Shown in pieces: positions 1 to 64,000 of a DNA stretch of 64,000 nucleotides (within the stretch, counting starts at the first letter, position 1; every line of letters begins with the position of its first letter). Both the position numbers and the translations under genes were made by a program. Source of the stretch: Isoetes taiwanensis (Eukaryota > Streptophyta > Lycopodiopsida > Isoetales > Isoetaceae); contig JAJEKV010000013.1 of the NCBI GenBank assembly GCA_021234155.1, positions 2,759,252-2,823,251 of the forward strand, written 5' to 3'. A model generated the notes under the pieces. That model saw only the letters and a program-made list of their open reading frames with translations. It was not told the origin of the DNA and did no database searches.

Positions 1-1173
1 TATCTCACATAGCTGACGGATTACGCAGTTTAGGCAATAAGAATACTACATTGAATCAGAATGTTGTTCAATCTCCTCAGAAGTTATCTCAGACTGCTGG
101 AAGGGTTTACATCCCAAGGGCAACCCAACCACTTTTTCCTGCATTGGATAAAGAGTTGGAGTACGCCTGATCATTTGGTACCAGATCCAGGGGTATCTGA
201 GAGGATAGGGATAAAATTTCATTGGTACCAAGACCCTAATGACATTGATTTCGTCAGGGAGGGTCCTGACCATGACAGAAAGCATTGCACAACAGCTCTT
301 TAAGTGCGTACTTCATTAGAGCCTATATCACTGATTTGGATTAAATTAATAAATCCAACACAACAATTAGAGTTTACCTTCTATGATGGACAACACTCCT
401 TAGAAATTGAAAGGGTAAAACAGTTTGAAGATAAACACACCTTCAGATATGTTCTTTTAGCAAATAGATGGAATCGATGCCATTGTCCAAAACTTAGCTA
501 GCTAAATATAGTTAAAATTGCACCTAATAACATACTTATTGTGCCACCAAACTAAGCTATATAGAAACTATTTATAATCCTTTATTCTTCTAATGCATCT
601 GAATACTTCGCAATTATGCCTGTGTAACGATTTTCAGTGATCTAATCATCGGATGAATAATACTTAGTTATGGTAGAGAAATTACCTTAGATGCAAAGAC
701 TTGTGCTCGCATCCTATTCCACCATGGGTTACATGAAAAAACAATGGATAATATAAGATCTTCAGCTGCTTTGTATAATCAGATGGCAACCGAAAGAAGT
801 TCACCTATGCATTGCACAATTTTATCCCCCTTGTCAGAACTAATCCATCATATATATGATTATTGTAATAAGTCTGATCTTACCACATAACCGCTCTTAG
901 AAGTATTAGATTTTCATTGACCCTTGCATCCAAGATTTGTATTGTTCCTGTATTAACAAACAAAACCTTAAATCTCTGATGCCTAGATAAATGCCATATA
1001 ATACACCAAAAAATTAACCACAATCATTTTAATCACAACTTATTCTACTTGGAAATGCCAATATACCTAAAACTGTTGACTGACCTACTATCCAAATGCC
1101 GGGTTTAATATCGGAATATGACAGATATTAGAGGATGATTCGTCATTTTCTAGGTTCGAAGAAAGATTGGGCT
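1..1173. other. Gene-free stretch, unassigned
   Basis: No recognised gene. A stretch at 61-303 (plus) followed by 304-501 is open, but the opposite strand is also open there, and I recognise no family in either. The rest, up to the copia insertion at 1174, is AT-rich with stops in all frames. It may be intron or old repeat. Confidence 0.5.
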
Positions 1174-1802
1174 TGTTAGAATCAGAGCTTGGGATTTGAA
1201 CCCAAGTATGCCAAGACTCTGTCTCCTTCAAACCCCTCCCGCACCTATATCTGCATACACACACCTGTATATGCACTCATCTTGTGCATTTATATCCCTA
1301 TCATTCATATATTTATTTTCTTATCAACCTGGATATATACACTTGTCAAATCGTGCATGCCCTTCATATAGAAAGTTTTCCAACTTGCCTGAATATTAGG
1401 ATGCCCTGCTGTCCTTAAATTCCAGCTGTCGTTGACTTTGACCTGTTTTGACCAGTCAAAACCCTAAGTGGCGGGCAAGGGGTATCAGGCGTTTTCTGGC
1501 GAGCGTAGCAACCTCTGGGTAGTACCTGCCCACCACTTTTCAACTTCTATGTTTTTTTTCTTCCATTCACTGCCACTGCTTCTCATGAATGCTTGTATGA
1601 ATCCTGATTAGCCTAGGGGAGCCAAGATGTGGTCACTAATCCCCTTATGTGCTCAAACATCACATGACACATATTTTTCATACTTCCTTAGGTTGATCTA
1701 CTGCCACTGCTTCTCATAGATCAATGTTGACACTCTAATCTACTGCCACTGCTTCTCATAGATTAGAATATCACATGACACATACTTATGTCATTTCCAA
1801 CA
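1174..1802 (-). repeat. copia 3' LTR (in element sense)
   Basis: Differs from the partner LTR at 3164-3792 at only four positions that I could find by reading (near 1479, 1512, 1668 and 1781), all transitions, so about 99.4 percent identity. It includes a stem-loop CTTGGG-loop-CCCAAG near 1188 and several copies of a CTGCCACTGCTTCTCAT motif (1571-1760). Confidence 0.95.
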
Positions 1803-2982
1803 TTCCCCCTTCATGTGATATTCCCTGTCATCACATTGTAATAATTTCCTTATTTCCTGGAATCTGGATAATGGTAATGCCTTTGTAAGAATATCTGCTC
1901 TTTGATCAGCTGTACTAACATAGGTCAAATGCACTTGATTTTTTTTAACCATATCTCTGATGAAATGAACTTCCATCTCAATGTGTTTTGATCTTTCGTG
2001 CAAAATTGGATTTTTTGACATGGCAATACAACTAGTATTATCACAATAAATGATTGTTGGTCCTCTTTGAGTAAATCCAAATTCTGCCATAAGCCTTCTT
2101 TCCCAAATAAGTTCCTTAGTCAACAGGGCTGCTAAGTTGTACTCAGCTTCAGCACTAGATAAAGCAATGTTGCTTTGCTTCTTGCACTTCCAAGCAACTG
2201 GGGCTCCACCTAATAAAATAACATATCCTGAAGTTGATTTTCGTTTGTCTAAATCTCCTCCCCAATCAAACATCACAATAAGCCCACGCAATTGCAAGTT
2301 GGTTTCATTAAATACTATACCAAAATGCATTGTACCTTTCAAGTATTTGAGAATCTTTTTGCTGCATTCGGTGTCCTTTACCAGCTTTGTCATTGTACCC
2401 CATCGAGAATATTAATCGCTTGCAAATGCAATGTCGCCTAGTACAATTGGCTACATAGGACAAACACCCAATCAAACTTCTGTAAGGTATTTTCTCCATT
2501 TGTTTGCTTTCAGTTTCTGTTTTTGGACTCATATCTGCAGAGATTCTGTGACCAGGAACCATAGGAGTATATGCCATATTGCAGTCTTCCATATGAAATT
2601 TCTTCAACATGTTTTGAATATGCCCTTGTTGACTCAAAGTTAATATCTTGTGATTTCTGTCCCTGTAAACATCTATGCCCAGAAACCTCTTTAACTCTCC
2701 AAGATCACTCATTTGGAATCGTTTCTTCAAGATATCTTTGCAATGATTTTATACTTGAGTCCCCTTTGATATCATAATATTGTCATCAACATATAAAGCA
2801 ATAATGCACCAGGCATCTCCCATTTTGAACCTATAGATATTACCATCATAGTTGAGCTTCTCAAAACCTTGTTCTACAAGATATCCATCCATACATTTAT
2901 ACCATACCTGAAGTCCCCCCTGCACCAGATTGAGCATTACTACTACTAGCAGCAGGACTTGAATCACCTGAGCTAGTTGCAC
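1791..2982 (-). pseudogene. copia pol remnant: RT C-terminus and RNase H
   Basis: Three partly overlapping frames carry the end of pol. The first (2982-2749) holds VEQGFEKLNYDGNIYRF and the catalytic ALYVDDNIMIS motif. The second (2730-2308) continues with MSDLGELKRFLGI, LSQQGHIQNMLKKF and SLIGCLSYVA. The third (2393-1791) is RNase H with DKRKSTSGYV, SSAEAEY, YCDNTSCI, HERSKHIEMEVHFIRD and ADILTKALP. Frame changes lie near 2745 and in the 2390-2310 overlap, and the protease, integrase and RT fingers are missing. With a copia relative as template the joints would be easy to place. As it stands no functional protein is encoded. Confidence 0.92.
1803..1811 (-). promoter_or_regulatory. Polypurine tract of the copia element
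   Basis: AAGGGGGAA on the minus strand lies immediately before the 3' LTR, where plus-strand DNA synthesis is primed. Confidence 0.85.
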
Positions 2983-3127
2983 CCCTTACTGGACTACCAT
3001 CAAACAAATACCACAATTTTTCAACCTCCAGTACAGCTCTAATACTCTCCTTCCAGATTTGAAATCCTCCATCTCCTTTAAAAACTTCAATAGAGTTCAA
3101 TAGATTTGCCCCGAATCTGGTTGTCAT
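2897..3127 (-). pseudogene. copia gag N-terminal fragment
   Basis: An ATG at 3127 opens a frame of about 77 residues starting MTTRFGANLL. A FKGDGGFQIWKESIRAVLE stretch resembles the early gag segment of plant copia elements, in which a 'G.NF..W' block is followed by a helical region. It then runs into a Ser/Gly/Ala-rich stretch and stops near 2897, at what looks like a deletion junction with RT sequence. The rest of gag, including the CCHC knuckle, is absent. Confidence 0.7.
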
Positions 3128-3150
3128 TATCACAGGACAGGAATTAGTTA

Positions 3151-3162
3151 GCTCTGATACCA
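3151..3162 (-). promoter_or_regulatory. Primer-binding site, initiator-Met tRNA type
   Basis: On the minus strand the sequence TGGTATCAGAGC begins one or two bases after the 5' LTR. This is the usual plant LTR-element primer site, complementary to the 3' end of initiator methionine tRNA. Confidence 0.9.
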
Positions 3163-3163
3163 A

Positions 3164-3792
3164 TGTTAGAATCAGAGCTTGGGATTTGAACCCAAGTATG
3201 CCAAGACTCTGTCTCCTTCAAACCCCTCCCGCACCTATATCTGCATACACACACCTGTATATGCACTCATCTTGTGCATTTATATCCCTATCATTCATAT
3301 ATTTATTTTCTTATCAACCTGGATATATACACTTGTCAAATCGTGCATGCCCTTCATATAGAAAGTTTTCCAACTTGCCTGAATATTAGGATGCCCTGCT
3401 GTCCTTAAATTCCAGCTGTCGTTGACTTTGACCTGTTTTGACCAGTCAAAACCCTAAGTGGCGGGCAGGGGGTATCAGGCGTTTTCTGGCGGGCGTAGCA
3501 ACCTCTGGGTAGTACCTGCCCACCACTTTTCAACTTCTATGTTTTTTTTCTTCCATTCACTGCCACTGCTTCTCATGAATGCTTGTATGAATCCTGATTA
3601 GCCTAGGGGAGCCAAGATGTGGTCACTAATCCCCTTATGTGCTCAAACATCACATGATACATATTTTTCATACTTCCTTAGGTTGATCTACTGCCACTGC
3701 TTCTCATAGATCAATGTTGACACTCTAATCTACTGCCACTGCTTCTCATAGATTAGAATATCACATGACATATACTTATGTCATTTCCAACA
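3164..3792 (-). repeat. copia 5' LTR (in element sense)
   Basis: Same length as the LTR at 1174-1802. Its end abuts the primer-binding site on one side and the GGGCT target duplication on the other. Promoter and polyadenylation signals should lie here, but I cannot pin them down. Confidence 0.95.
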
Positions 3793-3797
3793 GGGCT

Positions 3798-5959
3798 CTT
3801 GTAACCACTCTGTATTGAATAGTTCATTTGAGCTACAGTAAAATGCTCCAACTCTCATCCAATCTACCCATAAAAGAGTTATATATGAAGAAGAAAGAAA
3901 TTTAGGTATATGCATTTAGCTTCTTGTCTAAATCCAGCTGCATGTAAGCATGACTTTCATCTGCATTTTCAGTATTGGAGTCTTTTAAATAAGATCTTAG
4001 CAGCATATGAAGAAAACAGTAGAGTACGCTTGAGGTTTACCAAACACGCCTGGAAATCGTGGCCAGTTGCCCAGCAAAATCCTGCCCAGTTGTCGAGAAG
4101 AGATCCAGATGCCTTGGTTCTGGCAGAAGCTAGCCTGGTAAAAGAACTGAGGCTTGTTAGTTTCCCAGTTGATGCCATCACGGTTTTGCCAATGTCTGAT
4201 ACAAACCAAGGCAACCGACCCAAGCTCAAGCTTGAGCACCAAAAAATCGTCCCACTCAAGCTTGGGCGCCAAAAAATCGTGAGAGACCTTGAGCGCCATA
4301 AATCTTGAGCAGAGCAGGGGATAATTCGTATTACTATTCCCGAATATCGTAGCATTCAAACCTCGGCCAGTTCAAAAACTGGCCATCAATGCTGCCAGCT
4401 CGCGTCCTGCAAGAGACCGCAAGATGAAAGGGAACGCCGCATGCGGCGTAACATGCGGCGTTCCCTGGCACGGTTCCCAACGTCATCCCAAAATAAAAAG
4501 GAAGATAGAGGTCAAATAGCCTATGACTATAGGAAAAATTTTGGGTCATGTTTTCTTAAACAAAAGTATAGATTCCTCAACATCATGTTAGCCATGTATT
4601 GTAATTCGCAATCTTTTTCCTTACTTGAAGGGAGGGACACACATCAAAACAATGAGAATTTCTTTCTTTAAACTTTCATTGCCTATCCTTGTTGTGTTAG
4701 AAACTCTATTTTTGACATCTTTTTGGAGGTATATGAATAGCACGTCACCAACCAAATTATGTAAAATTAGCATGCAGTATAGTTTCCTTGTCGATAACAA
4801 ACTTCTTACCATCACTCTTGATCTAGGTAGTTGTTTCAAAGTCATATTTATTGCATTGAAAAGTTCTCTTTCTCTGCTTGCTTTCCAGTAGTGTATGATT
4901 TGGCCAAATTTTGTTTGAGTTTTATGGATCCAAGCAGCACTTGGCCAGATTTGGTAGGGTTTTGACCGGTTTTCACATAATCTACATTTGGTTTCTTTTG
5001 ATTTGGACTTGATCTAATTCAAAGTTACTCTGATTTAGCTTTGCCCATTTCAATTTGCTTTACTACCTATCTTCATTATAGTAAGAGGACATCGCAATAA
5101 GATCTTAACATGGAATGTGATAGGAAGGATAGTTCCTACGGAATATGCATTCATCCCACAACTCAGCTTCAGGGTGAGATCCTTGGTACTTCACAACAAT
5201 TGCTTTTAGGTAGTAGAAGATCTAATGCCACAAGAATATTTAGTTCTCATTAGCGGCCATTGTTGGAGGCACCTTACCCATAGCCACCTTCTGGAGGGCT
5301 ATTCTGGACTGTTGCGAGAGATGGCCAGATTGATTGCAATGGCTCTTCATGCTCTAGGTATTCAAGTCTAACATTTTCTGCCTACACTACATGATCATGT
5401 TTGACTTTGATTACCAACCATAATAGTTGGAATTATATGACAATGTATGTCTGATGCAAACTTCAGAGGAGACGAGCTTACAGTCACAAGCCAAATGTCA
5501 TGTTTGGGGGTTTGCAAACATACCCACCCCAATGTACATGGAATAGAATTCCAATATTAGAGAATTGAGGAAGCTCATTGCATACATACTAGAGCTCTGA
5601 ATCTGGGTATCATAGAGGTTGCATAGACAAAGGCAGACATTGAATTAGATATCGATGAGACTCTGCACTTTACTGACAGCATGCAAGTGCATGCAACAAG
5701 TGCAAGCTAATGTTGAAGGCGTTATAGCTAACCTTGCATGTTGCGTAAGCAAATAGAGTCTTCTACACCTACTTTGCTGAACAATTAGCTATCCACAAAA
5801 AGGAGCGCATCTCTGCCACAAAATAATGCATGCAGCAGTTTAGTGATCGCTTCCAGCTTGCACAATTTCAACGACATCAGAATCGGTCAGACATTTTTGG
5901 TCTCCGATGTAATATAGCCACAATATCAAACAAGCCGAGATATAGAGATGTTCCAGAGT
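3798..5959. other. Gene-free stretch with small repeats
   Basis: No gene recognised. 4225-4284 has two copies of a 30-bp unit containing CAAAAAATCGT, with a weaker third. Readings through 3910-4359 are open on both strands and match nothing I know. Beyond 4500 all frames are broken. Confidence 0.55.
4431..4464. repeat. GC-rich hairpin
   Basis: Arms GGAACGCCGCAT and ATGCGGCGTTCC pair perfectly around a 10-base loop. A second palindrome, GCCGCATGCGGC, is nested in the left arm. There is no T-run after it, so it is not a simple terminator. Confidence 0.7.
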
Positions 5960-6100
5960 GACATAATCATTCCGATTCAATGCCAGTCTTGGGTCTTCTA
6001 GCTCAAGTCCTTATATTTTGCTCTATTATATCAAGTATATTCAGTTTTTTAGCATATTCTTCATGTACTTCTCGTGTATTTTCTAGTATTTCTGTCGTCC
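5960..6100 (+). repeat. Dispersed repeat, copy 1 (partner at 15014-15155)
   Basis: This stretch and 15014-15155 align over their length at roughly three-quarters identity by eye. They share blocks such as ACATAAYCATTCCGATTCAA, TTATATCAAGTAT, CATATTCTTCATGT or close variants, and GTATTTTCTAG. Both are in the same orientation. Copy 1 ends right before the cox1 fragment. It could be LTR or untranslated sequence of an LTR element. Family not recognised. Confidence 0.7.
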
Positions 6101-6149
6101 ACCGGGCGATACGGATCAGCTCGGGTGCTGGGAAGCACCAACGATTTTC

Positions 6150-6455
<306 letters not shown>

Positions 6456-6839
6456 TTACCTGGTTTGTCGTCTGCTCTGAATGTCGTTACGACAACTTTA
6501 ATGTAATAGTTGGAGCAGGCTATTCAAGTGTACCAGAGGATATAGTTCAAACGTAAAGAACTTAGGGAGGGTTTAGTATGTCATGCCTCTATATCAGGAT
6601 CAGCATAAAGGCTTCAGTTTTCCTGGAAGATTTGATAGCATCAGATCTGAGATCTAGTGTTTCTATTAGATCAAGCTAGTTATTTGGTCCTATCTGCGTA
6701 GGTTAAAAACAGATAAGATCGAATTTGGCTTGGTTGGTTCTTTCTTTGCAGGACCAACCCTCTCTTTGCAGGATCAGCCCTATGCTAGTTTGTACCATTG
6801 CTCGAAAAGAGGACTCCAGATTTGCAATATTTTGCAGTG

Positions 6840-7120
6840 TTCACTGCTGAGCTTGAGGTTTTTCTTGGAAACACTGATTAGCAGCGTACAACAATTACTA
6901 TACTTAATAACCTCAGGGAAGGATCCAACAGCCTCCATTTACGCATCTGAACTTCTATAGGTACTACTTAGAATGATGTTGCCCTTCGTGATTACTTCCA
7001 TAGAGGGCTTTACGATGATGCCAAAGATATGTTATTGATTATGGAAGATTCTATGACCTTAAAGGAGGCTATTTAATTTTCTATTTATTGTTGTGATAAT
7101 TGTCTCTTTTAGCGCAAGTA
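6840..7120 (+). pseudogene. Ty3/gypsy gag remnant
   Basis: Two frames together give a gypsy gag core: ASIYASEL (near 6935), then in another frame ALRDYFHRGLYDDAKDMLL and MEDSMTLKEAI. Plant gypsy gags have a matching 'YAxEFR..., L...F..GL...vkd.L, ..tl.eai' pattern upstream of the zinc knuckle. The knuckle itself is not visible. Confidence 0.65.
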
Positions 7121-8559
7121 ACAAAGGCGTAGTCAATTTTTGCCTCTAGCTTTACAGGCACCGGCTATCACTATGCTCTTGTTATAGTAAAAGATGGCCA
7201 TGTTATGCAGGTTGATCGTTCTTTCTTTCGAGGACCCTTGTCTTCTGCCAAAAAATGATGTCGAATGGAGGCAAATCTATGCTTGTATTGTTGAGGATCT
7301 GGTCATATTACTCGTGGATGCCCCTTGAGTGATCCGATCAGTTGAACAACTTCAGGGGCCAGTCCAAAATAGTCGGGGTCTCGATGTCCGGTTACAATTG
7401 GCGTGACTCCCTTAGTATCTAGTGAATGGTTTACCCCTCCCCCCCTGATGAGACCAATATAGAGTTTTTCTATTGTAGTATTATTAAAATCATAGGTTGG
7501 GCCGCTAGATGCATTGGTACAATTCGATAGCACGATGAATGCTTGTTCTATAGACAGTATATTTGCTTCTAAGCAATTAATCCATAGAATTGAGCTCGAG
7601 CATCCAAGAGTTGTTGGAGTAACTAATGGACGTGAAACTTCTTCTAGAGTAGTCACAAAATGTATCACACTCTTTCGGGTTTGTTTATGGAACATCTTCT
7701 TGCAAGCTCATTGTTAGCGCACGCACAACAATAGTTTAGATCTTTCTTGGCTGCAATTGCATAATCTGCAGATCAATTGGCATTAAAAATCATTATTAGT
7801 CTCTAGTTCTTTTGATAATTCTGCTCCACCTTCAGCCCATGTCCCTACGTTGGGATCGACTCTAGTTCATGTGCTATCTTTGGATCATGCCTCAATCTGT
7901 GGCTCTGATCCCATCCAAGCTTTTGTTCCAAATCGTCTTCGTTCTAAATTCTGTTCCAGCTTCAGGTCTTGCTCTAGTTTTTTCCTCCGGCTTTAATTAT
8001 GCTCCTGTTTCTATTCCTACTTCAGTTCTGGTTCTTGCTCCCGCTCCCTTTTTTGCTTCTTCTTCCATGCCGCACTCTCCCCGTATCTCGAATATTTCTC
8101 TTCATAAGTTTATTAAATTTAGGAGAAATATCTTGTTTTAGTATTTGCAATTCAGATTCAAGCGACGATTAATTACGACCTAGGTAAAATCTGGTTCAAT
8201 GCTCCTAGACTAATATGTTACCTTTCTAACATTTTTCACAAAGTCAAGGCTAGCAAGCTTCCATAACACATTCATTCAAATCATCTAACGGCATAATAAG
8301 CTCAAAAGGGAAGAGGGAGGAATAAAAAACAACTATGCATTGAGAATATTCTTTAAATAAGCTCTTGAGGTTCTTTTGTAGTGAATGAAACTGTTAGAGT
8401 TGTAATTAATTACTATTTTATCAAGTTTAGCCATTATAGTTACGAGAAATCTATGAATCCTTCTGTCGGATGGTCAAAATCTTATCAAATATGTTCTAAA
8501 ATTTACTTAAAACTTGGCTAGAACTATAATTGTTCAATTGTCGCTGACCTAGGATTATC

Positions 8560-9130
8560 TTGGCTCCATGGTCCTATTGTTTGGAAGTTATATGGGACAA
8601 CTCTTTGCAGTCACCCTCTGGAGCACCTTTTTTTTTCTTTAAGAAGAAAAACAGCTCTTTGCGGTTGGTTGTTGATTATCACCGGCTCAACAAGATCATG
8701 GTGCCAAACTGGTATCCACTTTCTCTGATCTTCGAGATGTTGTAGTGACTCTAAGGTGACCGTTCTCTCATGAAAGTTGATCTTCGTGGTGCGTATAATC
8801 TTATTTAGATCCGTTAGGTCTAACAGAATTTTTTATACTCGATATGGCCATTTTGATTATATTGTTATGCCTTTTGGTCTTATCAATGCCCCAACAATTT
8901 TCTAGCATATGGGTAATGATGCCTTTAGGGAGTTCTTGGACATTTTTGTCATCATCCACGTAAATAATATTCTCATTTATTCAAAGACTCTTGAAGAACA
9001 CGAGCGACATATTTGACAAGTATATATAGAGGCTTTGGAACATGGACTGTATGTTAAGCTTGTGTTAGTTTGAGTGGGATCATGTAGAATTCCTTGGTTA
9101 TTGCATCAACCCTCAGGAAGTCTCCATTCT
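8560..9130 (+). pseudogene. Ty3/gypsy reverse transcriptase remnant
   Basis: [15 protein letters not shown], then in other frames KVDLRGAYNLI, YGHFDYIVMPFGL-like, VNNILIYSKTLEEHERH and VEFLGYCINPQE. These are blocks 1-6 of a gypsy RT, in order. The catalytic YLDD position reads as a broken VDVNN-like stretch near 8955. At least five stops or shifts interrupt it, one beside a T-run at 8630-8637. Confidence 0.85.
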
Positions 9131-9479
9131 AGATTGGCAAACACCCTTTTCAGTTCGAGATATCCAGTGCTAGTATGATCTGTTAAGTTCTATGGCCGAT
9201 TTATCTAGGAGAAATCACATTTCAACGCATCTCCCTGCAAAATACGTGCCATTTGAATGGACGGTTAAAGCAATAAATGATCTCATTATCTTGAAGCATG
9301 TGGTAACCTAGTCGCTGGTCCTTGGCCATCCAGATTCTTCATGTTCGTATGCGGTAGCAGCAGATATGTCTAATTTTGCCCTTGTATAGTGTCTTGTCAT
9401 AGGTGGGGAATGATCACGAACTGCATCCGACACGTATCATTCTCAAAAATTTAGGTTCTTGAAATTAGTTAACCAATTT

Positions 9480-10450
9480 ATGACAGGGAGCTTTGGGCAA
9501 TAATTGAAGGATCCCCTCACAAGGAATAACGGCTTTTCCTTGTGGGATCCCCTCATAAGGACACAATGATCAATAAAAACTTGGAGTATTTTCGTTTGGC
9601 TCAGATACTCAACCGCCGCCAAGCTCGGGTGGCATATTCAAGCTTTATTCTCGCATTGATTTCGTGATTTAAGTATCGACACGGAACTCCAAGGCAAGCG
9701 TGATGCCTTGTCTTCACGCCCTATATTAAGCCTAAGTCGGGTGATCCATCATTTGATCAACAATCATTTGTGACTGCTTATGACTATTACTTCGTTGTAG
9801 CTTATGACTATCACTTTGTTTGAGATTCCCAAGGATGCATCCTTGTTTAAGTCTGTTCTGTATCTCTCCCATCTGATTCATTGGCTAAAGATATATTTTC
9901 ACATATGGGCTCATCATCATCATGCGGTCAAACTATGATCATTTAGAGATTCGAGATAGACTTCTGTTCTAGGATGTTCTTTTTTATGTTCTTGATGGTC
10001 TTTTTAGGCTTAGGGTTGCTTAAGCTTGTCATGATTCGCTTATGGCCAGATATTTTGTAGTAGCCAGGACTCTTGAACTTATTAGTCGAGAGTATTAGTG
10101 GCCTGAGTTGCAGCACTCTATCGAAGCTTTTATTCAACCATGTGATGCTTGTTGTCGAGCAAAGGCTCCTTAACTTCTTACTCATGGTCCTTTTTAGCCA
10201 TTATATTTTAGTCGGACTTTAAAAGTGTAATTTTGTGGATTTTATCCAGAACTGCCACTCTCTTTTGGTCACAATACCATCGTGGTCACTATTGATTGAT
10301 CCTCTAAGGTGGTTCCTTTCATTTCTTGCAAGGTCATCATCACCAGCGAGGGAACAACTGATCTATTTCTTTGGGAAGTAGTTAGACTGTACGGCTTCCC
10401 AGACACCATAGTCTAAAATACTAGACCTCGCTTCAACGAGAATGTTTAGA
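9480..10450 (+). pseudogene. Ty3/gypsy RNase H and integrase remnant
   Basis: RNase H end: ELWAII (9488), then KNLEYFRLAQILNRRQARVA (9570-9630), the usual 'DHKNLEYF...LNRRQARW' block. Integrase: ARTLELISREYWWPELQ, CDACCRAKAP (the HHCC zinc region), HNTIVVTID (first catalytic Asp region), then KVVPFISCK and LFLWEVVRLYGFPDTIV. The second D and E regions are lost or unreadable after 10450. Confidence 0.85.
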
Positions 10451-11814
10451 CGCGACTTTTGGAGCTTTTACATGTCGAGTACTTCGGCCAGTTATTTGGA
10501 GAGAAATGAATAGACAGACCTAGAAATGTCTTCTGGCATGGCTCTAATGTCCTGCCGAAGACTCGGGTATGGCAATGTCAACATAGATTTTGATGGCTAT
10601 AGAGTGGAGCTATATCCATGGAAAGCGCCATCTCCAAGATCTTTTACATAAAACAACAAGCTCCAAGGGTGCTGAAACTGAAATATTGTCCCAATTAGTC
10701 GAGAAAAGGATGCAGGCTATACGATGATGTCTAAGACGAGAAATTATGCAAGAAATGGATATATATGGAGACGAAAAAGCATAAAGAATGCAAAATTTAT
10801 GTTCAAGATTGAAGACTTTATGAAAAAACTGAAGAAAAACGAGGATTAAAGAGAGAGATAATGTTTTGAGGAAAGAAGAGTAGGAGAGGATGAAGAAATC
10901 AGTCGCCGGAATGGCTATGGCAAAGGAAAGAGCGAAGGTCGGTGATGGAATAGAGCCTTTGGGGCGCGAAGACGGTGGAAGTTGGAGAAAGGGCAGGCGA
11001 ACAACAAAGCAGAAACAGTAAAATGGTGCAACGGTAAAAACTTTGCTACTATCAAGGGTGAGATGTTTTTAAGGCACACCTTGCCATGCAAAGCAAACAC
11101 CGATAGGCATGTGCCATAGCTAGAAGAAAATCGGCAATGGCAATCCTTCCACTATGTTTCCGTCCTTCCGGCGTTCATATGAACATGAATGCTGCCTTAT
11201 CTTTCATTTCGATCCAACCGCTCCCCTCTTCCTTATGGCAGCCCAAGGTGATTCTTATTCTTTAATCCTCAAATTCTTCGGGTTCTTAAACTTGTGTTTT
11301 GTATGCAGAATAGCCTAAGCATTCGGAGCTATTACATTAGATATATTGCTTGTATGTCTTCTGAGAACTCTTGAAGGCATAGATGCAAAGCCGGCAAAAG
11401 AAGCTTTGAAATCTTTTGTGCCAGATGTGAAAAATATCTTGAAGGATTTAAATCTAGGAACAGGAAGAATGTCAATGAAGTTTCATAGGTATTGTACGAA
11501 ACAAACAGGGGGTCAGGAAGCAAAACAATGTTGGGAGTAATGCAAGGAATAGGGGATGATAAAAACATTGATAGCATAGAAAAATCAATTTAGGGTAGAA
11601 GAAATAGGTCATAAGAACGAATCTTCTGTTAGTGATTATAGAGATAAGCAAGATTTTGGATGGAGTGAATCTAAATGTGATGAGGGTTCAAGATTTAAAG
11701 AAGAAAAAGATGGTAAGTTGAGATTTGATGAAGAGATTATATCAGCTTTTGATTTGAAAATTGAAGAAAATGATTCTAAAGGCTCCGATTCTTTCTCTGT
11801 AGCCCTTGATTTTC

Positions 11815-12100
11815 CAGCCCCTCCCTTCCCATGGCCCCCTTTGTCCCTCTTCCTTGCCTGATCCCCCTTTAACCCCTGTCCCTCCCCCCACCCCCAACCC
11901 CTCCTTCCCTACTGTTTAACCCTTTGTCGTTCTTCCTTGTTCCCTACTCCTTAATCCTTTACAAACAACCCTCCCCCCTCCTCCCCCGTACACCCCCTTA
12001 TACCCTTTGCCCTTCCCCATCTTACCCTTTCATTGCCCCTCCCTATTTGCCCCTTTGCCCACCCCATTTTCTCTTCAACCTTCCCCATCCCCATTTTTTC
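11815..12100 (+). repeat. Pyrimidine-rich (C/T) tract
   Basis: About 280 bases of almost pure C and T with short CCCTT, CCCCCA and CCTCC runs, and purines on the other strand. Mirror-symmetric pyrimidine runs like this can form triplex DNA. No tandem unit is evident. Confidence 0.75.
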
Positions 12101-12917
12101 TTTGAAGATATTGTTCTTTTCTCGGATTGTTTTTTGTGAATTCTGGTGGTTGCTTTATCATGAAAATGGTGATTCAATGCCAAGCTACTTATTTTTGCAT
12201 GAGTCCCACTTTACTGCATGAGTTCCAGACATCAGAATGTGACCCACTTTAATTACATTCGACTTAAAAACTTGCTGATCACTTTACCACAATTGCATGA
12301 ACAATAAAAAAAGCTTCATCCTTATAGGTTTTAGAAGGGTGGAAGCGTGCAAGGGTGTACCATAATAAAGTTCTTTTTAGGGAGTGCGAAACTACCTAGA
12401 AAAGTACCCAGCACTGAGTACTAGGGACTTGTATAAATGTCTCAATAAACAATAAGTTTGAGAGAGGATTCATTCATTTTAGTCTCTAATAGTATTGTTA
12501 TCCTCTAATACTATAGATTGACATATTATTGACCTTCAATTAAAAAAATTTGGATTGTTTTTAATTGGAAGAGAAAACAGAAAGTACCAGTTTTTAAAGT
12601 ACCCAGTGTAGGTACTTTTGAGGGTTCCAAAAAGTGGTACGCCGTAGCGTGCTTTCACCCAAATGCATTTGTGCTGCTGCATGGCTACAATTTTTAGTTT
12701 AAAAGAGATAAAATACAAAAGAGAAGAAATAAATGTGCCCACATTAATACCAGAGCTAGACTTAATTTCTCATCTATAGATTTAGAACCCAAATAACATG
12801 TAACCAGGGACAATATATGCAATCTGAACGATGCACCTCTTATCTAAATTCTAGACATCATAGAACAATTCATATCTGATAATCTCAAGCATTTGATTTT
12901 CATTTGTTTTTTTTGTT

Positions 12918-12948
12918 CACGTGAAAAATGAAATTGTTTTTTCACGTG
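12918..12948. repeat. Small hairpin bounded by two CACGTG boxes
   Basis: CACGTGAAAAA and TTTTTTCACGTG pair, leaving a short loop. Each end is a CACGTG core, the G-box bound by plant bZIP and bHLH factors. No gene starts within 1 kb downstream, so a regulatory role is doubtful. Confidence 0.4.
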
Positions 12949-13101
12949 TCTCCGTGCTATATATCAGCCTGAAACTTCAAGAATTCATGAATAGCAATTA
13001 AAACAAAGTAAATGTAGATGGAAGGGATAGAACATGTGAATCAAGTAATATTAACCAAGTCGACATGATGTTTTTTTGCTGAATCTTATCTTCTATTTAT
13101 C

Positions 13102-13319
13102 CTGTGGTAAGACGTTAAACTGCCATACCCAAGGTCACGGGTTCAACGCCTCGTTGTGAAAGTGGCCATGCAATGTAAAGTTGGTGGGGGAAGGACCCAC
13201 TTCAGCAATGTAAAGTGGTGGGGGCAGGACCCATCTGGGTGTGTTGTAAAGTGTCACATGTCCGATAGGACGCTGCCTTGTGGCGTGACGTTAAAATCTC
13301 TTCTTCTTCTTCTTCTTCT
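13102..13319 (+). mobile_element. tRNA-derived SINE with target duplication
   Basis: About 218 bp. It starts with a TGTGGTAAGACGTTAAACTG stretch in the box A position. GGTTCAACGCC near 13140 fits the box B consensus of RNA polymerase III promoters. It ends GACGTTAAAATCTC followed by a (TTC)n tail. A 13-bp direct repeat, TCTTCTATTTATC, lies at 13089-13101 and again at 13320-13332, although the second copy merges with the tail. The tail GACGTTAAAAT matches the 3' end of the LINE fragment 360 bp downstream, which suggests the partner LINE. Confidence 0.8.
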
Positions 13320-13675
13320 TCTTCTATTTATCGAACAGAATAAGATGGAAATGAATGAACCTTTTAGAGATGGATCATAGAATCAATGACTTGCACAAGT
13401 CTGCACATAATAGAGAGCAATTGAGCATGTTCTATGTTACATTGTGGGGTAAAGCAGCTAAAGCAACAAGAAAAATGCCTCCATTACCTTGTAGCTCATT
13501 CCTTCATTGTATTGACTACAAATGTCATAATAAGCCTGTGTGCATCTGTGGAGTTTATTGCTTACTCAAACCTATAATCAAAGTACGAGTTTTTCAAAAG
13601 ATATTAAAAGCAGAATACTTTAAGATGGAAATGAGTGATGGAAATTTTTTTGCTGCAACTGAGTATAGCATGATG

Positions 13676-13725
13676 AAAAGGAAGGAAGGAAGGAAGTTTA
13701 TTTTAACGTCCACGGAGGCCAGAGA
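13676..13725 (-). mobile_element. LINE 3' end fragment (minus strand)
   Basis: Read on the minus strand: GGCCTCCGTGGACGTTAAAA, then a (CTTC)n tail. The other LINE copies in the window end CTCCGTGGACGATAAAA after the same context, so this is a severely 5'-truncated member. Its upstream limit is unclear. Confidence 0.6.
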
Positions 13726-14057
13726 TAAACATTCTATTATATTGACACAAAGTAATATAGAAAGCCTTCACTACCTCGTAAGGCCTTGTAGATTGCACAA
13801 CAACCCTTGCAGTGAAAACCAGTTCATCTTAAAGTCCTTGCACATAAGAGAAAGAAATAGTTGCAGTAGGCTCCCTTTTTTGTATAAATAAACAGTGGGA
13901 TACATACATCTGTGACCAGAACAAGGTGCTGAGAAAACTACGCATGCGCACAAACAGTCCTTGAAAATCAACAATGGCTTGATGCCTTACAAACTGCTGT
14001 TGTTGCCTGATGTTCCTTGCCTAAGGCTTAGGGCTAGAAAAAGAAAAGGGGAAAAAG

Positions 14058-14604
14058 CATTAGGGTCTTTTTGAGATTAAAAAAGGGCCTTCAAAACATG
14101 CCAACTAAGCCAAATGAAGATAAATGAACTACCAATCAGAAATCAGAGCCTGACGGGTCCAGTCAGCAAAACTGTTATAACTAACTCACTGGATCACATT
14201 TTCTAGCATACCTATTCATAGAAAAGTCCAAATGAGCTCTCGTTTAGTGCAATAGATAGATCTCATTGAGATCTTTCCAACCTTAGGTCTTTGCACATAT
14301 TTTAACCACTTATGATTGTCAAAACTCCAAAAAAATATGGTTTTTACCATTTTTTACTATCATACGGTGCTAAAAGATATGCAAACCACCCAAAATTGGA
14401 AAGATCTCAATGAGATCTATCTATTGCACCAAACAAGAGCTCATTTGGACTTTCCTATCAACACTTATGCTAGAAAATGTGATCCAAAGGAGTTAGTTAT
14501 AAATCGCTTTGTCATTGATTATACTGCTTTTTCGATTGGTAGTTCATGTAGCTTAGTCAGCAGTTCTTAGAAGGCCCTTTTATGATCTCAAAAAATCTCT
14601 AATG
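14058..14604. mobile_element. Long fold-back MITE (about 547 bp)
   Basis: The two halves are imperfect reverse complements over about 250 bases each. Ends read CATTAGGGTCTTTTTGAGAT and, on the other strand, CATTAGAGATTTTTTGAGAT. Inner arms share AAAGGGCCTT, GAACTACCAATC, TTATAACTAACTC, GGATCACATTTTCTAGCAT, AAAGTCCAAATGAGCTC and AATAGATAGATCTCATTGAG. The loop is short, near 14310-14360. No convincing target duplication, so superfamily is unknown. Open frames inside are artefacts of the symmetry. Confidence 0.88.
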
Positions 14605-14636
14605 GTAGAGTGTTTATCGAGCAAAAAGAAGGTTTT

Positions 14637-14824
14637 GCAAAAAAATAAAAATAAAAATATAAATAAAAATAAAAATAAAAAATAAAAATAAAAATAAAAA
14701 TAAAAATAAAAATAAAAATAAAAATAAAAATAAAAATAAAAATAAAAATAAAAATAAAAATAAAAATAAAAATAAAAATAAAAATAAAAATAAAAATAAA
14801 AATAAAAATAAAAATAAATAAAAT
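14637..14824 (+). repeat. (AAAAT)n microsatellite
   Basis: About 188 bases of AAAAT pentamers, interrupted at the start (a TATAAAT) and by one A6 step. It lies 33 bases past the fold-back element. Confidence 0.97.
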
Positions 14825-15013
14825 TATGTTATTATTATAAAGGACGTATGGTAAATATGGTATGGTACGTTATATTAAAATACCTTAAGTACACGTACAT
14901 GAACCAATCACAAACAAATTAAACAAAAACGTGCATATTTTCAATCCATGTGTATTCTATGTCCCAGAGCTATACGTTAGATACTTTAAAGGTACTATAT
15001 GTAACCTAAACTA

Positions 15014-15155
15014 GACATAACCATTCCGATTCAAGCCAATTTTGAGCGTTCTAACTGAAGTCTTTGTATTCTACTCTGTTATATCAAGTATTGCCAGTTT
15101 TTCAGTATATTCTTCATGTTTTTCTCAGGTATTTTCTAGAATTTTCTACTGTTTT
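15014..15155 (+). repeat. Dispersed repeat, copy 2 (partner at 5960-6100)
   Basis: Same orientation and order of blocks as the first copy, including CATTCCGATTCAA, TTATATCAAGTAT and CATATTCTTCATGT-like words. It lies next to a broken coding-like stretch just as copy 1 lies next to the cox1 fragment. Confidence 0.7.
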
Positions 15156-15429
15156 TGTGTAGGTACATGACGTTAGTGATGGTCTTGCAAAAGGACCATC
15201 CTCCTCCTCTTATACTTATCATTCGGAGAACAAGTGTGGGGAATCTAACATAGTGGATTATGTGCTCATGGTTGAGCAAGATCTTGATCTTCTCATACAT
15301 GTACAGATGGGAACACATGTACAATAATTGAGGAAATGGATTCAGATCAGCAATCCCTTGTTGTCACAATAGAGTGGCGACCAATACAGCTCCAGTATCA
15401 GGCCCCCTCCTATGTGCCTTAGCTTCATT

Positions 15430-16301
15430 TGGATTACTATAAAGCATTGTATTATGCCCAAGTGTTAACAAAGGAGATATCAAGAATCTTGCAGCTTCCC
15501 ACATTGGAACAACAATGTGCCAAACTTGTTGTTGTCCTCCTGAGTGAAGTAGAGCGATGTTTTGGGGGAAGACACATTAGTAAACTATCATGTACATCCA
15601 ACTTCTCTCGAAACAAATTTTTCGATAAATGCAAAGATCTTAAATGATAGCTTGGAGTATAGAGCAGTATAGAGCTTTCAATGAAGGCAAGAAGGCATGT
15701 TACATTGCAAGGCATCAATCGATTGTTACCTTCTTGACCATCACCCTAAACATGCAAGAGGAGAGTATTAGGAAAGACTAGCAGCCTCTTAGCAACATCT
15801 CTTTAGACCAGCGGTGTAGTACTTGATGCAACTTATGATCCTGATATGCCAACACAAATTGGACCCTCCTGGACTATAATAGGGGCAGATGTCACCCACG
15901 ACTTGCAATGGCTCGCAAATGGCAAGATAATAGATATAGATGGGGTGCAAACAGAACTATGGGCTTCCACTTTGGCTTCTTCATGCAATAGACTATCATC
16001 AGAGTAGTTCCCATGCGGTCAGTCTTTGTTGGAAGAAAATGCATGCCGAAATCCTTGAACATCAATTAACAACATGCACAGAGGAAATAGGGGTACGTGC
16101 AGTTGGGTGCAGGTTTTAGGTCCAAGCATTCCACTATTGATCATATTTTTACATTCGACTTTACTAGAGGACAACAGGTTCAATCGACAAGATTTGTACT
16201 ATGCGGAGGCTTTTGACATTGTTCAACAATACTATACTAAGTCTAGCAAGCCTGAGGATTTCCCAATAGTGAAGACCTATCTACCCGTAATACTACTATA
16301 G
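15430..16301 (+). pseudogene. Broken coding stretch, possibly Argonaute-like
   Basis: Three weak signals in three frames. Near 15850-15900 the reading PDMPTQIGPSWTIIGADVTH recalls the PIWI block 'PTIIFGADVTH', whose Asp is catalytic in Argonaute slicers. Near 15590 SCTSNFSR recalls 'CINFSR'. Near 16215-16300 DIVQQYYTK and TYLPVILL recall the PAZ end ('VVxYF..., NYLPMEL'). The PAZ-like piece lies after the PIWI-like piece, which is the wrong order, and the stretch is full of stops. Treat as a hint only; an unrelated origin is quite possible. Confidence 0.22.
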
Positions 16302-16319
16302 CATAAAGTTTAGGCTTGG

Positions 16320-18439
16320 TCCACATATGCCTTAGGATGGAAACTAACACCATTTAAGGGTAATTAAGCCAAATAGCAGGCTACTACTATTCTTATACAT
16401 GGAATTTCAATACTTTTCCCAATTCCTTTCTAGTAATGTTTCCCCGTTGATACCTGTAGTGTATTTCATAACACTGTTAAGGGACATGTACTTCTCCTGA
16501 TACATTCCAAAATCCCCGCCCCGAAATTGTAAAATTAGTGAGAGGCACTCTATATAAACTCATACTAAACTGGCTTCTCTTTCATCTTAGCAGAATTTTT
16601 TCAATGGTTGATAGTAAGTAGCCACACACCTGCATTACCCACAAAAGTGAAAGAACAAGGGAAGATTTAATTATACAACTTTGGCCCCAAGAATTACAAT
16701 AATGACAAATGTTGGCTGATGTAGCTGCTGAAAGATTATCACCATATTTAAAAAACTCTGCAGTTTTGGATTTCCGAGGAATAAATCTAGTGATAAGTCA
16801 CGGCATGGGGGCTTGGACAAACATAAGGTTGATTAAAATCCACGAAGTTGAAGACGCCCACCATCCAACACCTGCATATCACCGACACTAGCACACAATG
16901 TGAAAGGGAGGGGAGGAAAAAAAAAAAAAAAAAAAAAAAAACCCCAAATGAAGTGGTTGGTCATGCGTGCAACACGATTAAAAGAAAATAAAAAGGCTCT
17001 TCAAATAGAAGGTCTAATTACGTGTGCCACAGAACAATAACATTACAATAAAATTAGGAGAGGAGTGGGTTTCAAGAAAAGAAAAAATATTGAAAAAAGC
17101 GCCAATGAGAAGTTGATGAAGAACACTTCCCCTCACAAGAATGACAATCCGATGGTTTGGATACATACCTATTATTAAATATTTGGAGTCAATTGCTCAA
17201 ATCGGTCCCCTTGCGCAAATCAATCATAAGAGGAATGCGGTATTTGGTCTTTAATTATAAACTTAAACTAAAGGAAAAAAAAAAGGGAAAAAACCCTCAA
17301 ACTGACATGACGGCTGACATTACATCCGCCTTTACGTTCTCTTGTTTAAATGTCAGAATTAGCATTAGAGCTTAGTACCAAAATTAGGGCCAGAATTTGC
17401 ATCAAAATTAGAGCCAAGAATTAGATTTAGAATTTGAGCCATGATTAGACTCTCAGAATTGACATCGGAATTGCGTTAGAATTTGAGTTAAAATTGAGTC
17501 GATTTTGTGTCAAACTTAGAGACAGATCTAGCATCAGAATTTAGGGCAGACCTAGCGTTATAACAAAGTCAATGCTGTCATCAAAATTCGAGTTAGCCCT
17601 CACGTCCATGTACATTAGATAGCTCAAGGGAAGGACATTATGTCCATTCAAAATAAAATAGAATAGACACATACATGTACTTGGTATAGACATCTAAAGT
17701 GATTGCATTAGCATCTTACATTTTGGAGAAGCTTGCCCAATGCACACAATTGCTTGAGCAATGATGCCAAGGGCAAACAATTTGATGTATACATATTCCT
17801 TAGTAGTGGGCACTTATTGCTTCAGAACTTTTCCCTCCTAAACCCTTCAGATCCCAAACCATTTGGTCCATAGAGATAGAACCAAATACTAGCTAGTAAT
17901 GAACTTATGTATTTATTGCATTGGGTCATGTATACCATTTGATCTCCGTGGATGTACAAAATTGATCTTATTTAATTATATAATGTATGTCTTACATGCA
18001 TGGTTTCAATTTTGCATCCGGACAAAGTTCATAGGAAACTATCTTATAGAAGCATTGAAAACGAGAGATGTAACATTTAAAATAATAACTCACTATTAGA
18101 AGGGTATGCAATATAAAAGATAGATGCCACTCTAGTTGGATATACATCTAATGATTTGTTGAATGATGCATTGTAGTTTTTTGAGCCCCTTATAGACCTC
18201 ATGGTCTAATAGACAAAGTAATATACGATGTTGCATGTATTTAATTGAAGATCAGTCCTAGCACTTGTACAAGAAAGTTCTATTTGCAGTTGTCGAAAAT
18301 TTATCTTTAGTCCTTAAAAAAATCTATATTGCAATTTTGAGTATTGTTTGACCGAGTTTACATTTGCTAAGGTGTTTGACTCCCACCACCAAAGGGGTTG
18401 TTATCAAAATATGGCAGTTGGCAACCCTTGGATCATTAA
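16320..18439. other. Gene-free stretch with degenerate minisatellite
   Basis: No gene seen. There is an A-run at 16917-16941. From about 17375 to 17600 a unit like AGAATTAGAGCCA or AGAATTTGAGTTA recurs with many changes, a decayed minisatellite of period near 18-20. The rest is AT-rich unique-looking DNA. Confidence 0.5.
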
Positions 18440-18640
18440 AAAGAGATTAGCATGATAACCCTTGGATCGTAGAGTAGATTTGGTTTTAGTCGAAGGGATA
18501 TCTTTCTCCGTCTTTGGTTAAGGAGCTCAATCCTTCTGAGCACCGGTCCTCTAGCATCATGGGATATTTCTATAACCCACTTGAACCTCTTCTTCCCTTC
18601 AATCTTTTCAGCAGAATCTAGTTGGTATAGATATATATTT
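18440..18640 (-). other. Unassigned open reading stretch, possible exon
   Basis: A minus frame reads AEKIEGKKRFKWVIEISHD, then VLRRIELLNQRRRKISL, with ordinary codon use over about 65 residues. It looks more like a coding exon than repeat DNA, but I recognise no family and the start is cut by the hairpin at 18645-18751. The frame ends at 18436. Confidence 0.22.
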
Positions 18641-18644
18641 GTAT

Positions 18645-18751
18645 ACAGGAATGGCAATCTACTTGCCATTCCTGGGATGGAAACAGGGCGACGCGCGAAG
18701 CGCGGAGCCCTGTTGACATCCCAGGAATGGCAAGTAGATTGCCAATCCTGT
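18645..18751. mobile_element. Fully palindromic 107-bp element
   Basis: Outer arms ACAGGAATGGCAATCTACTT... and its reverse complement (18717-18751) pair almost perfectly. The middle, around AACAGGGC...GCCCTGTT, pairs again. Each outer arm is itself a hairpin (GGAATGGCAA and TTGCCATTCC). It resembles a MITE or inverted-repeat relic. No target duplication identified. Confidence 0.75.
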
Positions 18752-18899
18752 AACGTGGAAGACAGAGAGGTGTGATTCAGCAGCCCAGAATGCTGGGTAA
18801 AATCAGAGAATGTAGGGTAGAATCGCTGGATGTGAGGTAAACACCACAGAATGTGAGGTAAACGCAATTCTTGCCGCAGTAAAAATATTTGAGTCTGTG

Positions 18900-20163
18900 T
18901 TTGTTTCGGCCGTTAACATTCCTGTAAAATAAAAGTGCCAAGTGGCACGGCGTGATAGGCGGATAGGGCTGAATTGCACCTATCTGTTTTTTACGTAGTG
19001 TATGAAAAACCTTTTATTTCCCCAACGATGCTAGTGAATATTCACTCATTAATGTTATAATACGTAGTAATCAGTTTTCCACCAATAGAGGGCAAGTGTA
19101 AAGAATTGACTATTTAAATATTGGGAGAGAAAGCAAAGGATCAAAGGAACATTTCTAGATGGAATTTAGAATATAATAAGCAAGTTAGAAAATGCTAGAA
19201 GGTTGAAAAATATTTATACCCACCAAAACCAAGGTCATCATTGGAAACAGGAGGGATACCTAAACCATGGAAAATGAGGAGGAAAGGAAGGTATGGGTTA
19301 GGTTGAAAATGAAGGGCAAAAAGATGCCCAAACTGTTGGAAAGTGTGAACGACATGAGTCTTAGAAGAAATGGACGTATACTTGTTGGACAATTTTCTTT
19401 CTCGTTTCTACACAAAGTCTGAAAGGTACCTGTGAAGGAATCTGGCAAGGAACAAACAAGGCAAGGCTGTGTGAGCTCTGGCTATGGCGGAGCCCGTGAG
19501 GAAAAGCTGTGCTATGCTATTCTGTCAGGAGTCGTTTAGCCTGCATGCAGCAAACCAACAAACAAAGCACGTGGCTTCAATCTGCAACCCGAGAAAACAA
19601 GCTTCAAAACATAAACAACTCTCGACAGTGATACACACAGCATAAAGAAAACCACTGCCGGACCTCTTCAGTCTTCCTGTCGTTTTACCACAATACTTCT
19701 TATTTACATGGCCAGCAGATTAATTTATTCTTCGCATCAAAACCCGGGTTTCTGACGCTGATTGCATCATTTATTATTACGTTCTTCATCATCCGACATG
19801 CACAGAAACCAGAAAGGAGCTTTTTGCCAATTGAATCAATCCATAGATTATATGCTTTCTCAGTATTTACATGCTTTTTCCCCCCTCTGTATGCCATGGA
19901 GAGAGACCCATATCCTGATTTGACGTTACAGAGTTCTACTTCTATTTCTAATCCATTTGCTCTGACTATGGATCAAAATTCAGATCAGAAACACAATCCA
20001 GAACCTGCTGCTCCCTGTCCGAGTGATAAAAGGAAAGGAAGTAAATCACCGCTGCTGGAGGTAGATCTAATGCACAGCAGAGTAATTTCTGTAGTAAAAG
20101 AACACCCAGATGGCCGTTCATGTTTTTCGTTCCTATACGGTTTACCTTGGATTTGTTGATTTC
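18900..20163. other. Gene-free stretch downstream of the SPARK gene
   Basis: Contains the presumed 3' flank of the minus-strand gene ending at 20164. A plus frame at 19824-20159 is open but matches nothing, and more likely reflects this flank read backwards. No repeats stand out. Confidence 0.45.
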
Positions 20164-21295
20164 TCATAGTCGGAACAGAGGTATTTGTAGAAGTAGTAGA
20201 TGCAATGTAGAACAAAGAGCAAGGAGAAAAATAAGTACTAGATTTTCAGCTGTGGAAGATGAGCTGTTTGAAGGATCTGGTCCAACAGATTCAAAAGCAA
20301 GGGGCATCATTTTATCATCTGGGCTGCATTGTGGATATGCCGGGGCTTCATCACTGTAGATTAAAGCTCGAACTAAACTGGTTACAACAGGAAGATAAAG
20401 TGTCCTATTACTGGCAAGAAGCCACATCAGTCCTGCAAGCCTACAATCTCCAGACTCCTGCTTTCTATGCAATGTCTTCTTCTGCGATAATCTGGCAATC
20501 TGCAAAACATAAAACACTTAAATATTTCAATTCCTTGTACAAACCTACTGGTATGGCAAAGAAATTAAAGCTAGAAGATTCCTGGCACAAATCTACCGAG
20601 GTGACAAAGAATTAAAGAAGTTTAAGAAAGAAAGGGCACATTGGAACAGAAATTTGAACTTACACTATCGAGACTAGAAAGGCAGCTACTGCAGCCAAGA
20701 AAAGATGGATCGGTACAATTCGCCTGTAAAGATTGAAGCAAAGGAACGGCAGATTCATTGCTGCTCAAGAATCTCTTCGACATGGAAAAGATACCAGGAC
20801 ATCCATTAAGAACTCCAAGCTGCCGGAGTTTGATACCACAGAAACACATAACAAGGTCACAAGTCGCATTTGGAGCGTTCAATTGCTCGCCCCGAGATTC
20901 TAAAGCCTCGTTCAAATTTGTGGAACAAACGGCAGAATCATCCGGCGGAACAGGCATTTCGAAAGATTCCGCAGCCTGAGTTTCTGGATATGGCGAAGGG
21001 GCTGGAGATGGAGAAGGAGAAGAAGCTTGAAATATTGCATTGTTAACTCTGGCGACAAGGAGCCAGGAGGCAAGAACAGGGCAACATTTTGCTCGATCGA
21101 GCTCGTTTTTCTGCCGCAAGCTCGCCGGAGACCTCCAAATCCGATATTCAAGAAATCCAAATCGCAAGAAACACCACCTGTTTGCCATTCTACAGGAAGA
21201 GAAGGAACTACTTCTGGGGCAACAGGGGGGATTGCCGGATCTGCCATAGCCAGGACCATCGCCTGGGCAGCGATCCAAAGAAGCGCCGTTAGCAT
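20164..21295 (-). CDS. GPI-anchored SPARK-domain protein, At4g28100-like (one frameshift)
   Basis: Two exons: 21295-20664 and 20499-20164, with donor GTAAGT at 20663 and acceptor TTTTGCAG, both phase 0. The start MLTALLWIAAQAMVLA gives a signal peptide. Then come SCDLDFLNI, CCPVLASWLLVARVN, a Ser/Pro spacer (SSPSPSPAPSPYPE), CDLVMCFCGIKLRQLG, CTDPSFLGCSSCLSSLD and, in exon 2, GDCRLAGLMWLLASNRTLYL. The C-terminal hydrophobic tail VLIFLLALCSTLHLLLL fits a GPI signal. Cys spacing and the CCPVLASWL block match the plant SPARK-domain family of At4g28100 (about 300 residues; here about 320). The family is extracellular at the plasma membrane with no proven biochemical role. One base seems missing in an A5 run (21106-21110), so the frame breaks near residue 63. 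This is either a pseudogene mutation or a homopolymer sequencing error. Confidence 0.85.
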
Positions 21296-21304
21296 CGCCG
21301 TTAG

Positions 21305-21432
21305 AATACGACGGCCCCGTCAGCGGGGCCGTGTTTGGCGCTATATATAATACCACCGTGACGGGTGACGTGCACCCGTCACGAGACGGGCGCCCGTCAG
21401 AAGGCCGTAACTGATGAAGGTCTTTATATAAC
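21305..21432 (-). promoter_or_regulatory. Presumed promoter of the SPARK gene, built of GC-rich palindromes
   Basis: TATATAAA (minus strand) lies at 21424-21431 and a second TATA-like TATTATATATAG at about 21340-21351. Between them sit stacked inverted repeats: GGCCCCG with CGGGGCC, GTGACGGGTG with CACCCGTCAC around ACGTG, and the perfect GACGGGCGCCCGTC. Transcription starting some 30 bases past the distal TATA box would put these hairpins in the 5' leader. They may be a small inserted element. Confidence 0.4.
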
Positions 21433-21439
21433 TGCTTAC

Positions 21440-22944
21440 GTTGTATAGATTTGTTTATACTGCAACGCGATTTTTACAAGGGCATGGTTTTGGATTTATT
21501 TTGTTCTTTTATCATTGTATCCCTTTTTCCTTTGTTTGGTTGGATTCGTTTGTTTGTAGTGGTGTATATCATGTGAAGTTATTTGTCCCTCTTCCTTTCC
21601 TCATTTTCGTACCCTCATGGAGGTTGTTGATATGTCACCAGTGTGGAAGGAAGCCTTTGTGCCCATTCCTTGCATGCTTCTTATCCACGTCTTGAAACCT
21701 GTAGACTGACCACTGCTCGAACCTCATACAGAAAATTACACGCGGTTTTTTAAGTACAAATCCTAAAACATGCCATCAAACATATACACAGTTGATGTAG
21801 AAAAGCTGGCAATTTACTTGCATCAAGTGAGTTGTCTGTCATTGGCAAGATTAGATAAAGGAATATCTATCTAGACTGATTGTCCTAAAGCTTATGATAG
21901 TGTTCATTCATCTTTTGGATGCGGTTCTTCCTCTTAAATGCTATCAAGCCCGCTATGTGGGCTAAGGACAAAGTAAAAAGAAATGGTTTACTTGCGAATT
22001 TCGTGAATAAGTAGCCTTGAATGATTAAAATGATTATTGGTAGGTTAAACCCAAGACCATGATGTCGCTACGAGTTTATCCTGTAATAAGACAGCTTCTA
22101 GCATCATCAGGTCTCCACTTGATCATAATTTTTCCATGATGCAACTCATCCTTTGTTGCCTACCAGTTAAGATGGACAACTAACCCTTTGTCCTCATTGG
22201 CAAACCTAGGAAAGGTATCTCAATTTGTTGATGACACATTCTTATTCTTACTTACTAAGGAAGACAACTTGCCTAATGATTTTGAAATCTTATTATATCT
22301 ATTACTCTGAGGTAAGTTTTACAATTTGTCCAGTTCAAGAATAGAATAACATTCCTATCGTCTTGCATAATTTAAAGTGTTTATTTTCGTGCTATGCCAT
22401 GGAAAATTTGCTCCACTTTAGCTAGATGAAAACCACGTTTTGTTAAGTCTGAGAACAAATCACACATGTTGAAAGGATTAAACATATTATTACCTCCTCA
22501 TACTAATTGCACATAATTACACTTGAGAGATGTCATTGTTGTCAATGTAGGGTGGTGCAAAAGATGATAAACTAAAGCTAGATGGAGCTTGGGGATTACT
22601 ATCTTGCAAATTAAAGGGTCTTGCTTCCAAGTTTATTTTGTTTATTTTATGTCAAAAAGCTGCTCCAATTAATTTGGCTCATTTTCATCAAGGTGCAATG
22701 CTAATATAACCCCACCCACTTAGTCTAATGCGAAATTTAGACCAAGTCTTGTATGCCCGTGTAATAGCTAATTGGTGAAGACATGAAGAGATTTGAGTCA
22801 AGACCAATTCAGGTTGACAAACAAAATGTTGGGATTTGAGCTCAAACTATGCCATCTAAATTAACCCCTACTTTGCAATGTGGATGGTTGTCAGTTTAAT
22901 CTTGTCCTTTGTTGTGTACTAGAAAATTAATATTCACTTCTCCA
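21440..22944. other. Gene-free stretch
   Basis: AT-rich, all frames broken. Nothing recognised apart from ordinary short T-runs. Confidence 0.5.
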
Positions 22945-25100
22945 CATGCAAAGATTACCCTTGCAAGAAGGCCCAGGCCGGAAATCACGATTCGGACGTG
23001 GAACAAGGCTTACGCCTGCCTTGCCAATGGGAAAGCCCCGTGACTTGATGGTATGCGTGCGTAACCGCTATGGGCGGGTGGCCGCCCATAATACCAAAGG
23101 GTCGATCGCCTTTGTTCAACAAGGCATTACAGAAGGCCTCCCCGCCGCAGTGGACCAATAGCGAAGTTGTTCCCATCTATAAGGCAGTGACCCACATCGC
23201 CTAATCACCACCGAACAATCATGGTCGGGCCGGTGTTTGCAAAACTACTTGCCGGGATTCTCGAGCGCCAGCTTGAAGGGCCGGGCAAGGTGAAGAGAGA
23301 GGTGTGGCCCTCACCCAAAGTGTGATTCGCACTCCCAAGACTCAACCATTGACCACATCTTCACGCTAATAACTCGATTGAAGACAGCAGGAACCGCCGC
23401 CGATCTATATTGTTGCTTTGTGGATTTTGGCGAAGGCATTTGACAATCGTGGCTCTCGAAAAACTATGGGCAAGACCGCAGCGGTACCGGGGTTCCCCGT
23501 GAGATTTGCGTAACGCAAAGGTACGTGCTATATGAAAGATGCTCTGGTCTGGGCTGTTGGCATAAGCCAACTATTTGATAGTAGTATCGGGTTCGCCGGG
23601 GATGCCCTCTCTCCCCAACATTGTTTGGGCTTTACATTGATCAATTGAGAGCCGGGTTTGCCGATAATGGGGGCGATGGAGCTCACCTTCTATCGGATCA
23701 TCGACACGCTTAGTATATGCCGATGATGTGGACCTCCTAGCTTACACACCGCCAGACATGCAACGACATCTCGATGCCTTGGACATTCCCGCCAAGTTTA
23801 ATCGATGGCGCTGGCCAACCCGCCAAGACTAAGGTGGTTTTCATATCATCTTCACCACCGAGGGTCCCTCCTTCGATTACTAAGGCCGAATGTGGAAGTT
23901 GCATCCACATACAAGTATTTGGGAGTGGAGTTTCCTTCTACTAATCGGGACACATCCATACGACTACGAAAGTGACGGGCAGTCGAAGGCACTATATGCA
24001 ATGCAAAACAATAGTCATAGAGCGAAGTTGTATGATTGGGCCCATCACCACACCCGCTTAAGGTCTTAGTAGAGCCCGGCCCTTTTATATGGGGTGGAAG
24101 TATGGGGCCCAAGATAGTATCACTTGCTACTTGAATGACTTGGGAGCAGTCCGAAAGCCTTCTTAGTAACGAAAGCACTAGGGGTGAAGTCCACAACCCC
24201 ATATCAAATTCTACCGGCAGGAGAAAGGATTCTTGCCTCTTCGTGAGGGCTGCCCCTTGATAGCCACATTGTCTATTTTCTAAGGTGGTCAATATGGACG
24301 ATGCTCATCTCCCTAAACTAGCTTATATCATGGTAATGGTCGCAGCCACCAAGGCCCTTATTGGAGGAAAAAGAGAGCTCAATGGTTCGCTAGATGGAAT
24401 GTGCAGAGCACAGTGCATACATGTGCAAGCGGTGCAGGCAGATCGCCATAGCTTACGGCAATATCTTGACGCTTGCTTCCTCAAAGAAGCTTTGGGATGC
24501 CAATGCCCTTTGAACATGTCAAGACAAAGACACTATCGGCGCCACATAAATCCCACATTGGAACGAGGCCCCGAATGCTACCTGCACTCCACTTGCCCAT
24601 GAAAAAGGCGCACTCATTGCCTCCATTCGCATTGTGGGCACATCATCTTCGGAATTGAGACAGGCAGATGGATTGGTGAGCCACGCCATGACAATGCTCT
24701 GGCTAACGCCGCCAAATGGGAGTCATTGAGGATGAATCTCATACCCTTCAAAGTTGCCCAAAGATATGATCAAATCTGATGCGCTTATGCCGAAGTTGGT
24801 CGCCCGCCACCGTTACATGTGACATTGAGCACAAAGATCCGTGACGGGTGCCGGATCATACCTTCGTGAGGTTATGGACATGCGAGATCGCCTATGTCCT
24901 GCACACACTTGACTCAGATATATACATTGATGTATACTTGTATAGCTTTGATAAAGATTCTTATTATCGCCACGTTTTTCCCTCTAAACCCTTCGAAGGT
25001 GGGGTTTTTAACCCCGACAAGAATAAGTTTGTCAAGGCCTTGTGGGTCCCATAGGCCGATTGGCCTCAGTGGACGATAAAAAATCATTCTCATTCTCATT
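22945..25100 (+). mobile_element. LINE copy A, 5'-truncated and broken
   Basis: Reverse transcriptase pieces in order across shifting frames: FNKALQKASPPQWTN and SEVVPIYK (23110-23190), GPVFAKLLAGILERQLEG (23230), DSTIDHIFTLITRLK (23340), CCFVDF with KAFD (23410), GDALSPQ (23600), a YADDVDLLAYT-like stretch (23720), then VEVASTYKYLGVEF (23890), the typical LINE domain after the palm. A C-terminal part follows (YGVEVWGP, then VVNMDDAHLPKLAYI at 24285). The 3' UTR contains CCCTCTAAACCCTTCGAAGG and ends CAGTGGACGATAAAAA plus a (CATTCT)n tail. The endonuclease is absent. Old copy with many stops. Confidence 0.88.
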
Positions 25101-25491
25101 CTTCATCCAACAAAAGAACAATCTCGTTTGCTCAAGTGCTTTTCCATACTGCAAATCTAAGTATCCCCATTTCATCAAATTCCTGAGAAGGCATAAACTA
25201 GAATACCCGTTATTCAACTGCAATATGTAGCATATTAGTAAGCGTTTCAATCAATGCTTTACAATATTTGAGCAATTCTTGCTTCATAGCCATGTCAAAA
25301 TTCATTGTTGAAGAATTTCTTGAAGACTTCTATTTTAGCGCTAAAAAAGGACTTCACATTCTTCTTTTATCCTTATCGAACTCTTGTGTGTAAATTGAGA
25401 GCCCCTCTTTTTTTTGTTATCACTATTGGTGGAGTACTCATTACTAGTTTACTAATAATTAATTTCAGTATTGTTCCATCCATATAAGCCT

Positions 25492-25678
25492 GATAAGGTG
25501 GTTATTGGTCTTTGCCTCAGCTGCTCGGTTGCACGTCCTCGGCCAAATATTTGCCACGTAAGGCCTCGGCCCGACGTTCGGCCCTGGCAGGTCTCGACTT
25601 TACGTGCCAAATATCTGGCCTCGGACGTACAACCTCAGTCACGCAGTTATCAGCCTCAGCCAGACCGATAACCTTATC
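25492..25678. mobile_element. Small fold-back element (187 bp)
   Basis: Ends GATAAGG...GGTTAT and ATAACCTTATC are inverted. The arms continue with ACGTCCTCGGCCAAATATTT against its counterpart near 25585-25635 (CACGTAAGG, CAAATATCTGGCC). GC-rich compared with its flanks. No target duplication found. Confidence 0.6.
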
Positions 25679-26040
25679 TTGGCGGTCGATGGACTCAATG
25701 CGCGTCTATACCATTCACATGAAATCAGGGACTAAAGTTAGGTTGGCGGCCATAGTCTTCACAATCGCTTCTTATTTTAGCAGGAATCACCCATGCAGCA
25801 GTTTTCACCCAAGCAGCCAGTCACGTGCACCCATCCCAGAGTCAGCGATTTTACAAAGAATCCGAGCAAACAAGACAACCGCCAAAAAAGCTTGCATGTG
25901 AATCCACCATAAAATTTCACTTTTTTGTTTAAGGGGTAAAAAACAAACTTTAATTACTTTGCGAAATAGATACAAAGCCATGCTAGCAGGATACACCCTT
26001 AACGCCCTGCTCCTTGGGTTTTTATACCTAAAATAGTCAT

Positions 26041-26237
26041 AACGCCCTAGGGCGTTAATGGCGTTATCACAAAGGCTCATAACGCCCTAGGGCGTTAGCA
26101 CGAAGGCTCATAACATCCTCGAAGCGTTATGGGAATAAAATTCAATGGCACAGGGCGTTATGGGAATAAAATTCAATGGCAATATGGCCATAGCACCATT
26201 TTGGCCATGGCCATATTGCCCAAGAATTTTATTCCCA
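26041..26237. repeat. Nested palindromes with a 40-bp tandem unit
   Basis: AACGCCCTAGGGCGTT, a perfect 16-bp palindrome, occurs at 26041-26056 and again at 26081-26096, exactly 40 bp apart, each followed by a GCTCAT-type link. Then TGGGAATAAAATTC and GGCAATATGGCCAT at 26161 pair with ATGGCCATATTGCC and GAATTTTATTCCCA ending at 26237. Part of the left arm is also duplicated directly at 26129-26160. Confidence 0.75.
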
Positions 26238-26239
26238 TT

Positions 26240-27556
26240 AACGCTGGAGGGCCAGGCGTTATCTACCCCATCTACGAATAAAACTGCAGTTTTTTTTTTT
26301 TCCCCGAAAATAGTAGCATCATTCTTAACGCCATCATCTTTTCATGCGCCTTTATACTTTTAGGGCTCTGTTTCCTTTCAATCCGTTGCCCAGAATATGG
26401 ACCACGAGGAGGTGGATCGACAGAACCACATGCTTCACCTCTCCATACACGCACTATAGACTTTTGTGCGTGCTTGTAAGCTTTCACACAGGCCGCCTTT
26501 TTATGTAGCATTATGGCTTTATCCTGCATTTCTCTGTTGTTTGCACCCCACAACTGAAGACATGGCGCCTTCTGGATAAAATATGAATCAATTACGCATA
26601 CATGCTGAATTTAATGCTTTTCCCGAAGGCAGCCATAGGAGTTCGCTTTTGAGGTAAGAGTGTGTAGTTTCTAAAGTAGATTTCCTCAAGTTATCTTGTG
26701 ACATATCAGGATGAAATTGGGTTAGAAGGCTGTTAGGTAAATGATAACAGAGCTAGAAATTTCTGCGAGTGCAGCATCTGCGTCTTGTTTGTCTTGTGTT
26801 GATGACCAGAAAAGCATGAGTTTGAAAGAAGCCTGCTTTCCGAGTGAACTTGCATGAGTATTAGCAACACAAGCTGTCTCCTGACTAGCAGCTGAAGCAG
26901 GGCTTTGGTGGTTGTTTGCAGGAATGATGACAACATATCACTCTAAGGTCACAAGCTGCTGAAAATACTGAACCATACTGTTATGCATGTAAGTGCGTGA
27001 GAAGAACATGTTTTAAATGTAGCGAATGGTAAGAAAATGACAGACCAAGTTTGCTGACATTATAATCTCTCTTGCATGCTTTGAAAAAATTCAGGGGCCT
27101 TTTCTATTTCTCCGATAGTCTGTGTTGTGGCTGCCTTCAGAGTGAAGCAAAATCAATTGCCTCTTTAAAAACAGGCATAAGTTGCTTTTGGTGTAAGTTT
27201 TTATAGCCCTAGGCAGGGTATCAGTATAAGCTGAAAACAGAGGGTACAAACCTCTGACAGGGTGGATTCTTGTTACAAAAGAATCGAAAAAATTAGGACT
27301 TGAACATATTGTCTCCTTCCAAAAAGAGCCCTAGCAGACCTTTAAGGCAGCACCAGAGCTATTGAACTCCAATAGCAGATCTAATAGGTCTTTGTATATC
27401 AATTTGGGATTTCCATTTCCAATCTCTTGTAGTCCACTCCATCCTTTTCATTGCCTAAACAAGCTCTATCAAGGTCGGTTCTAATTTTCTTTTATTATAA
27501 TGTACTTTGGATCGATCCTTATTCCTACATGTCTCAACAAAGATTCTTGACATGTA
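26240..27556. other. Gene-free stretch
   Basis: No coding signal recognised on either strand. Contains a T-run at 26287-26301 and otherwise unremarkable AT-rich DNA. Confidence 0.5.
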
Positions 27557-27611
27557 CTTAATACCCAAAGCCTTGATGACATTGAATATCCAGAAATACT
27601 ATCCTCTCAAC
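27557..27611 (+). repeat. Flanking direct repeat, left copy
   Basis: About 56 bases beginning CTTAATACCCAAAGCCTTGA recur at 38035-38091 in the same orientation, on the other side of the MULE. Differences are a few substitutions and single-base indels. Confidence 0.85.
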
Positions 27612-27705
27612 CTACTCCATAACGGGCAAAAAAGTTTGTAGATCTTCATGTGCAAGATGCTCATCTTTCTTGCACATTGAAGGTATATTTGGTATACAAG
27701 AAAAG

Positions 27706-27915
27706 GGGTGAAAATACCTTTACCCTGGTTTTGGTGATTTCGTCGCGGTGACTACTCTCCCGCGGAATCACTAACCCTCCTGCCTCGTTATCCGTACCTG
27801 CCCCGTTATCCGTACCTGACAAGCTCCATTTTATACCTTTCGGCGGAATCACATCTGCAAAATACCGCCGGACGGAATCACCACCCTTTATTCTACGCGA
27901 CCGAATCACATGGAA
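27706..27915 (+). repeat. MULE left terminal inverted repeat
   Basis: Matches the reverse complement of about 37725-37991 through GGTGAAAATA, GTTTTGGTGATT, CGCGGTGACTACTCTC, AATCACTAACCCTCC, TTTTATACCTTT, GGCGGAATCAC, AAAATACCGCCGGACGG and CCCTTTATTC. The right arm holds an extra 60-70 bases in the middle (around 37820-37890). Confidence 0.9.
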
Positions 27916-28105
27916 TTGATCCTGCGGGGTGGAATCACCATATACCGTAATATTCTTCCCTGTGGAATCACCGCGTATGATAATATTCTCCCCCGTGGAA
28001 TCACCGCGTAAATATTCTCCCAAGTGGAATCACCACGTAAATATTTATATTCTCCCCCGTAGAATCACCGCGATAATATTCTCCCCCGTGGAATCACTGC
28101 ATACT
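27902..28105 (+). repeat. Outer iteron array (GGAATCACC motif)
   Basis: From 27760 to 28100 I count ten copies of (G)GAATCAC. From about 27930 they fall into a rough tandem of 28-35 bp built as GTGGAATCACCGCG plus TAATATTCTCCCCC. The right end of the MULE has the same motif only three or four times, so the array expanded on the left side alone. Confidence 0.85.
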
Positions 28106-28574
28106 ATTCCTCGAGAAAGAATCATCTGGAGACCTTTGAATCTGTAATAACTGCAGGCAGGGAGGAAAAAGTGTTAGATGGTTCAAACCCAATTCCATTA
28201 AAAAATGCTTTAAGCGAAGCCTATGTTACTTGAAGATCATGAATAAAATTAATACTAAACCAATGGTAGAAAAAAACAAGCTCAGCTACTCTAAACTGCC
28301 CAGAATTTTTCTGGTTGGGGATTTGAACCCCTTGCCAATATCGGCAATGCCCTTTTCATGCCATTTTATATGAAAAGTTAATCTTTCTATATCCTTACAG
28401 ATCTAACAGCATGTCTATCATGCAAAACAAGATAAGAAAATGTAGGAGGCATATTTGCAGAAATAAATGGTATCCCCGGGGATGATAGCAGGGTTCCTTA
28501 AGGGCAAAGAAAACCTTATTGACAAGATTGAAGGTACAAAAAAAAAGAAATAAGAAGATTTAGCAACCCTAAAA

Positions 28575-28932
28575 GTGAAGCGTTTTTATTTTAAATCTAT
28601 TGTCTTGAAAACAGAGGAGCTACACGAAGTGGCAGACGGCCTGCAAGGAGTTGCAAAGGTAATTGACGAAGTGGCTGATGCCATGGAAGAAGTGGAACAA
28701 AATTTTGAGAAACATGCAAATGGAAATAATAAGGAGATTGCCGACAAGATAAATTTTAAGCTAATTCTTGAATTTAGGGCTTCATCTCTTTCAGTTTTCT
28801 TTAAGATCCAGCGCCCTTGTTTCATGTTTGCAGGTAAAAACTGCAACCAAGAATATAAAGAAAGATGTCCAAGATGTCAATACTGCCTTAGATAAACTTG
28901 ACAAAAGCGCAGAGAAAGATATCTTTGCTTGA
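28575..28932 (+). pseudogene. Coiled-coil gene fragment, probably captured by the MULE
   Basis: First part, in frame from 28575: charged heptad-like helices (TEELHEVADGLQGVAKVIDE, then EEVEQNFEKHANGNNKEIAD). After a stretch without coding character, a perfect acceptor TTTGCAG (ending 28833) opens VKTATKNIKKDVQDVNTALD, then KLDKSAEKDIFA and a TGA at 28930-28932. The two parts have the same style and would join as one amphipathic protein of about 90 residues. I see no clear GT donor for the first part. It has no relation to MULE genes and sits between the outer and inner arrays of the left arm, as captured host fragments do in Pack-MULEs. Family not recognised. Confidence 0.5.
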
Positions 28933-29779
28933 TGGAAATGTGGTTTTGAATAGATGGGCATGAGTAATCAGAACAAATTTTGCTGCTCCCGGTGAAGCCA
29001 GTATCACAGAAGGGCATCCCAATATGTGGGTCTTGAATACATCTCCATATCTGGAAGAATCCAATTCAAAATTGCAATAATGCATTGGCATGGGCTTAAA
29101 TAGTTAGAAAATGAATGGAATCGAGCACTAATTGAGCACAAACTTTTTCTCACCGAGTGAAGAATTTGTTGGGATTTTCGGGGTAGAGCCTGAGAGTTTC
29201 AGAGATGTAAGGCCACCCCATTGATCCGAGAGGAAGGGGCAAGCCTCTCAGATTTACTAGTCCCATACATTGTTGAGCAACGGCCCTGCTTTTCTACTCC
29301 CTCGCTTTTTCACCCAAGTCATCAAAAGCCCTGCTTTAATCCCCCGTTCTGGCCTTGCATAGCGCTTATTGGACGGGTTCCGCTTCCGCTCAAAAATGGT
29401 GCATGTCTCTCATGGAACGGATCTGAAGCTTAAGAGGTGGATGTTTGAAGCAAAACAGTGGAAAGATTAATTAGATTTTGTGTTTGTGGAGAAAGAAATT
29501 GACATTTCGAACTAGGCTTCCTATTTGAAAAGAAAGGAGAATAACAAGAAAAAGGGAGCTACCGGAGAAGAGCCATACAACCATTACCGTTTTTCACGGT
29601 GGTATGTGAAAGTAGCCTCTCGTGATCTCGGGGCCGCCCAACAACCGCGGGTTGTGCCGGGTTGTGGCTCCCGTTGTTGCCTCCCCTGGTCGCCTCCCCG
29701 CGGGCTTCCGTCATTGGCTCCTCCTCGGTGGCCCCTGTTGTGGCTCTGTCATCGCCCACGTGATAGCTTCAAAGATCTT
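28933..29779. other. Left-arm filler without recognised genes
   Basis: Has no counterpart in the right arm, where about 37640-37720 connects the outer and inner repeats directly. From 29620 it turns GC-rich (GGGTTGTGCCGGGTTGTGGC) like the inner arm. An insertion or capture in the left arm would explain the asymmetry. Confidence 0.5.
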
Positions 29780-30350
29780 CTCAAGGACTTAGCCTCCTCA
29801 ACCCCAACCTGTTCAATGCGCTCAAGATACTTCTACCCCGGATTGGGGATCACGGAGCTAGAGATCCCATCCTCCTAATCCCGAGGCTTCGGCCGGGATC
29901 GGATTTCGGGACCCGTTTTTCCGTCATCGACACATGCGTGCATTGCCGTCGATCCGGGCCGTCCGAAACCCGGTCGAATCTCCGTGAGTCGCGGGGAGAT
30001 CCCTCCTCGGGATCCACGGTGATCCCCTCCAAAGGATCACGAGGGACTGGTCGATATCCTCCCGATCTCCGCCCGTGGTGATCCCCTCCTCAGGGATCAC
30101 GAGGGATCGGTCGATATCCTCTCCGATATGGGCCGTGGTGATCCCCCTCTCAGGGATCACGAGGGGCTGGTCGATATCCTCCCCGAGAGCTATAGTGGTG
30201 ATCCCCTCCTCAGGGATCACGAGGGCTCGGGGGTCGATATCCTCTCCCGATATCGCCGGGTGATCCCTCCTAGGGATCACGAGGGCATGGTCGATATCCT
30301 CTCCCCGATATCGGCCGTGGTGATCCCTCCTCGGGATCACATCCATGATG
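29780..30350 (+). repeat. Inner inverted arm with 60-bp iterons, left copy
   Basis: Begins with CTCAAGATACTTCTACCCC, shared with the right arm near 37610-37630 in inverse. From 30020 a 60-bp unit repeats: GGTCGATATCCTC recurs at about 30048, 30108, 30168, 30231 and 30288, each unit with GTGGTGATCCCCTCCTC and GGGATCACGAGGG. The unit contains its own palindromes (GGTGATCC with GGATCAC; GATATC). Ends at the GATCACATCCATGATG shared with 37030-37045. Confidence 0.92.
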
Positions 30351-30879
30351 TATTGTGATCCCATCCTCGGGATCATCCCCCGACCCGCTATCCGCCCATC
30401 GACACCGACCGCCTGCCACGATGCCCGCATGCCACGTGGGTCAAATCGCGGACCGCCGGGTTATCCCGCCCTGAATCACGCCCTTGCAATTACGAGCCGC
30501 CCACGGGTAGCATCCAAGCTGGCCTTTCAAATTTAAGGCCGACGACCGAAGTTATTACCGTGACGCTGCCAATAATGCCGCCACGCGGACAAGTGATCGA
30601 GGAGGGAATTCCCACTCACGGGAGTGCAATTTTCGGATTGCTCAACACTACCTCAAGGCCATTTTCTCGAGAGGAAAGGGCCCGATCAGCGGCGCCAGAG
30701 TCGCCGTGGTCTCGACACGGCGCCAGAAGTTACTTTTACTTGTTTAAGGTAAAAAATCGATCAATAGACCCCTACGACGACCTAAGCATCGCTTTTTAAC
30801 CTTTGCTTTGTTTTTAACGCTTTTTTTTTGCCTCGTCCCTTGCAGATGGACTAATCTGTTAACCCCGAAATTAGCTTGA

Positions 30880-33084
30880 ATACCTCCATAAATGAGAACT
30901 GGGGCCCGCAGATGAGGCTGCAAATTCTCTTAAGTTACCGGGATCGCTTTTAGATATAGCCGGGTTTGAATCAGATACGAGGTGGAATCCCCTTCCAAAG
31001 AGAAGAAAAAGAGTGAAAAGCCTGATCCGACAACAGTTGTCGAGCCCCCTGCAGATAAAAATCCAGCCTCTGTTGAGGCTCATCGGCAGGAGGATATTCA
31101 TGGGGCTCAAGGGGATGGCGATGTTGATAGGGAAGATTTCTTTGAGCACCCATTGTGAAGAGCCCTGCATCACCGCAGATGAGTTGGCCCGCAGATGGAG
31201 GTGCTGTGTAGACGCCTCAGCGATAAGAGCTACGCCAGAAAGGTTGATTTAGAAAATCATAGGTTCGTGGCACACCCGCATTTATGAGAATTTCAAGCTC
31301 CCCCGATGCTCCAAGGGGTCGGATTCCCGGCAACAAACAAAGAAGGGTGAATCCAAGAAGAGGGACTATGGGAAGATAGTGTGGCTACCGATCTTGTGAT
31401 CCGGATTTCAAGTATGCCCATAACTTGACCAGAAACTTCAAAGGACTAGATGAGCCGCAGCAAAGATTGGCGGATCAACGATAGATATTGGATTGCTTCT
31501 ACCCGAAGGGCGAGCTGACTTCATCAATTTGCGTGTTCGTGAGAAAGAAAGCACAGAGCTCGAATCCCGTGAGAAGCAAATAAGGGAAATTGGCTCGAAT
31601 TGCTCTGAGCCATGGCAATGGGGTCACCGAGTCGAAAATTTGGCCCAAAAGCCCTAAATGGGATTCCGAAAGCAGCCCAAGTGGACGCAGACGCATTGAG
31701 TGCCGAATTCGTGGCTGCCGCAGATGATAATCTGAAATCTCCCGTGTTAAAAGGAGGACACCACATGGTTCTGGATGCACCATTGAAGCCGGTTTCGACT
31801 AAGGCCCTACGAGAACCGCTATCATGGCTCCCAATCAAATTATTTCCAAGAATCCGGAGCCCGATGACCTAAGAGGAGCCGCTTGATTCCAAAGATAAAA
31901 CCCAGCCAGATAAGATTTCATTATTTGTATTGCATAGATCCCTCCTTTCACATTGCTGTTTCGTCCTACCGTAGAGAGGTCCAAAATGAGAGATGGACCT
32001 TTAATTTCACATTGACATATCCAATTGTTGTGGAGAGTCCGCTACTTAAGGTGGGCAAGAAATCGCAATCCGTGGAGTTCTTCATCACCAGGCAGAGGCC
32101 CAAAATTCCAAACAATTCCAAGTGGCCTCGGAGATTTGGCATGCGAGGTGGATGCCGACCGCATTGGAGCTTTACCGTGGAGTGTAATTTTGCTACTACA
32201 GTTCACTTTTTGCTCAAACAATTGGAATTTCGCTTTTAATTTGCACATCCTCTCCTCGTGGTACTTGTCCATTCGATTCCTATTCGTAAGAGATGTCACC
32301 ACGTAATGGTTCACCCCCACGATTCTGGATTATTTCTAAGTGGAAGCAAGGCAGGTTTAGGCGGGCATATGACCAATTTGCAAAGTTGATCCCGCCATCA
32401 CCGCTTTGGCAAAGCCGCTCAATGGAGAATTCAAAGATGTTCAAAGACTACTACATTTCAAGTAATGCAAGGTAACATCCGCTTGTGAAGTTAAAAGATC
32501 CCCTTCATTTTTAATTGTATGGTGATTAGTTTTATCGAACTGCAGTGGCCATTGGAGCCTGTTTATATTAGTTGTTGATCAATTGGCATGCCAGAAACTG
32601 AACAAGCCCTGCCCATGCATTTTGCACTTTGATTCTTATGATCCCCTGCATGCAGATGTTCGAGGCTTCATAACTTTGTGAGTTATTTCAGGTGTACACA
32701 TATTTATGGTTTCAGCATAGGTAATTAGGTTCTTATTTTAGGGATTGAACTCGGATTACATTTCCAGGTTCTTGAATGACCTATTCAAGAGGTGGAAGCA
32801 CGAGGAATCAGCACTTCACAATGCTCCTTGCATACTGATGGATGCTCCCCAGCAACATAACAGCCAAGATTGTGGTGTATATGTGGTAAATTATGTGAAT
32901 AGATTTATTCGAGATGTTTGCAGCACCAAAGATCAGGTAAATCACAATTCTGAATGACTTAAGAATTGAGATTTTCGTAATTGTCACTTTTCGATTGTTC
33001 TTTTCAGTTGTCATTACCCGGGATTGGTTCCGTAAGGAAGAGATAAACAATACCCTAAAGTTGTTTCATTACAGCTTTGCGTAA
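30880..33084 (+). pseudogene. Ulp1-type (C48) cysteine peptidase gene of the MULE, decayed
   Basis: Ulp1-family enzymes cleave SUMO or similar conjugates after a Gly-Gly end. The full catalytic triad is visible: GHWSLFILVVDQ (His at 32550) and CILHFDSYDPLH (Asp at 32631) in one exon (32546 to about 32674), then DAPQQHNSQDCGVYVVNYVN (Cys at 32871) in the next (about 32742-32936, donor GTAAAT). A further piece, DWFRKEEINNTLKLFH, follows an acceptor TTTTCAG at about 33006. The splice phases between these pieces do not all fit, so single-base changes have accumulated. Upstream, 30985-31165 reads as a charged disordered tail (ESPSKEKKKSEKPDPTTVVE), as in the long N-termini of transposon-borne ULPs. 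The region between 31200 and 32540 is broken. Faces the transposase gene. Confidence 0.8.
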
Positions 33085-33357
33085 ATCGAGGACTGCCTCA
33101 GCCCAAGGGAAATCCACTTTCTATTTGCCCGGAAGGCCCTGATCGCTTCTCTCGCCCGTTAATACCGTCTCACGTTAAATGGCCCCCCGAAAATAACAAT
33201 GGATCTAATCTATATATTTGAATGTAATTTGAGTAAACGGTATGCACATATGAATATAAGAAATGAACTTTCTCGGAAATATTGAGACAATTTCGCGGAA
33301 ATATTGGTCAATGTGAAATATTGGTCAATGTGTCAATGTCCTTGATAATTATGTTGT

Positions 33358-33805
33358 GATCCCCGCCCCCGGATCACAACATTATTATTGGGGATCCCTT
33401 CCTCCCGGATCACACGCCCTTGAAAAAAACATTATTTAATTTCAATGGTATGGATATTATTTTCGATATTAAGGGATATTCGTTGTAGATGCGGATGATC
33501 CCTCCTCCCGATCACAACATAATTAATGGGGATCCCTCCTCCAGGGATTACACGCCCGCTAAAAAAGCATTATTTAATTTCAATGGCATGGTTACTATTT
33601 TCGATATTAAGGGATATTAGATTTGTAGATGCCTGGATGATCCCTCCTCCCGGGATCACAACATAATTAATGGGGATCCCTCCTCCGGATCACACGCCCA
33701 TGAAAAAAGCATTATTTAATTTCAATGGTATGGTTACTATTTTCGATATTAAGGCATATTCTTTCAGATGCCGTGGTGATCCCCACCTCGGGATCACACG
33801 TCCGG
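33358..33805 (+). repeat. Central minisatellite (about 140-bp unit, just over 3 copies)
   Basis: Units start near 33358, 33497 and 33638, with a partial one at about 33776. Each has two GATCCC...GATCAC blocks (GATCCCTCCTCCCGGGATCA type) separated by AACATAATTAATGGG, followed by CACGCCC, an A-run, ATTATTTAATTTCAATGG and TTTTCGATATTAAGG. The GATCCC...GATCAC core is the same as in the subterminal arrays. It lies exactly between the 3' ends of the two convergent genes. Confidence 0.9.
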
Positions 33806-34369
33806 TTCTTAAATGTCCCAATTTAACCTCAATGGTTTGATTTCTTAAATGAGTTATGTTTCCCCTAAGTTATCGTGATGTAGTGAGAACAATTGAAAGT
33901 AAACTCATAAATGACTTAACATGTTCTGCTCAACCAATACTTACAATATCCCTCCATCTCAACTTGCTTCCAGCTCTTCTTGATTTCCTTGTCCTTCCCT
34001 GCTCCCAAGCTCTATCAAAGGCTTGAGCCCCGCCAAACTATTTCCACACTTCTCTTCAATTGCCAAGGTGGGGAGAGTTGTTATGGCTACCATGTTGGTG
34101 CCCCCAACATCATTCATTCTCTAGCCTAGTGTCGAAGTTGTCTCATAAGAGAATCAAGAGCAACAAGCATGCTAGGATCTTTTTTTCGCCCCTTGACACC
34201 ACTCTAGCAATTACTTCTGTAAGGATGCACGAAGTCTTATCCAAGTTAAACCTTTGTCCCTTTGGGAGAGAGACTCCTCTCCCAAGCATACAATGTCGGG
34301 CCACATCTTCACATGGGTTTCCCTCCCATGGAACTATCTCCTCACATGGCCTCAACGGGTCCATGCCCC

Positions 34370-36619
34370 TCAAAGAATTGTCCCATATTGGGAACCAAGC
34401 ACATGTAAAAGATCCCGATCTCTCAGAAGTTGCCCAAAGAATTGCATAACCTTAACCTGGTGTTTACACAAGTTGCCCTTGGCTCCCCAAGGGCAGCCAC
34501 AAAGATGCCCAATTCTTGTGTGCCCCTGCTCACAAAGTAAGGACCTAGCCCTAGAGCACGCTTTGCACTTCCGCTCACCTTCCTCGGGTTGGTGAATGTG
34601 ACTTGTTCATCGCTAATCTTCCTTGCACCACGATGGCGACTCTATTATCTCCTCCCGGGATGTGTTTACTACAAAGCCCGCTTCCTTCATGGACCTACAA
34701 CACAAAGGAATCATATAAAACAAGGCTAGAGAGAAGGATTAGATGTGTAGGAACTATACCCGATGTATGTCATGTGTGTGTCTCCACGCTATTGGTTAGG
34801 ATGTAGAGCAGCCAATCAATCCTCCTTCCTCAAGTGCACGCTTAGAAATGCCCAGGCGCCTCTTCAAGGCACAATGCCATGCCTCTATGGCAGCATTTGT
34901 CTCTTGGTTAGAGTGAGGGTACATCCTTGTAGCCAACACCCATTGACAAATGTTTTTAGTCCACTCCTTACTCATGTAGGCTGCCAGCTTAGGGTATTGA
35001 GGATACTTCTTCACTAACTCTTCCAATTTCCTGGTGGCCTCTTTCCTCACAGCTTCCCTGTACTCTTCCCCATATTCATTGTCTCCAAGAGGGCCTTCTG
35101 TCCTGTACATAATGTAACCAAGCTCCTTGAACAACTCGTTTCGATGCACCTTGTTCTTCACATTCTTACGCTAACCATTTAATCCATGCCCTCCTCACGC
35201 TGCCAAATGCCTATTTGCACGGGTACATTAGGGAAAACCTACAAAAATAACCAAGGTTAGTACATATGGAATCACAACCAAGGATTAAGTTTCAACAACT
35301 TACATTCTTTACAGCCTTTATCTTAGCATGGGCATCATCCGTAATGATGCAAGAAGGTTGCCATTCAGGATCATCTTGGCATAAGGATTCCTTTAGTGCT
35401 TGCATCCACTTTGTTATAGCTCCACTCTCTTGAGAATTGGTTAGAACGTAGAAGCCAATGGCAAACCATTGGAATACTCATCAAAGGCGATGAGTGTGAA
35501 AAGATAGAACCTGCACAAACATACATACCCAATAAATCAATGTACAAAATGAAGGTTCAAGAAAAATCATACCTCTTGTCATTTGTTTTGAAGGTAGAGT
35601 CCATGCAAATGGCTCCATTCTTACCAAATCTCAACATGGATTCCCTTTGGATTGGAGTCATAACTCCTAACTGAAACAAGTCTCCTTGCTCATACATGAA
35701 TACCGAATCTTGGTGTTGTTGAACCCACATATAGATGCTAGTTGGAAGATCATCATGCAGCTTCCATGTGTTACGAACAACTCCCTTCTCAACATTGTAT
35801 ACGTCCCCAATTTTGAGCACATCATCCCTACACATGCTTTTTCGCCCATGCACATCACGCTTCAATCTCCATCTCTTCATGCATATTCATGACACTACGC
35901 GGAGTGTGCCATTGCACAAGCTTTTCTCGGACCCAATCCTTCAATTCTTGTGAGATCCGTGGTGCTAACTTGAACTTAATCCCTTGCCGAGGGTCAATGG
36001 ACTTACCATGGCAAGGCAAACTTTGGATATTCTTGTGATCAAAACCATAATAAGTGATATGTGAAAAATTCTCGGAAGGAGATAGAGTTGCCCGATTGTG
36101 AAATGGCACACGGCAGCCCCTACGCACACCCCCTCTCCCCTCGAACCCTTTTTCCTCAAGGCGTCTACCCGGTGGACGTGGTCCATCATCAACCACATGA
36201 GTGTTTGTCTGTCATGTCTTGAGGTCCATATGAACACCAATATCTCAGATTATGCAAATACAAGTTAATGTAGACCTAAGTGTAATTCTAAAAGAACCAC
36301 TTCAAATGAATCAAAATAACTTCAAGCAAACACAATAACTTCTTGGTTCACTCAATGATGATTTCCAATAAAAACACATGAATCTAACAATGTCTATACC
36401 TCTTCAAGGTCAAGTAGGAATCTTTGTAGGGTCTTTTTAACACTCTCTCAAAATTTCTGAGACTCTGGAGATAGAAGTTGCAAGGTGCTTGGGAATTCTT
36501 TCTCGCCCCCAAGAATAAAATCTTGAACCCGGGTTGGTGTGGATGTAGTAGTTCACAAAGCAAAGATCCGCTTCCACCCCTTGAATAGTAGGTACCGATG
36601 TCTTGCCATGATCAAACAA
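34370..36619 (-). pseudogene. MURA-type MULE transposase with SWIM finger, decayed
   Basis: Cut-and-paste DDE transposase that acts on the MULE ends. The minus strand gives an N-terminal region (KIQSLPCHGKS-like, then RISQELKDWVREKLVQWHT), KRWRLKRDVHGRKS, MWVQQHQDSVFMYEQGD, then AICMDSTFKTND (first Asp, 35599-35601), LFTLIAFDEYSNGLPLA, TNSQESGAITKWMQALKESL and CIITDDAHAKIKAVKN (second Asp, 35337-35339). A 65-bp GT-AG intron (35239-35303) precedes VFPNVPV. ETNAAIEAWHCALKRRLG supplies the catalytic Glu (34883-34885). A SWIM finger CGCPWGAKGNLCKH (CxCx8CxH) lies at 34460-34501. Single-base frame shifts are seen near 35885, 35470, 35190 and 35170. A possible upstream exon with LGGEKEFPSTLQLLSPESQ lies at 36430-36530. 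Confidence 0.88.
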
Positions 36620-37024
36620 CCCATTTGAGGTGATTCTGGGCCGTATTTCAGTCCTTAGTCAGAGAAAAATACTCAAAATATAAATGGGAATGCATGTCTC
36701 TTCATTGAAATGACTTAGTAATCGACACCTCTTCTCTCTTCTCCTCTAGTTCGTCCATGCCTGCGGCATTCCGGCTCCTTTACCGTGCTACTTCGACATG
36801 CAGCAGAGAGAAACCAGAGAAACAACGTACTTAGGAGTGATCCCGGAGGATGGTCTCAGAACCTACACGTGCCCTCATTCGAGTGGCCAGTCCGTGCATG
36901 GGCTGGCAAGTTCAAACCTGGACCGTTGGGTGGGTCTACGCTTCAATCTCCAACGCCCATACGCTTCCATATACCGCCTCAGGAATCAAAGTGCAATCAA
37001 CGTCTTTGATCCGGAGGTCGGAAT

Positions 37025-37640
37025 CGCCACGGGCTGATAACCGTCATGGATGTGATCCCGGAGGAGGGGATCACCACGGCCGATATCGGGAGAGGATATC
37101 GACGAGGGCCTCGTGATCCCAGAGGAGGGGATCACCACGGCCGATATCGGGAGAGGATATCGACCGTGCCCTGTGATATCGACCAGGCCCTCGCGGATCC
37201 CTGTGTGAGGAGGGATCACCACGCCGATATCGGAGAGGATATCGACCAGCCCCGCGGATCCCGTAGAGGAGGGGATCACCGAGCATGATCCCTGAGGAGG
37301 GGATCACCACGCCGATATCGGAGAGGATATCGACCAGCCCCTCGTGATCCCCGAGGAGGGGATCACCACCGGACGATACGGGAGAGGATATCGACCAGTC
37401 CCTCGCGGATCCCGGAGGAGGGGATCACCGAGCGATCCCGAGGAGGGATCTCTCTGGACGGCGGAGATTCGACGGGGGTTTGGACGCCCGGATCGACCGG
37501 CTGTGTAATGCATGTGTCAAGACGGGAAAACGGGGTCCCCGAACGGATCCCGTCGAGAACGCCTGGGGATTTCGGAGGACGGGATCTCTAGCTCCAGGAT
37601 CCCCGAATCCAGGGTAGAAGTATCTTGAGCCTTCAATCGC
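37025..37640 (-). repeat. Inner inverted arm with 60-bp iterons, right copy
   Basis: Reverse-complement counterpart of 29780-30350. GAGGATATCGAC recurs about five times between 37090 and 37400, each with GAGGAGGGGATCACCACG. Units vary more in length than on the left, and at 37165-37200 a unit is partly duplicated. Confidence 0.92.
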
Positions 37641-37724
37641 CATCTATCACGGGAGCAAGCCGCCATAGCCCGCATGAAAAACCTCCCAGAATAACAGGAC
37701 GTCAAAAATTTGAATTTTTACTGG

Positions 37725-37991
37725 GATGGTGATTCTGTCGCGTGGAATAAAAGGGCGGTGATTCCGTCCGGCGGTATTTTACGGAGGTGATTCCGCCAAA
37801 AGGTATAAAACGGAGGGCCAGGATGGACTCTGCAGATGGATGGCTGGGATCCATCAGAAGGTACACCTGAGCTGTTAGGTACGAATAACGGGGCCTCCAG
37901 AACGGATCCCGTTTTTGGAGGGTTAGTGATTCTGCGAGAGAGTAGTCACCGCGATAGAATCACCAAAACTAGGGTAAAGCTATTTTCACCC
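37725..37991 (-). repeat. MULE right terminal inverted repeat
   Basis: See the left repeat for the matching blocks. It ends TATTTTCACCC at 37991, followed by the target duplication TAAGAAAAG. Confidence 0.9.
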
Positions 37992-38034
37992 TAAGAAAAG
38001 GAAGAAGACAAAAAACCAACTTTTACTACATATC

Positions 38035-38091
38035 CTTAATACCCAAAAGCCTTGATGACATTGAATATTAAGAAATACTATCCTCTCCAAC
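38035..38091 (+). repeat. Flanking direct repeat, right copy
   Basis: Partner of 27557-27611: CTTAATACCCAAAAGCCTTG, GATGACATTGAATAT and AGAAATACTATCCTCT are shared. It lies 35 bases beyond the MULE target duplication, whereas the left copy lies 86 bases before it. Confidence 0.85.
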
Positions 38092-38102
38092 GATATTATT
38101 TG

Positions 38103-38133
38103 GTGGAGGAGGAGGAGGAGGAGGAGGAGGGGG
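38103..38133 (+). repeat. (GGA)n microsatellite
   Basis: About nine GGA triplets ending in a G-run, just past the flanking repeat. Confidence 0.9.
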
Positions 38134-38834
38134 GTTTTACTTGATCATATTTTTCAAGTTTTATTTTGCCATATATCTTATATTACTCTGACGTTATTAT
38201 ATAAAGGAATGGTACAAGTACAAGTTTCTCTTCCTTTTGTCGTCTTTTTTTATTTCAAGTTCAAGTCTAGCTGGTTGGAGGTATTGTCTACTGGAATAAA
38301 CGATGCACAAGCTGATCTGGATGGTCAAATTCGTGGAGAATCAATGGAAAAGGGAAGAACTGCTGAACCCAATGACTTAGTGCTATAAAATGATGTGACT
38401 GTCAAATATCTCTGTTGGAATGGAAGTGCTTTTAGGCACTAAAATACTCTGATACATTGCTGCAATACTCGTTTCTTATTTTCGGATCTTAGTGATAGCT
38501 ATACTAGTGTCTTAAGCATGATGTTTTCATTTTGAAAGCTCGAAATACTGATTATTACGAGATGTTGGCCCTAGTGGTCTGAAAACAGTAATATATTAAG
38601 GATCTTTGGCATAATGTGATCGTGTATGATTGCTCCAGTTAAACTATAGAGATCATAAGTTGTTAGTTTTTATGGTGTGCATGGTCTCAATGACATGCAT
38701 AAGCATGCAAAAAAAGATATAGTGAGATAATGTGATCTGTTTTGGCTTATAAATCATAAAAGTGGAAAACACACAAGTTGGGGTTTAGAAATAGAAATAC
38801 ATATATAGAAGCTGAAGGTTATGACAGGCATAAA

Positions 38835-39330
38835 GTGATAAAAGTAGAGATCTGCATATGCATAGGTTTGAGATTATACATGCATGCACATGCTAATGGG
38901 TCAAATACAATAAATGACATATCAGGAAATTGAAGCTTCATGGTTCTGCCTCCCTAAACAGGAATCTTGTACTTAGACGTTCTAAGTTAAATACATCAGG
39001 GGATTAATCCTCAGTTCAGCCTCCCTGACCACGGGTTGTTAGACATTGGAACAGGGCAGTTAAAGACATTGGAACTTTAAGTTAAATACAAGTTAGACGT
39101 TGGAACTCTAAGTTGAAAGTTAAAGACAGGCATAAAATGGTAAAATATGAGATATGTACATGCATGAGTTTAAGTTTAAACATGCGCACACCAAAGGTTC
39201 AAGGATAATGTATCACATATTGAAACTTCACAGTTCAGCCTCCTTAAACAGAAATCCTGTAACTAGATGTTATAAGTAAAATATAGCAGGGGATTAATCC
39301 TAAGTTCAGCCTCCATAGCCATGGGTCTTT
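38835..39330 (+). repeat. Local duplication, about 290-bp step
   Basis: The segments at about 38823-39045 and 39122-39330 share GACAGGCATAAA, GAGATMTG, CATGCAT, TTCAGCCTCC, AACAGRAATC, GGGGATTAATCCT and a second TTCAGCCTCC in the same order and orientation. Old tandem duplication, no coding character. The surrounding 38140-41100 shows no gene; a T-run lies at 39641-39656. Confidence 0.7.
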
Positions 39331-41108
39331 ACATGAAAAAATACTAAGTGATAAACTGATGTAGAGTAGTGGGCGTTGCTTGGATGTAAATGATTGTGTT
39401 GAATGACACGGGATTAAGGCATTAAAATATAACTATACGTATAAGTTGTTAAACGTCAAATGACATGAATATATTGTAGGATTTTGATTATATTAAAGGT
39501 TATGAGATAAATACTTGATGTTTTAGAACTCAGTGCCATCATGGACGTATGTCTTAGTATGGACTGATAATACTACCGCAGGGATTGACCTGGGTAGATG
39601 TCATGGCTAGTAGGCTTATGCTGATGCTAGCATGGACTGGTTTTTTTTTTTTTTTTAATTACACATATCCTAATTGCTTTTCTCATCACATGTTTTTATG
39701 GTCGCCAGGTCATTAAGCTTCTTTGGAATTTTCTACATCAGAAGCCAACATTCTAGAACACCTCCAGAATCTTAAGCAGTTCTATACACCATTGGAATAC
39801 CAATTCCATCCAAAAATACCCTTCAAATTACGTTGGAAACCAAGGTGCTTCCAACCGAGTTGAAAAGGCTAGCCCCAATGTTTCAAAGGTCAGGGACCAA
39901 ATATCAAGAAGAACTAAATCTTCGAAGTTGTAAGAACAAGGTAAGCTATACAATGAATACAAGAGAAATTTTGACCAATTTGGAGCTCGTCATAAAGTCC
40001 CGATGATCCCCTCTTTGGGCCTTCAAATCCTGTTTTAAAATCTTCGTCTAATGCATTTATTGATCTATAAGATTCAAAAGTTGTGGAAAACGTATTTTCT
40101 AACCTAAGATTTTTAAAGGTTTTAGGTAAGTATTGATATGTTTATACGAAGAAAGCTGATGGTGGATCGTGGAATCCAATTTGTGTGAGAAAAAGAACTT
40201 AATATAGAAGGAAACTTAGGGTTTATCATGACAATAAAAGCATCGTACATTTGGTCTCGTTGCCAACATAGAGGTGACGTTTCCAAATGCAAGCTTTTGC
40301 AGTGGAAATACTTATCACAGTCATTCTCATGTTGTGGTTGTCGATGTGCCACTGATTCGTGAGCAGTAAGTCTCCACACCCAAGAAGAGGTCCAAAACAT
40401 AGCTCAAAACAGTGGAACTAGATTGATTTTTTTGGATCCAACTGGGCGAATTGGCAGGTTAGCTGTAGATGCGACAGTGCCATGAAATGCCATTTTTGCA
40501 GAGTAATTCGAACCTGAAGTTTGTTAGGTTCAGTGATGATTTTAGTGACCTTGTATAGACTTTTGGTAATATTTATGGCGATTATTTTAGGACTAACGAA
40601 TTTTTACCTGGCGATAAAATTTGCCCATTGCAGTGTTTATATATTATAGGTGGCGATATTTTTCTATCATGAATGAACTTATATAATATTGAAAGGCAAC
40701 TTTTTTTAAGCAAAGGTTATTATATGTAGACATCTAACGTTTAATGTACCATAGAATACAAATTTAGAAGGTGCACCTTGCTTATTACCTAGAAAAACTA
40801 TTTTTCAAATAATCTCTAACTAGCAACCTAACTATGGAACCTATAAGGGGCAAAGACCATTGAAATAAATGTTAATGGTAATATTTGTATACAACATGAA
40901 TGGCTTCACAAAGTCATAAGAACACACAACCTAGTGGTAGTTTCACTCAAATAAATACGAGTAGTATAGAATATATTCACTTAATTGCACTTTCAACAAA
41001 ATACATATTAAGTACATAGAGAGACATACTCTACCTTATCTTTTGCCCAAGCCTGCCCTATTGCACCATGTGTAAGTCAAATGCATTGTGGGATGTTGCT
41101 AATGTATG

Positions 41109-41223
41109 GGGGAAAGGAAATGGGGTCCCCTTTTCCGGTTCAGTCGGTGGGGTCCCGCGACCGGCGATAGCCGGGAGCGGGTCACCGACTGAATCGGAAA
41201 AGGGGAACCCATTTCTTTTCCCC
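41109..41223. mobile_element. 115-bp near-perfect hairpin element
   Basis: Left arm GGGGAAAGGAAATGGGGTCC, CCTTTTCCGGTTCAGTCGGT and right arm ACCGACTGAATCGGAAAAGG, ending CATTTCTTTTCCCC, pair with few mismatches around a GCGACCGGCGATAGCCGG loop. It abuts the inverted-repeat element that starts at 41226. Confidence 0.8.
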
Positions 41224-41225
41224 AT

Positions 41226-42118
41226 CAATATAGAAACAGGGGAGCAAAATTTGCCCCTTTTCCCCTGCGCATGGCTCCGTCGAGACTGATTCTTCCTGGA
41301 TTTCTACAGCGGGCTATGGCTATGGATGTGCATGGCGGTTATTTGTGCCTGATTCATGGTTATGGCGGTTCTTGCGCATAGATTATGGCAGTTCTTGAGC
41401 TCTATAGTCCGTCCAAGCCAAATGCAAGGCTATCATCTGCATAATAAACATTTACGAAACAGGTCGGTTATAGCTCCTCTTTGAATCGATTTTAAGCAAA
41501 GTTGTCCATTTCGTATATGTCATAATCATTTTTAGCTCCGCTATAGCTGCAGATGCTCTCCAACTCCGGCAATCCGGCCTAAAGAATTCCAAACCCCAGT
41601 ATACTCTTGTCTAATTCCGAAACTGGAGATACAGAGCATGAATACAAAGCATGACGGCACATTTCTTGAGGGATTCGAGAAAGCCCTCATTGTTTTGGTT
41701 CATGGAATTTTTGGGCTCGGAAAAGGGATGAGCACTTCTATTCTTGCATAAATTTTAAGAGATTTCATCTGATTATCCCACATACTGTTCTGCCGGCGAT
41801 TGGTTTTATGTTCTTTTGCATCAAATATTGAGGAAATTTAGTTCTTAGATTCTGTTGTTTGCCAGGGCTGTATTCATGCTTTGTATTCATCTCCGGTGCT
41901 TCCTGAAGCGAAGCAGGGTTGTTGCTGTTATTACAGGGTTTGTTGCATCAGAAGCAGGGTATTGTTGATGTTAAATGTATGTTGTAAAAATAAATTTACC
42001 TGCTAAACCAGTCGTCCGGAATTGGAAGACCCAACTTCCATTCCGGATTGTAGGGGGCTGACACGTGTCAGCAGCAGAATGCACGCCAGGGAATATATGC
42101 GACCCTGTTTCTATATTG
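41226..42118. mobile_element. Candidate DNA element with 16-bp terminal inverted repeats
   Basis: CAATATAGAAACAGGG at 41226-41241 returns as its exact reverse complement at 42103-42118, 893 bp in all. Inside, a 29-base inverted pair (AGAGCATGAATACAAAGCAT near 41634 and its complement near 41874), a hairpin at 42015-42046 (TCCGGAATTGGAAG arms) and the palindrome GCTGACACGTGTCAGC at 42057-42072. No transposase and no target duplication recognised, so class unknown. Confidence 0.5.
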
Positions 42119-44155
42119 GTTTATATTACTTGATGTAGCCCATTAGATGTGGGAAATTTTATTTCATGCAGAGGTAAATATGTCCTCAGAAGTATAAAAC
42201 TTAGGGCCAAATTTGGCCAAAGGTTGCAACATCTCTCCTCCATATGCTATCTTAACATATATAATTGCTTTAGTTTCGACGTCGAGGCACTCATCTGGGC
42301 CGTTTATGAAATTTCAAAATAATCCTGACCGTTGCTTAGAATTTTTTTTCCTTGCGCGGCTATGGCCGATCTCTATTCCAACTATCGGGCAAGGCAACAC
42401 GACGTCGTTCTGATGGATGGCTTGCTTAATCCTAGCTACCTGCCTTTAAATTTTGGAGTTTCTTCTTTGCGGCTTCTGCAGACCCAAAAATCGGCTTGCT
42501 CTTCCAATTTTTTGCAGCCATAGCGCTTTCCTTGTTTCGGTTTTCAGCTCCGCTAGCCCACTTGTGGACTAAGGCGGAGCCTATTTCCCTCCCCGCACCA
42601 TTGTGAAAAAATAACTATGGCTGGAAATGCGGCTCTATTTCGATCTTATTGGATTCACAAGCTTGGATATCTTTGTAAGAATTGGGCGCTTCCCCTCAGG
42701 ACCTGTGTTTTCTTATTGCTGCAATTTTTGAGCTAGGGTTCACGCGGGTCAGCTTCAAGATGGCGAGAATCGCTGGAGCAGCGGCGGATGCATGAGCGGC
42801 GGCGCAAACGTGGTGAAACCCGTGAGCACAAACCCACCGCATAGCCATAGCCTGCGATGTATAAAGAGGTTTTAATCGTAGACGATTTTTTCAAAATGAG
42901 GCAGGTCCCTGATTTTCTTTCATTCTCAAAGCCTTTTCGTGAATTTTGTTTAGTTGGTCAGTAGCAAAGAGATCACATTTCTCGGTATCTATGTGGCAGA
43001 TTTCCGGCTTTGATATTTTATGGTATGGACCCAAAGCATGATACTCGATATCATTGGGCTTGATTACTTTGCAAAAATGAGTCGTTTCTCTTCAACGAGC
43101 TCTTTCGGCGAATTGGTTCTAGCATTTCTTCTTCAGGGACCACATTGATGCACCACTCATTCGGTTGTATGACTGAAATGATGCTCATAACCGAATGTAA
43201 TAATGGTTTGCAGAGTTTATGAGGTCAATGTGTGCTTGCATGCGAGCATCTTGTAAAATATGAAAGGTAGGATTTTTTTCTCCATTCGATTTTCTTTATA
43301 TAGTAATGTGCAATTCTTTAATTTTCTGAGTTCATGTTTTGCTTGAAATCAGCCCCTATGCATGGAGTCCATTTTAGGTTGTTTGCAGAATATGGTACTC
43401 TTAAGTCAATGCCAATCTAAGTAAGTTTGGCCACACAAGATGTTAAAGCCCCAAATAGGGTAAGCAAACATATCGCGGATTGAGGTGACTTTTCTTTGCC
43501 TCCCTGGTGTGAATCTTTTTCTCAAGATTTCAAGGTTTTGCGGGCATGTCATCGTCCTCTGCTATGCCATGTTTTTTGAAGCTCTAACAGCCTGCTCAAA
43601 CAGGAAAAAGGTTAGTTATTCGACTTTCCAAGGAAGAAAGACTTGCATGGTTCTATGTTAAGTTGCATGGATTTACTCCTTGATTAAATTCTACAACGTT
43701 TTCGTACTCAAGATGTATATATTTAAGGCTTACATTGGCATTATAGGCCTTTTAGCTTGGTGTCATAACTTTACGAACTCCCGGCTGCTCATAGCCCAAT
43801 AGATCTTAGATTCGCCCCACATACGAAACCCCGAGGTTATTTCATGAAGAATTCCTCTGCAATATATCCTTGAGGAAATGCTACATAAACCTTTCCATAT
43901 GAGCTGCAAGATCAGATTGGAAAGCATGCAAAATCGTTGAGGAGGAGGTCTGCTGAAAAAGTTGCCCTTTAGTGCAAAAACTGGGATACAATTTATAAAC
44001 TCTGAAAATTCTGAGTATCTTTTAAAGGGCTCCTAATGCTTTTTGATGTTTAATTGTTGATGTTTAATTGTCACCAAAATCTTATAACTCATTAGCTAAG
44101 ATGGGTTGGACAACCATCAATTCTCATTGCCACTGGATGACTGTCATTTGTACAG
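42119..44155. other. Gene-free stretch, possibly 5' part of a lost gene
   Basis: Around 42740-42780 a leader-like sequence, AGGGTTCACGCGGGTCAGC, runs into ATGGCGAGAATCGCTGGAGC, a frame that stops after ten codons. It might be the first exon of the gene whose coiled-coil exons follow at 44156. I see no exon in between. Confidence 0.3.
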
Positions 44156-44474
44156 GAGCTTGAACACCTTCGATTGGAAATTCAAGAAGCCCGCCGAATA
44201 AGAATGTTACATGAGCCCAGTAAGGTATCCATCTGGCCATCATTTTGTAGTAAGCAATATGGATTTTTGTTTCTGCAAGCACATAGGATAGTAAACTGAC
44301 TTTGTATAAGGGCACATTCTACCACTTTGTATACTAGAAATTTCCATTTCTTTCTTAAATGATTTAGCTGAACTTAACATGTGTTGAATGATATAGGTTA
44401 TGGACATGGAATTCCAAATTGAAGGACTACGGCAACAATTAGAAGAGAAAACATGGGAGCCAGTTTGTTCCTAG
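44156..44474 (+). pseudogene. SCAB1-like coiled-coil exons (gene fragment)
   Basis: Exon 1 (44156-44224) reads ELEHLRLEIQEARRIRMLHE then PSK, bounded by TTTGTACAG and a GTATCC donor. Exon 2 (44397-44474) follows ATATAG and reads VMDMEFQIEGLRQQLEEKT, then a stop. 'EARRIKxLHxPSKVMDMExE' is, from memory, characteristic of plant stomatal closure-related actin-binding protein SCAB1, which bundles and stabilises actin filaments through its coiled coil. Phase is kept across the intron. Exon 2 has lost its donor and ends early, and the actin-binding and Ig/PH parts are not found, so this is a fragment. Confidence 0.5.
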
Positions 44475-46221
44475 GAATAATTAGACCCAACTTACCTTAA
44501 TTATGCAAGAGTTCTTACTCAAAACCGTGAACCCAGTTCAATTTCTCATGGGCCTTTCAAACTCCTTCCTATGATTTTTATCCCTTTTACTTCCTAAATG
44601 TTTTGCTGCAATGTATGTCTTCAATACCTTCATCGTTTAATGGGTAGTGGAATTCTTAGATGATCATGCTCACTTGCAAAAATTGTTTAAAGCTATATAA
44701 GCCACCGATTATCCAAACACATATGAAAAAAATACACAGTGACATGAGTAACTGAAAGACTAAAAAATTATCACGGAGATTTCCTCTGTTATCTTAGGAG
44801 CAAGCAAAAAAGGCCTTTTGGGCGGTTTGCGCCACAAAGAAAAGTTACAAACAAAAGCCAAATATTATTTGTTTGCTCATTCGAAAAAATATAGGCATTT
44901 TCATGGCAACATGGGCCATGATTACTACGCCACAAAGTCCTTAAAAGAGAATCGGTCCTTTCATCTAATCAAAGGTTTTCTATATTTTCATTTTGCTAAA
45001 AAGTCATCACAGATAATATAATATTTTTGAAGGCATCAAAAAGCATTTAATGTGCCATAAATTTGAGTATCAAGACATATATAAGTCATTCTCCAAAGAT
45101 TCGATTCTTTTGTTCTTTTTTATTTAAATGACACGTATGCATATTTTCCGGTTCTTTTTCCTGGGTACAAGGGTTTTTAGATGTGATCCTCCGGTGGAAG
45201 TTTTAGCTCTCCCGTCTTCAACGAAGAATGTGGCATAAAGTGGAAGACATCGTCTTCAGCACGTTTTCATGCTGCCATAGCTTCTTTGCCGCCATATTGA
45301 ATGGCCAACGTATTCCTTTTGCTTCTGCGCCTTGCGTGATCATGACAGAAACGAAAAATACTTCAGTGGAGGTGCCGGAGAGCTAAATCTTTTCTATTGC
45401 AGAGAGTAGACCTGATTGTTTGCATATTTTCTTGAAGATTTGAAGACTTTCAAGCTGGGTATTGCTGAGTAGTGGAGGACAGAACCACATACAGAAAGGT
45501 AGAGCTTGAATCCGTTTATTTTGAATTGGGTTTTGTTTTTTGCTCTGTTTTTTGTTCTGAGCTTGATTAAAAAAAACAGGGTGCGAAGCCAGTGGAAAGA
45601 ATTGAGGTCTGTGCATCATCTTCGGCAAGTCCGACATTGTCATACCATGGGCTAACTTAGTAGAAGGAAGCACTGGCTCTCTCTCGATTCCATGGCTAAA
45701 GGGGCTTTACGTACCGAACATCAAGCACAAGCAACAGGCATTCCATTAAGCAGTTTTAGGGCTGCATGGAGGAGCTTCATCTGCTCCAAGAACTCCACCT
45801 TTAAGCTCTCCAAGATCAAAAGCTCAAAAAAAAAAAAGCTAATGGGATAAACTCTCCACGGGGAGAAGCATAAATAGATTGTCCAGCGACATCCTTCTGG
45901 AATGGAGTGGTTTCATGGAGCCAGAGCCATAATCAAATCCAAGCGGCCTACAAATCTGCAATTGTAGCCGCTGCCTGTAGCATCTGCGTTTGCAAGATCC
46001 GCTTTTGTAAAGCGTATGGGAATTTGCCCAAATCACCTGCAAGCAAAGGCCAAAAGGGGAAAGATCGTTTGCCAACACAGTAAATCCGTTCCAAATTTCG
46101 CTATGGTAGTCCTTTCCTTATTTCAATCCCTTTGTTTCTCATCTGGGTTCTATGTTTTTGAAAATAAGGGTCTGAAATATGGCGGATTTGCAGTCTGCAA
46201 GCAATCAACTGTGGCAGAGCC
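44475..46221. other. Gene-free stretch
   Basis: No recognised gene. An A-run at 45829-45838. 45240-45300 (CATGCTGCCATAGCTTCTTTG) and 45660-45840 have mild coding-like composition but no readable family. Confidence 0.4.
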
Positions 46222-46587
46222 ATGGCGAAAGATGAATTACGACGTTTGATTTCTTCCAAGTGCATGGGCATTTTTGAGACCCATATGGTGGAGTCAAGTA
46301 TTACGTTAAAGGAAAGGGTGTATTGCCCTTATAAGGATTGTTTGATTTTTATAAGCAGGCCGCTGGAGGAAAATACAGAGAGATTAGACTGCATAGAATG
46401 CAAAAGAACGTTTTGCTTGGCATGCCAGGTACCATGGCACCAAGATCTAAGCTGCAAAGAATTTCAGAAGCTCTTTGAAGAGCTTCAGGACCAGGATAGA
46501 TTGTTTGTTCTATTCAGATGCAGCTTCCAGTTTTGCTTCAAATGTGGTCGAGTCGAATTTGGTTCTTTTATAGTTCGCCATCTGTAG
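46222..46587 (+). pseudogene. RBR ubiquitin ligase fragment: IBR and end of RING2
   Basis: RBR (RING-IBR-RING2) ligases pass ubiquitin from an E2 through a RING2 cysteine to the substrate. Here 121 codons are open from ATG 46222. The IBR zinc ligands are complete: C35, C40 (YCPYKDC), C57, C60, C65, C68 (CIECKRTFCLAC), H73 and C78 (QVPWHQDLSC), followed by KEFQKLFEEL. Then it jumps within RLFVLF to RCSFQFCFKCGR, the C-terminal end of RING2. The 25-30 residues with the start of RING2 and the catalytic Cys are missing, without loss of frame. RING1 is also absent upstream. The result is a broken gene or an odd short IBR protein. Confidence 0.75.
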
Positions 46588-47911
46588 TTATTGAATGATC
46601 CGACATTCAATGGTGTGAGCTATCGACTCTTTCTTGGCCATTTGTTAGATTATTTGATTAGATCAGAACTTGATGCAGAGTAAGCATATATAAAGAACGA
46701 ATGCGGATAAGAACTTTGCCCAAATCAGCTCTGTTCCAAAGGATCCTGCCTCAATTCCTTCGAAATAAGTGTCCTTCCCCTTCCTTTTATACGGCTCTGA
46801 ACCCTTTCACATTTCTTCAAGACCTTTCTCTTCCTCAAAGTTAACAATTTATATGATCCAGACCCTTGGTATAGCTGTTGTTATGGCGTTCCGCTGTGCA
46901 ATATAGTGGCCTTAACAAATACAGGAGCCTTAACCCTTGCAAAATCATATGTGAAGTGATCAGATAATTCTACTTCTGAGCTTGCTTCAGAGATCTTACC
47001 CCTTTGTGGCATAAAGACATGAAAAAAACACATTCAGAAACCGAATTCTAACATTAAAACTAGAGAGAAAGAGCACTCGTCTAATGTAGCTGCCCTTATA
47101 ACCCTTACATCCACAAATGGTCGTTACCTCTTCCATTAGCATTCTAGATTACAAAGCAAAGCAATGCCTTTCCTTTTGAGCTCTAAAAAACTCCAATCCA
47201 ACATTGTTATGTTCTGCAAACTAGCTGGAACTATTAATCTTCAAATAATCGACTCACAAACACAAACCCTAATTCCAGATGCGTTTAATAAGCCAAGAAA
47301 CAACGATTAAGCAGCTAAAAACAGAGACTATGAAGCACTAGAAGATGCGGAATAAAATTGGACTAGAAGCAAATGAAGCAATTTGCAATTATCATAATGC
47401 GGAATAAATGCAACATTTGTAATTGGCACTAGAAGCAGCTAAAAACAGAGACCATGAAGCACTAGAAGATTCTATTAAAACTACGTAAGGCTTTTAGGAG
47501 ATGTATTTGAACCGAGACTGGAACACCTAGATTTTGGGGAACCAAATGCCCCTTTCTCTCTTCCGAACTATAATAGCCGATGGTTTATAATTTGCACACA
47601 TCTCTATTCAATGTCACTAACTAATGTGTGTCTCGCCAAACATGATAGCTCGGATATTACCTATGTGGATAACTCTATCTATGATTTTTCTTGCCACTAG
47701 ACTAGCTTCGTTGCGTTGAAACATGGAATAGAAAAGAAAAATCCATCTTTCTAGCTCCATGTTTTGATTGATTGATTGATCCATATTTCCCCCCTATACA
47801 ATCATGTCCAATTGGGGGTCAATGTCTAACTAGAAAATATGAGCAGTATCCACAAGAATTCCCCAATAATTTGATTTGGTCAATAAGTTTGACCTCTGAG
47901 TGATTTGAGAT
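46588..47911. other. Gene-free stretch
   Basis: A 37-base segment with GCAGCTAAAAACAGAGAC and ATGAAGCACTAGAAGAT occurs at 47309-47345 and again at 47431-47468. (GATT)n at 47767-47781. No gene. Confidence 0.5.
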
Positions 47912-48069
47912 GCTTTTACCATGATTGTTCCTCTGGCCAGATCGAAATTATTGGGGATTCTAGTTTTCGATATTCTCAGTAAATAGTTCTGCTTTTACCA
48001 TGATTGTTCCTCTGGCCAAATCAAAATTATTGGGGATTCTAGTTTTGGACATTCTCAATAAATAGTTCT
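47912..48069 (+). repeat. Tandem duplication, 79-bp unit, two copies
   Basis: GCTTTTACCATGATTGTTCC starts at 47912 and again at 47991. The copies differ at about seven sites. No coding meaning seen. Confidence 0.92.
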
Positions 48070-48723
48070 CCATGCACAACTGCATTTAAATTGATTTTTG
48101 CACTTAGATAAAAGCCTTATCCTCACATTATTTCAAAAGGAGGAGCACATTATTTTCCACATCCATTATATAGGTCTTTATACCCAATAAGAGGTCTATT
48201 TCTTTGCTAACATTTTTGTTGTCTAAGCCATGGTTTGGAAACTTATATTTTATTCTCTTTGCCCAATAAAATGTATGTACCAAATTCATTTGTTCTGTAC
48301 TCAATTGTAATTGTATAATGCCTCAATGCACATGCATTCTCCTTTAGCAATTGCTAGAATGTAGTGTACGGTAAGTAATTGCTATAAGTTAGTGTATGGT
48401 TAGTAGTTGACTATGTATTATACATAGTTAACCTTTACGTTCTAGTTTTGAGAAAAGACTTTTGCTACTAGTTGACGTAAGTTTGGAAGAAAGAACATGA
48501 GCAAAACAGTATCAGGTTACTCTCCCACATTGTTCTCTTAGTTGAAAGTCGAGGCTTCAATATTCCACATATCAAATAGGACTTACCTGAAGTGAACGAC
48601 CATGGAACATAAGGCAAATGTGCGGGTTCAAATCCCACATGTTCTCAAATTGAATTGTAGCATGCAAACGACTGAAGAGATAAGGAATTTATTACAAAAT
48701 TTAGCTTCACAAGATTTGGACTA

Positions 48724-48769
48724 AAGAAATGTTCGCGGCGGCCTTGGCCGCCGCGATAAATTTCTTGTA
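48724..48769. repeat. GC-rich palindrome with a distant copy of its right arm
   Basis: CGCGGCGGCC-TT-GGCCGCCGCG is perfect (48734-48755), flanked by AAGAAAT and ATTTCTT, which extend the stem. The right arm and following bases (48746-48769, 24 in all) recur exactly at 49367-49390, directly after a GTTA microsatellite. Confidence 0.85.
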
Positions 48770-49317
48770 CATCTAAAAATAGTAATCCAAGTTGCATATT
48801 TGCCTTTTCTTCACGAGTGTAGCTCGCAAGTGTAGTAACAGATTCCAGATTCCAGGAAGAGTGATGTACTTTCTTAGCTCTTTATCTCGGAAATAATCAG
48901 GGAAGCTATCCATGCTTCTGCATTTGGCACACAAACCATTTTTTCCCCGCTCAAATTCCAAATTTAAATGTTTCATGTCCACCTCCAACCAAGGGCCAAA
49001 AGATTCGATGTTTTAGTGCAACCAGAGACATGCTTGATTTAGACATGCTTGATTTGGACATTAGACATCCTAATGAGGAAGAATCGAATGCATGCACGAA
49101 AGCAATCGGAATAAATATGAGATAAACCCAGAGGATAAAGGAATATTCATGTTGCTCAACTTGGAATAATGAATAGAGTGAACTCTCATAAGCTATCAAA
49201 TGTATTGACTATGCGCTTATACACGTTCCCTATGCAATCACAAGGTATATGTTTCAGGGATTTTTGAGCTATATGTTGTAGGTGAAGTGTTTCAACATTG
49301 TACAAATCTTTAACTAA

Positions 49318-49319
49318 TA

Positions 49320-49358
<39 letters not shown>

Positions 49359-49366
49359 GTTAGTTA
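49318..49366 (+). repeat. (GTTA)n microsatellite
   Basis: About twelve tetramers, one interrupted (GTGTTAGTTA), directly joined to the second copy of the GC-rich arm. Confidence 0.95.
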
Positions 49367-50434
49367 GGCCGCCGCGATAAATTTCTTGTAAATTTAAATT
49401 TGAAAACAAGAGTCAACGTGTAATTGCCATGATGGGACTTAATGGTTAGCCATTCGAGAATGATATTTAAAATTGTCAAACTCTCACATTGAGTCTAAGA
49501 CTCTCACATTGAGTCTAATCTTACAAGTTGATATGCTAATAAAATACACTTCAAATGTTTGCTAGTTTTTGTAAGATGAATGATAGTTATTATATGTATC
49601 ATAATGATGTTTGCAACCTTAGCTAATTGAAAATAAGCTAAAACTCATGAACGGTGCCACTTTGGAAAAACTCAATCCTATGCCTGATAGAAAACGGACG
49701 GCAGTTCCTCTGTTTAATCTGAATGATTCGGAAGTTGAATCTGAATGATTCGGCAGATAACCTTTGTCCTGTGATAGATTAATCAAGATGAAAGTGTCTG
49801 GGCTTTCAAAATAACTAGCTACGGTGTTTTCATCATAGAATCAAATGAACAGTGTTTCATGCAATGTCATTTGAACAGTACTTACTATCATTTATCCAAT
49901 GATTTCTTATAAATTGACTCCTGTATACACTTGGAAATCTAAAGACTTACTGAAGATCTAGCCATTCCGTTGTGCAAAAATACACATGTTTTTTACCGGG
50001 CCCAAAGCTTTTCTAAATATCTGCCACGGCTTATTTATCTTCAATAATATTATCACTGGCCTGGAAGTGAAACCTTGTTATAGTATTAGACATGTTTACA
50101 GACATCCACTGCATGCAATTAAAGTCTATCCTCTATCTATTTTATGATTGAAATAAACATGTATCTGAGCCTTTCTAATAGGTTAAGATCTTTCACAGGA
50201 AAAAACCTTTCACATTAAATTAATCAAACTGCAACTTAAGATCAAATCAAACTCTGGATTTTTTTATTTGTGGATCCTGCAACATCTATACAAGTTTTTT
50301 AACCTGAAACACACCATCTGAGCATTCATAACCAGTTTACAACAGAAAGAATATGAAAGGAGAAACTCACATTATGCTTTCCAGCCAATGGATTTTGGCA
50401 GTTCTGGTACTGCATCTTCCTCCTCACGGCTCCT

Positions 50435-50791
50435 TCATTCTTTTTGAGAACTCCAAATTGCCAACGCACGTTCATATGGAAATTCTGCAATGTTATACTT
50501 GCATCCATATCCACGCAGGCAAAGGTCCAGATGCTTAGTCAATTTATTGCGCACCTTATTTTTCAAAATCCCCATGATGCTGAAAGTCCTCTCGTCTTCC
50601 ACGGACCCTAGAATCATTGTTTGACATAAATCTACAAGCTTAAAATATTCAGACATGTGCTCACGAAGAACTTGACTGTAACCAAGCAAGTCCCAAAGTT
50701 TTGTGATGCATCCAAATTTAGTGATCTCCTTATCAGTAAAATGACCAGCATGTTCCCACATGGTTGTGCCAAAGGTTTGTGATTGTGCCAT
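50435..50791 (-). pseudogene. hAT-type transposase C-terminal fragment
   Basis: About 118 codons are open on the minus strand. LGSVEDERTFSIMGILKNKV and RNKLTKHLDLCLRGY match the dimerisation block of hAT transposases ('SVERxFSxxxxIKxKxRNRL...HLxxLxxI'), and EFPYERALAIWSSQKE is the typical tail after it. The DDE/RNase H core, the zinc-finger BED domain and the ends of the element are not found. The first 60 residues (WDLLGYSQVLREHMSEYFKL) fit the insertion region more loosely. Confidence 0.7.
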
Positions 50792-50884
50792 TACTTTTCA
50801 GATCAGAACTTCTACCATTTTTCACATCTATTATGCAAGACAAACCATAAATAGTACTTAGCTAAAATACCACACTTTTGCTAT

Positions 50885-51230
50885 CATAAAATTGCAGGCG
50901 CACTAAATTGGCCGTAACTTTCTTACTACAGCTCTATTTGCCAAAATTAATACACCGTTGGAAAGAACTTTCAAATATCTAGCTTTTATGTTAGGTACAA
51001 TTTCTGCAAATTTTGAGGCTAGCTATGCTAAAAGTACCAAAAACTTCTGCTGTCTAGAAATTACAGTCATACTAAATTGGCCATATCTTTCTTCATACAA
51101 CTCTGTTTATCTAATTGAAGACATCTTTGGAAAGAACTTCAAGAGAACGAACTTTCATGTTAGGTAAGACTCTTGCAAATTTTGACATTAACCATGCTAA
51201 AAATGCCCTAAAACCTCTGCTGCTATAAGA
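50885..51230 (+). repeat. Diverged tandem repeat, about 165-bp unit
   Basis: Two units share CACTAAATTGGCC or TACTAAATTGGCC, TTTCTT, ACARCTCTRTTT, TTGGAAAGAACTT, CATGTTAGGTA, GCAAATTTTGA, CTATGCTAAAA, and CTCTGCTG. The second begins near 51057. Old duplication; source unknown. Confidence 0.7.
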
Positions 51231-54185
51231 TTACATCAGAAATCTAGCTTGAAACAACACTTTGAGCCCTGGTTGATTAACCATTAAGCGACCCACTTTG
51301 CATATGGCCTACAAATCAGACCCATACACCTAATCTTACATGCTAAAGCAATACGTAGCTTTATCGCTGCCCCTGGATTAGTCTTAAACATAAAGAGAAC
51401 AAATGCACTCCTAAGCAAAAGACCTAGCATAAGATTTATGACCACAAACGTACATCTGCCCCTGTTTTTGCAGCACACAATAGCACAAGGGGAGCTACAC
51501 AAACCCTGTAAAATCCAACCTTGCATGCAACCCATTTAATAACAACCCATTTACAGCCACAAACTTCACACACCTGAATTATTTCAAGGAATTTTGGCCA
51601 TTTGGAAAGTTTTTTCTTGCCAGATCCACTTCCTTATTTTGTTTCTGCAATAATGAAAAAAAGTAATCAGATCCAGAGGACTTGTAAGAAAGAAAATTAG
51701 TCACATACAGATTCACAATGAGGTACATATAGATTTAGGGAGGTACATAGAGATTGCCACAAAATACAACAACATTATCTTAAGAAGTTGGAAACGCACG
51801 TAATTCATGCATGAGTATTCTTAAGATGGTCTTAGTAGTTGCTATGTCTTTCTAATATATCCTTAAGCATTCTTACCCAATTGTCTTTGACATAATTCAG
51901 CCCTCAGCCCTTTCCTTTAATATGATTATCTAAAGTGCAATTCTTACATGCACAAATCTTGAACCTTACAAGGAATTAAATCAGTCATTCTCTTCAGTTC
52001 CAAAATCTGGAAAATAAGCTTGAATCACACAGATTTTCACGTTCCAAACAACGTGCCTTTAATCGTGTCAACAGGAAGTAAAAGATCAAATTCAGATGTC
52101 AAGGTTCAAAGCCTTTGTTCTTCCTTATTGAAAGATCAACTCCTGTTTTAGCTATTCTTGTCTGACCTTAATAACTCAGGATTGTTCTTTTAGATCATAT
52201 TCTCAGCTTAAATATCAGCTTGAAAATCTGTAATTCTCAACTGTTTGCTTTAGGACCTTTTCATTCTACTCAGGGTTCTGGGTCGATTTGTCTATATTCT
52301 TTAGAGCCCTTTTCCCTTAAATTTGTTCTGCAGGCTCAATTCTTTGCCCTTGAAGTACTAGAAAAACGAAAGGGAGAAGACTAACTTTGATTTTACAACC
52401 AAAACCCGGTTATTGAAGGCAGTATGCCCATTCCACTTAAAGTAAAACATTATACTTAGGGCTTTCTGTAGCTATTTGCACAAATCTTGAACCTTACAAC
52501 GAATTAAATCAGTCATTCTGGTCGTCAAGGATGGTCTTAGATCATCATTTTTCGCCAGTGCATTTCCAGAAAATCTAGAAGCAATTGCAAAAGAAATGAG
52601 TCAAAATTTGAGAAGAAATCAGAAGTGTTGCAGCAAGCAAATTAGGCTATGAAAAGACCTTATACGTTTAAGCCATTGCTAGGATGGCGAAGGAACGAGG
52701 ATAAGAAGAAATTGTAGAAATGGAGGCGAAAACATTCATTCGTCGGCCTCGGATTCTCGGATTCTTGGCGAAGTTGGCGGGAACCGACTTCCAAAAAAGT
52801 TGGGCTAAAAATTGCAGAAAATAAAAAACAGAACCTAGTATGCCATCGTGGCATTTTTTTTTGAAATCCCAAAATTTCGCTCATTTGCGAAATTTCGCCC
52901 CTAAAATCATCACTGGTTAGGTTGGACATTACATTATTGCAAATTGCATAATTTAAGCCTGTTTCATATTTACTGGCAGACCCATTTCTGCTGCGTCTAT
53001 GAACCCTGCAAGATCTTTAGGTCTGACAGTGGTATCAAATAGATATGAGTCTCTGTGAATCTACATTTCAACCCCTCGATTGGAGTGCAAATCGGTGTGT
53101 TGGGCGATGCGATATGTAATATAGAGCTTGGGTTTCATGGATCAAGAAGTAGATTCTTGGGTTTCAAAAAATATGTAGGCCTTACCACAAATACCTACTC
53201 CAGAGAATGATACATGAGATAAATCATTTCAAGCTTTTGGCCACTGCATTTTTCGGCTATGGCAGACATGTTTTTGTTCTATTGTTGCAAGGCTTAGATC
53301 CGTTAATCTGCTTTGTATGCTAGTTTGATTTGTGCTTTGGTGTATCACATTAAGCTTTCCACATTGCTTGCAATAGATGTGAGGGATTCTGCCGCGAAAT
53401 ATATGTAGTAAGCATTTTGTTATGGATCACACCAATGAACCATACCTTTTATATCCCTGAAACCTTATTTAAGACTTCTCAGTTAATTCATGGTCTCCCA
53501 ATCTGTAATCCATCCAGAATTGCTACATAATCCACAATCAAACTGTTAGCAATGACAAAAGATATCTATTTGAAACAAATATAAAATATGAGTTACATGG
53601 ATAACTCAGATTGGCCAAGCTCTAGTTCACCAAAACTAGAGCTAGGTCAAGATGAAATGACCAATGTATGATAGTTCACCGCCCAACCGGGTAATATAAG
53701 ACACCAAGAGTTAGGCTCTAGGATAGTAACATGTTATTGAATAAGAATAGCAGAAGCTCTAGAAAAAAGTAATGGCTTTCTTGGAATCAGACTCAAGAGC
53801 AAATGAGTAGAGCAGTCTTCTTTGACCCCCTATCACTCTTCTGGCCATATCTCTCTTATTCTGATGAATCACGGGAAGTGCCACCCAATTCGGAAACTAG
53901 ACTCCGATTCGGTTTCAATGAAGTAAGAATCGACTCAATTGAAGCTCTGGTTGCCGAGATATATGTAACTGAAATTCAACGTCTATTTATAGTTCTTTGC
54001 TACGATTTTAGCCCTTTTTTATTTAGCTAAGCCTTTTTAGCATCATAAATATAGACTATAGGTTGCCTTTATTGCCTTTCCTTGCCAATAATTTGCCAAA
54101 CTTAGACATCCACACTAGTCCACCAAGACTAACTTCCAAGACCACTCCCCCGAGCTACCATATTCATAACAAGACATAATTGATA
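51231..54185. other. Gene-free stretch
   Basis: No gene recognised. 52020-52140 and 52480-52520 repeat the phrase CTTGAACCTTACAAG or CAACGAATTAAATCAGTCAT found at 51959-51990. A plus frame at 53803-54030 is open but looks like non-coding LTR-type sequence. Confidence 0.45.
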
Positions 54186-54600
54186 TGGTCTGTGGGGTAT
54201 GGGATAAAGCCTGGAAAGGTTGGGGCCTATTGGATAACGATTTCCTTGAAGGAATCCCCCCTTTTGGTGTGTTGGTTATCACTAGAGGTGCTAATGCGTA
54301 ACATTTGGTATCAGACTAAGGTTCAATTCCTCGTGGCAACATTGGTGTGTTCCACATGCTTGAGGGCAAGCATATTGAGGAAGGGGAGGAATTGATATGG
54401 TCTGTGGGGTATGGGATAAAGCCTGGAAAGGTTGGGGCCCATTGGATAACGATTTTCTTGAAGGATCCAATGGTCTGTGGGGTATGGGATAAAGCCTGGA
54501 AAGGTTGGGGCCCATTGGATAACGATTTCCTTGAAGGATCCGCCCTTTTCGTGTGTTGGTTATCACTAGAGGTGCTAGTGCGTAACACATTTTCTTTATT
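54186..54600 (+). repeat. Partial LTR units in tandem, with a primer-binding site
   Basis: GTCTGTGGGGTATGGGATAA starts near 54189, 54398 and 54472. The first and third copies run on through GGTTATCACTAGAGGTGCTA to a GCGTAACA end. In the first, this end is followed by TTTGGTATCAGAC (54304-54316), a near match to the initiator-Met primer site. So these are ends of an LTR element, rearranged by internal recombination. Family unknown; no pol nearby. Confidence 0.65.
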
Positions 54601-55419
54601 GTTATGTGTGTGTGCTTTTGTTGCAGGGTTTTGTGAGTGAAACACATTCATGTGTCCGACTAATGTGCCTGAGGTTTTCTACTTGATATTGTCTTATATT
54701 ATTATATATATCTGTGTAGTTTTCTTGCATGGTTATTCATGGCAACTGCTCTACAGAGACCAAGCAGATGCCATTGAACCTTTGAATTTCATCCGGGTGG
54801 AACTTGCATTCTGTGGAGGAGAAGAGCGGAGGAGAAGAGGCTCTTATGTACAATAGGACTTGTTTTGCATCATCCTGAGTATGCCATATGTGGATATGAA
54901 GAAGTTTGTTTTCAAGGAAGTTACCTTCATATTGACTTGCAACAATGCTTACGTAATCATATGCTGAGGTGGAAAAGGGAGCTTGACCCCATCACCGATT
55001 TTGCGGACGGTGCATAATGCATGGGAGAGGATATACATGGGAATATTATGGAAATCGATGGCCACAATTTGATAATAAGAGAAAATAAGCGATAATAAGG
55101 ACGCATTTACTCCCTGTCTACCACTTTGCAGAGAACCCGTTTTTCCAACAAATAATTCAAAACGTTACTTCTCGGAAAAATGCATGTAAGGAGATATGTC
55201 TCTTTTTACAAGTCCCCAAGGGCGTGGCATGAATTATGCATTGCCAATGTCCTTTTACCTTAAAACCATGACAACTAACACAAATGCGGGCTGGAGGATT
55301 TAAACCTCCAGGACAATCGACCACACCAGAACATAAGACAAGCAAATAAAATGTAAGAACATAAGGCGGGCAAATAAAATGTAAAAAAGAATCTCAACAT
55401 GGAATTTGCAAAGAAATTT
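54601..55419. other. Gene-free stretch
   Basis: Nothing recognised before the LINE copy begins. Confidence 0.45.
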
Positions 55420-56510
55420 GGGCCATTGCATCTCTTCAATGGTCATATGTACTTTCGTCCTCTGTACGGGGTCGAGGTTTGGGGCCCGATCGTTTCTTTG
55501 GCGACCTGGAATGACTTGGAGCAGGTGCAGAAGGCATTTTTGGACGGGCACTTGGGGTGAAACCTTCAGTCCCCTATCAGATTCTGTTGCCGGAAACTGG
55601 ATTCTTGCCGCTTCAGCGGGCAGCCCTTGATAGACACATCGTCTATTTTCAGAAAGTGGTTAATATGGGTGATACTCGGCTCCCACACCTGGCTTACACT
55701 GTGGCAATGGGCCCGCAGCGGCTCAGGGCCTGTTGGAGGGGTAAGAGAGCCCAGTGGTTCGCCAGATGGAACGCGGCAGAGCACGATGCGTCTGGTGGAC
55801 CAGAGGCCGATCGTGGATGCCCCATGGAATACACGGGACGCTTGCTTCCTTGGCAAGCTCGGGACCCCGGCCATTTAGAGCAGGTCAAAACGCCCATTAC
55901 AAGGAGCACATCAACCCAAGCGTGGCGGGGGCCCGCAGTTCTACCTCGTTCCCGGTACCCGAAAAGCCTTGGACTCATTGCCTCCATTTGTAAGGTGCCC
56001 ACCATCTCCGTGATCCCGAGCGGGCGGTGGATTAGGGGGAGCCCCGGGCCAGACTGTCGGTCTTTGTCAAACGGGTGCCATTGAGGATGAGTCTCACACT
56101 TTCCAGGAGTTGCCCAAAGATTGGGCCGGATCAGGGCCGATATCGTTCCCTTAAATGCGGCCGGACTTGCCCCTACATTTGCTGATGAACACACCGCCCA
56201 AGACGTGCTCGGGGTCGCATATTCGAGGAGGGTAATCGGATGCGGAGCCCACCTTTGCCCCTTTCACCGCTGCTCACCGATCGGGCACTATGGGTACCCG
56301 GTACATGCGTGTATATATTTGTGTGTTTTGCATTTCGTATATTGGAGCAGTTTGTCGGCCAGGTGATTGTCGCCACGGTTTTCCCTCGAAAACCCTTCGG
56401 GGCGGGGGTTTTTTAATCCGGGTAGTAATCCGCTTGCTGCGCTTTTGTATTGGGTCCCATAGACCGACTGGTCTCCGTGGACGATAAAAATACCTTCCTT
56501 CCTTCCTAAT
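55420..56510 (+). mobile_element. LINE copy B, 5'-truncated
   Basis: Starts inside the C-terminal domain of LINE ORF2 and parallels copy A from 24090 on: YGVEVWGP (55465), KAFLDGHLGVKPSVPYQILL (55533), RAALDRHIVYFQKVVNMGDT and RLPHLAY (55620-55690), with a shift near 55555. The end of the ORF is GC-rich (55700-56300). The 3' UTR has TGTATATATTTGTGTGTTTT, TCCCTCGAAAACCCTTCGGG, GGGTCCCATAGACCGACTGG and finally CCGTGGACGATAAAAA with a (CCTT)n tail. Much better preserved than copy A. Confidence 0.88.
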
Positions 56511-56936
56511 GTATCGATAAGATTACTTGTGTTGACTTCTATGTGAGTATTCACCGTCAGGAGTCCTTTGCGTGTGAGAGTGACGTGATCAAGCCTGATC
56601 AAAATGACGCAATAGCAACAAATAATCATCACATCAACGAGTACTTTATCACCATCACAATTCCTTCCTGTTTTCTGTTGATCATGCATATAGAAGATTA
56701 GGCTTATTGGGAATTTTGCCTTAGCTGCTGATACATCACTTGCATTTCATCATGCCCCCAATGTGGCTATTCTTGTTTCCTATCTTGTACTCGCCCACAA
56801 ATCTCCAAGCCTTGTATTGTAACAAAGCATTCAGCTAGGAAATTTGGATCACTCTAGTTTTCTTCCATTAGTTCATCTTTATAAATAAGTAATCTTAAGT
56901 GGCTAAAGCCATTACATCAACACTCGTTAAAGCATC
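56511..56936. other. Spacer between LINE copy B and the Ulp1-type gene
   Basis: No coding signal recognised. It should hold the 5' exons or promoter of the gene at 56937 if they are still present. Confidence 0.4.
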
Positions 56937-57600
56937 TTGTTTTACCAGACCTTGGACTTTGGCAGGTGTATGCACCAATTCTGCATCAAGCATGACATGG
57001 AACAGAGGTTCCATTTCATGGATCCACTCATTTACACATTACTGTCGAATGAGCATGCTTCAAAGGACAAACTGTTGAACCCTCAACTTGCAATTTCGGA
57101 ATGTACCATTCTGCCAGCATGTTATCAGCAGCACTGGACAGTGTATGTCATTATAGGTCTTGGAGGTCAGCCAGTTAAATGTCAGCCAGGTGTGTACCAT
57201 TTTGACAGCCTAGAAATGTACAAGGGCTCCGAGCCTGTCATGAGTTTTGTTGAGAATGCAAACACAAAATTCCTAAGCACCATAAAGCTGCACCACAAGA
57301 GAATTACAAGTTCCCCCACTCAGTCTGATTGCTGGTCGTGTGGTCCTGCTATATGTGTCTTTGTAACGAAAGTTGTGGCTGCAGTAATGCGAGACTTGGA
57401 CATACTATCCCAATGCAAGGTGAGTTCGTAAATTTGAAGGTATTACTCATCCAATGTGAGGCCTGATATGTTTGTTGCAGGGTGTACCAATTTCTAGTGG
57501 GGAGCTGTTGGACACGCGCAGAATGATGATTGATGTTGTGAAGCACAGTTGCTCTAGTAATGAAGCTGAGGTTGACAGATCAATAGATCTTTACTTGTAA
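56937..57600 (+). CDS. Second Ulp1-type (C48) cysteine peptidase domain, partial gene
   Basis: Two exons in phase 0: 56937-57419 (donor GTGAGT) and 57481-57600 (acceptor TTTGTTGCAG), ending in a TAA. No stop or shift over about 200 codons. The triad is QQHWTVYVI (His66), GVYHFDSLEM (Asp90) and TQSDCWSCGPAICVF (Cys135, with the oxyanion-hole Gln at 129), as in SUMO-type peptidases. It is about the size of a complete Ulp1 catalytic domain. The start is not fixed: TTACCAG at 56943-56949 and GGCAG at 56960-56964 are possible acceptors, so N-terminal exons probably lie upstream. It is only distantly similar to the ULP in the MULE. Transposon-borne ULPs and host ULPs are both possible; the neighbouring repeats favour the former. 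Confidence 0.75.
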
Positions 57601-57824
57601 TCTATTGTTTTTATTATTGTAACCAAAGAGGTTATTCTTGTAACCAATACTTTCATTGACATTCTAATGTACATTGTTGTATACTATTGTATACAATAGA
57701 CTTTTCTGGCTGACCAGAGCAACACTCTAGTGGAGTTCAAATCTCCAGAAGAAATTGATGTAAATTAACGTATCTTGGAATAAAAAGCTAAAGATGTATT
57801 CAAAGAGACATCTAGATGAAAATG

Positions 57825-58015
57825 GCAATGTGGTGATACATGTGGTGATAGATGTGGTGATGCAAATGGTACATGTGGTGAATCATGTGGTGACATGTGG
57901 TACATGTGGTGAATCATGTGGTGACATATGGTGCATGTGGTGAAAAATATGGTGATACTGTGGCGATGCAAATGGTACATATAGTGAATCATGTGGTGAC
58001 ATGTGGTGGGTGGCT
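57825..58015 (+). repeat. GTGGTGA minisatellite, array 1
   Basis: At least ten copies of GTGGTGA, mostly as CATGTGGTGAATCATGTGGT or ATGTGGTGACAT, 10-15 bp apart. It starts about 225 bp after the stop of the Ulp1-type gene and ends in GGTGGGTGGCTCGG. Confidence 0.92.
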
Positions 58016-58179
58016 CGGCTCCCGAGGTGTGAAATCGTATGCATGCAAACGTCCCTTTCCTCTTCTGCCTCATTCCCAAAATTGTATGCATGCAAACATC
58101 CTTTTTATTCCCAAAATTCTGCCCTGCAGCTTCATTCCGTCCATCTTTCTCTTCCGTCCATTTCGTTCATTCCGTCCAT

Positions 58180-58471
58180 GGCCAGGTTCAAAACTACAGT
58201 GCACAGGAGTACTCCAGCTATTGTGCCTGCTCCTTCGCCGCCAGCTCGGTCAGAATCCATGTGTTCGTCAGGAGGCCATCCGGTTACAGTGGTGGCCAAG
58301 TTCACTCCACCCGAAGTGGAAAAACTTATCACTGAGGCACAAGCTGTATGTTCAATCCGTGTTCTGGAATGGGTTGATCGAGGTTACCCCGATGAGGAGC
58401 GTCTTCTAGAAATGAAGATGTATGCCATGGAGGACGACCTCCATATAGAGCTGAGGATGGCCCCCGCTTGA
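58180..58471 (+). CDS. Small hypothetical protein, 97 codons
   Basis: ATG in a good context (CCATGGCC at 58178). It reads MARFKTTVHRSTPAIVPAPS, PPARSESM, then TVVAKFTPPEVEKLITEAQA, VLEWVDRGYPDEERLLEMKM and DDLHIELRMAPA, and stops at TGA. Pro/Ser-rich front, acidic amphipathic back. Codon use is even and the frame complete, but I know no relative. It lies between GTGGTGA arrays 1 and 2, next to the Ulp1-type gene, and might be a companion gene. Confidence 0.35.
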
Positions 58472-59194
58472 AGATCAAGCCTACTCCAGCCCTGATTAGT
58501 TTTTAGATTTGTTTTTTTAATCCCTGGTTTCAACTGTTTTGCAATAGTCCTTGTGACTATTTTTTGTAAAGCTTTTTGATTAATGACAGAACTCCTCTTC
58601 TCTACAGCTGTGTTGACTTTTGTTTTCTTTAACTGTTCTCTGAGTTTCCACTGTTCTTTTAGTTAACTGAACTGTTTCTATCCTTTTCTGTACAGATATA
58701 AGAAACATGTTTGGTATTTAGTTTGCAACTCAAGTTTTTGGTATTTAGTTTGCAACTCAAGTTAATGATAGTTTTTGTCATTAATTATAAAATGCAAAGT
58801 ACAAAGCAAAGTATGCCTTTACTGAAATAGCATACCAAAACAAATATTAAAGCCAGCAAGGAATTTCAAGGTGCAGAATTTATGATCTGCACACTAACAA
58901 AATATGGTAACCAGCAGCAAATAGGAAAATATGAGGTGGGTGGCTCGGGTTCAAAAGAAATAGAGTTCAAAAGAAACTGAAAAGAAAAACATAGAATTCC
59001 CTGAAGCAAAAGTTAGTGGCCTTGCAAGAATCTTTGCACAAAGCAGAGCTTAATGAATTTTGGCCTCATATCAATTCAGGGACCTAATTTGGGATCCATA
59101 TATTGCTGTCACCAAAATCAGTCAAGATACTGTGAGGAATCTGAAAGCCATTCCATTTTCTGACCGGGTCAAAAAATGGTCAACGCCCCTGGCT

Positions 59195-59232
59195 GATTGT
59201 GGTGAAAACTGTGGTGAAAACTGTGGTGATGC
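59195..59232 (+). repeat. GTGGTGA array 2 (three units)
   Basis: GATTGTGGTGAAAACTGTGG, TGAAAACTGTGGTGATGCAA: three units of 12 bp. In array 1 the last block GTGGTGATGCAAA also occurs (57856), so the arrays are related. Confidence 0.8.
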
Positions 59233-59428
59233 AAACGTTGTTTTTATATTTCAAATAATACAAATACATATGGAAATCTACCATACCAGGTAGAATAGTA
59301 ATTACATAAGCACACATGGAATACAGATTCATGGGCCTTTTAACAAAATTATCTAAAGATGTCTTAGATACATATCGATGAGCAAAATCTTTGGACCAAG
59401 TTTTTCTTTTTTTCAAGTTCAGTTCTAG

Positions 59429-60101
59429 AATCTAGACCATTTCCTCCACATCCTGCATGGTTAAATCAGGGACCTCATTCCTGCCAAACATCTTCAGCAA
59501 CATGTCTAGCGTGGTAGTACGGTAGTTAGTGAAGTCTAATAAGAGGAGGACATGGGCCTCCCTCCTTTGCTGCCATTTGTGGTATAAGTTCTGAAAGTAA
59601 GGCTTCAGGCTATTGAACCGCCACAATTCATGCTGCTTCAACACTTTTTTGATGGCTTTGGCATGCACTATCTCCCTTCTCGATTGCCTTAAAAGTTTCT
59701 ACGCTCAAGCTTAGAAAGCCGGGATTCTTCTTCATCCGAGTATTGACATTCCCCATCATCCTATCGGCTGACACCAAACCTATTCGGTCTACTGCCTGCG
59801 ATGCATTGTAGCACATCATCACAAATATTAAGATTAGTAATATAGAAATCACATTCTACTACAAAGAAAGGGAACCTTTATCAACGCATTGGCTTCGATT
59901 CTTTAAGCCTATCGGGAATTAACCTATGTTTTAAGCCTAGAATACCTCGAATTCATGGATCCTCCGTTGGCCCACGCTCCTCTAATATCGCCTCTCGTTT
60001 TTCTGGTTTATTTGCTCCATTATAGGTCCTACCGGATCATTTGCATTTGAACCCGGCGAAATTGTTTGTGCTCGTGTTCTCTTCTCGTCTTCTTCCGCCA
60101 T
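59429..60101 (-). pseudogene. Unrecognised two-exon gene fragment
   Basis: Exon 1 from ATG 60101: MAEEDEKRTRAQTISPGSNA, then PIMEQINQKNERRY, where a TAG (near 59982) interrupts. Exon 2 opens after ATCGCAG near 59807 with AVDRIGLVSADRMMGNVNTR, then KNPGFLSLSVETFKAIEKG. Near 59680 the frame slips by one base to EIVHAKAIKKVLKQHELWRF, NSLKPYFQNLYHKWQQRREA, LLLLDFTNYRTTTLDMLLKM and DLTMQDVEEMV, ending at 59429. Coding character is clear, the family is not. A nuclear, helical protein is a guess from composition. Confidence 0.45.
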
Positions 60102-60515
60102 AAATTTGGATTGGGATAAGCCAATGTGCATGCAAAACTAGATTTAGGGTTTCCAGTCTAATGCTTCACCTTGACCCGACTTTTGAATGATTGACCTTGC
60201 ATTTGATGTGACAGGTTTCCAATGGTGGGTTTCATCATGTGTTTCTCTGGCCCATTCTGTTCATCCTTAATGTAATTTTTCTGTGTGTCACTTTCACCCT
60301 GCTCCCACCAAATCCAGCCACTGTGACTGTACCTTTCCCTTTAGTCTATTAAAGAGTGAAGATTGAAGAGTGGAGATTTATATTAAACATATAAAATGAT
60401 TACATAAGGTAGAGCGAGGATTTGTATTAAACATTTCAGATTACATGAGAAACAAAACTTCTTATATACATTGCTTTCGAACTTAGGATGACAAAATTCA
60501 TTCCTGGTCCTTGCC

Positions 60516-61010
60516 TTACTGTGCTTCTATCAAAAAGAGATCTGAGTCTAGCTCCTCCTCGTCCTCTTCTATGATCACCAGATCAGTGACCACCGGGTCA
60601 GCTTGCCAGCCTATTTCATCCCATTCCGGAGGGAAAGCAAAAAACTATAATGGTGCAGTGTTACCAAACAGAATAGCAGCTTCTCCATGTGCATTCTGCT
60701 TGGCCTTGTGATGATAGAACATATCCCTGAAGTGAAGGAATTGGTCCTCTGTAAACAACCTATCATAACTAAACAAGAACCTGTCTAGCGTAAAGGCTTG
60801 GTAGCCATTAAGGAGAAAAGGTTTCAACCTTTGCAGATCTTGGTCAATAGTATGAGAAAGAGGCCAAAGATGCTCATTCTTAAAAATTTCAGTGGCAGCA
60901 GAGTAAGGAGAGATGTCTGGGAGGTTCGGTGTACAATTCATCCTCCTGGTGAGAGCTTTCAGCATTTCTGTTGTCATATTTTCATCCGGTGAATAGGGAA
61001 TTCTGTTGCC
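60516..61010 (-). pseudogene. Unrecognised gene fragment with one in-frame stop
   Basis: Opens after CCTCAG near 61011 and reads NRIPYSPDENMTTEMLKALT, RRMNCTPNLPDISPYSAATE, LWPLSHTIDQDLQRLKPFLL, FTLDRFLFSYDRLFTEDQFL and HHKAKQNAHGEAAILFGNTA. A TAG at 60645-60647 is followed, in the same frame, by FFAFPPEWDEIGWQADPVVT and an acidic tail EEDEEELDSDLFLIEAQ to TAA at 60516. One nonsense change in about 160 codons suggests recent loss or a read error. No family recognised. It may belong with the exons at 59429-60101. Confidence 0.45.
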
Positions 61011-61168
61011 TGAGGATTTTCATCTATTTTGCATTGGTGAAAATCGGGACAGCACGCCTAGGTATTAGGGGCTCTTCTTCTCTGGTCACATTGTCCCATT
61101 CCGGTACTCCTTAGTTTTGCAGCATCCAAGAGGTGAAGTTGGCCATGTCGAAGCTCAATCAGTAGCCG

Positions 61169-61320
61169 CCGTGAACCGTAGAATCGCTTCCCAATCAGAA
61201 ATCGTAAATGTAAACCGTAAATCAGAACCGTAAACCGTAAACCGTAAACCGTAAACCGCCCCGAAGTAGTTGCTTTGAAAACCGTAAGCTGCCCCGAACG
61301 CCGTGAACCGTAAACTTCGG
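61169..61320 (+). repeat. CCGTAAA heptamer tract
   Basis: Four to five perfect AACCGTA heptamers at 61226-61258, with degenerate copies on both sides (GTGAACCGTAGAATC, AATCGTAAATG, GAAAACCGTAAGC, GTGAACCGTAAAC). It differs from the plant telomere repeat CCCTAAA by one base. Confidence 0.85.
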
Positions 61321-61512
61321 ACGGGGAGCGGAAAAGAATGGCACCTCGGGCCTTTGGGTTGCCCGAGGTCATTAATTTTCGCCATCCCCTAATGATTTTC
61401 GGGTACATGATGAAGGGAATTGATGGGACCGAGAGAATTTAAGGAAAAGGAAAGGAAAAGTGGAAAAGTTGTTCAGAAGGATCTATCTGGCTCGGGGGAA
61501 GAGCCAGAAAGT

Positions 61513-61577
61513 GACACATGTGGTGAAATATGTGGTGACACATGTGGTGAACCCAGGTGAAACATATGGTGAACCTG
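61513..61577 (+). repeat. GTGGTGA array 3
   Basis: ACACATGTGGTGAAATATGT, GGTGACACATGTGGTGAAC, then AGGTGAAACATATGGTGAAC. Same unit and orientation as arrays 1 and 2. Confidence 0.85.
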
Positions 61578-62034
61578 GCGCATGTTACATCAGGGACATC
61601 AAAATACAATTACATATTGTAGGAATTATTCATGCTAAAAGTTGAAGAAGCCAAGAGATTATGAAGCAGACTTATTACATGAAGGAGCAAAGCTATTCTA
61701 AAGGTGTGATAACTATTCTAAGGTTAAGTCGACAATATAAGGTAATGGTTTAAAGGTTATATAATAAGAACCATTTACTATTGCATATTTCTATTATTTA
61801 AATGCAAGAAAGGGTCGAAGCTAAGGTTCATATTGGAGGGAATATGAACTTGAAATTTGGTAAGTCCGCAGATCCTTGAAGCGGCCGAGCTCGACTCCTA
61901 AGCGGCCGGATCCAAGCCAGTCGACAGGGATTTGGTCCTATAAAAACAATAAGGAGAGGTAGATTGTTGCACAGTGATCGGAAGAAGCTCATATGTGTAT
62001 GAGGCTTGGGCTGTCGGGGCCATTAAATTGAATC
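61578..62034. other. Gene-free stretch
   Basis: No gene. 61875-61935 is a short GC-rich island with two AAGCGGCCG words inside AT-rich DNA, then TATAAAAA at 61940. Confidence 0.5.
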
Positions 62035-62685
62035 GAATTGCTTATACCGGCTCTGGGACCCCGGCGCTCTAGAGCAGGTCAAAATGGCCCATTACAAGGA
62101 GCACATCAACCCCCGTTGGCGGGGCCCATGACTCTACACCGCATTCCCACCGCCCGAAAAAGCGCAGACTCATTGCCTCCATTCGCCGCGAGGTGCCCAC
62201 CATCTCGCGATCGAGGCGGGCGGTGGATTGAGAGCCCTGCCGGGACGAGCTCTGTCGATCTTTGTCAAGCGGGTGCCATTGAGGATGAGTCTCACACTTT
62301 CCGAGTTGCCCAAGATTCGGTCGGATCCGGGCGGACATCGTTCCCTTAGTGCGGCGGACTTGCCCCTACATTTGCTGATGAACACACCGTCAGTACGGGC
62401 TTTGGGGTCGTACATTCAGAAGGTACTGGATCTGCGAGCCCACCTTTGCCCCCGCCTGGCTGCTCGCTGATCAGGCACTATGGGTACGGTACATGAGTGT
62501 ATATATTTGTGTGTTTTTGCATTTCGTACATTGAAACAGTTTGTCAGTAGGCTGATTGCTGCCACGGTTTTTCCCTCGAAAACCCTTCGGGGCGGGGGTT
62601 TTTTAATCCGGGTAGTAATCTGCTTGCTGCGCTTTTATATTGGGTCCCATAGACCGATTGGTCTCCGTGGACGATCCTTCCTTCC
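62035..62685 (+). mobile_element. LINE copy C, short 3' fragment
   Basis: Matches copy B from about 55855 on: CCCCGGCGCTCTAGAGCAGG, GTCAAGCGGGTGCCATTGAG, TCTCACACTTTCC, TTTGCTGATGAACACACCG, then the same 3' UTR (CCCTCGAAAACCCTTCGGGG, GGGTCCCATAGACCGATTGG, CTCCGTGGACGAT) and a short (CCTT)n tail. Truncated at the 5' end some 500 bases later than copy B. Confidence 0.88.
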
Positions 62686-62799
62686 TCTTAGCATAGCATG
62701 CTATCTCAATACCATTTTCTTGCTACTAAAAATTCTTGTCCAAAAAATACAAGAAAACGTGGCAAAATGATGGGGATATAAACATATACTAGTTATGGT

Positions 62800-62820
62800 G
62801 CCCGGCGTTGCCGGGCCTAG
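62800..62820 (+). other. Helitron-like end: GC hairpin followed by CTAG
   Basis: GCCCGGC-GTT-GCCGGGC (62800-62816) is followed at once by CTAG and a T. Helitrons end in a short GC hairpin, then CTRR, and insert before T, but the hairpin is normally about 10 bases further in. No matching TC start or Rep/helicase gene in the window. Confidence 0.25.
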
Positions 62821-63835
62821 TGACAATCTGATGTAGAAGCATTGGTGGAGCACAAATTTTGCATTCTTGCCACATTTATTTCATATACAAAAATTTGTGC
62901 ATGCCCATTGCAAGAACTGGCTTGAACTTTAAAAATACTCGTGTTTCAACATGCCGAAAATCATCCTTCTTTTTCCAATTTTGTTTTGAATAATGCATTC
63001 ACTGCTTCATGTCTCTCAATGCACATTGATATTTCAAGCAATGTAGATGACACCTTGTTGGACCAAACCAAATTAATGAGTTATAGAAACAATAGTGGCA
63101 AGATAAGAGCTCATGCCTTATGTGCTTGTATGTTAGAGACTTAATATTGTGTGCTATTTGGGTTGCATGACTCGCATGGATTTGTTGGAAGAAGTTCAAT
63201 TTTTACAATTGTTTTCTAATTTGTTGTTTGATAAGGACAGATAATTTTAAGCAATAGTGTGAATATAGTTGCATGCACTTAAAACTCCATAGATATGAGT
63301 GGAAAACTTTGTTCCATCCTTTGTTTTTGACCTAGGAAAGGGCACCATGTGCATTACGAATGTATATCTTCAAAATTTTGAGGTGCCTGAACCATAGATA
63401 AGCTAGCATTCAAGACAGATAGAGAAAATACACATTATTTAACTAAAGAAACATAATAGGATAATTCAACATCAACATGCCACATAACATCTACTTCAAT
63501 GCAATTTCAAAAGATTTGTCATTGTTTTATCACACGCATTGCATTTAGAGTATGATAACAAAATTGTGGATTGATCCAACATAACAGAAATCCATATGCA
63601 TATAAAGAAGATAGTCCTATGGTGGAAACATAGGAGGATCTTTAAAGTTTACAACAACATTGATGGAAACAAATATGCATTGACAACCTATTGAGTTTGA
63701 GTAAGAGGTGTTCTTAAGAAATGTGCAACATGTGCATTGGCGACCTATCGAGTTTTGAGTGTTTTTGAGAAATACACAACAATGTTGTGGACATCCAATG
63801 AAATAGTTCAGAAATGTCTTGTGAGATATAATAAT
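62821..63835. other. Gene-free stretch
   Basis: AT-rich, no gene. 63655-63770 contains two copies of a CAACAWTGATGG or GTGCATTGGCGACCTATCGA-like phrase (63660-63695, 63733-63765). Confidence 0.5.
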
Positions 63836-64000
63836 AATAAATAAATTTTATTAACGTCCACGGGAGCCCGTAGGCTATGGGACAAAGAAATCAGGATCTA
63901 GTACAATCATCATAATATGAGAGAATCAAGCCTCTCAACGATGCTCAATGTAAACCAGAAGCTCTCGGAGGAAATTTCCTAAATGTGGAAGCGAAGGAAT
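63836..64000 (-). mobile_element. LINE 3' end, minus strand, cut by the window edge
   Basis: On the minus strand it ends TGTCCCATAGCCTACGGGCT, CCCGTGGACGTTAATAAAAT, then (TTATTA)n. This is the family's 3' end (GTCCCATAG...CTCCGTGGACGTTAAA) with a TTA-type tail. The body continues beyond 64000, so a longer copy may lie outside. Confidence 0.8.

Follow-up and report, generated by a model that had tools for sequence, protein, structure and literature searches.

Why do plant transposons so often carry genes for ULP peptidases? A 2026 review (PMC13317346) treats the role of the ULP domain as unknown. A locus of Isoetes taiwanensis, lying within the stretch of 64,000 nucleotides analysed here (the window), belongs to a transposon family that makes this question testable: it combines a peptidase, kept by selection and resembling enzymes that edit SUMO chains, with a candidate DNA address, a palindrome, of which a related family offers a natural one-base variant. 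A sequence-only reading of the window had taken the whole of positions 27706–37991 to be one ULP-carrying MULE of the Kaonashi type with complete ends. Two questions arise: what is the element that carries the peptidase, and what might the peptidase do for it?

The answer to the first is that there are two elements. A 7.8-kb MULE with terminal inverted repeats (a TIR-MULE, element B) is inserted in a short, related, non-autonomous Pack-MULE-like element (element A), an anatomy of which we are practically certain because the empty site, with A uninterrupted by B, is seen in another A copy (L013) and because B has target duplications of its own. B copies at other loci have other flanks and end at the inner position. 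The parts of the two elements are as follows, in window positions:

27697–27705: target-site duplication of A, left; CAAGAAAAG in the window, TAAGAAAAG in a second assembled version of the locus
27706–29811, one target-site copy and 37641–37991 (about 2.5 kb together): outer element A, interrupted by B; empty-site copy L013
27706–27909, plus strand: left terminal inverted repeat of A, pairing with 37991–37729
27929–28104, plus strand: subterminal tandem array of A, motif GGAATCAC (GTGATTCC)
28476–28918, plus strand: captured host gene fragment in A, a 96.4% match to the donor-like gene L071
29812–29819: target-site duplication of B, left; TTCAATGC in the window, TTCAATCGC in the second version
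29820–37631: inner element B, a TIR-MULE with ULP and transposase genes; ends and both genes common to all six fetched paired copies
29820–30348, plus strand: left arm of B with a tandem palindrome array (30018–30340)
37044–37631, minus strand: right arm of B with a tandem palindrome array (about 37052–37429)
37632–37640: target-site duplication of B, right, TTCAATCGC
37729–37991, minus strand: right terminal inverted repeat of A, pairing with 27706–27909
37992–38000: target-site duplication of A, right, TAAGAAAAG

Inverted ends and a 9-bp target duplication with one mismatch do exist at 27706 and 37991, as had been described, and they speak for a single element; the ends, however, prove to be those of A and not of the element with the ULP and transposase genes, the very outcome that the sequence-only reading had named as fatal to its own view. 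The empty site in L013 rules out a single 10.3-kb element, the separate duplication of B and its copies with other flanks and inner ends argue the same way, and we leave that view virtually no chance. There is a caution here, in that an apparently single long-ended element was resolved into two nested ones only through other copies.

The mismatch in the duplication of A (CAAGAAAAG against TAAGAAAAG in the window assembly) may not be real, since the second assembled version reads TAAGAAAAG on the left too; by a simple calculation, two 9-bp flanks at fixed positions would agree at eight or more bases by chance with a probability of about 1e-4. The left end of A has 41 further matches, a few of which are paired pieces from a single place, and in L013, which carries what we read as an LRR-like fragment, the opposite end is 1.7 kb away. 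The captured exons suspected earlier are present, though inside A rather than in the element with the ULP and transposase genes, and by our reading the fragment at 28476–28918 comprises exons and an intron of a host gene. Over the first 1.5 kb inward from the end, none of 20 A-end loci, the window's own among them, matches ULP exon 1 or the transposase N-terminus. Being non-autonomous, with ends of the MULE-family type and captured host exons, A has the features by which Pack-MULEs are recognised; it is like them also in its short length, in the intron captured with the exons and in having a donor-like gene, and differs in sharing an end pattern and a related motif with the ULP-bearing B. The ends of A and B match at 27 of 45 positions, and 0 of 1000 shuffles did equally well.

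Element B recurs with its ends and both genes. Its end in the window assembly lacks the first G, but perfect 9-bp target duplications flank five of six fetched B copies, the second version of the window locus and the copy L075. The inverted arms are some 410–690 bp long with identities of 0.78–0.99 in seven copies, the window's included, which makes B a TIR-MULE. Both genes are present in all six fetched paired copies (the transposase of L063 being shortened), so that the convergent pairing of a ULP-like peptidase with a MULE transposase, as originally noticed, recurs. Of 28 other B-end loci, 27 continue into the matching inner sequence, 22 of them with ULP exon 1 or coding sequence of the transposase and 5 with transposase 5' flank, and transposase, peptidase and palindrome arrays co-occur in two further subfamilies, of each of which one copy was examined. 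Genome searches scored 150 of 800 candidates for the C48 peptidase and 133 of 2109 for the transposase; the best C48 places among those 150 (L001–L008) are not B, and the ULP loci L073 and L074, with neither the palindrome motif nor a transposase match, are a different repeat. A scan of viral contigs with a transposase piece gave no match, nor did Rfam at the gathering threshold.

The two genes of B converge, the ULP gene on the plus strand and the transposase gene on the minus strand:

30846–32177, plus strand: ULP exon 1; start placed as in L059, whose exon 1 has 443 open codons
31193–31275, plus strand: C2H2-like zinc finger in ULP exon 1 (Pfam zf-C2H2, E=0.0046 in exon 1 of L059, below cut-off)
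32260–32471, plus strand: ULP exon 2
32546–32677, plus strand: ULP exon 3, with catalytic His (GHWSL) and Asp (HFDSYD)
32768–32936, plus strand: ULP exon 4, with Gln and catalytic Cys (QQHNSQDCGVYV)
33007–33074, plus strand: first part of ULP exon 5, the 3' end of the gene being provisional
33357–33798: intergenic tandem array between the convergent genes, unit about 138 bp, same palindrome core as in the arms
34438–34695, minus strand: transposase exon with SWIM-type zinc finger (CxCx8CxH)
34759–35238, minus strand: transposase exon with CIWHVRRAW and catalytic Glu (IEAWH); the window copy reads GIW and is frame-broken
35305–35508, minus strand: transposase exon with second Asp (ITDDAH)
35572–36119, minus strand: transposase exon with first Asp (MDSTFKTN), the gene start being provisional

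The Ulp1-type triad of His, Asp and Cys first seen on the plus strand stands (GHWSL at 32547–32567, HFDSYD at 32625–32642, QDCGVYV at 32865–32885), with Pfam Peptidase_C48 matching one 70-aa piece of the window at E=2.6e-6 and an exon-joined protein assembled from related copies at E=1.2e-12. The active-site residues align with those of SENP7 (3eay, E=3.2e-8) and yeast Ulp2 (E=0.0032), and the one further solved-structure chain at E<=0.01 is again SENP7. By best match this is a ULP2/SENP7-like cysteine peptidase, a putative SUMO cutter that looks able to do the work; its catalytic domain places it nearest the ULP2/SENP6-7/SPF class of SUMO proteases, from which it differs in being transposon-encoded and in its long divergent N-terminal part with the C2H2-like finger. 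All four active-site residues (His, Asp, Gln, Cys) are retained in L078 and L076, the upstream part of the latter being disrupted and so uninformative on exon 1. L075 retains Asp, Gln and Cys, the His-bearing piece of exon 3 was not found there and exon 1 was not recognisable; judged from these pieces, its ULP is broken and carries little information on the finger either way.

The finger has all four ligands in one frame at 6 of 17 distinct loci, one of them with an internal stop, and is frame-broken or missing a ligand at 11 (the ends of one element being merged as one locus, and the short chance matches L039, L047 and L048 dropped). Pfam finds zf-C2H2 alone at E<=1 in exon 1 of L059, with no match there to DUF1985 or DUF287 at that threshold, and neither of these is found at E<=10 in window frames upstream of the catalytic exons. 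The AlphaFold model of exon 1 has a mean pLDDT of 37.6.

On the minus strand, the DDE motifs picked out at first sight hold up, and so does a SWIM-type CxCx8CxH pattern. Pfam MULE (PF10551) matches a read-through of the window at E=1.3e-14 and a composite of several copies at E=3.8e-19 (69.4 bits, cut-off 27.6); the SWIM profile reaches E=0.0017 on the composite (18.3 bits, just under the cut-off of 19.6), with CxCx8CxH present. A MuDR-type N-terminal domain (DBD_Tnp_Mut, PF03108) is typical of VANDAL transposases, and none is found at E<=1 in the composite, whose N-terminus is incomplete.

That the window copy has stops and frame breaks is no proof of decay, as most of them are not shared with the second assembled version of the same insertion. 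Over 912 exon codons, 0 of 2 stops and 1 of 12 gap codons are shared; since most of the counted breaks are thus absent from the second version they may be assembly errors, and many of the gene breaks may exist in the assembly only. Some may nevertheless be real, given that 5 of 11 extra bases in four single-exon spans are shared, and the second version, itself adding 7 stops and 46 gap codons, is no cleaner. The differences between the window copy and its relatives concentrate at CHG: 106 of the 228 CHG triplets are changed, as opposed to 658 of the 6211 other triplets. Deamination may contribute to them; the commonest change of CTG is to CCG (11 of 29 changed), no deamination product, and counted across all sites C>T and G>A together number 108, as do T>C and A>G. 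We infer base-calling errors at methylated CHG, and if methylation did leave this pattern, the window copy would be silenced rather than open.

A dN/dS check on the ULP, proposed in the sequence-only reading, points to purifying selection. Between three subfamilies its protein is 70–74% identical over 145–263 codons, with pS 0.75–0.78 (saturated), pN 0.16–0.19 and pN/pS 0.21–0.25. Because synonymous sites are saturated whilst the protein remains so similar, the peptidase has been under long-term purifying selection, which kept it; the same saturation and low pN rule out a recent neutral capture. The supposition that the peptidase serves the element gains by this, its target of action being a matter for the proposals below. 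Among variants of the catalytic exons within B, 10 are synonymous and 13 non-synonymous (ratio 0.35, one-sided P 0.013, in one of several such tests), exon 1 is nearly unconstrained (0.89, P 0.29) and the finger codons give 0.59 (P 0.32). When B is compared with L078, conservation is lowest in the exon 1 half of the ULP; between B and L075 the best conserved part is the transposase (dN/dS 0.06–0.13 in five of six comparisons, 0.23 in one).

The palindrome GTGATCCC-N7-GGGATCAC occupies arrays in both arms of B, where they are densest, and in the intergenic gap. GTGATCCC, a motif picked after the arrays had been seen, occurs 28 times in the window's B against 0.42 expected (at most 2 in 200 randomisations), and in none of seven copies does it occur in the ULP or transposase regions as modelled. 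L075 has two arrays between its convergent genes and keeps the palindrome core although its array units differ. The motif of A is GTGATTCC, against GTGATCCC in B.

Several known elements invite comparison. Kaonashi (KI) elements of Arabidopsis, with their KIU peptidases, are like B in their many copies and in a C48 gene opposite to the transposase. The description of KI elements is of MULEs without TIRs (PMC2528002), whereas the arms of B form inverted repeats hundreds of bases long; the transposase of B, with its provisional start, has no DBD_Tnp_Mut match, and the peptidase of B joins a SENP7/Ulp2-like catalytic domain to an exon 1 that includes a finger-like stretch but does not match DUF1985. 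By these features B is outside Kaonashi, known here from descriptions, and the original assignment to that type is not supported. VANC proteins are reported to bind tandem repeats in the non-coding DNA of VANDALs through short motifs that differ between families (PMC5735166), and ULP-bearing VANC/KIU elements are said to behave likewise (PMC13317346). B too has a short tandem-repeat motif confined to non-coding DNA, and the difference between A and B parallels the divergence between VANDAL families (PMC5735166, PMC10398659). VANC proteins, however, carry DUF1985/DUF287, for which the accessory protein of B has no match, B is a TIR element, and the loss of DNA methylation that expression of a VANC protein brings about would, for B, be hypothetical. 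By analogy, the nearest functional parallel of B would be VANC/Kaonashi anti-silencing.

ULP-bearing TIR-MULEs of grapevine and melon, and Jittery-like MULEs, combine ULP and TIRs in either orientation as B does, and MULE families of the same study likewise have 9-bp target duplications; the sections devoted to them mention neither palindrome arrays nor a finger-ULP protein (PMC2528002). Ginger1 is, like B, a DNA transposon with a zinc finger and a Ulp1 domain in one protein, but its transposase unites an H2C2 finger, DDE and Ulp1, whereas B encodes its Ulp1-type domain and C2H2-like finger apart from the transposase, in the convergent gene; Ulp1 is also cited there in Mutators of hydra, lancelet and plants (PMC2836005).

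What, then, might the peptidase do? The reading we prefer, tentatively and somewhat short of thinking it probable, is that it would be a trans anti-silencing factor removing SUMO at the element's own chromatin. The peptidase or a partner (possibly the transposase) would be recruited to the GTGATCCC-N7-GGGATCAC palindromes in the arms and the intergenic array, and would there take SUMO, probably in the form of chains, off the transposase or silencing proteins, keeping the element expressed and letting transposition go ahead; the divergence of motif between A and B would stop one family's system from opening other families. Selection on the peptidase, its match to SENP7/Ulp2, arrays far from the ends and the VANC parallel favour this proposal. 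It is weakened by the poor constraint on exon 1 and the finger, the latter sub-cut-off and broken at 11 of 17 loci, by A arrays with no ULP match in 1.5 kb, which fit transposase sites equally well, and by a window copy that is silenced if the CHG pattern is a methylation trace. KIUs have been judged unlikely to act on SUMO (PMC6117577), and the MOM1–SUMO interaction of Arabidopsis is reported to be dispensable for silencing (PMC6084981), both of which count against it. A stronger form, which we think unlikely, is a self-contained, sequence-addressed SUMO eraser, in which the C2H2 finger of the protein itself would read GTGATCCC palindromes and the ULP2-type peptidase would de-SUMOylate silencing complexes. 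If true, it would be a second, independent answer to the problem that VANC solves, motif and protein co-diverging (GTGATCCC in B, GTGATTCC in A).

The main rival to anti-silencing at the element would make the palindromes transposase sites and have the peptidase act on the transposase or on partners of it, perhaps taking off SUMO that otherwise inactivates or degrades the transposase, with no chromatin targeting. It is a serious possibility, if a doubtful one. The concentration of arrays in the terminal arms of B, the arrays that A keeps for itself, the related ends of A and B, and a transposase that is best conserved against L075 whilst the exon 1 half of the ULP is least conserved against L078 all suit it, as does the suggestion, cited in the Ginger paper, that Ulp1 proteases participate in transposition (PMC2836005). 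Against it stand the intergenic array (two in L075), kilobases from the ends at a place with no call for end-binding, and array lengths beyond what a transposase should require.

Distinctly less easy to accept is that the peptidase acts away from the element, lowering SUMO on host silencing or defence proteins generally, with the palindromes having some unrelated role (promoter, insulator or 3'-end). Purifying selection on the catalytic exons, with an N-terminal part showing no clear constraint inside B, would agree with this, and the link between peptidase and palindromes is of our own drawing; a palindrome core shared across differing array units would nevertheless be left unexplained.

Capture of gene fragments is common in MULEs. 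Repeated capture was considered in grapevine, where ULP is found in many unrelated MULE families (PMC2528002), and the ULP can be broken in individual copies (L075), but that the ULP gene of B is a captured passenger useless to the element is very improbable in the face of saturated synonymous and low non-synonymous change across three subfamilies, of an active site whose His, Asp, Gln and Cys persist in L078 and L076, and of a ULP in all six B copies.

The interval 27706-37991 had been described from its sequence alone as a single ULP-carrying MULE of the Kaonashi type, with complete ends and captured exons. The window sequence does contain inverted ends and, flanking them, a 9-bp duplication (one mismatch); its plus strand encodes a Ulp1-type active site and its minus strand shows MULE/SWIM signatures. 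Yet 27706 and 37991 are not the ends of the element carrying ULP and transposase. Two elements are nested here:

27706-29811 and 37641-37991: element A, outer, short and non-autonomous
27706-27909 and 37729-37991: outer inverted-repeat block
29820-37631: element B, inner, carrying a ULP gene (plus strand) and a transposase gene (minus strand)
29820-30348 and 37044-37630: inner inverted-repeat block

Comparison of the window with itself separates the two inverted-repeat blocks, with approximately 1.9 kb unmatched between them on the left side, and it was this gap that raised the question of nesting. In the 1.66-Gb genome (the window lies on contig C941), the 204-bp left outer end has at least 41 further matches, with 40 of 1040 candidates scored; in a few cases two matches are fragments of a single site. 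In the 1.5 kb examined at each of 20 such loci, the window included, no match to ULP exon 1 or to the transposase N-terminus was found. Locus L013 is a 1.7-kb element with outer ends as in the window that runs continuously across the point where the window carries 29820-37631, and it alone of the 20 loci spans the empty-site probe as one match. Scoring 40 of 104 candidates for the inner end (29820-30020) gave at least 41 matches, including both B ends in the window, and the matches listed form ten facing pairs besides the window, eight at 5-8 kb, one at 3 kb and one at 17 kb. Six of the ten were fetched as B copies (L059-L064): all begin with GGCTCAAGATACTTCTACC and all match both ULP and transposase, with a perfect 9-bp duplication in every copy except L063. 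Among 28 other inner-end loci, a count in which several are ends of an already counted element, 22 have ULP exon 1 or transposase coding sequence within reach and five more have the transposase 5' flank, leaving a single locus, L054, with none of these. The empty site in L013, taken together with the coding content of the inner-end copies, identifies B as the ULP element and assigns the outer ends to A. A second assembled version of the locus (L070 with L072) shows the insertion again: outer and inner elements are both present, and TTCAATCGC stands on either side of the inner one as a perfect duplication. A 60-bp direct repeat (27550-27608 and 38028-38087, 91.7%) brackets A a little outside its target duplication; the left copy is found in the second version also.

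The second version, with its flanks, occupies C1065:1053900-1066700 and could be a haplotig, a homeolog or a segmental duplication. Its identity to the window is 99% over 28000-29000 and over the initial 300 bp of the compared left flank, but drops to 60-94% inside B (in 500-bp steps) and to 81-87% in the right flank. The two versions have 114 differences from the six-copy majority in common. Where the two differ from each other, it is the window that leaves the majority at 366 sites, the second version at 688, and the two together at 97. CHG triplets carry an excess of change in seven of seven copies. Our reading is that the assembly has consensus errors in methylated repeats, the alternative being true independent change following duplication; in both cases, the stops in the window copy should not be taken to mean that this copy is dead. 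Differences among the copies (window 29820-37631; L059-L064, L070, L072) pile up at CAG, CTG, CCG and CGG triplets and, in the window copy, a changed CTG has most often become CCG, as if methylated CHG had been miscalled. Such miscalling could raise the number of apparent pseudogenes in this genome.

Gene models for B were obtained by reading related copies. The ULP gene comprises a long exon 1 followed by exons 2-4, which bear the His, Asp, Gln and Cys residues. The sequence-only reading had both genes still recognisable, and both are matched in all six fetched copies, but the transposase is shortened in L063 and ULP exon 1 is open (for 443 codons) in L059 only; exons 2-4 are without stops or gap codons in three of the six. 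The catalytic part matches C48 (1.2e-12); at E<=0.01 its matches among solved structures are confined to yeast Ulp2 and two SENP7 sequences. Exon 1 includes a stretch with what we take to be classical C2H2 spacing, for which the Pfam zf-C2H2 match in L059 (0.0046) is below cut-off. This C2H2-like finger has all four ligands in one frame in six of 17 distinct loci, one with a stop inside the finger, and is frame-broken or short of a ligand in the other 11. A composite transposase built from the copies matches MULE (3.8e-19) and the ZSWIM1-3 RNaseH-like domain (2.6e-9), with a SWIM score just under cut-off; PF03108 gave no match to this composite, whose N-terminus is provisional and may be incomplete.

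Other repeats were met along the way. Among the matches listed, several dozen loci align in a single frame with almost the full transposase at 45-51% (e.g. C1025:6231713, C930:2992271, C912:1399731); mostly stop-free, with open frames up to 749 aa, they form a separate intronless group of either intact elements or domesticated genes. L073 and L074 (C974, C1049) belong to a further repeat, whose ULP-like exon is a different one (VPQQPD..SCGLYVMAF) and which shows neither palindromes nor a match to the B transposase; its 91-aa frame is common to many C48 places among the matches listed. In the window itself, minus-strand frames at 1794-2748 resemble pieces of Copia-type reverse transcriptase; Pfam gave no such match on 1794-2411.

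Codon comparison between subfamilies gives a strong signal of selection on the peptidase. L075 (C576), 7.9 kb long, is flanked by a perfect duplication of its own, AGAAATAGG; its transposase is 86-89% identical to that of B. L078 (C1082) represents a third subfamily with transposase pieces 81-84% identical to B's. The ULP of L075 is 74% identical to that of B over 146 codons (pS 0.75, pN 0.16), that of L078 70% identical over 263 codons (pS 0.75-0.76, pN 0.19), and L075 and L078 are 74% identical to each other over 145 codons (pS 0.78, pN 0.17). With pS high and pN low, the peptidase has been maintained over a long period. Taken singly, most exons give ratios of 0.13-0.26, with 0.40 for exon 3 in L062 against L075 (28 codons) and 0.42-0.43 for the comparable half of exon 1. 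Within B, where counts are blurred by base errors in the copies, non-synonymous variants number 13 in the catalytic exons, against 10 synonymous ones (ratio 0.35, P 0.013), and 125 in exon 1, against 38 (ratio 0.89, P 0.29); the transposase exons give ratios of 0.27-0.57, none significant by itself. The L075 ULP copy is broken, with neither a recognisable exon 1 nor the His-bearing piece found. In exons 2 and 4, the ULP shows more synonymous change than the transposase does in the pair being compared; the elements may therefore have exchanged sequence.

Of 41 occurrences of GTGATYCC in the 64-kb window, 39 lie within 27706-37991. The form in B is GTGATCCC, often arranged as GTGATCCCcTCCTCcGGGATCAC, and 28 half-sites are observed in the window copy against 0.42 expected, a motif chosen after the arrays were seen and a count raised by tandem copying. 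Better evidence is that L075 retains the core GATCCCCTCCTCCGGGATC in array units of 98, 75 and 37-38 bp, compared with approximately 60, 89 and 138 bp in B. In all seven copies, GTGATCCC half-sites are absent from the ULP exons-and-introns region and from the transposase region; single half-sites occur in the transposase 5' flank of four, and a single GTGATTCC in the transposase region of all seven (intronic in the window). A elements use GTGATTCC: all of 19 loci have between 4 and 16 of them, and 18 of the 19 lack GTGATCCC.

The closest tested system is VANC. VANC proteins are encoded by transposable elements; they bind the non-coding DNA of their own element at short motifs arranged in tandem repeats, and they remove methylation, the motifs differing among related VANDAL families (PMC5735166, PMC10398659); ULP-bearing VANC genes (KIU) are said in a review to behave likewise, the role of the ULP domain being unknown (PMC13317346). 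By analogy with these proteins, SUMO at the element's own chromatin may be what the B peptidase acts on. The nesting, the gene content, the selection and the distribution of the motif are shown by the data; that SUMO is the substrate, that the peptidase is brought to the palindromes and that silencing is affected is inferred. The main points against this proposal are that the finger is weakly constrained and that the palindromes may instead be transposase sites.

ULP-bearing MULEs are already on record from Arabidopsis, melon, rice and grapevine, with TIRs present or absent and in both orientations, and ULP occurs also in Jittery-like elements (PMC2528002). In Ginger1 the transposase contains both a zinc finger and a Ulp1 domain, and animal Mutators too are cited as carrying Ulp1 (PMC2836005); a survey of MULE clades describes zinc fingers, other domains and, in several plant clades, antisense PMD ORFs (PMC6446971). 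We class B as a variant of the known ULP-bearing MULEs rather than as Kaonashi. A C2H2-ULP protein in a MULE was not found in the titles and abstract openings of the literature searched, which does not prove its absence.

Element A resembles a Pack-MULE. It carries a fragment (28476-28918) with a 96.4% match in L071, where the same exons are found in a longer gene-like context. L071 (C1046:3858900-3862400) is the apparent donor gene of these captured exons, and its upstream frame prompts a guess that the product is perhaps plastid-targeted. In place of this fragment, the A element L013 (C1053:9141140-9144346) seems to carry a captured leucine-rich-repeat gene fragment. The ends of A and B align alike at 27 of 45 positions, better than 1000 of 1000 shuffles, and the two families are thus related.
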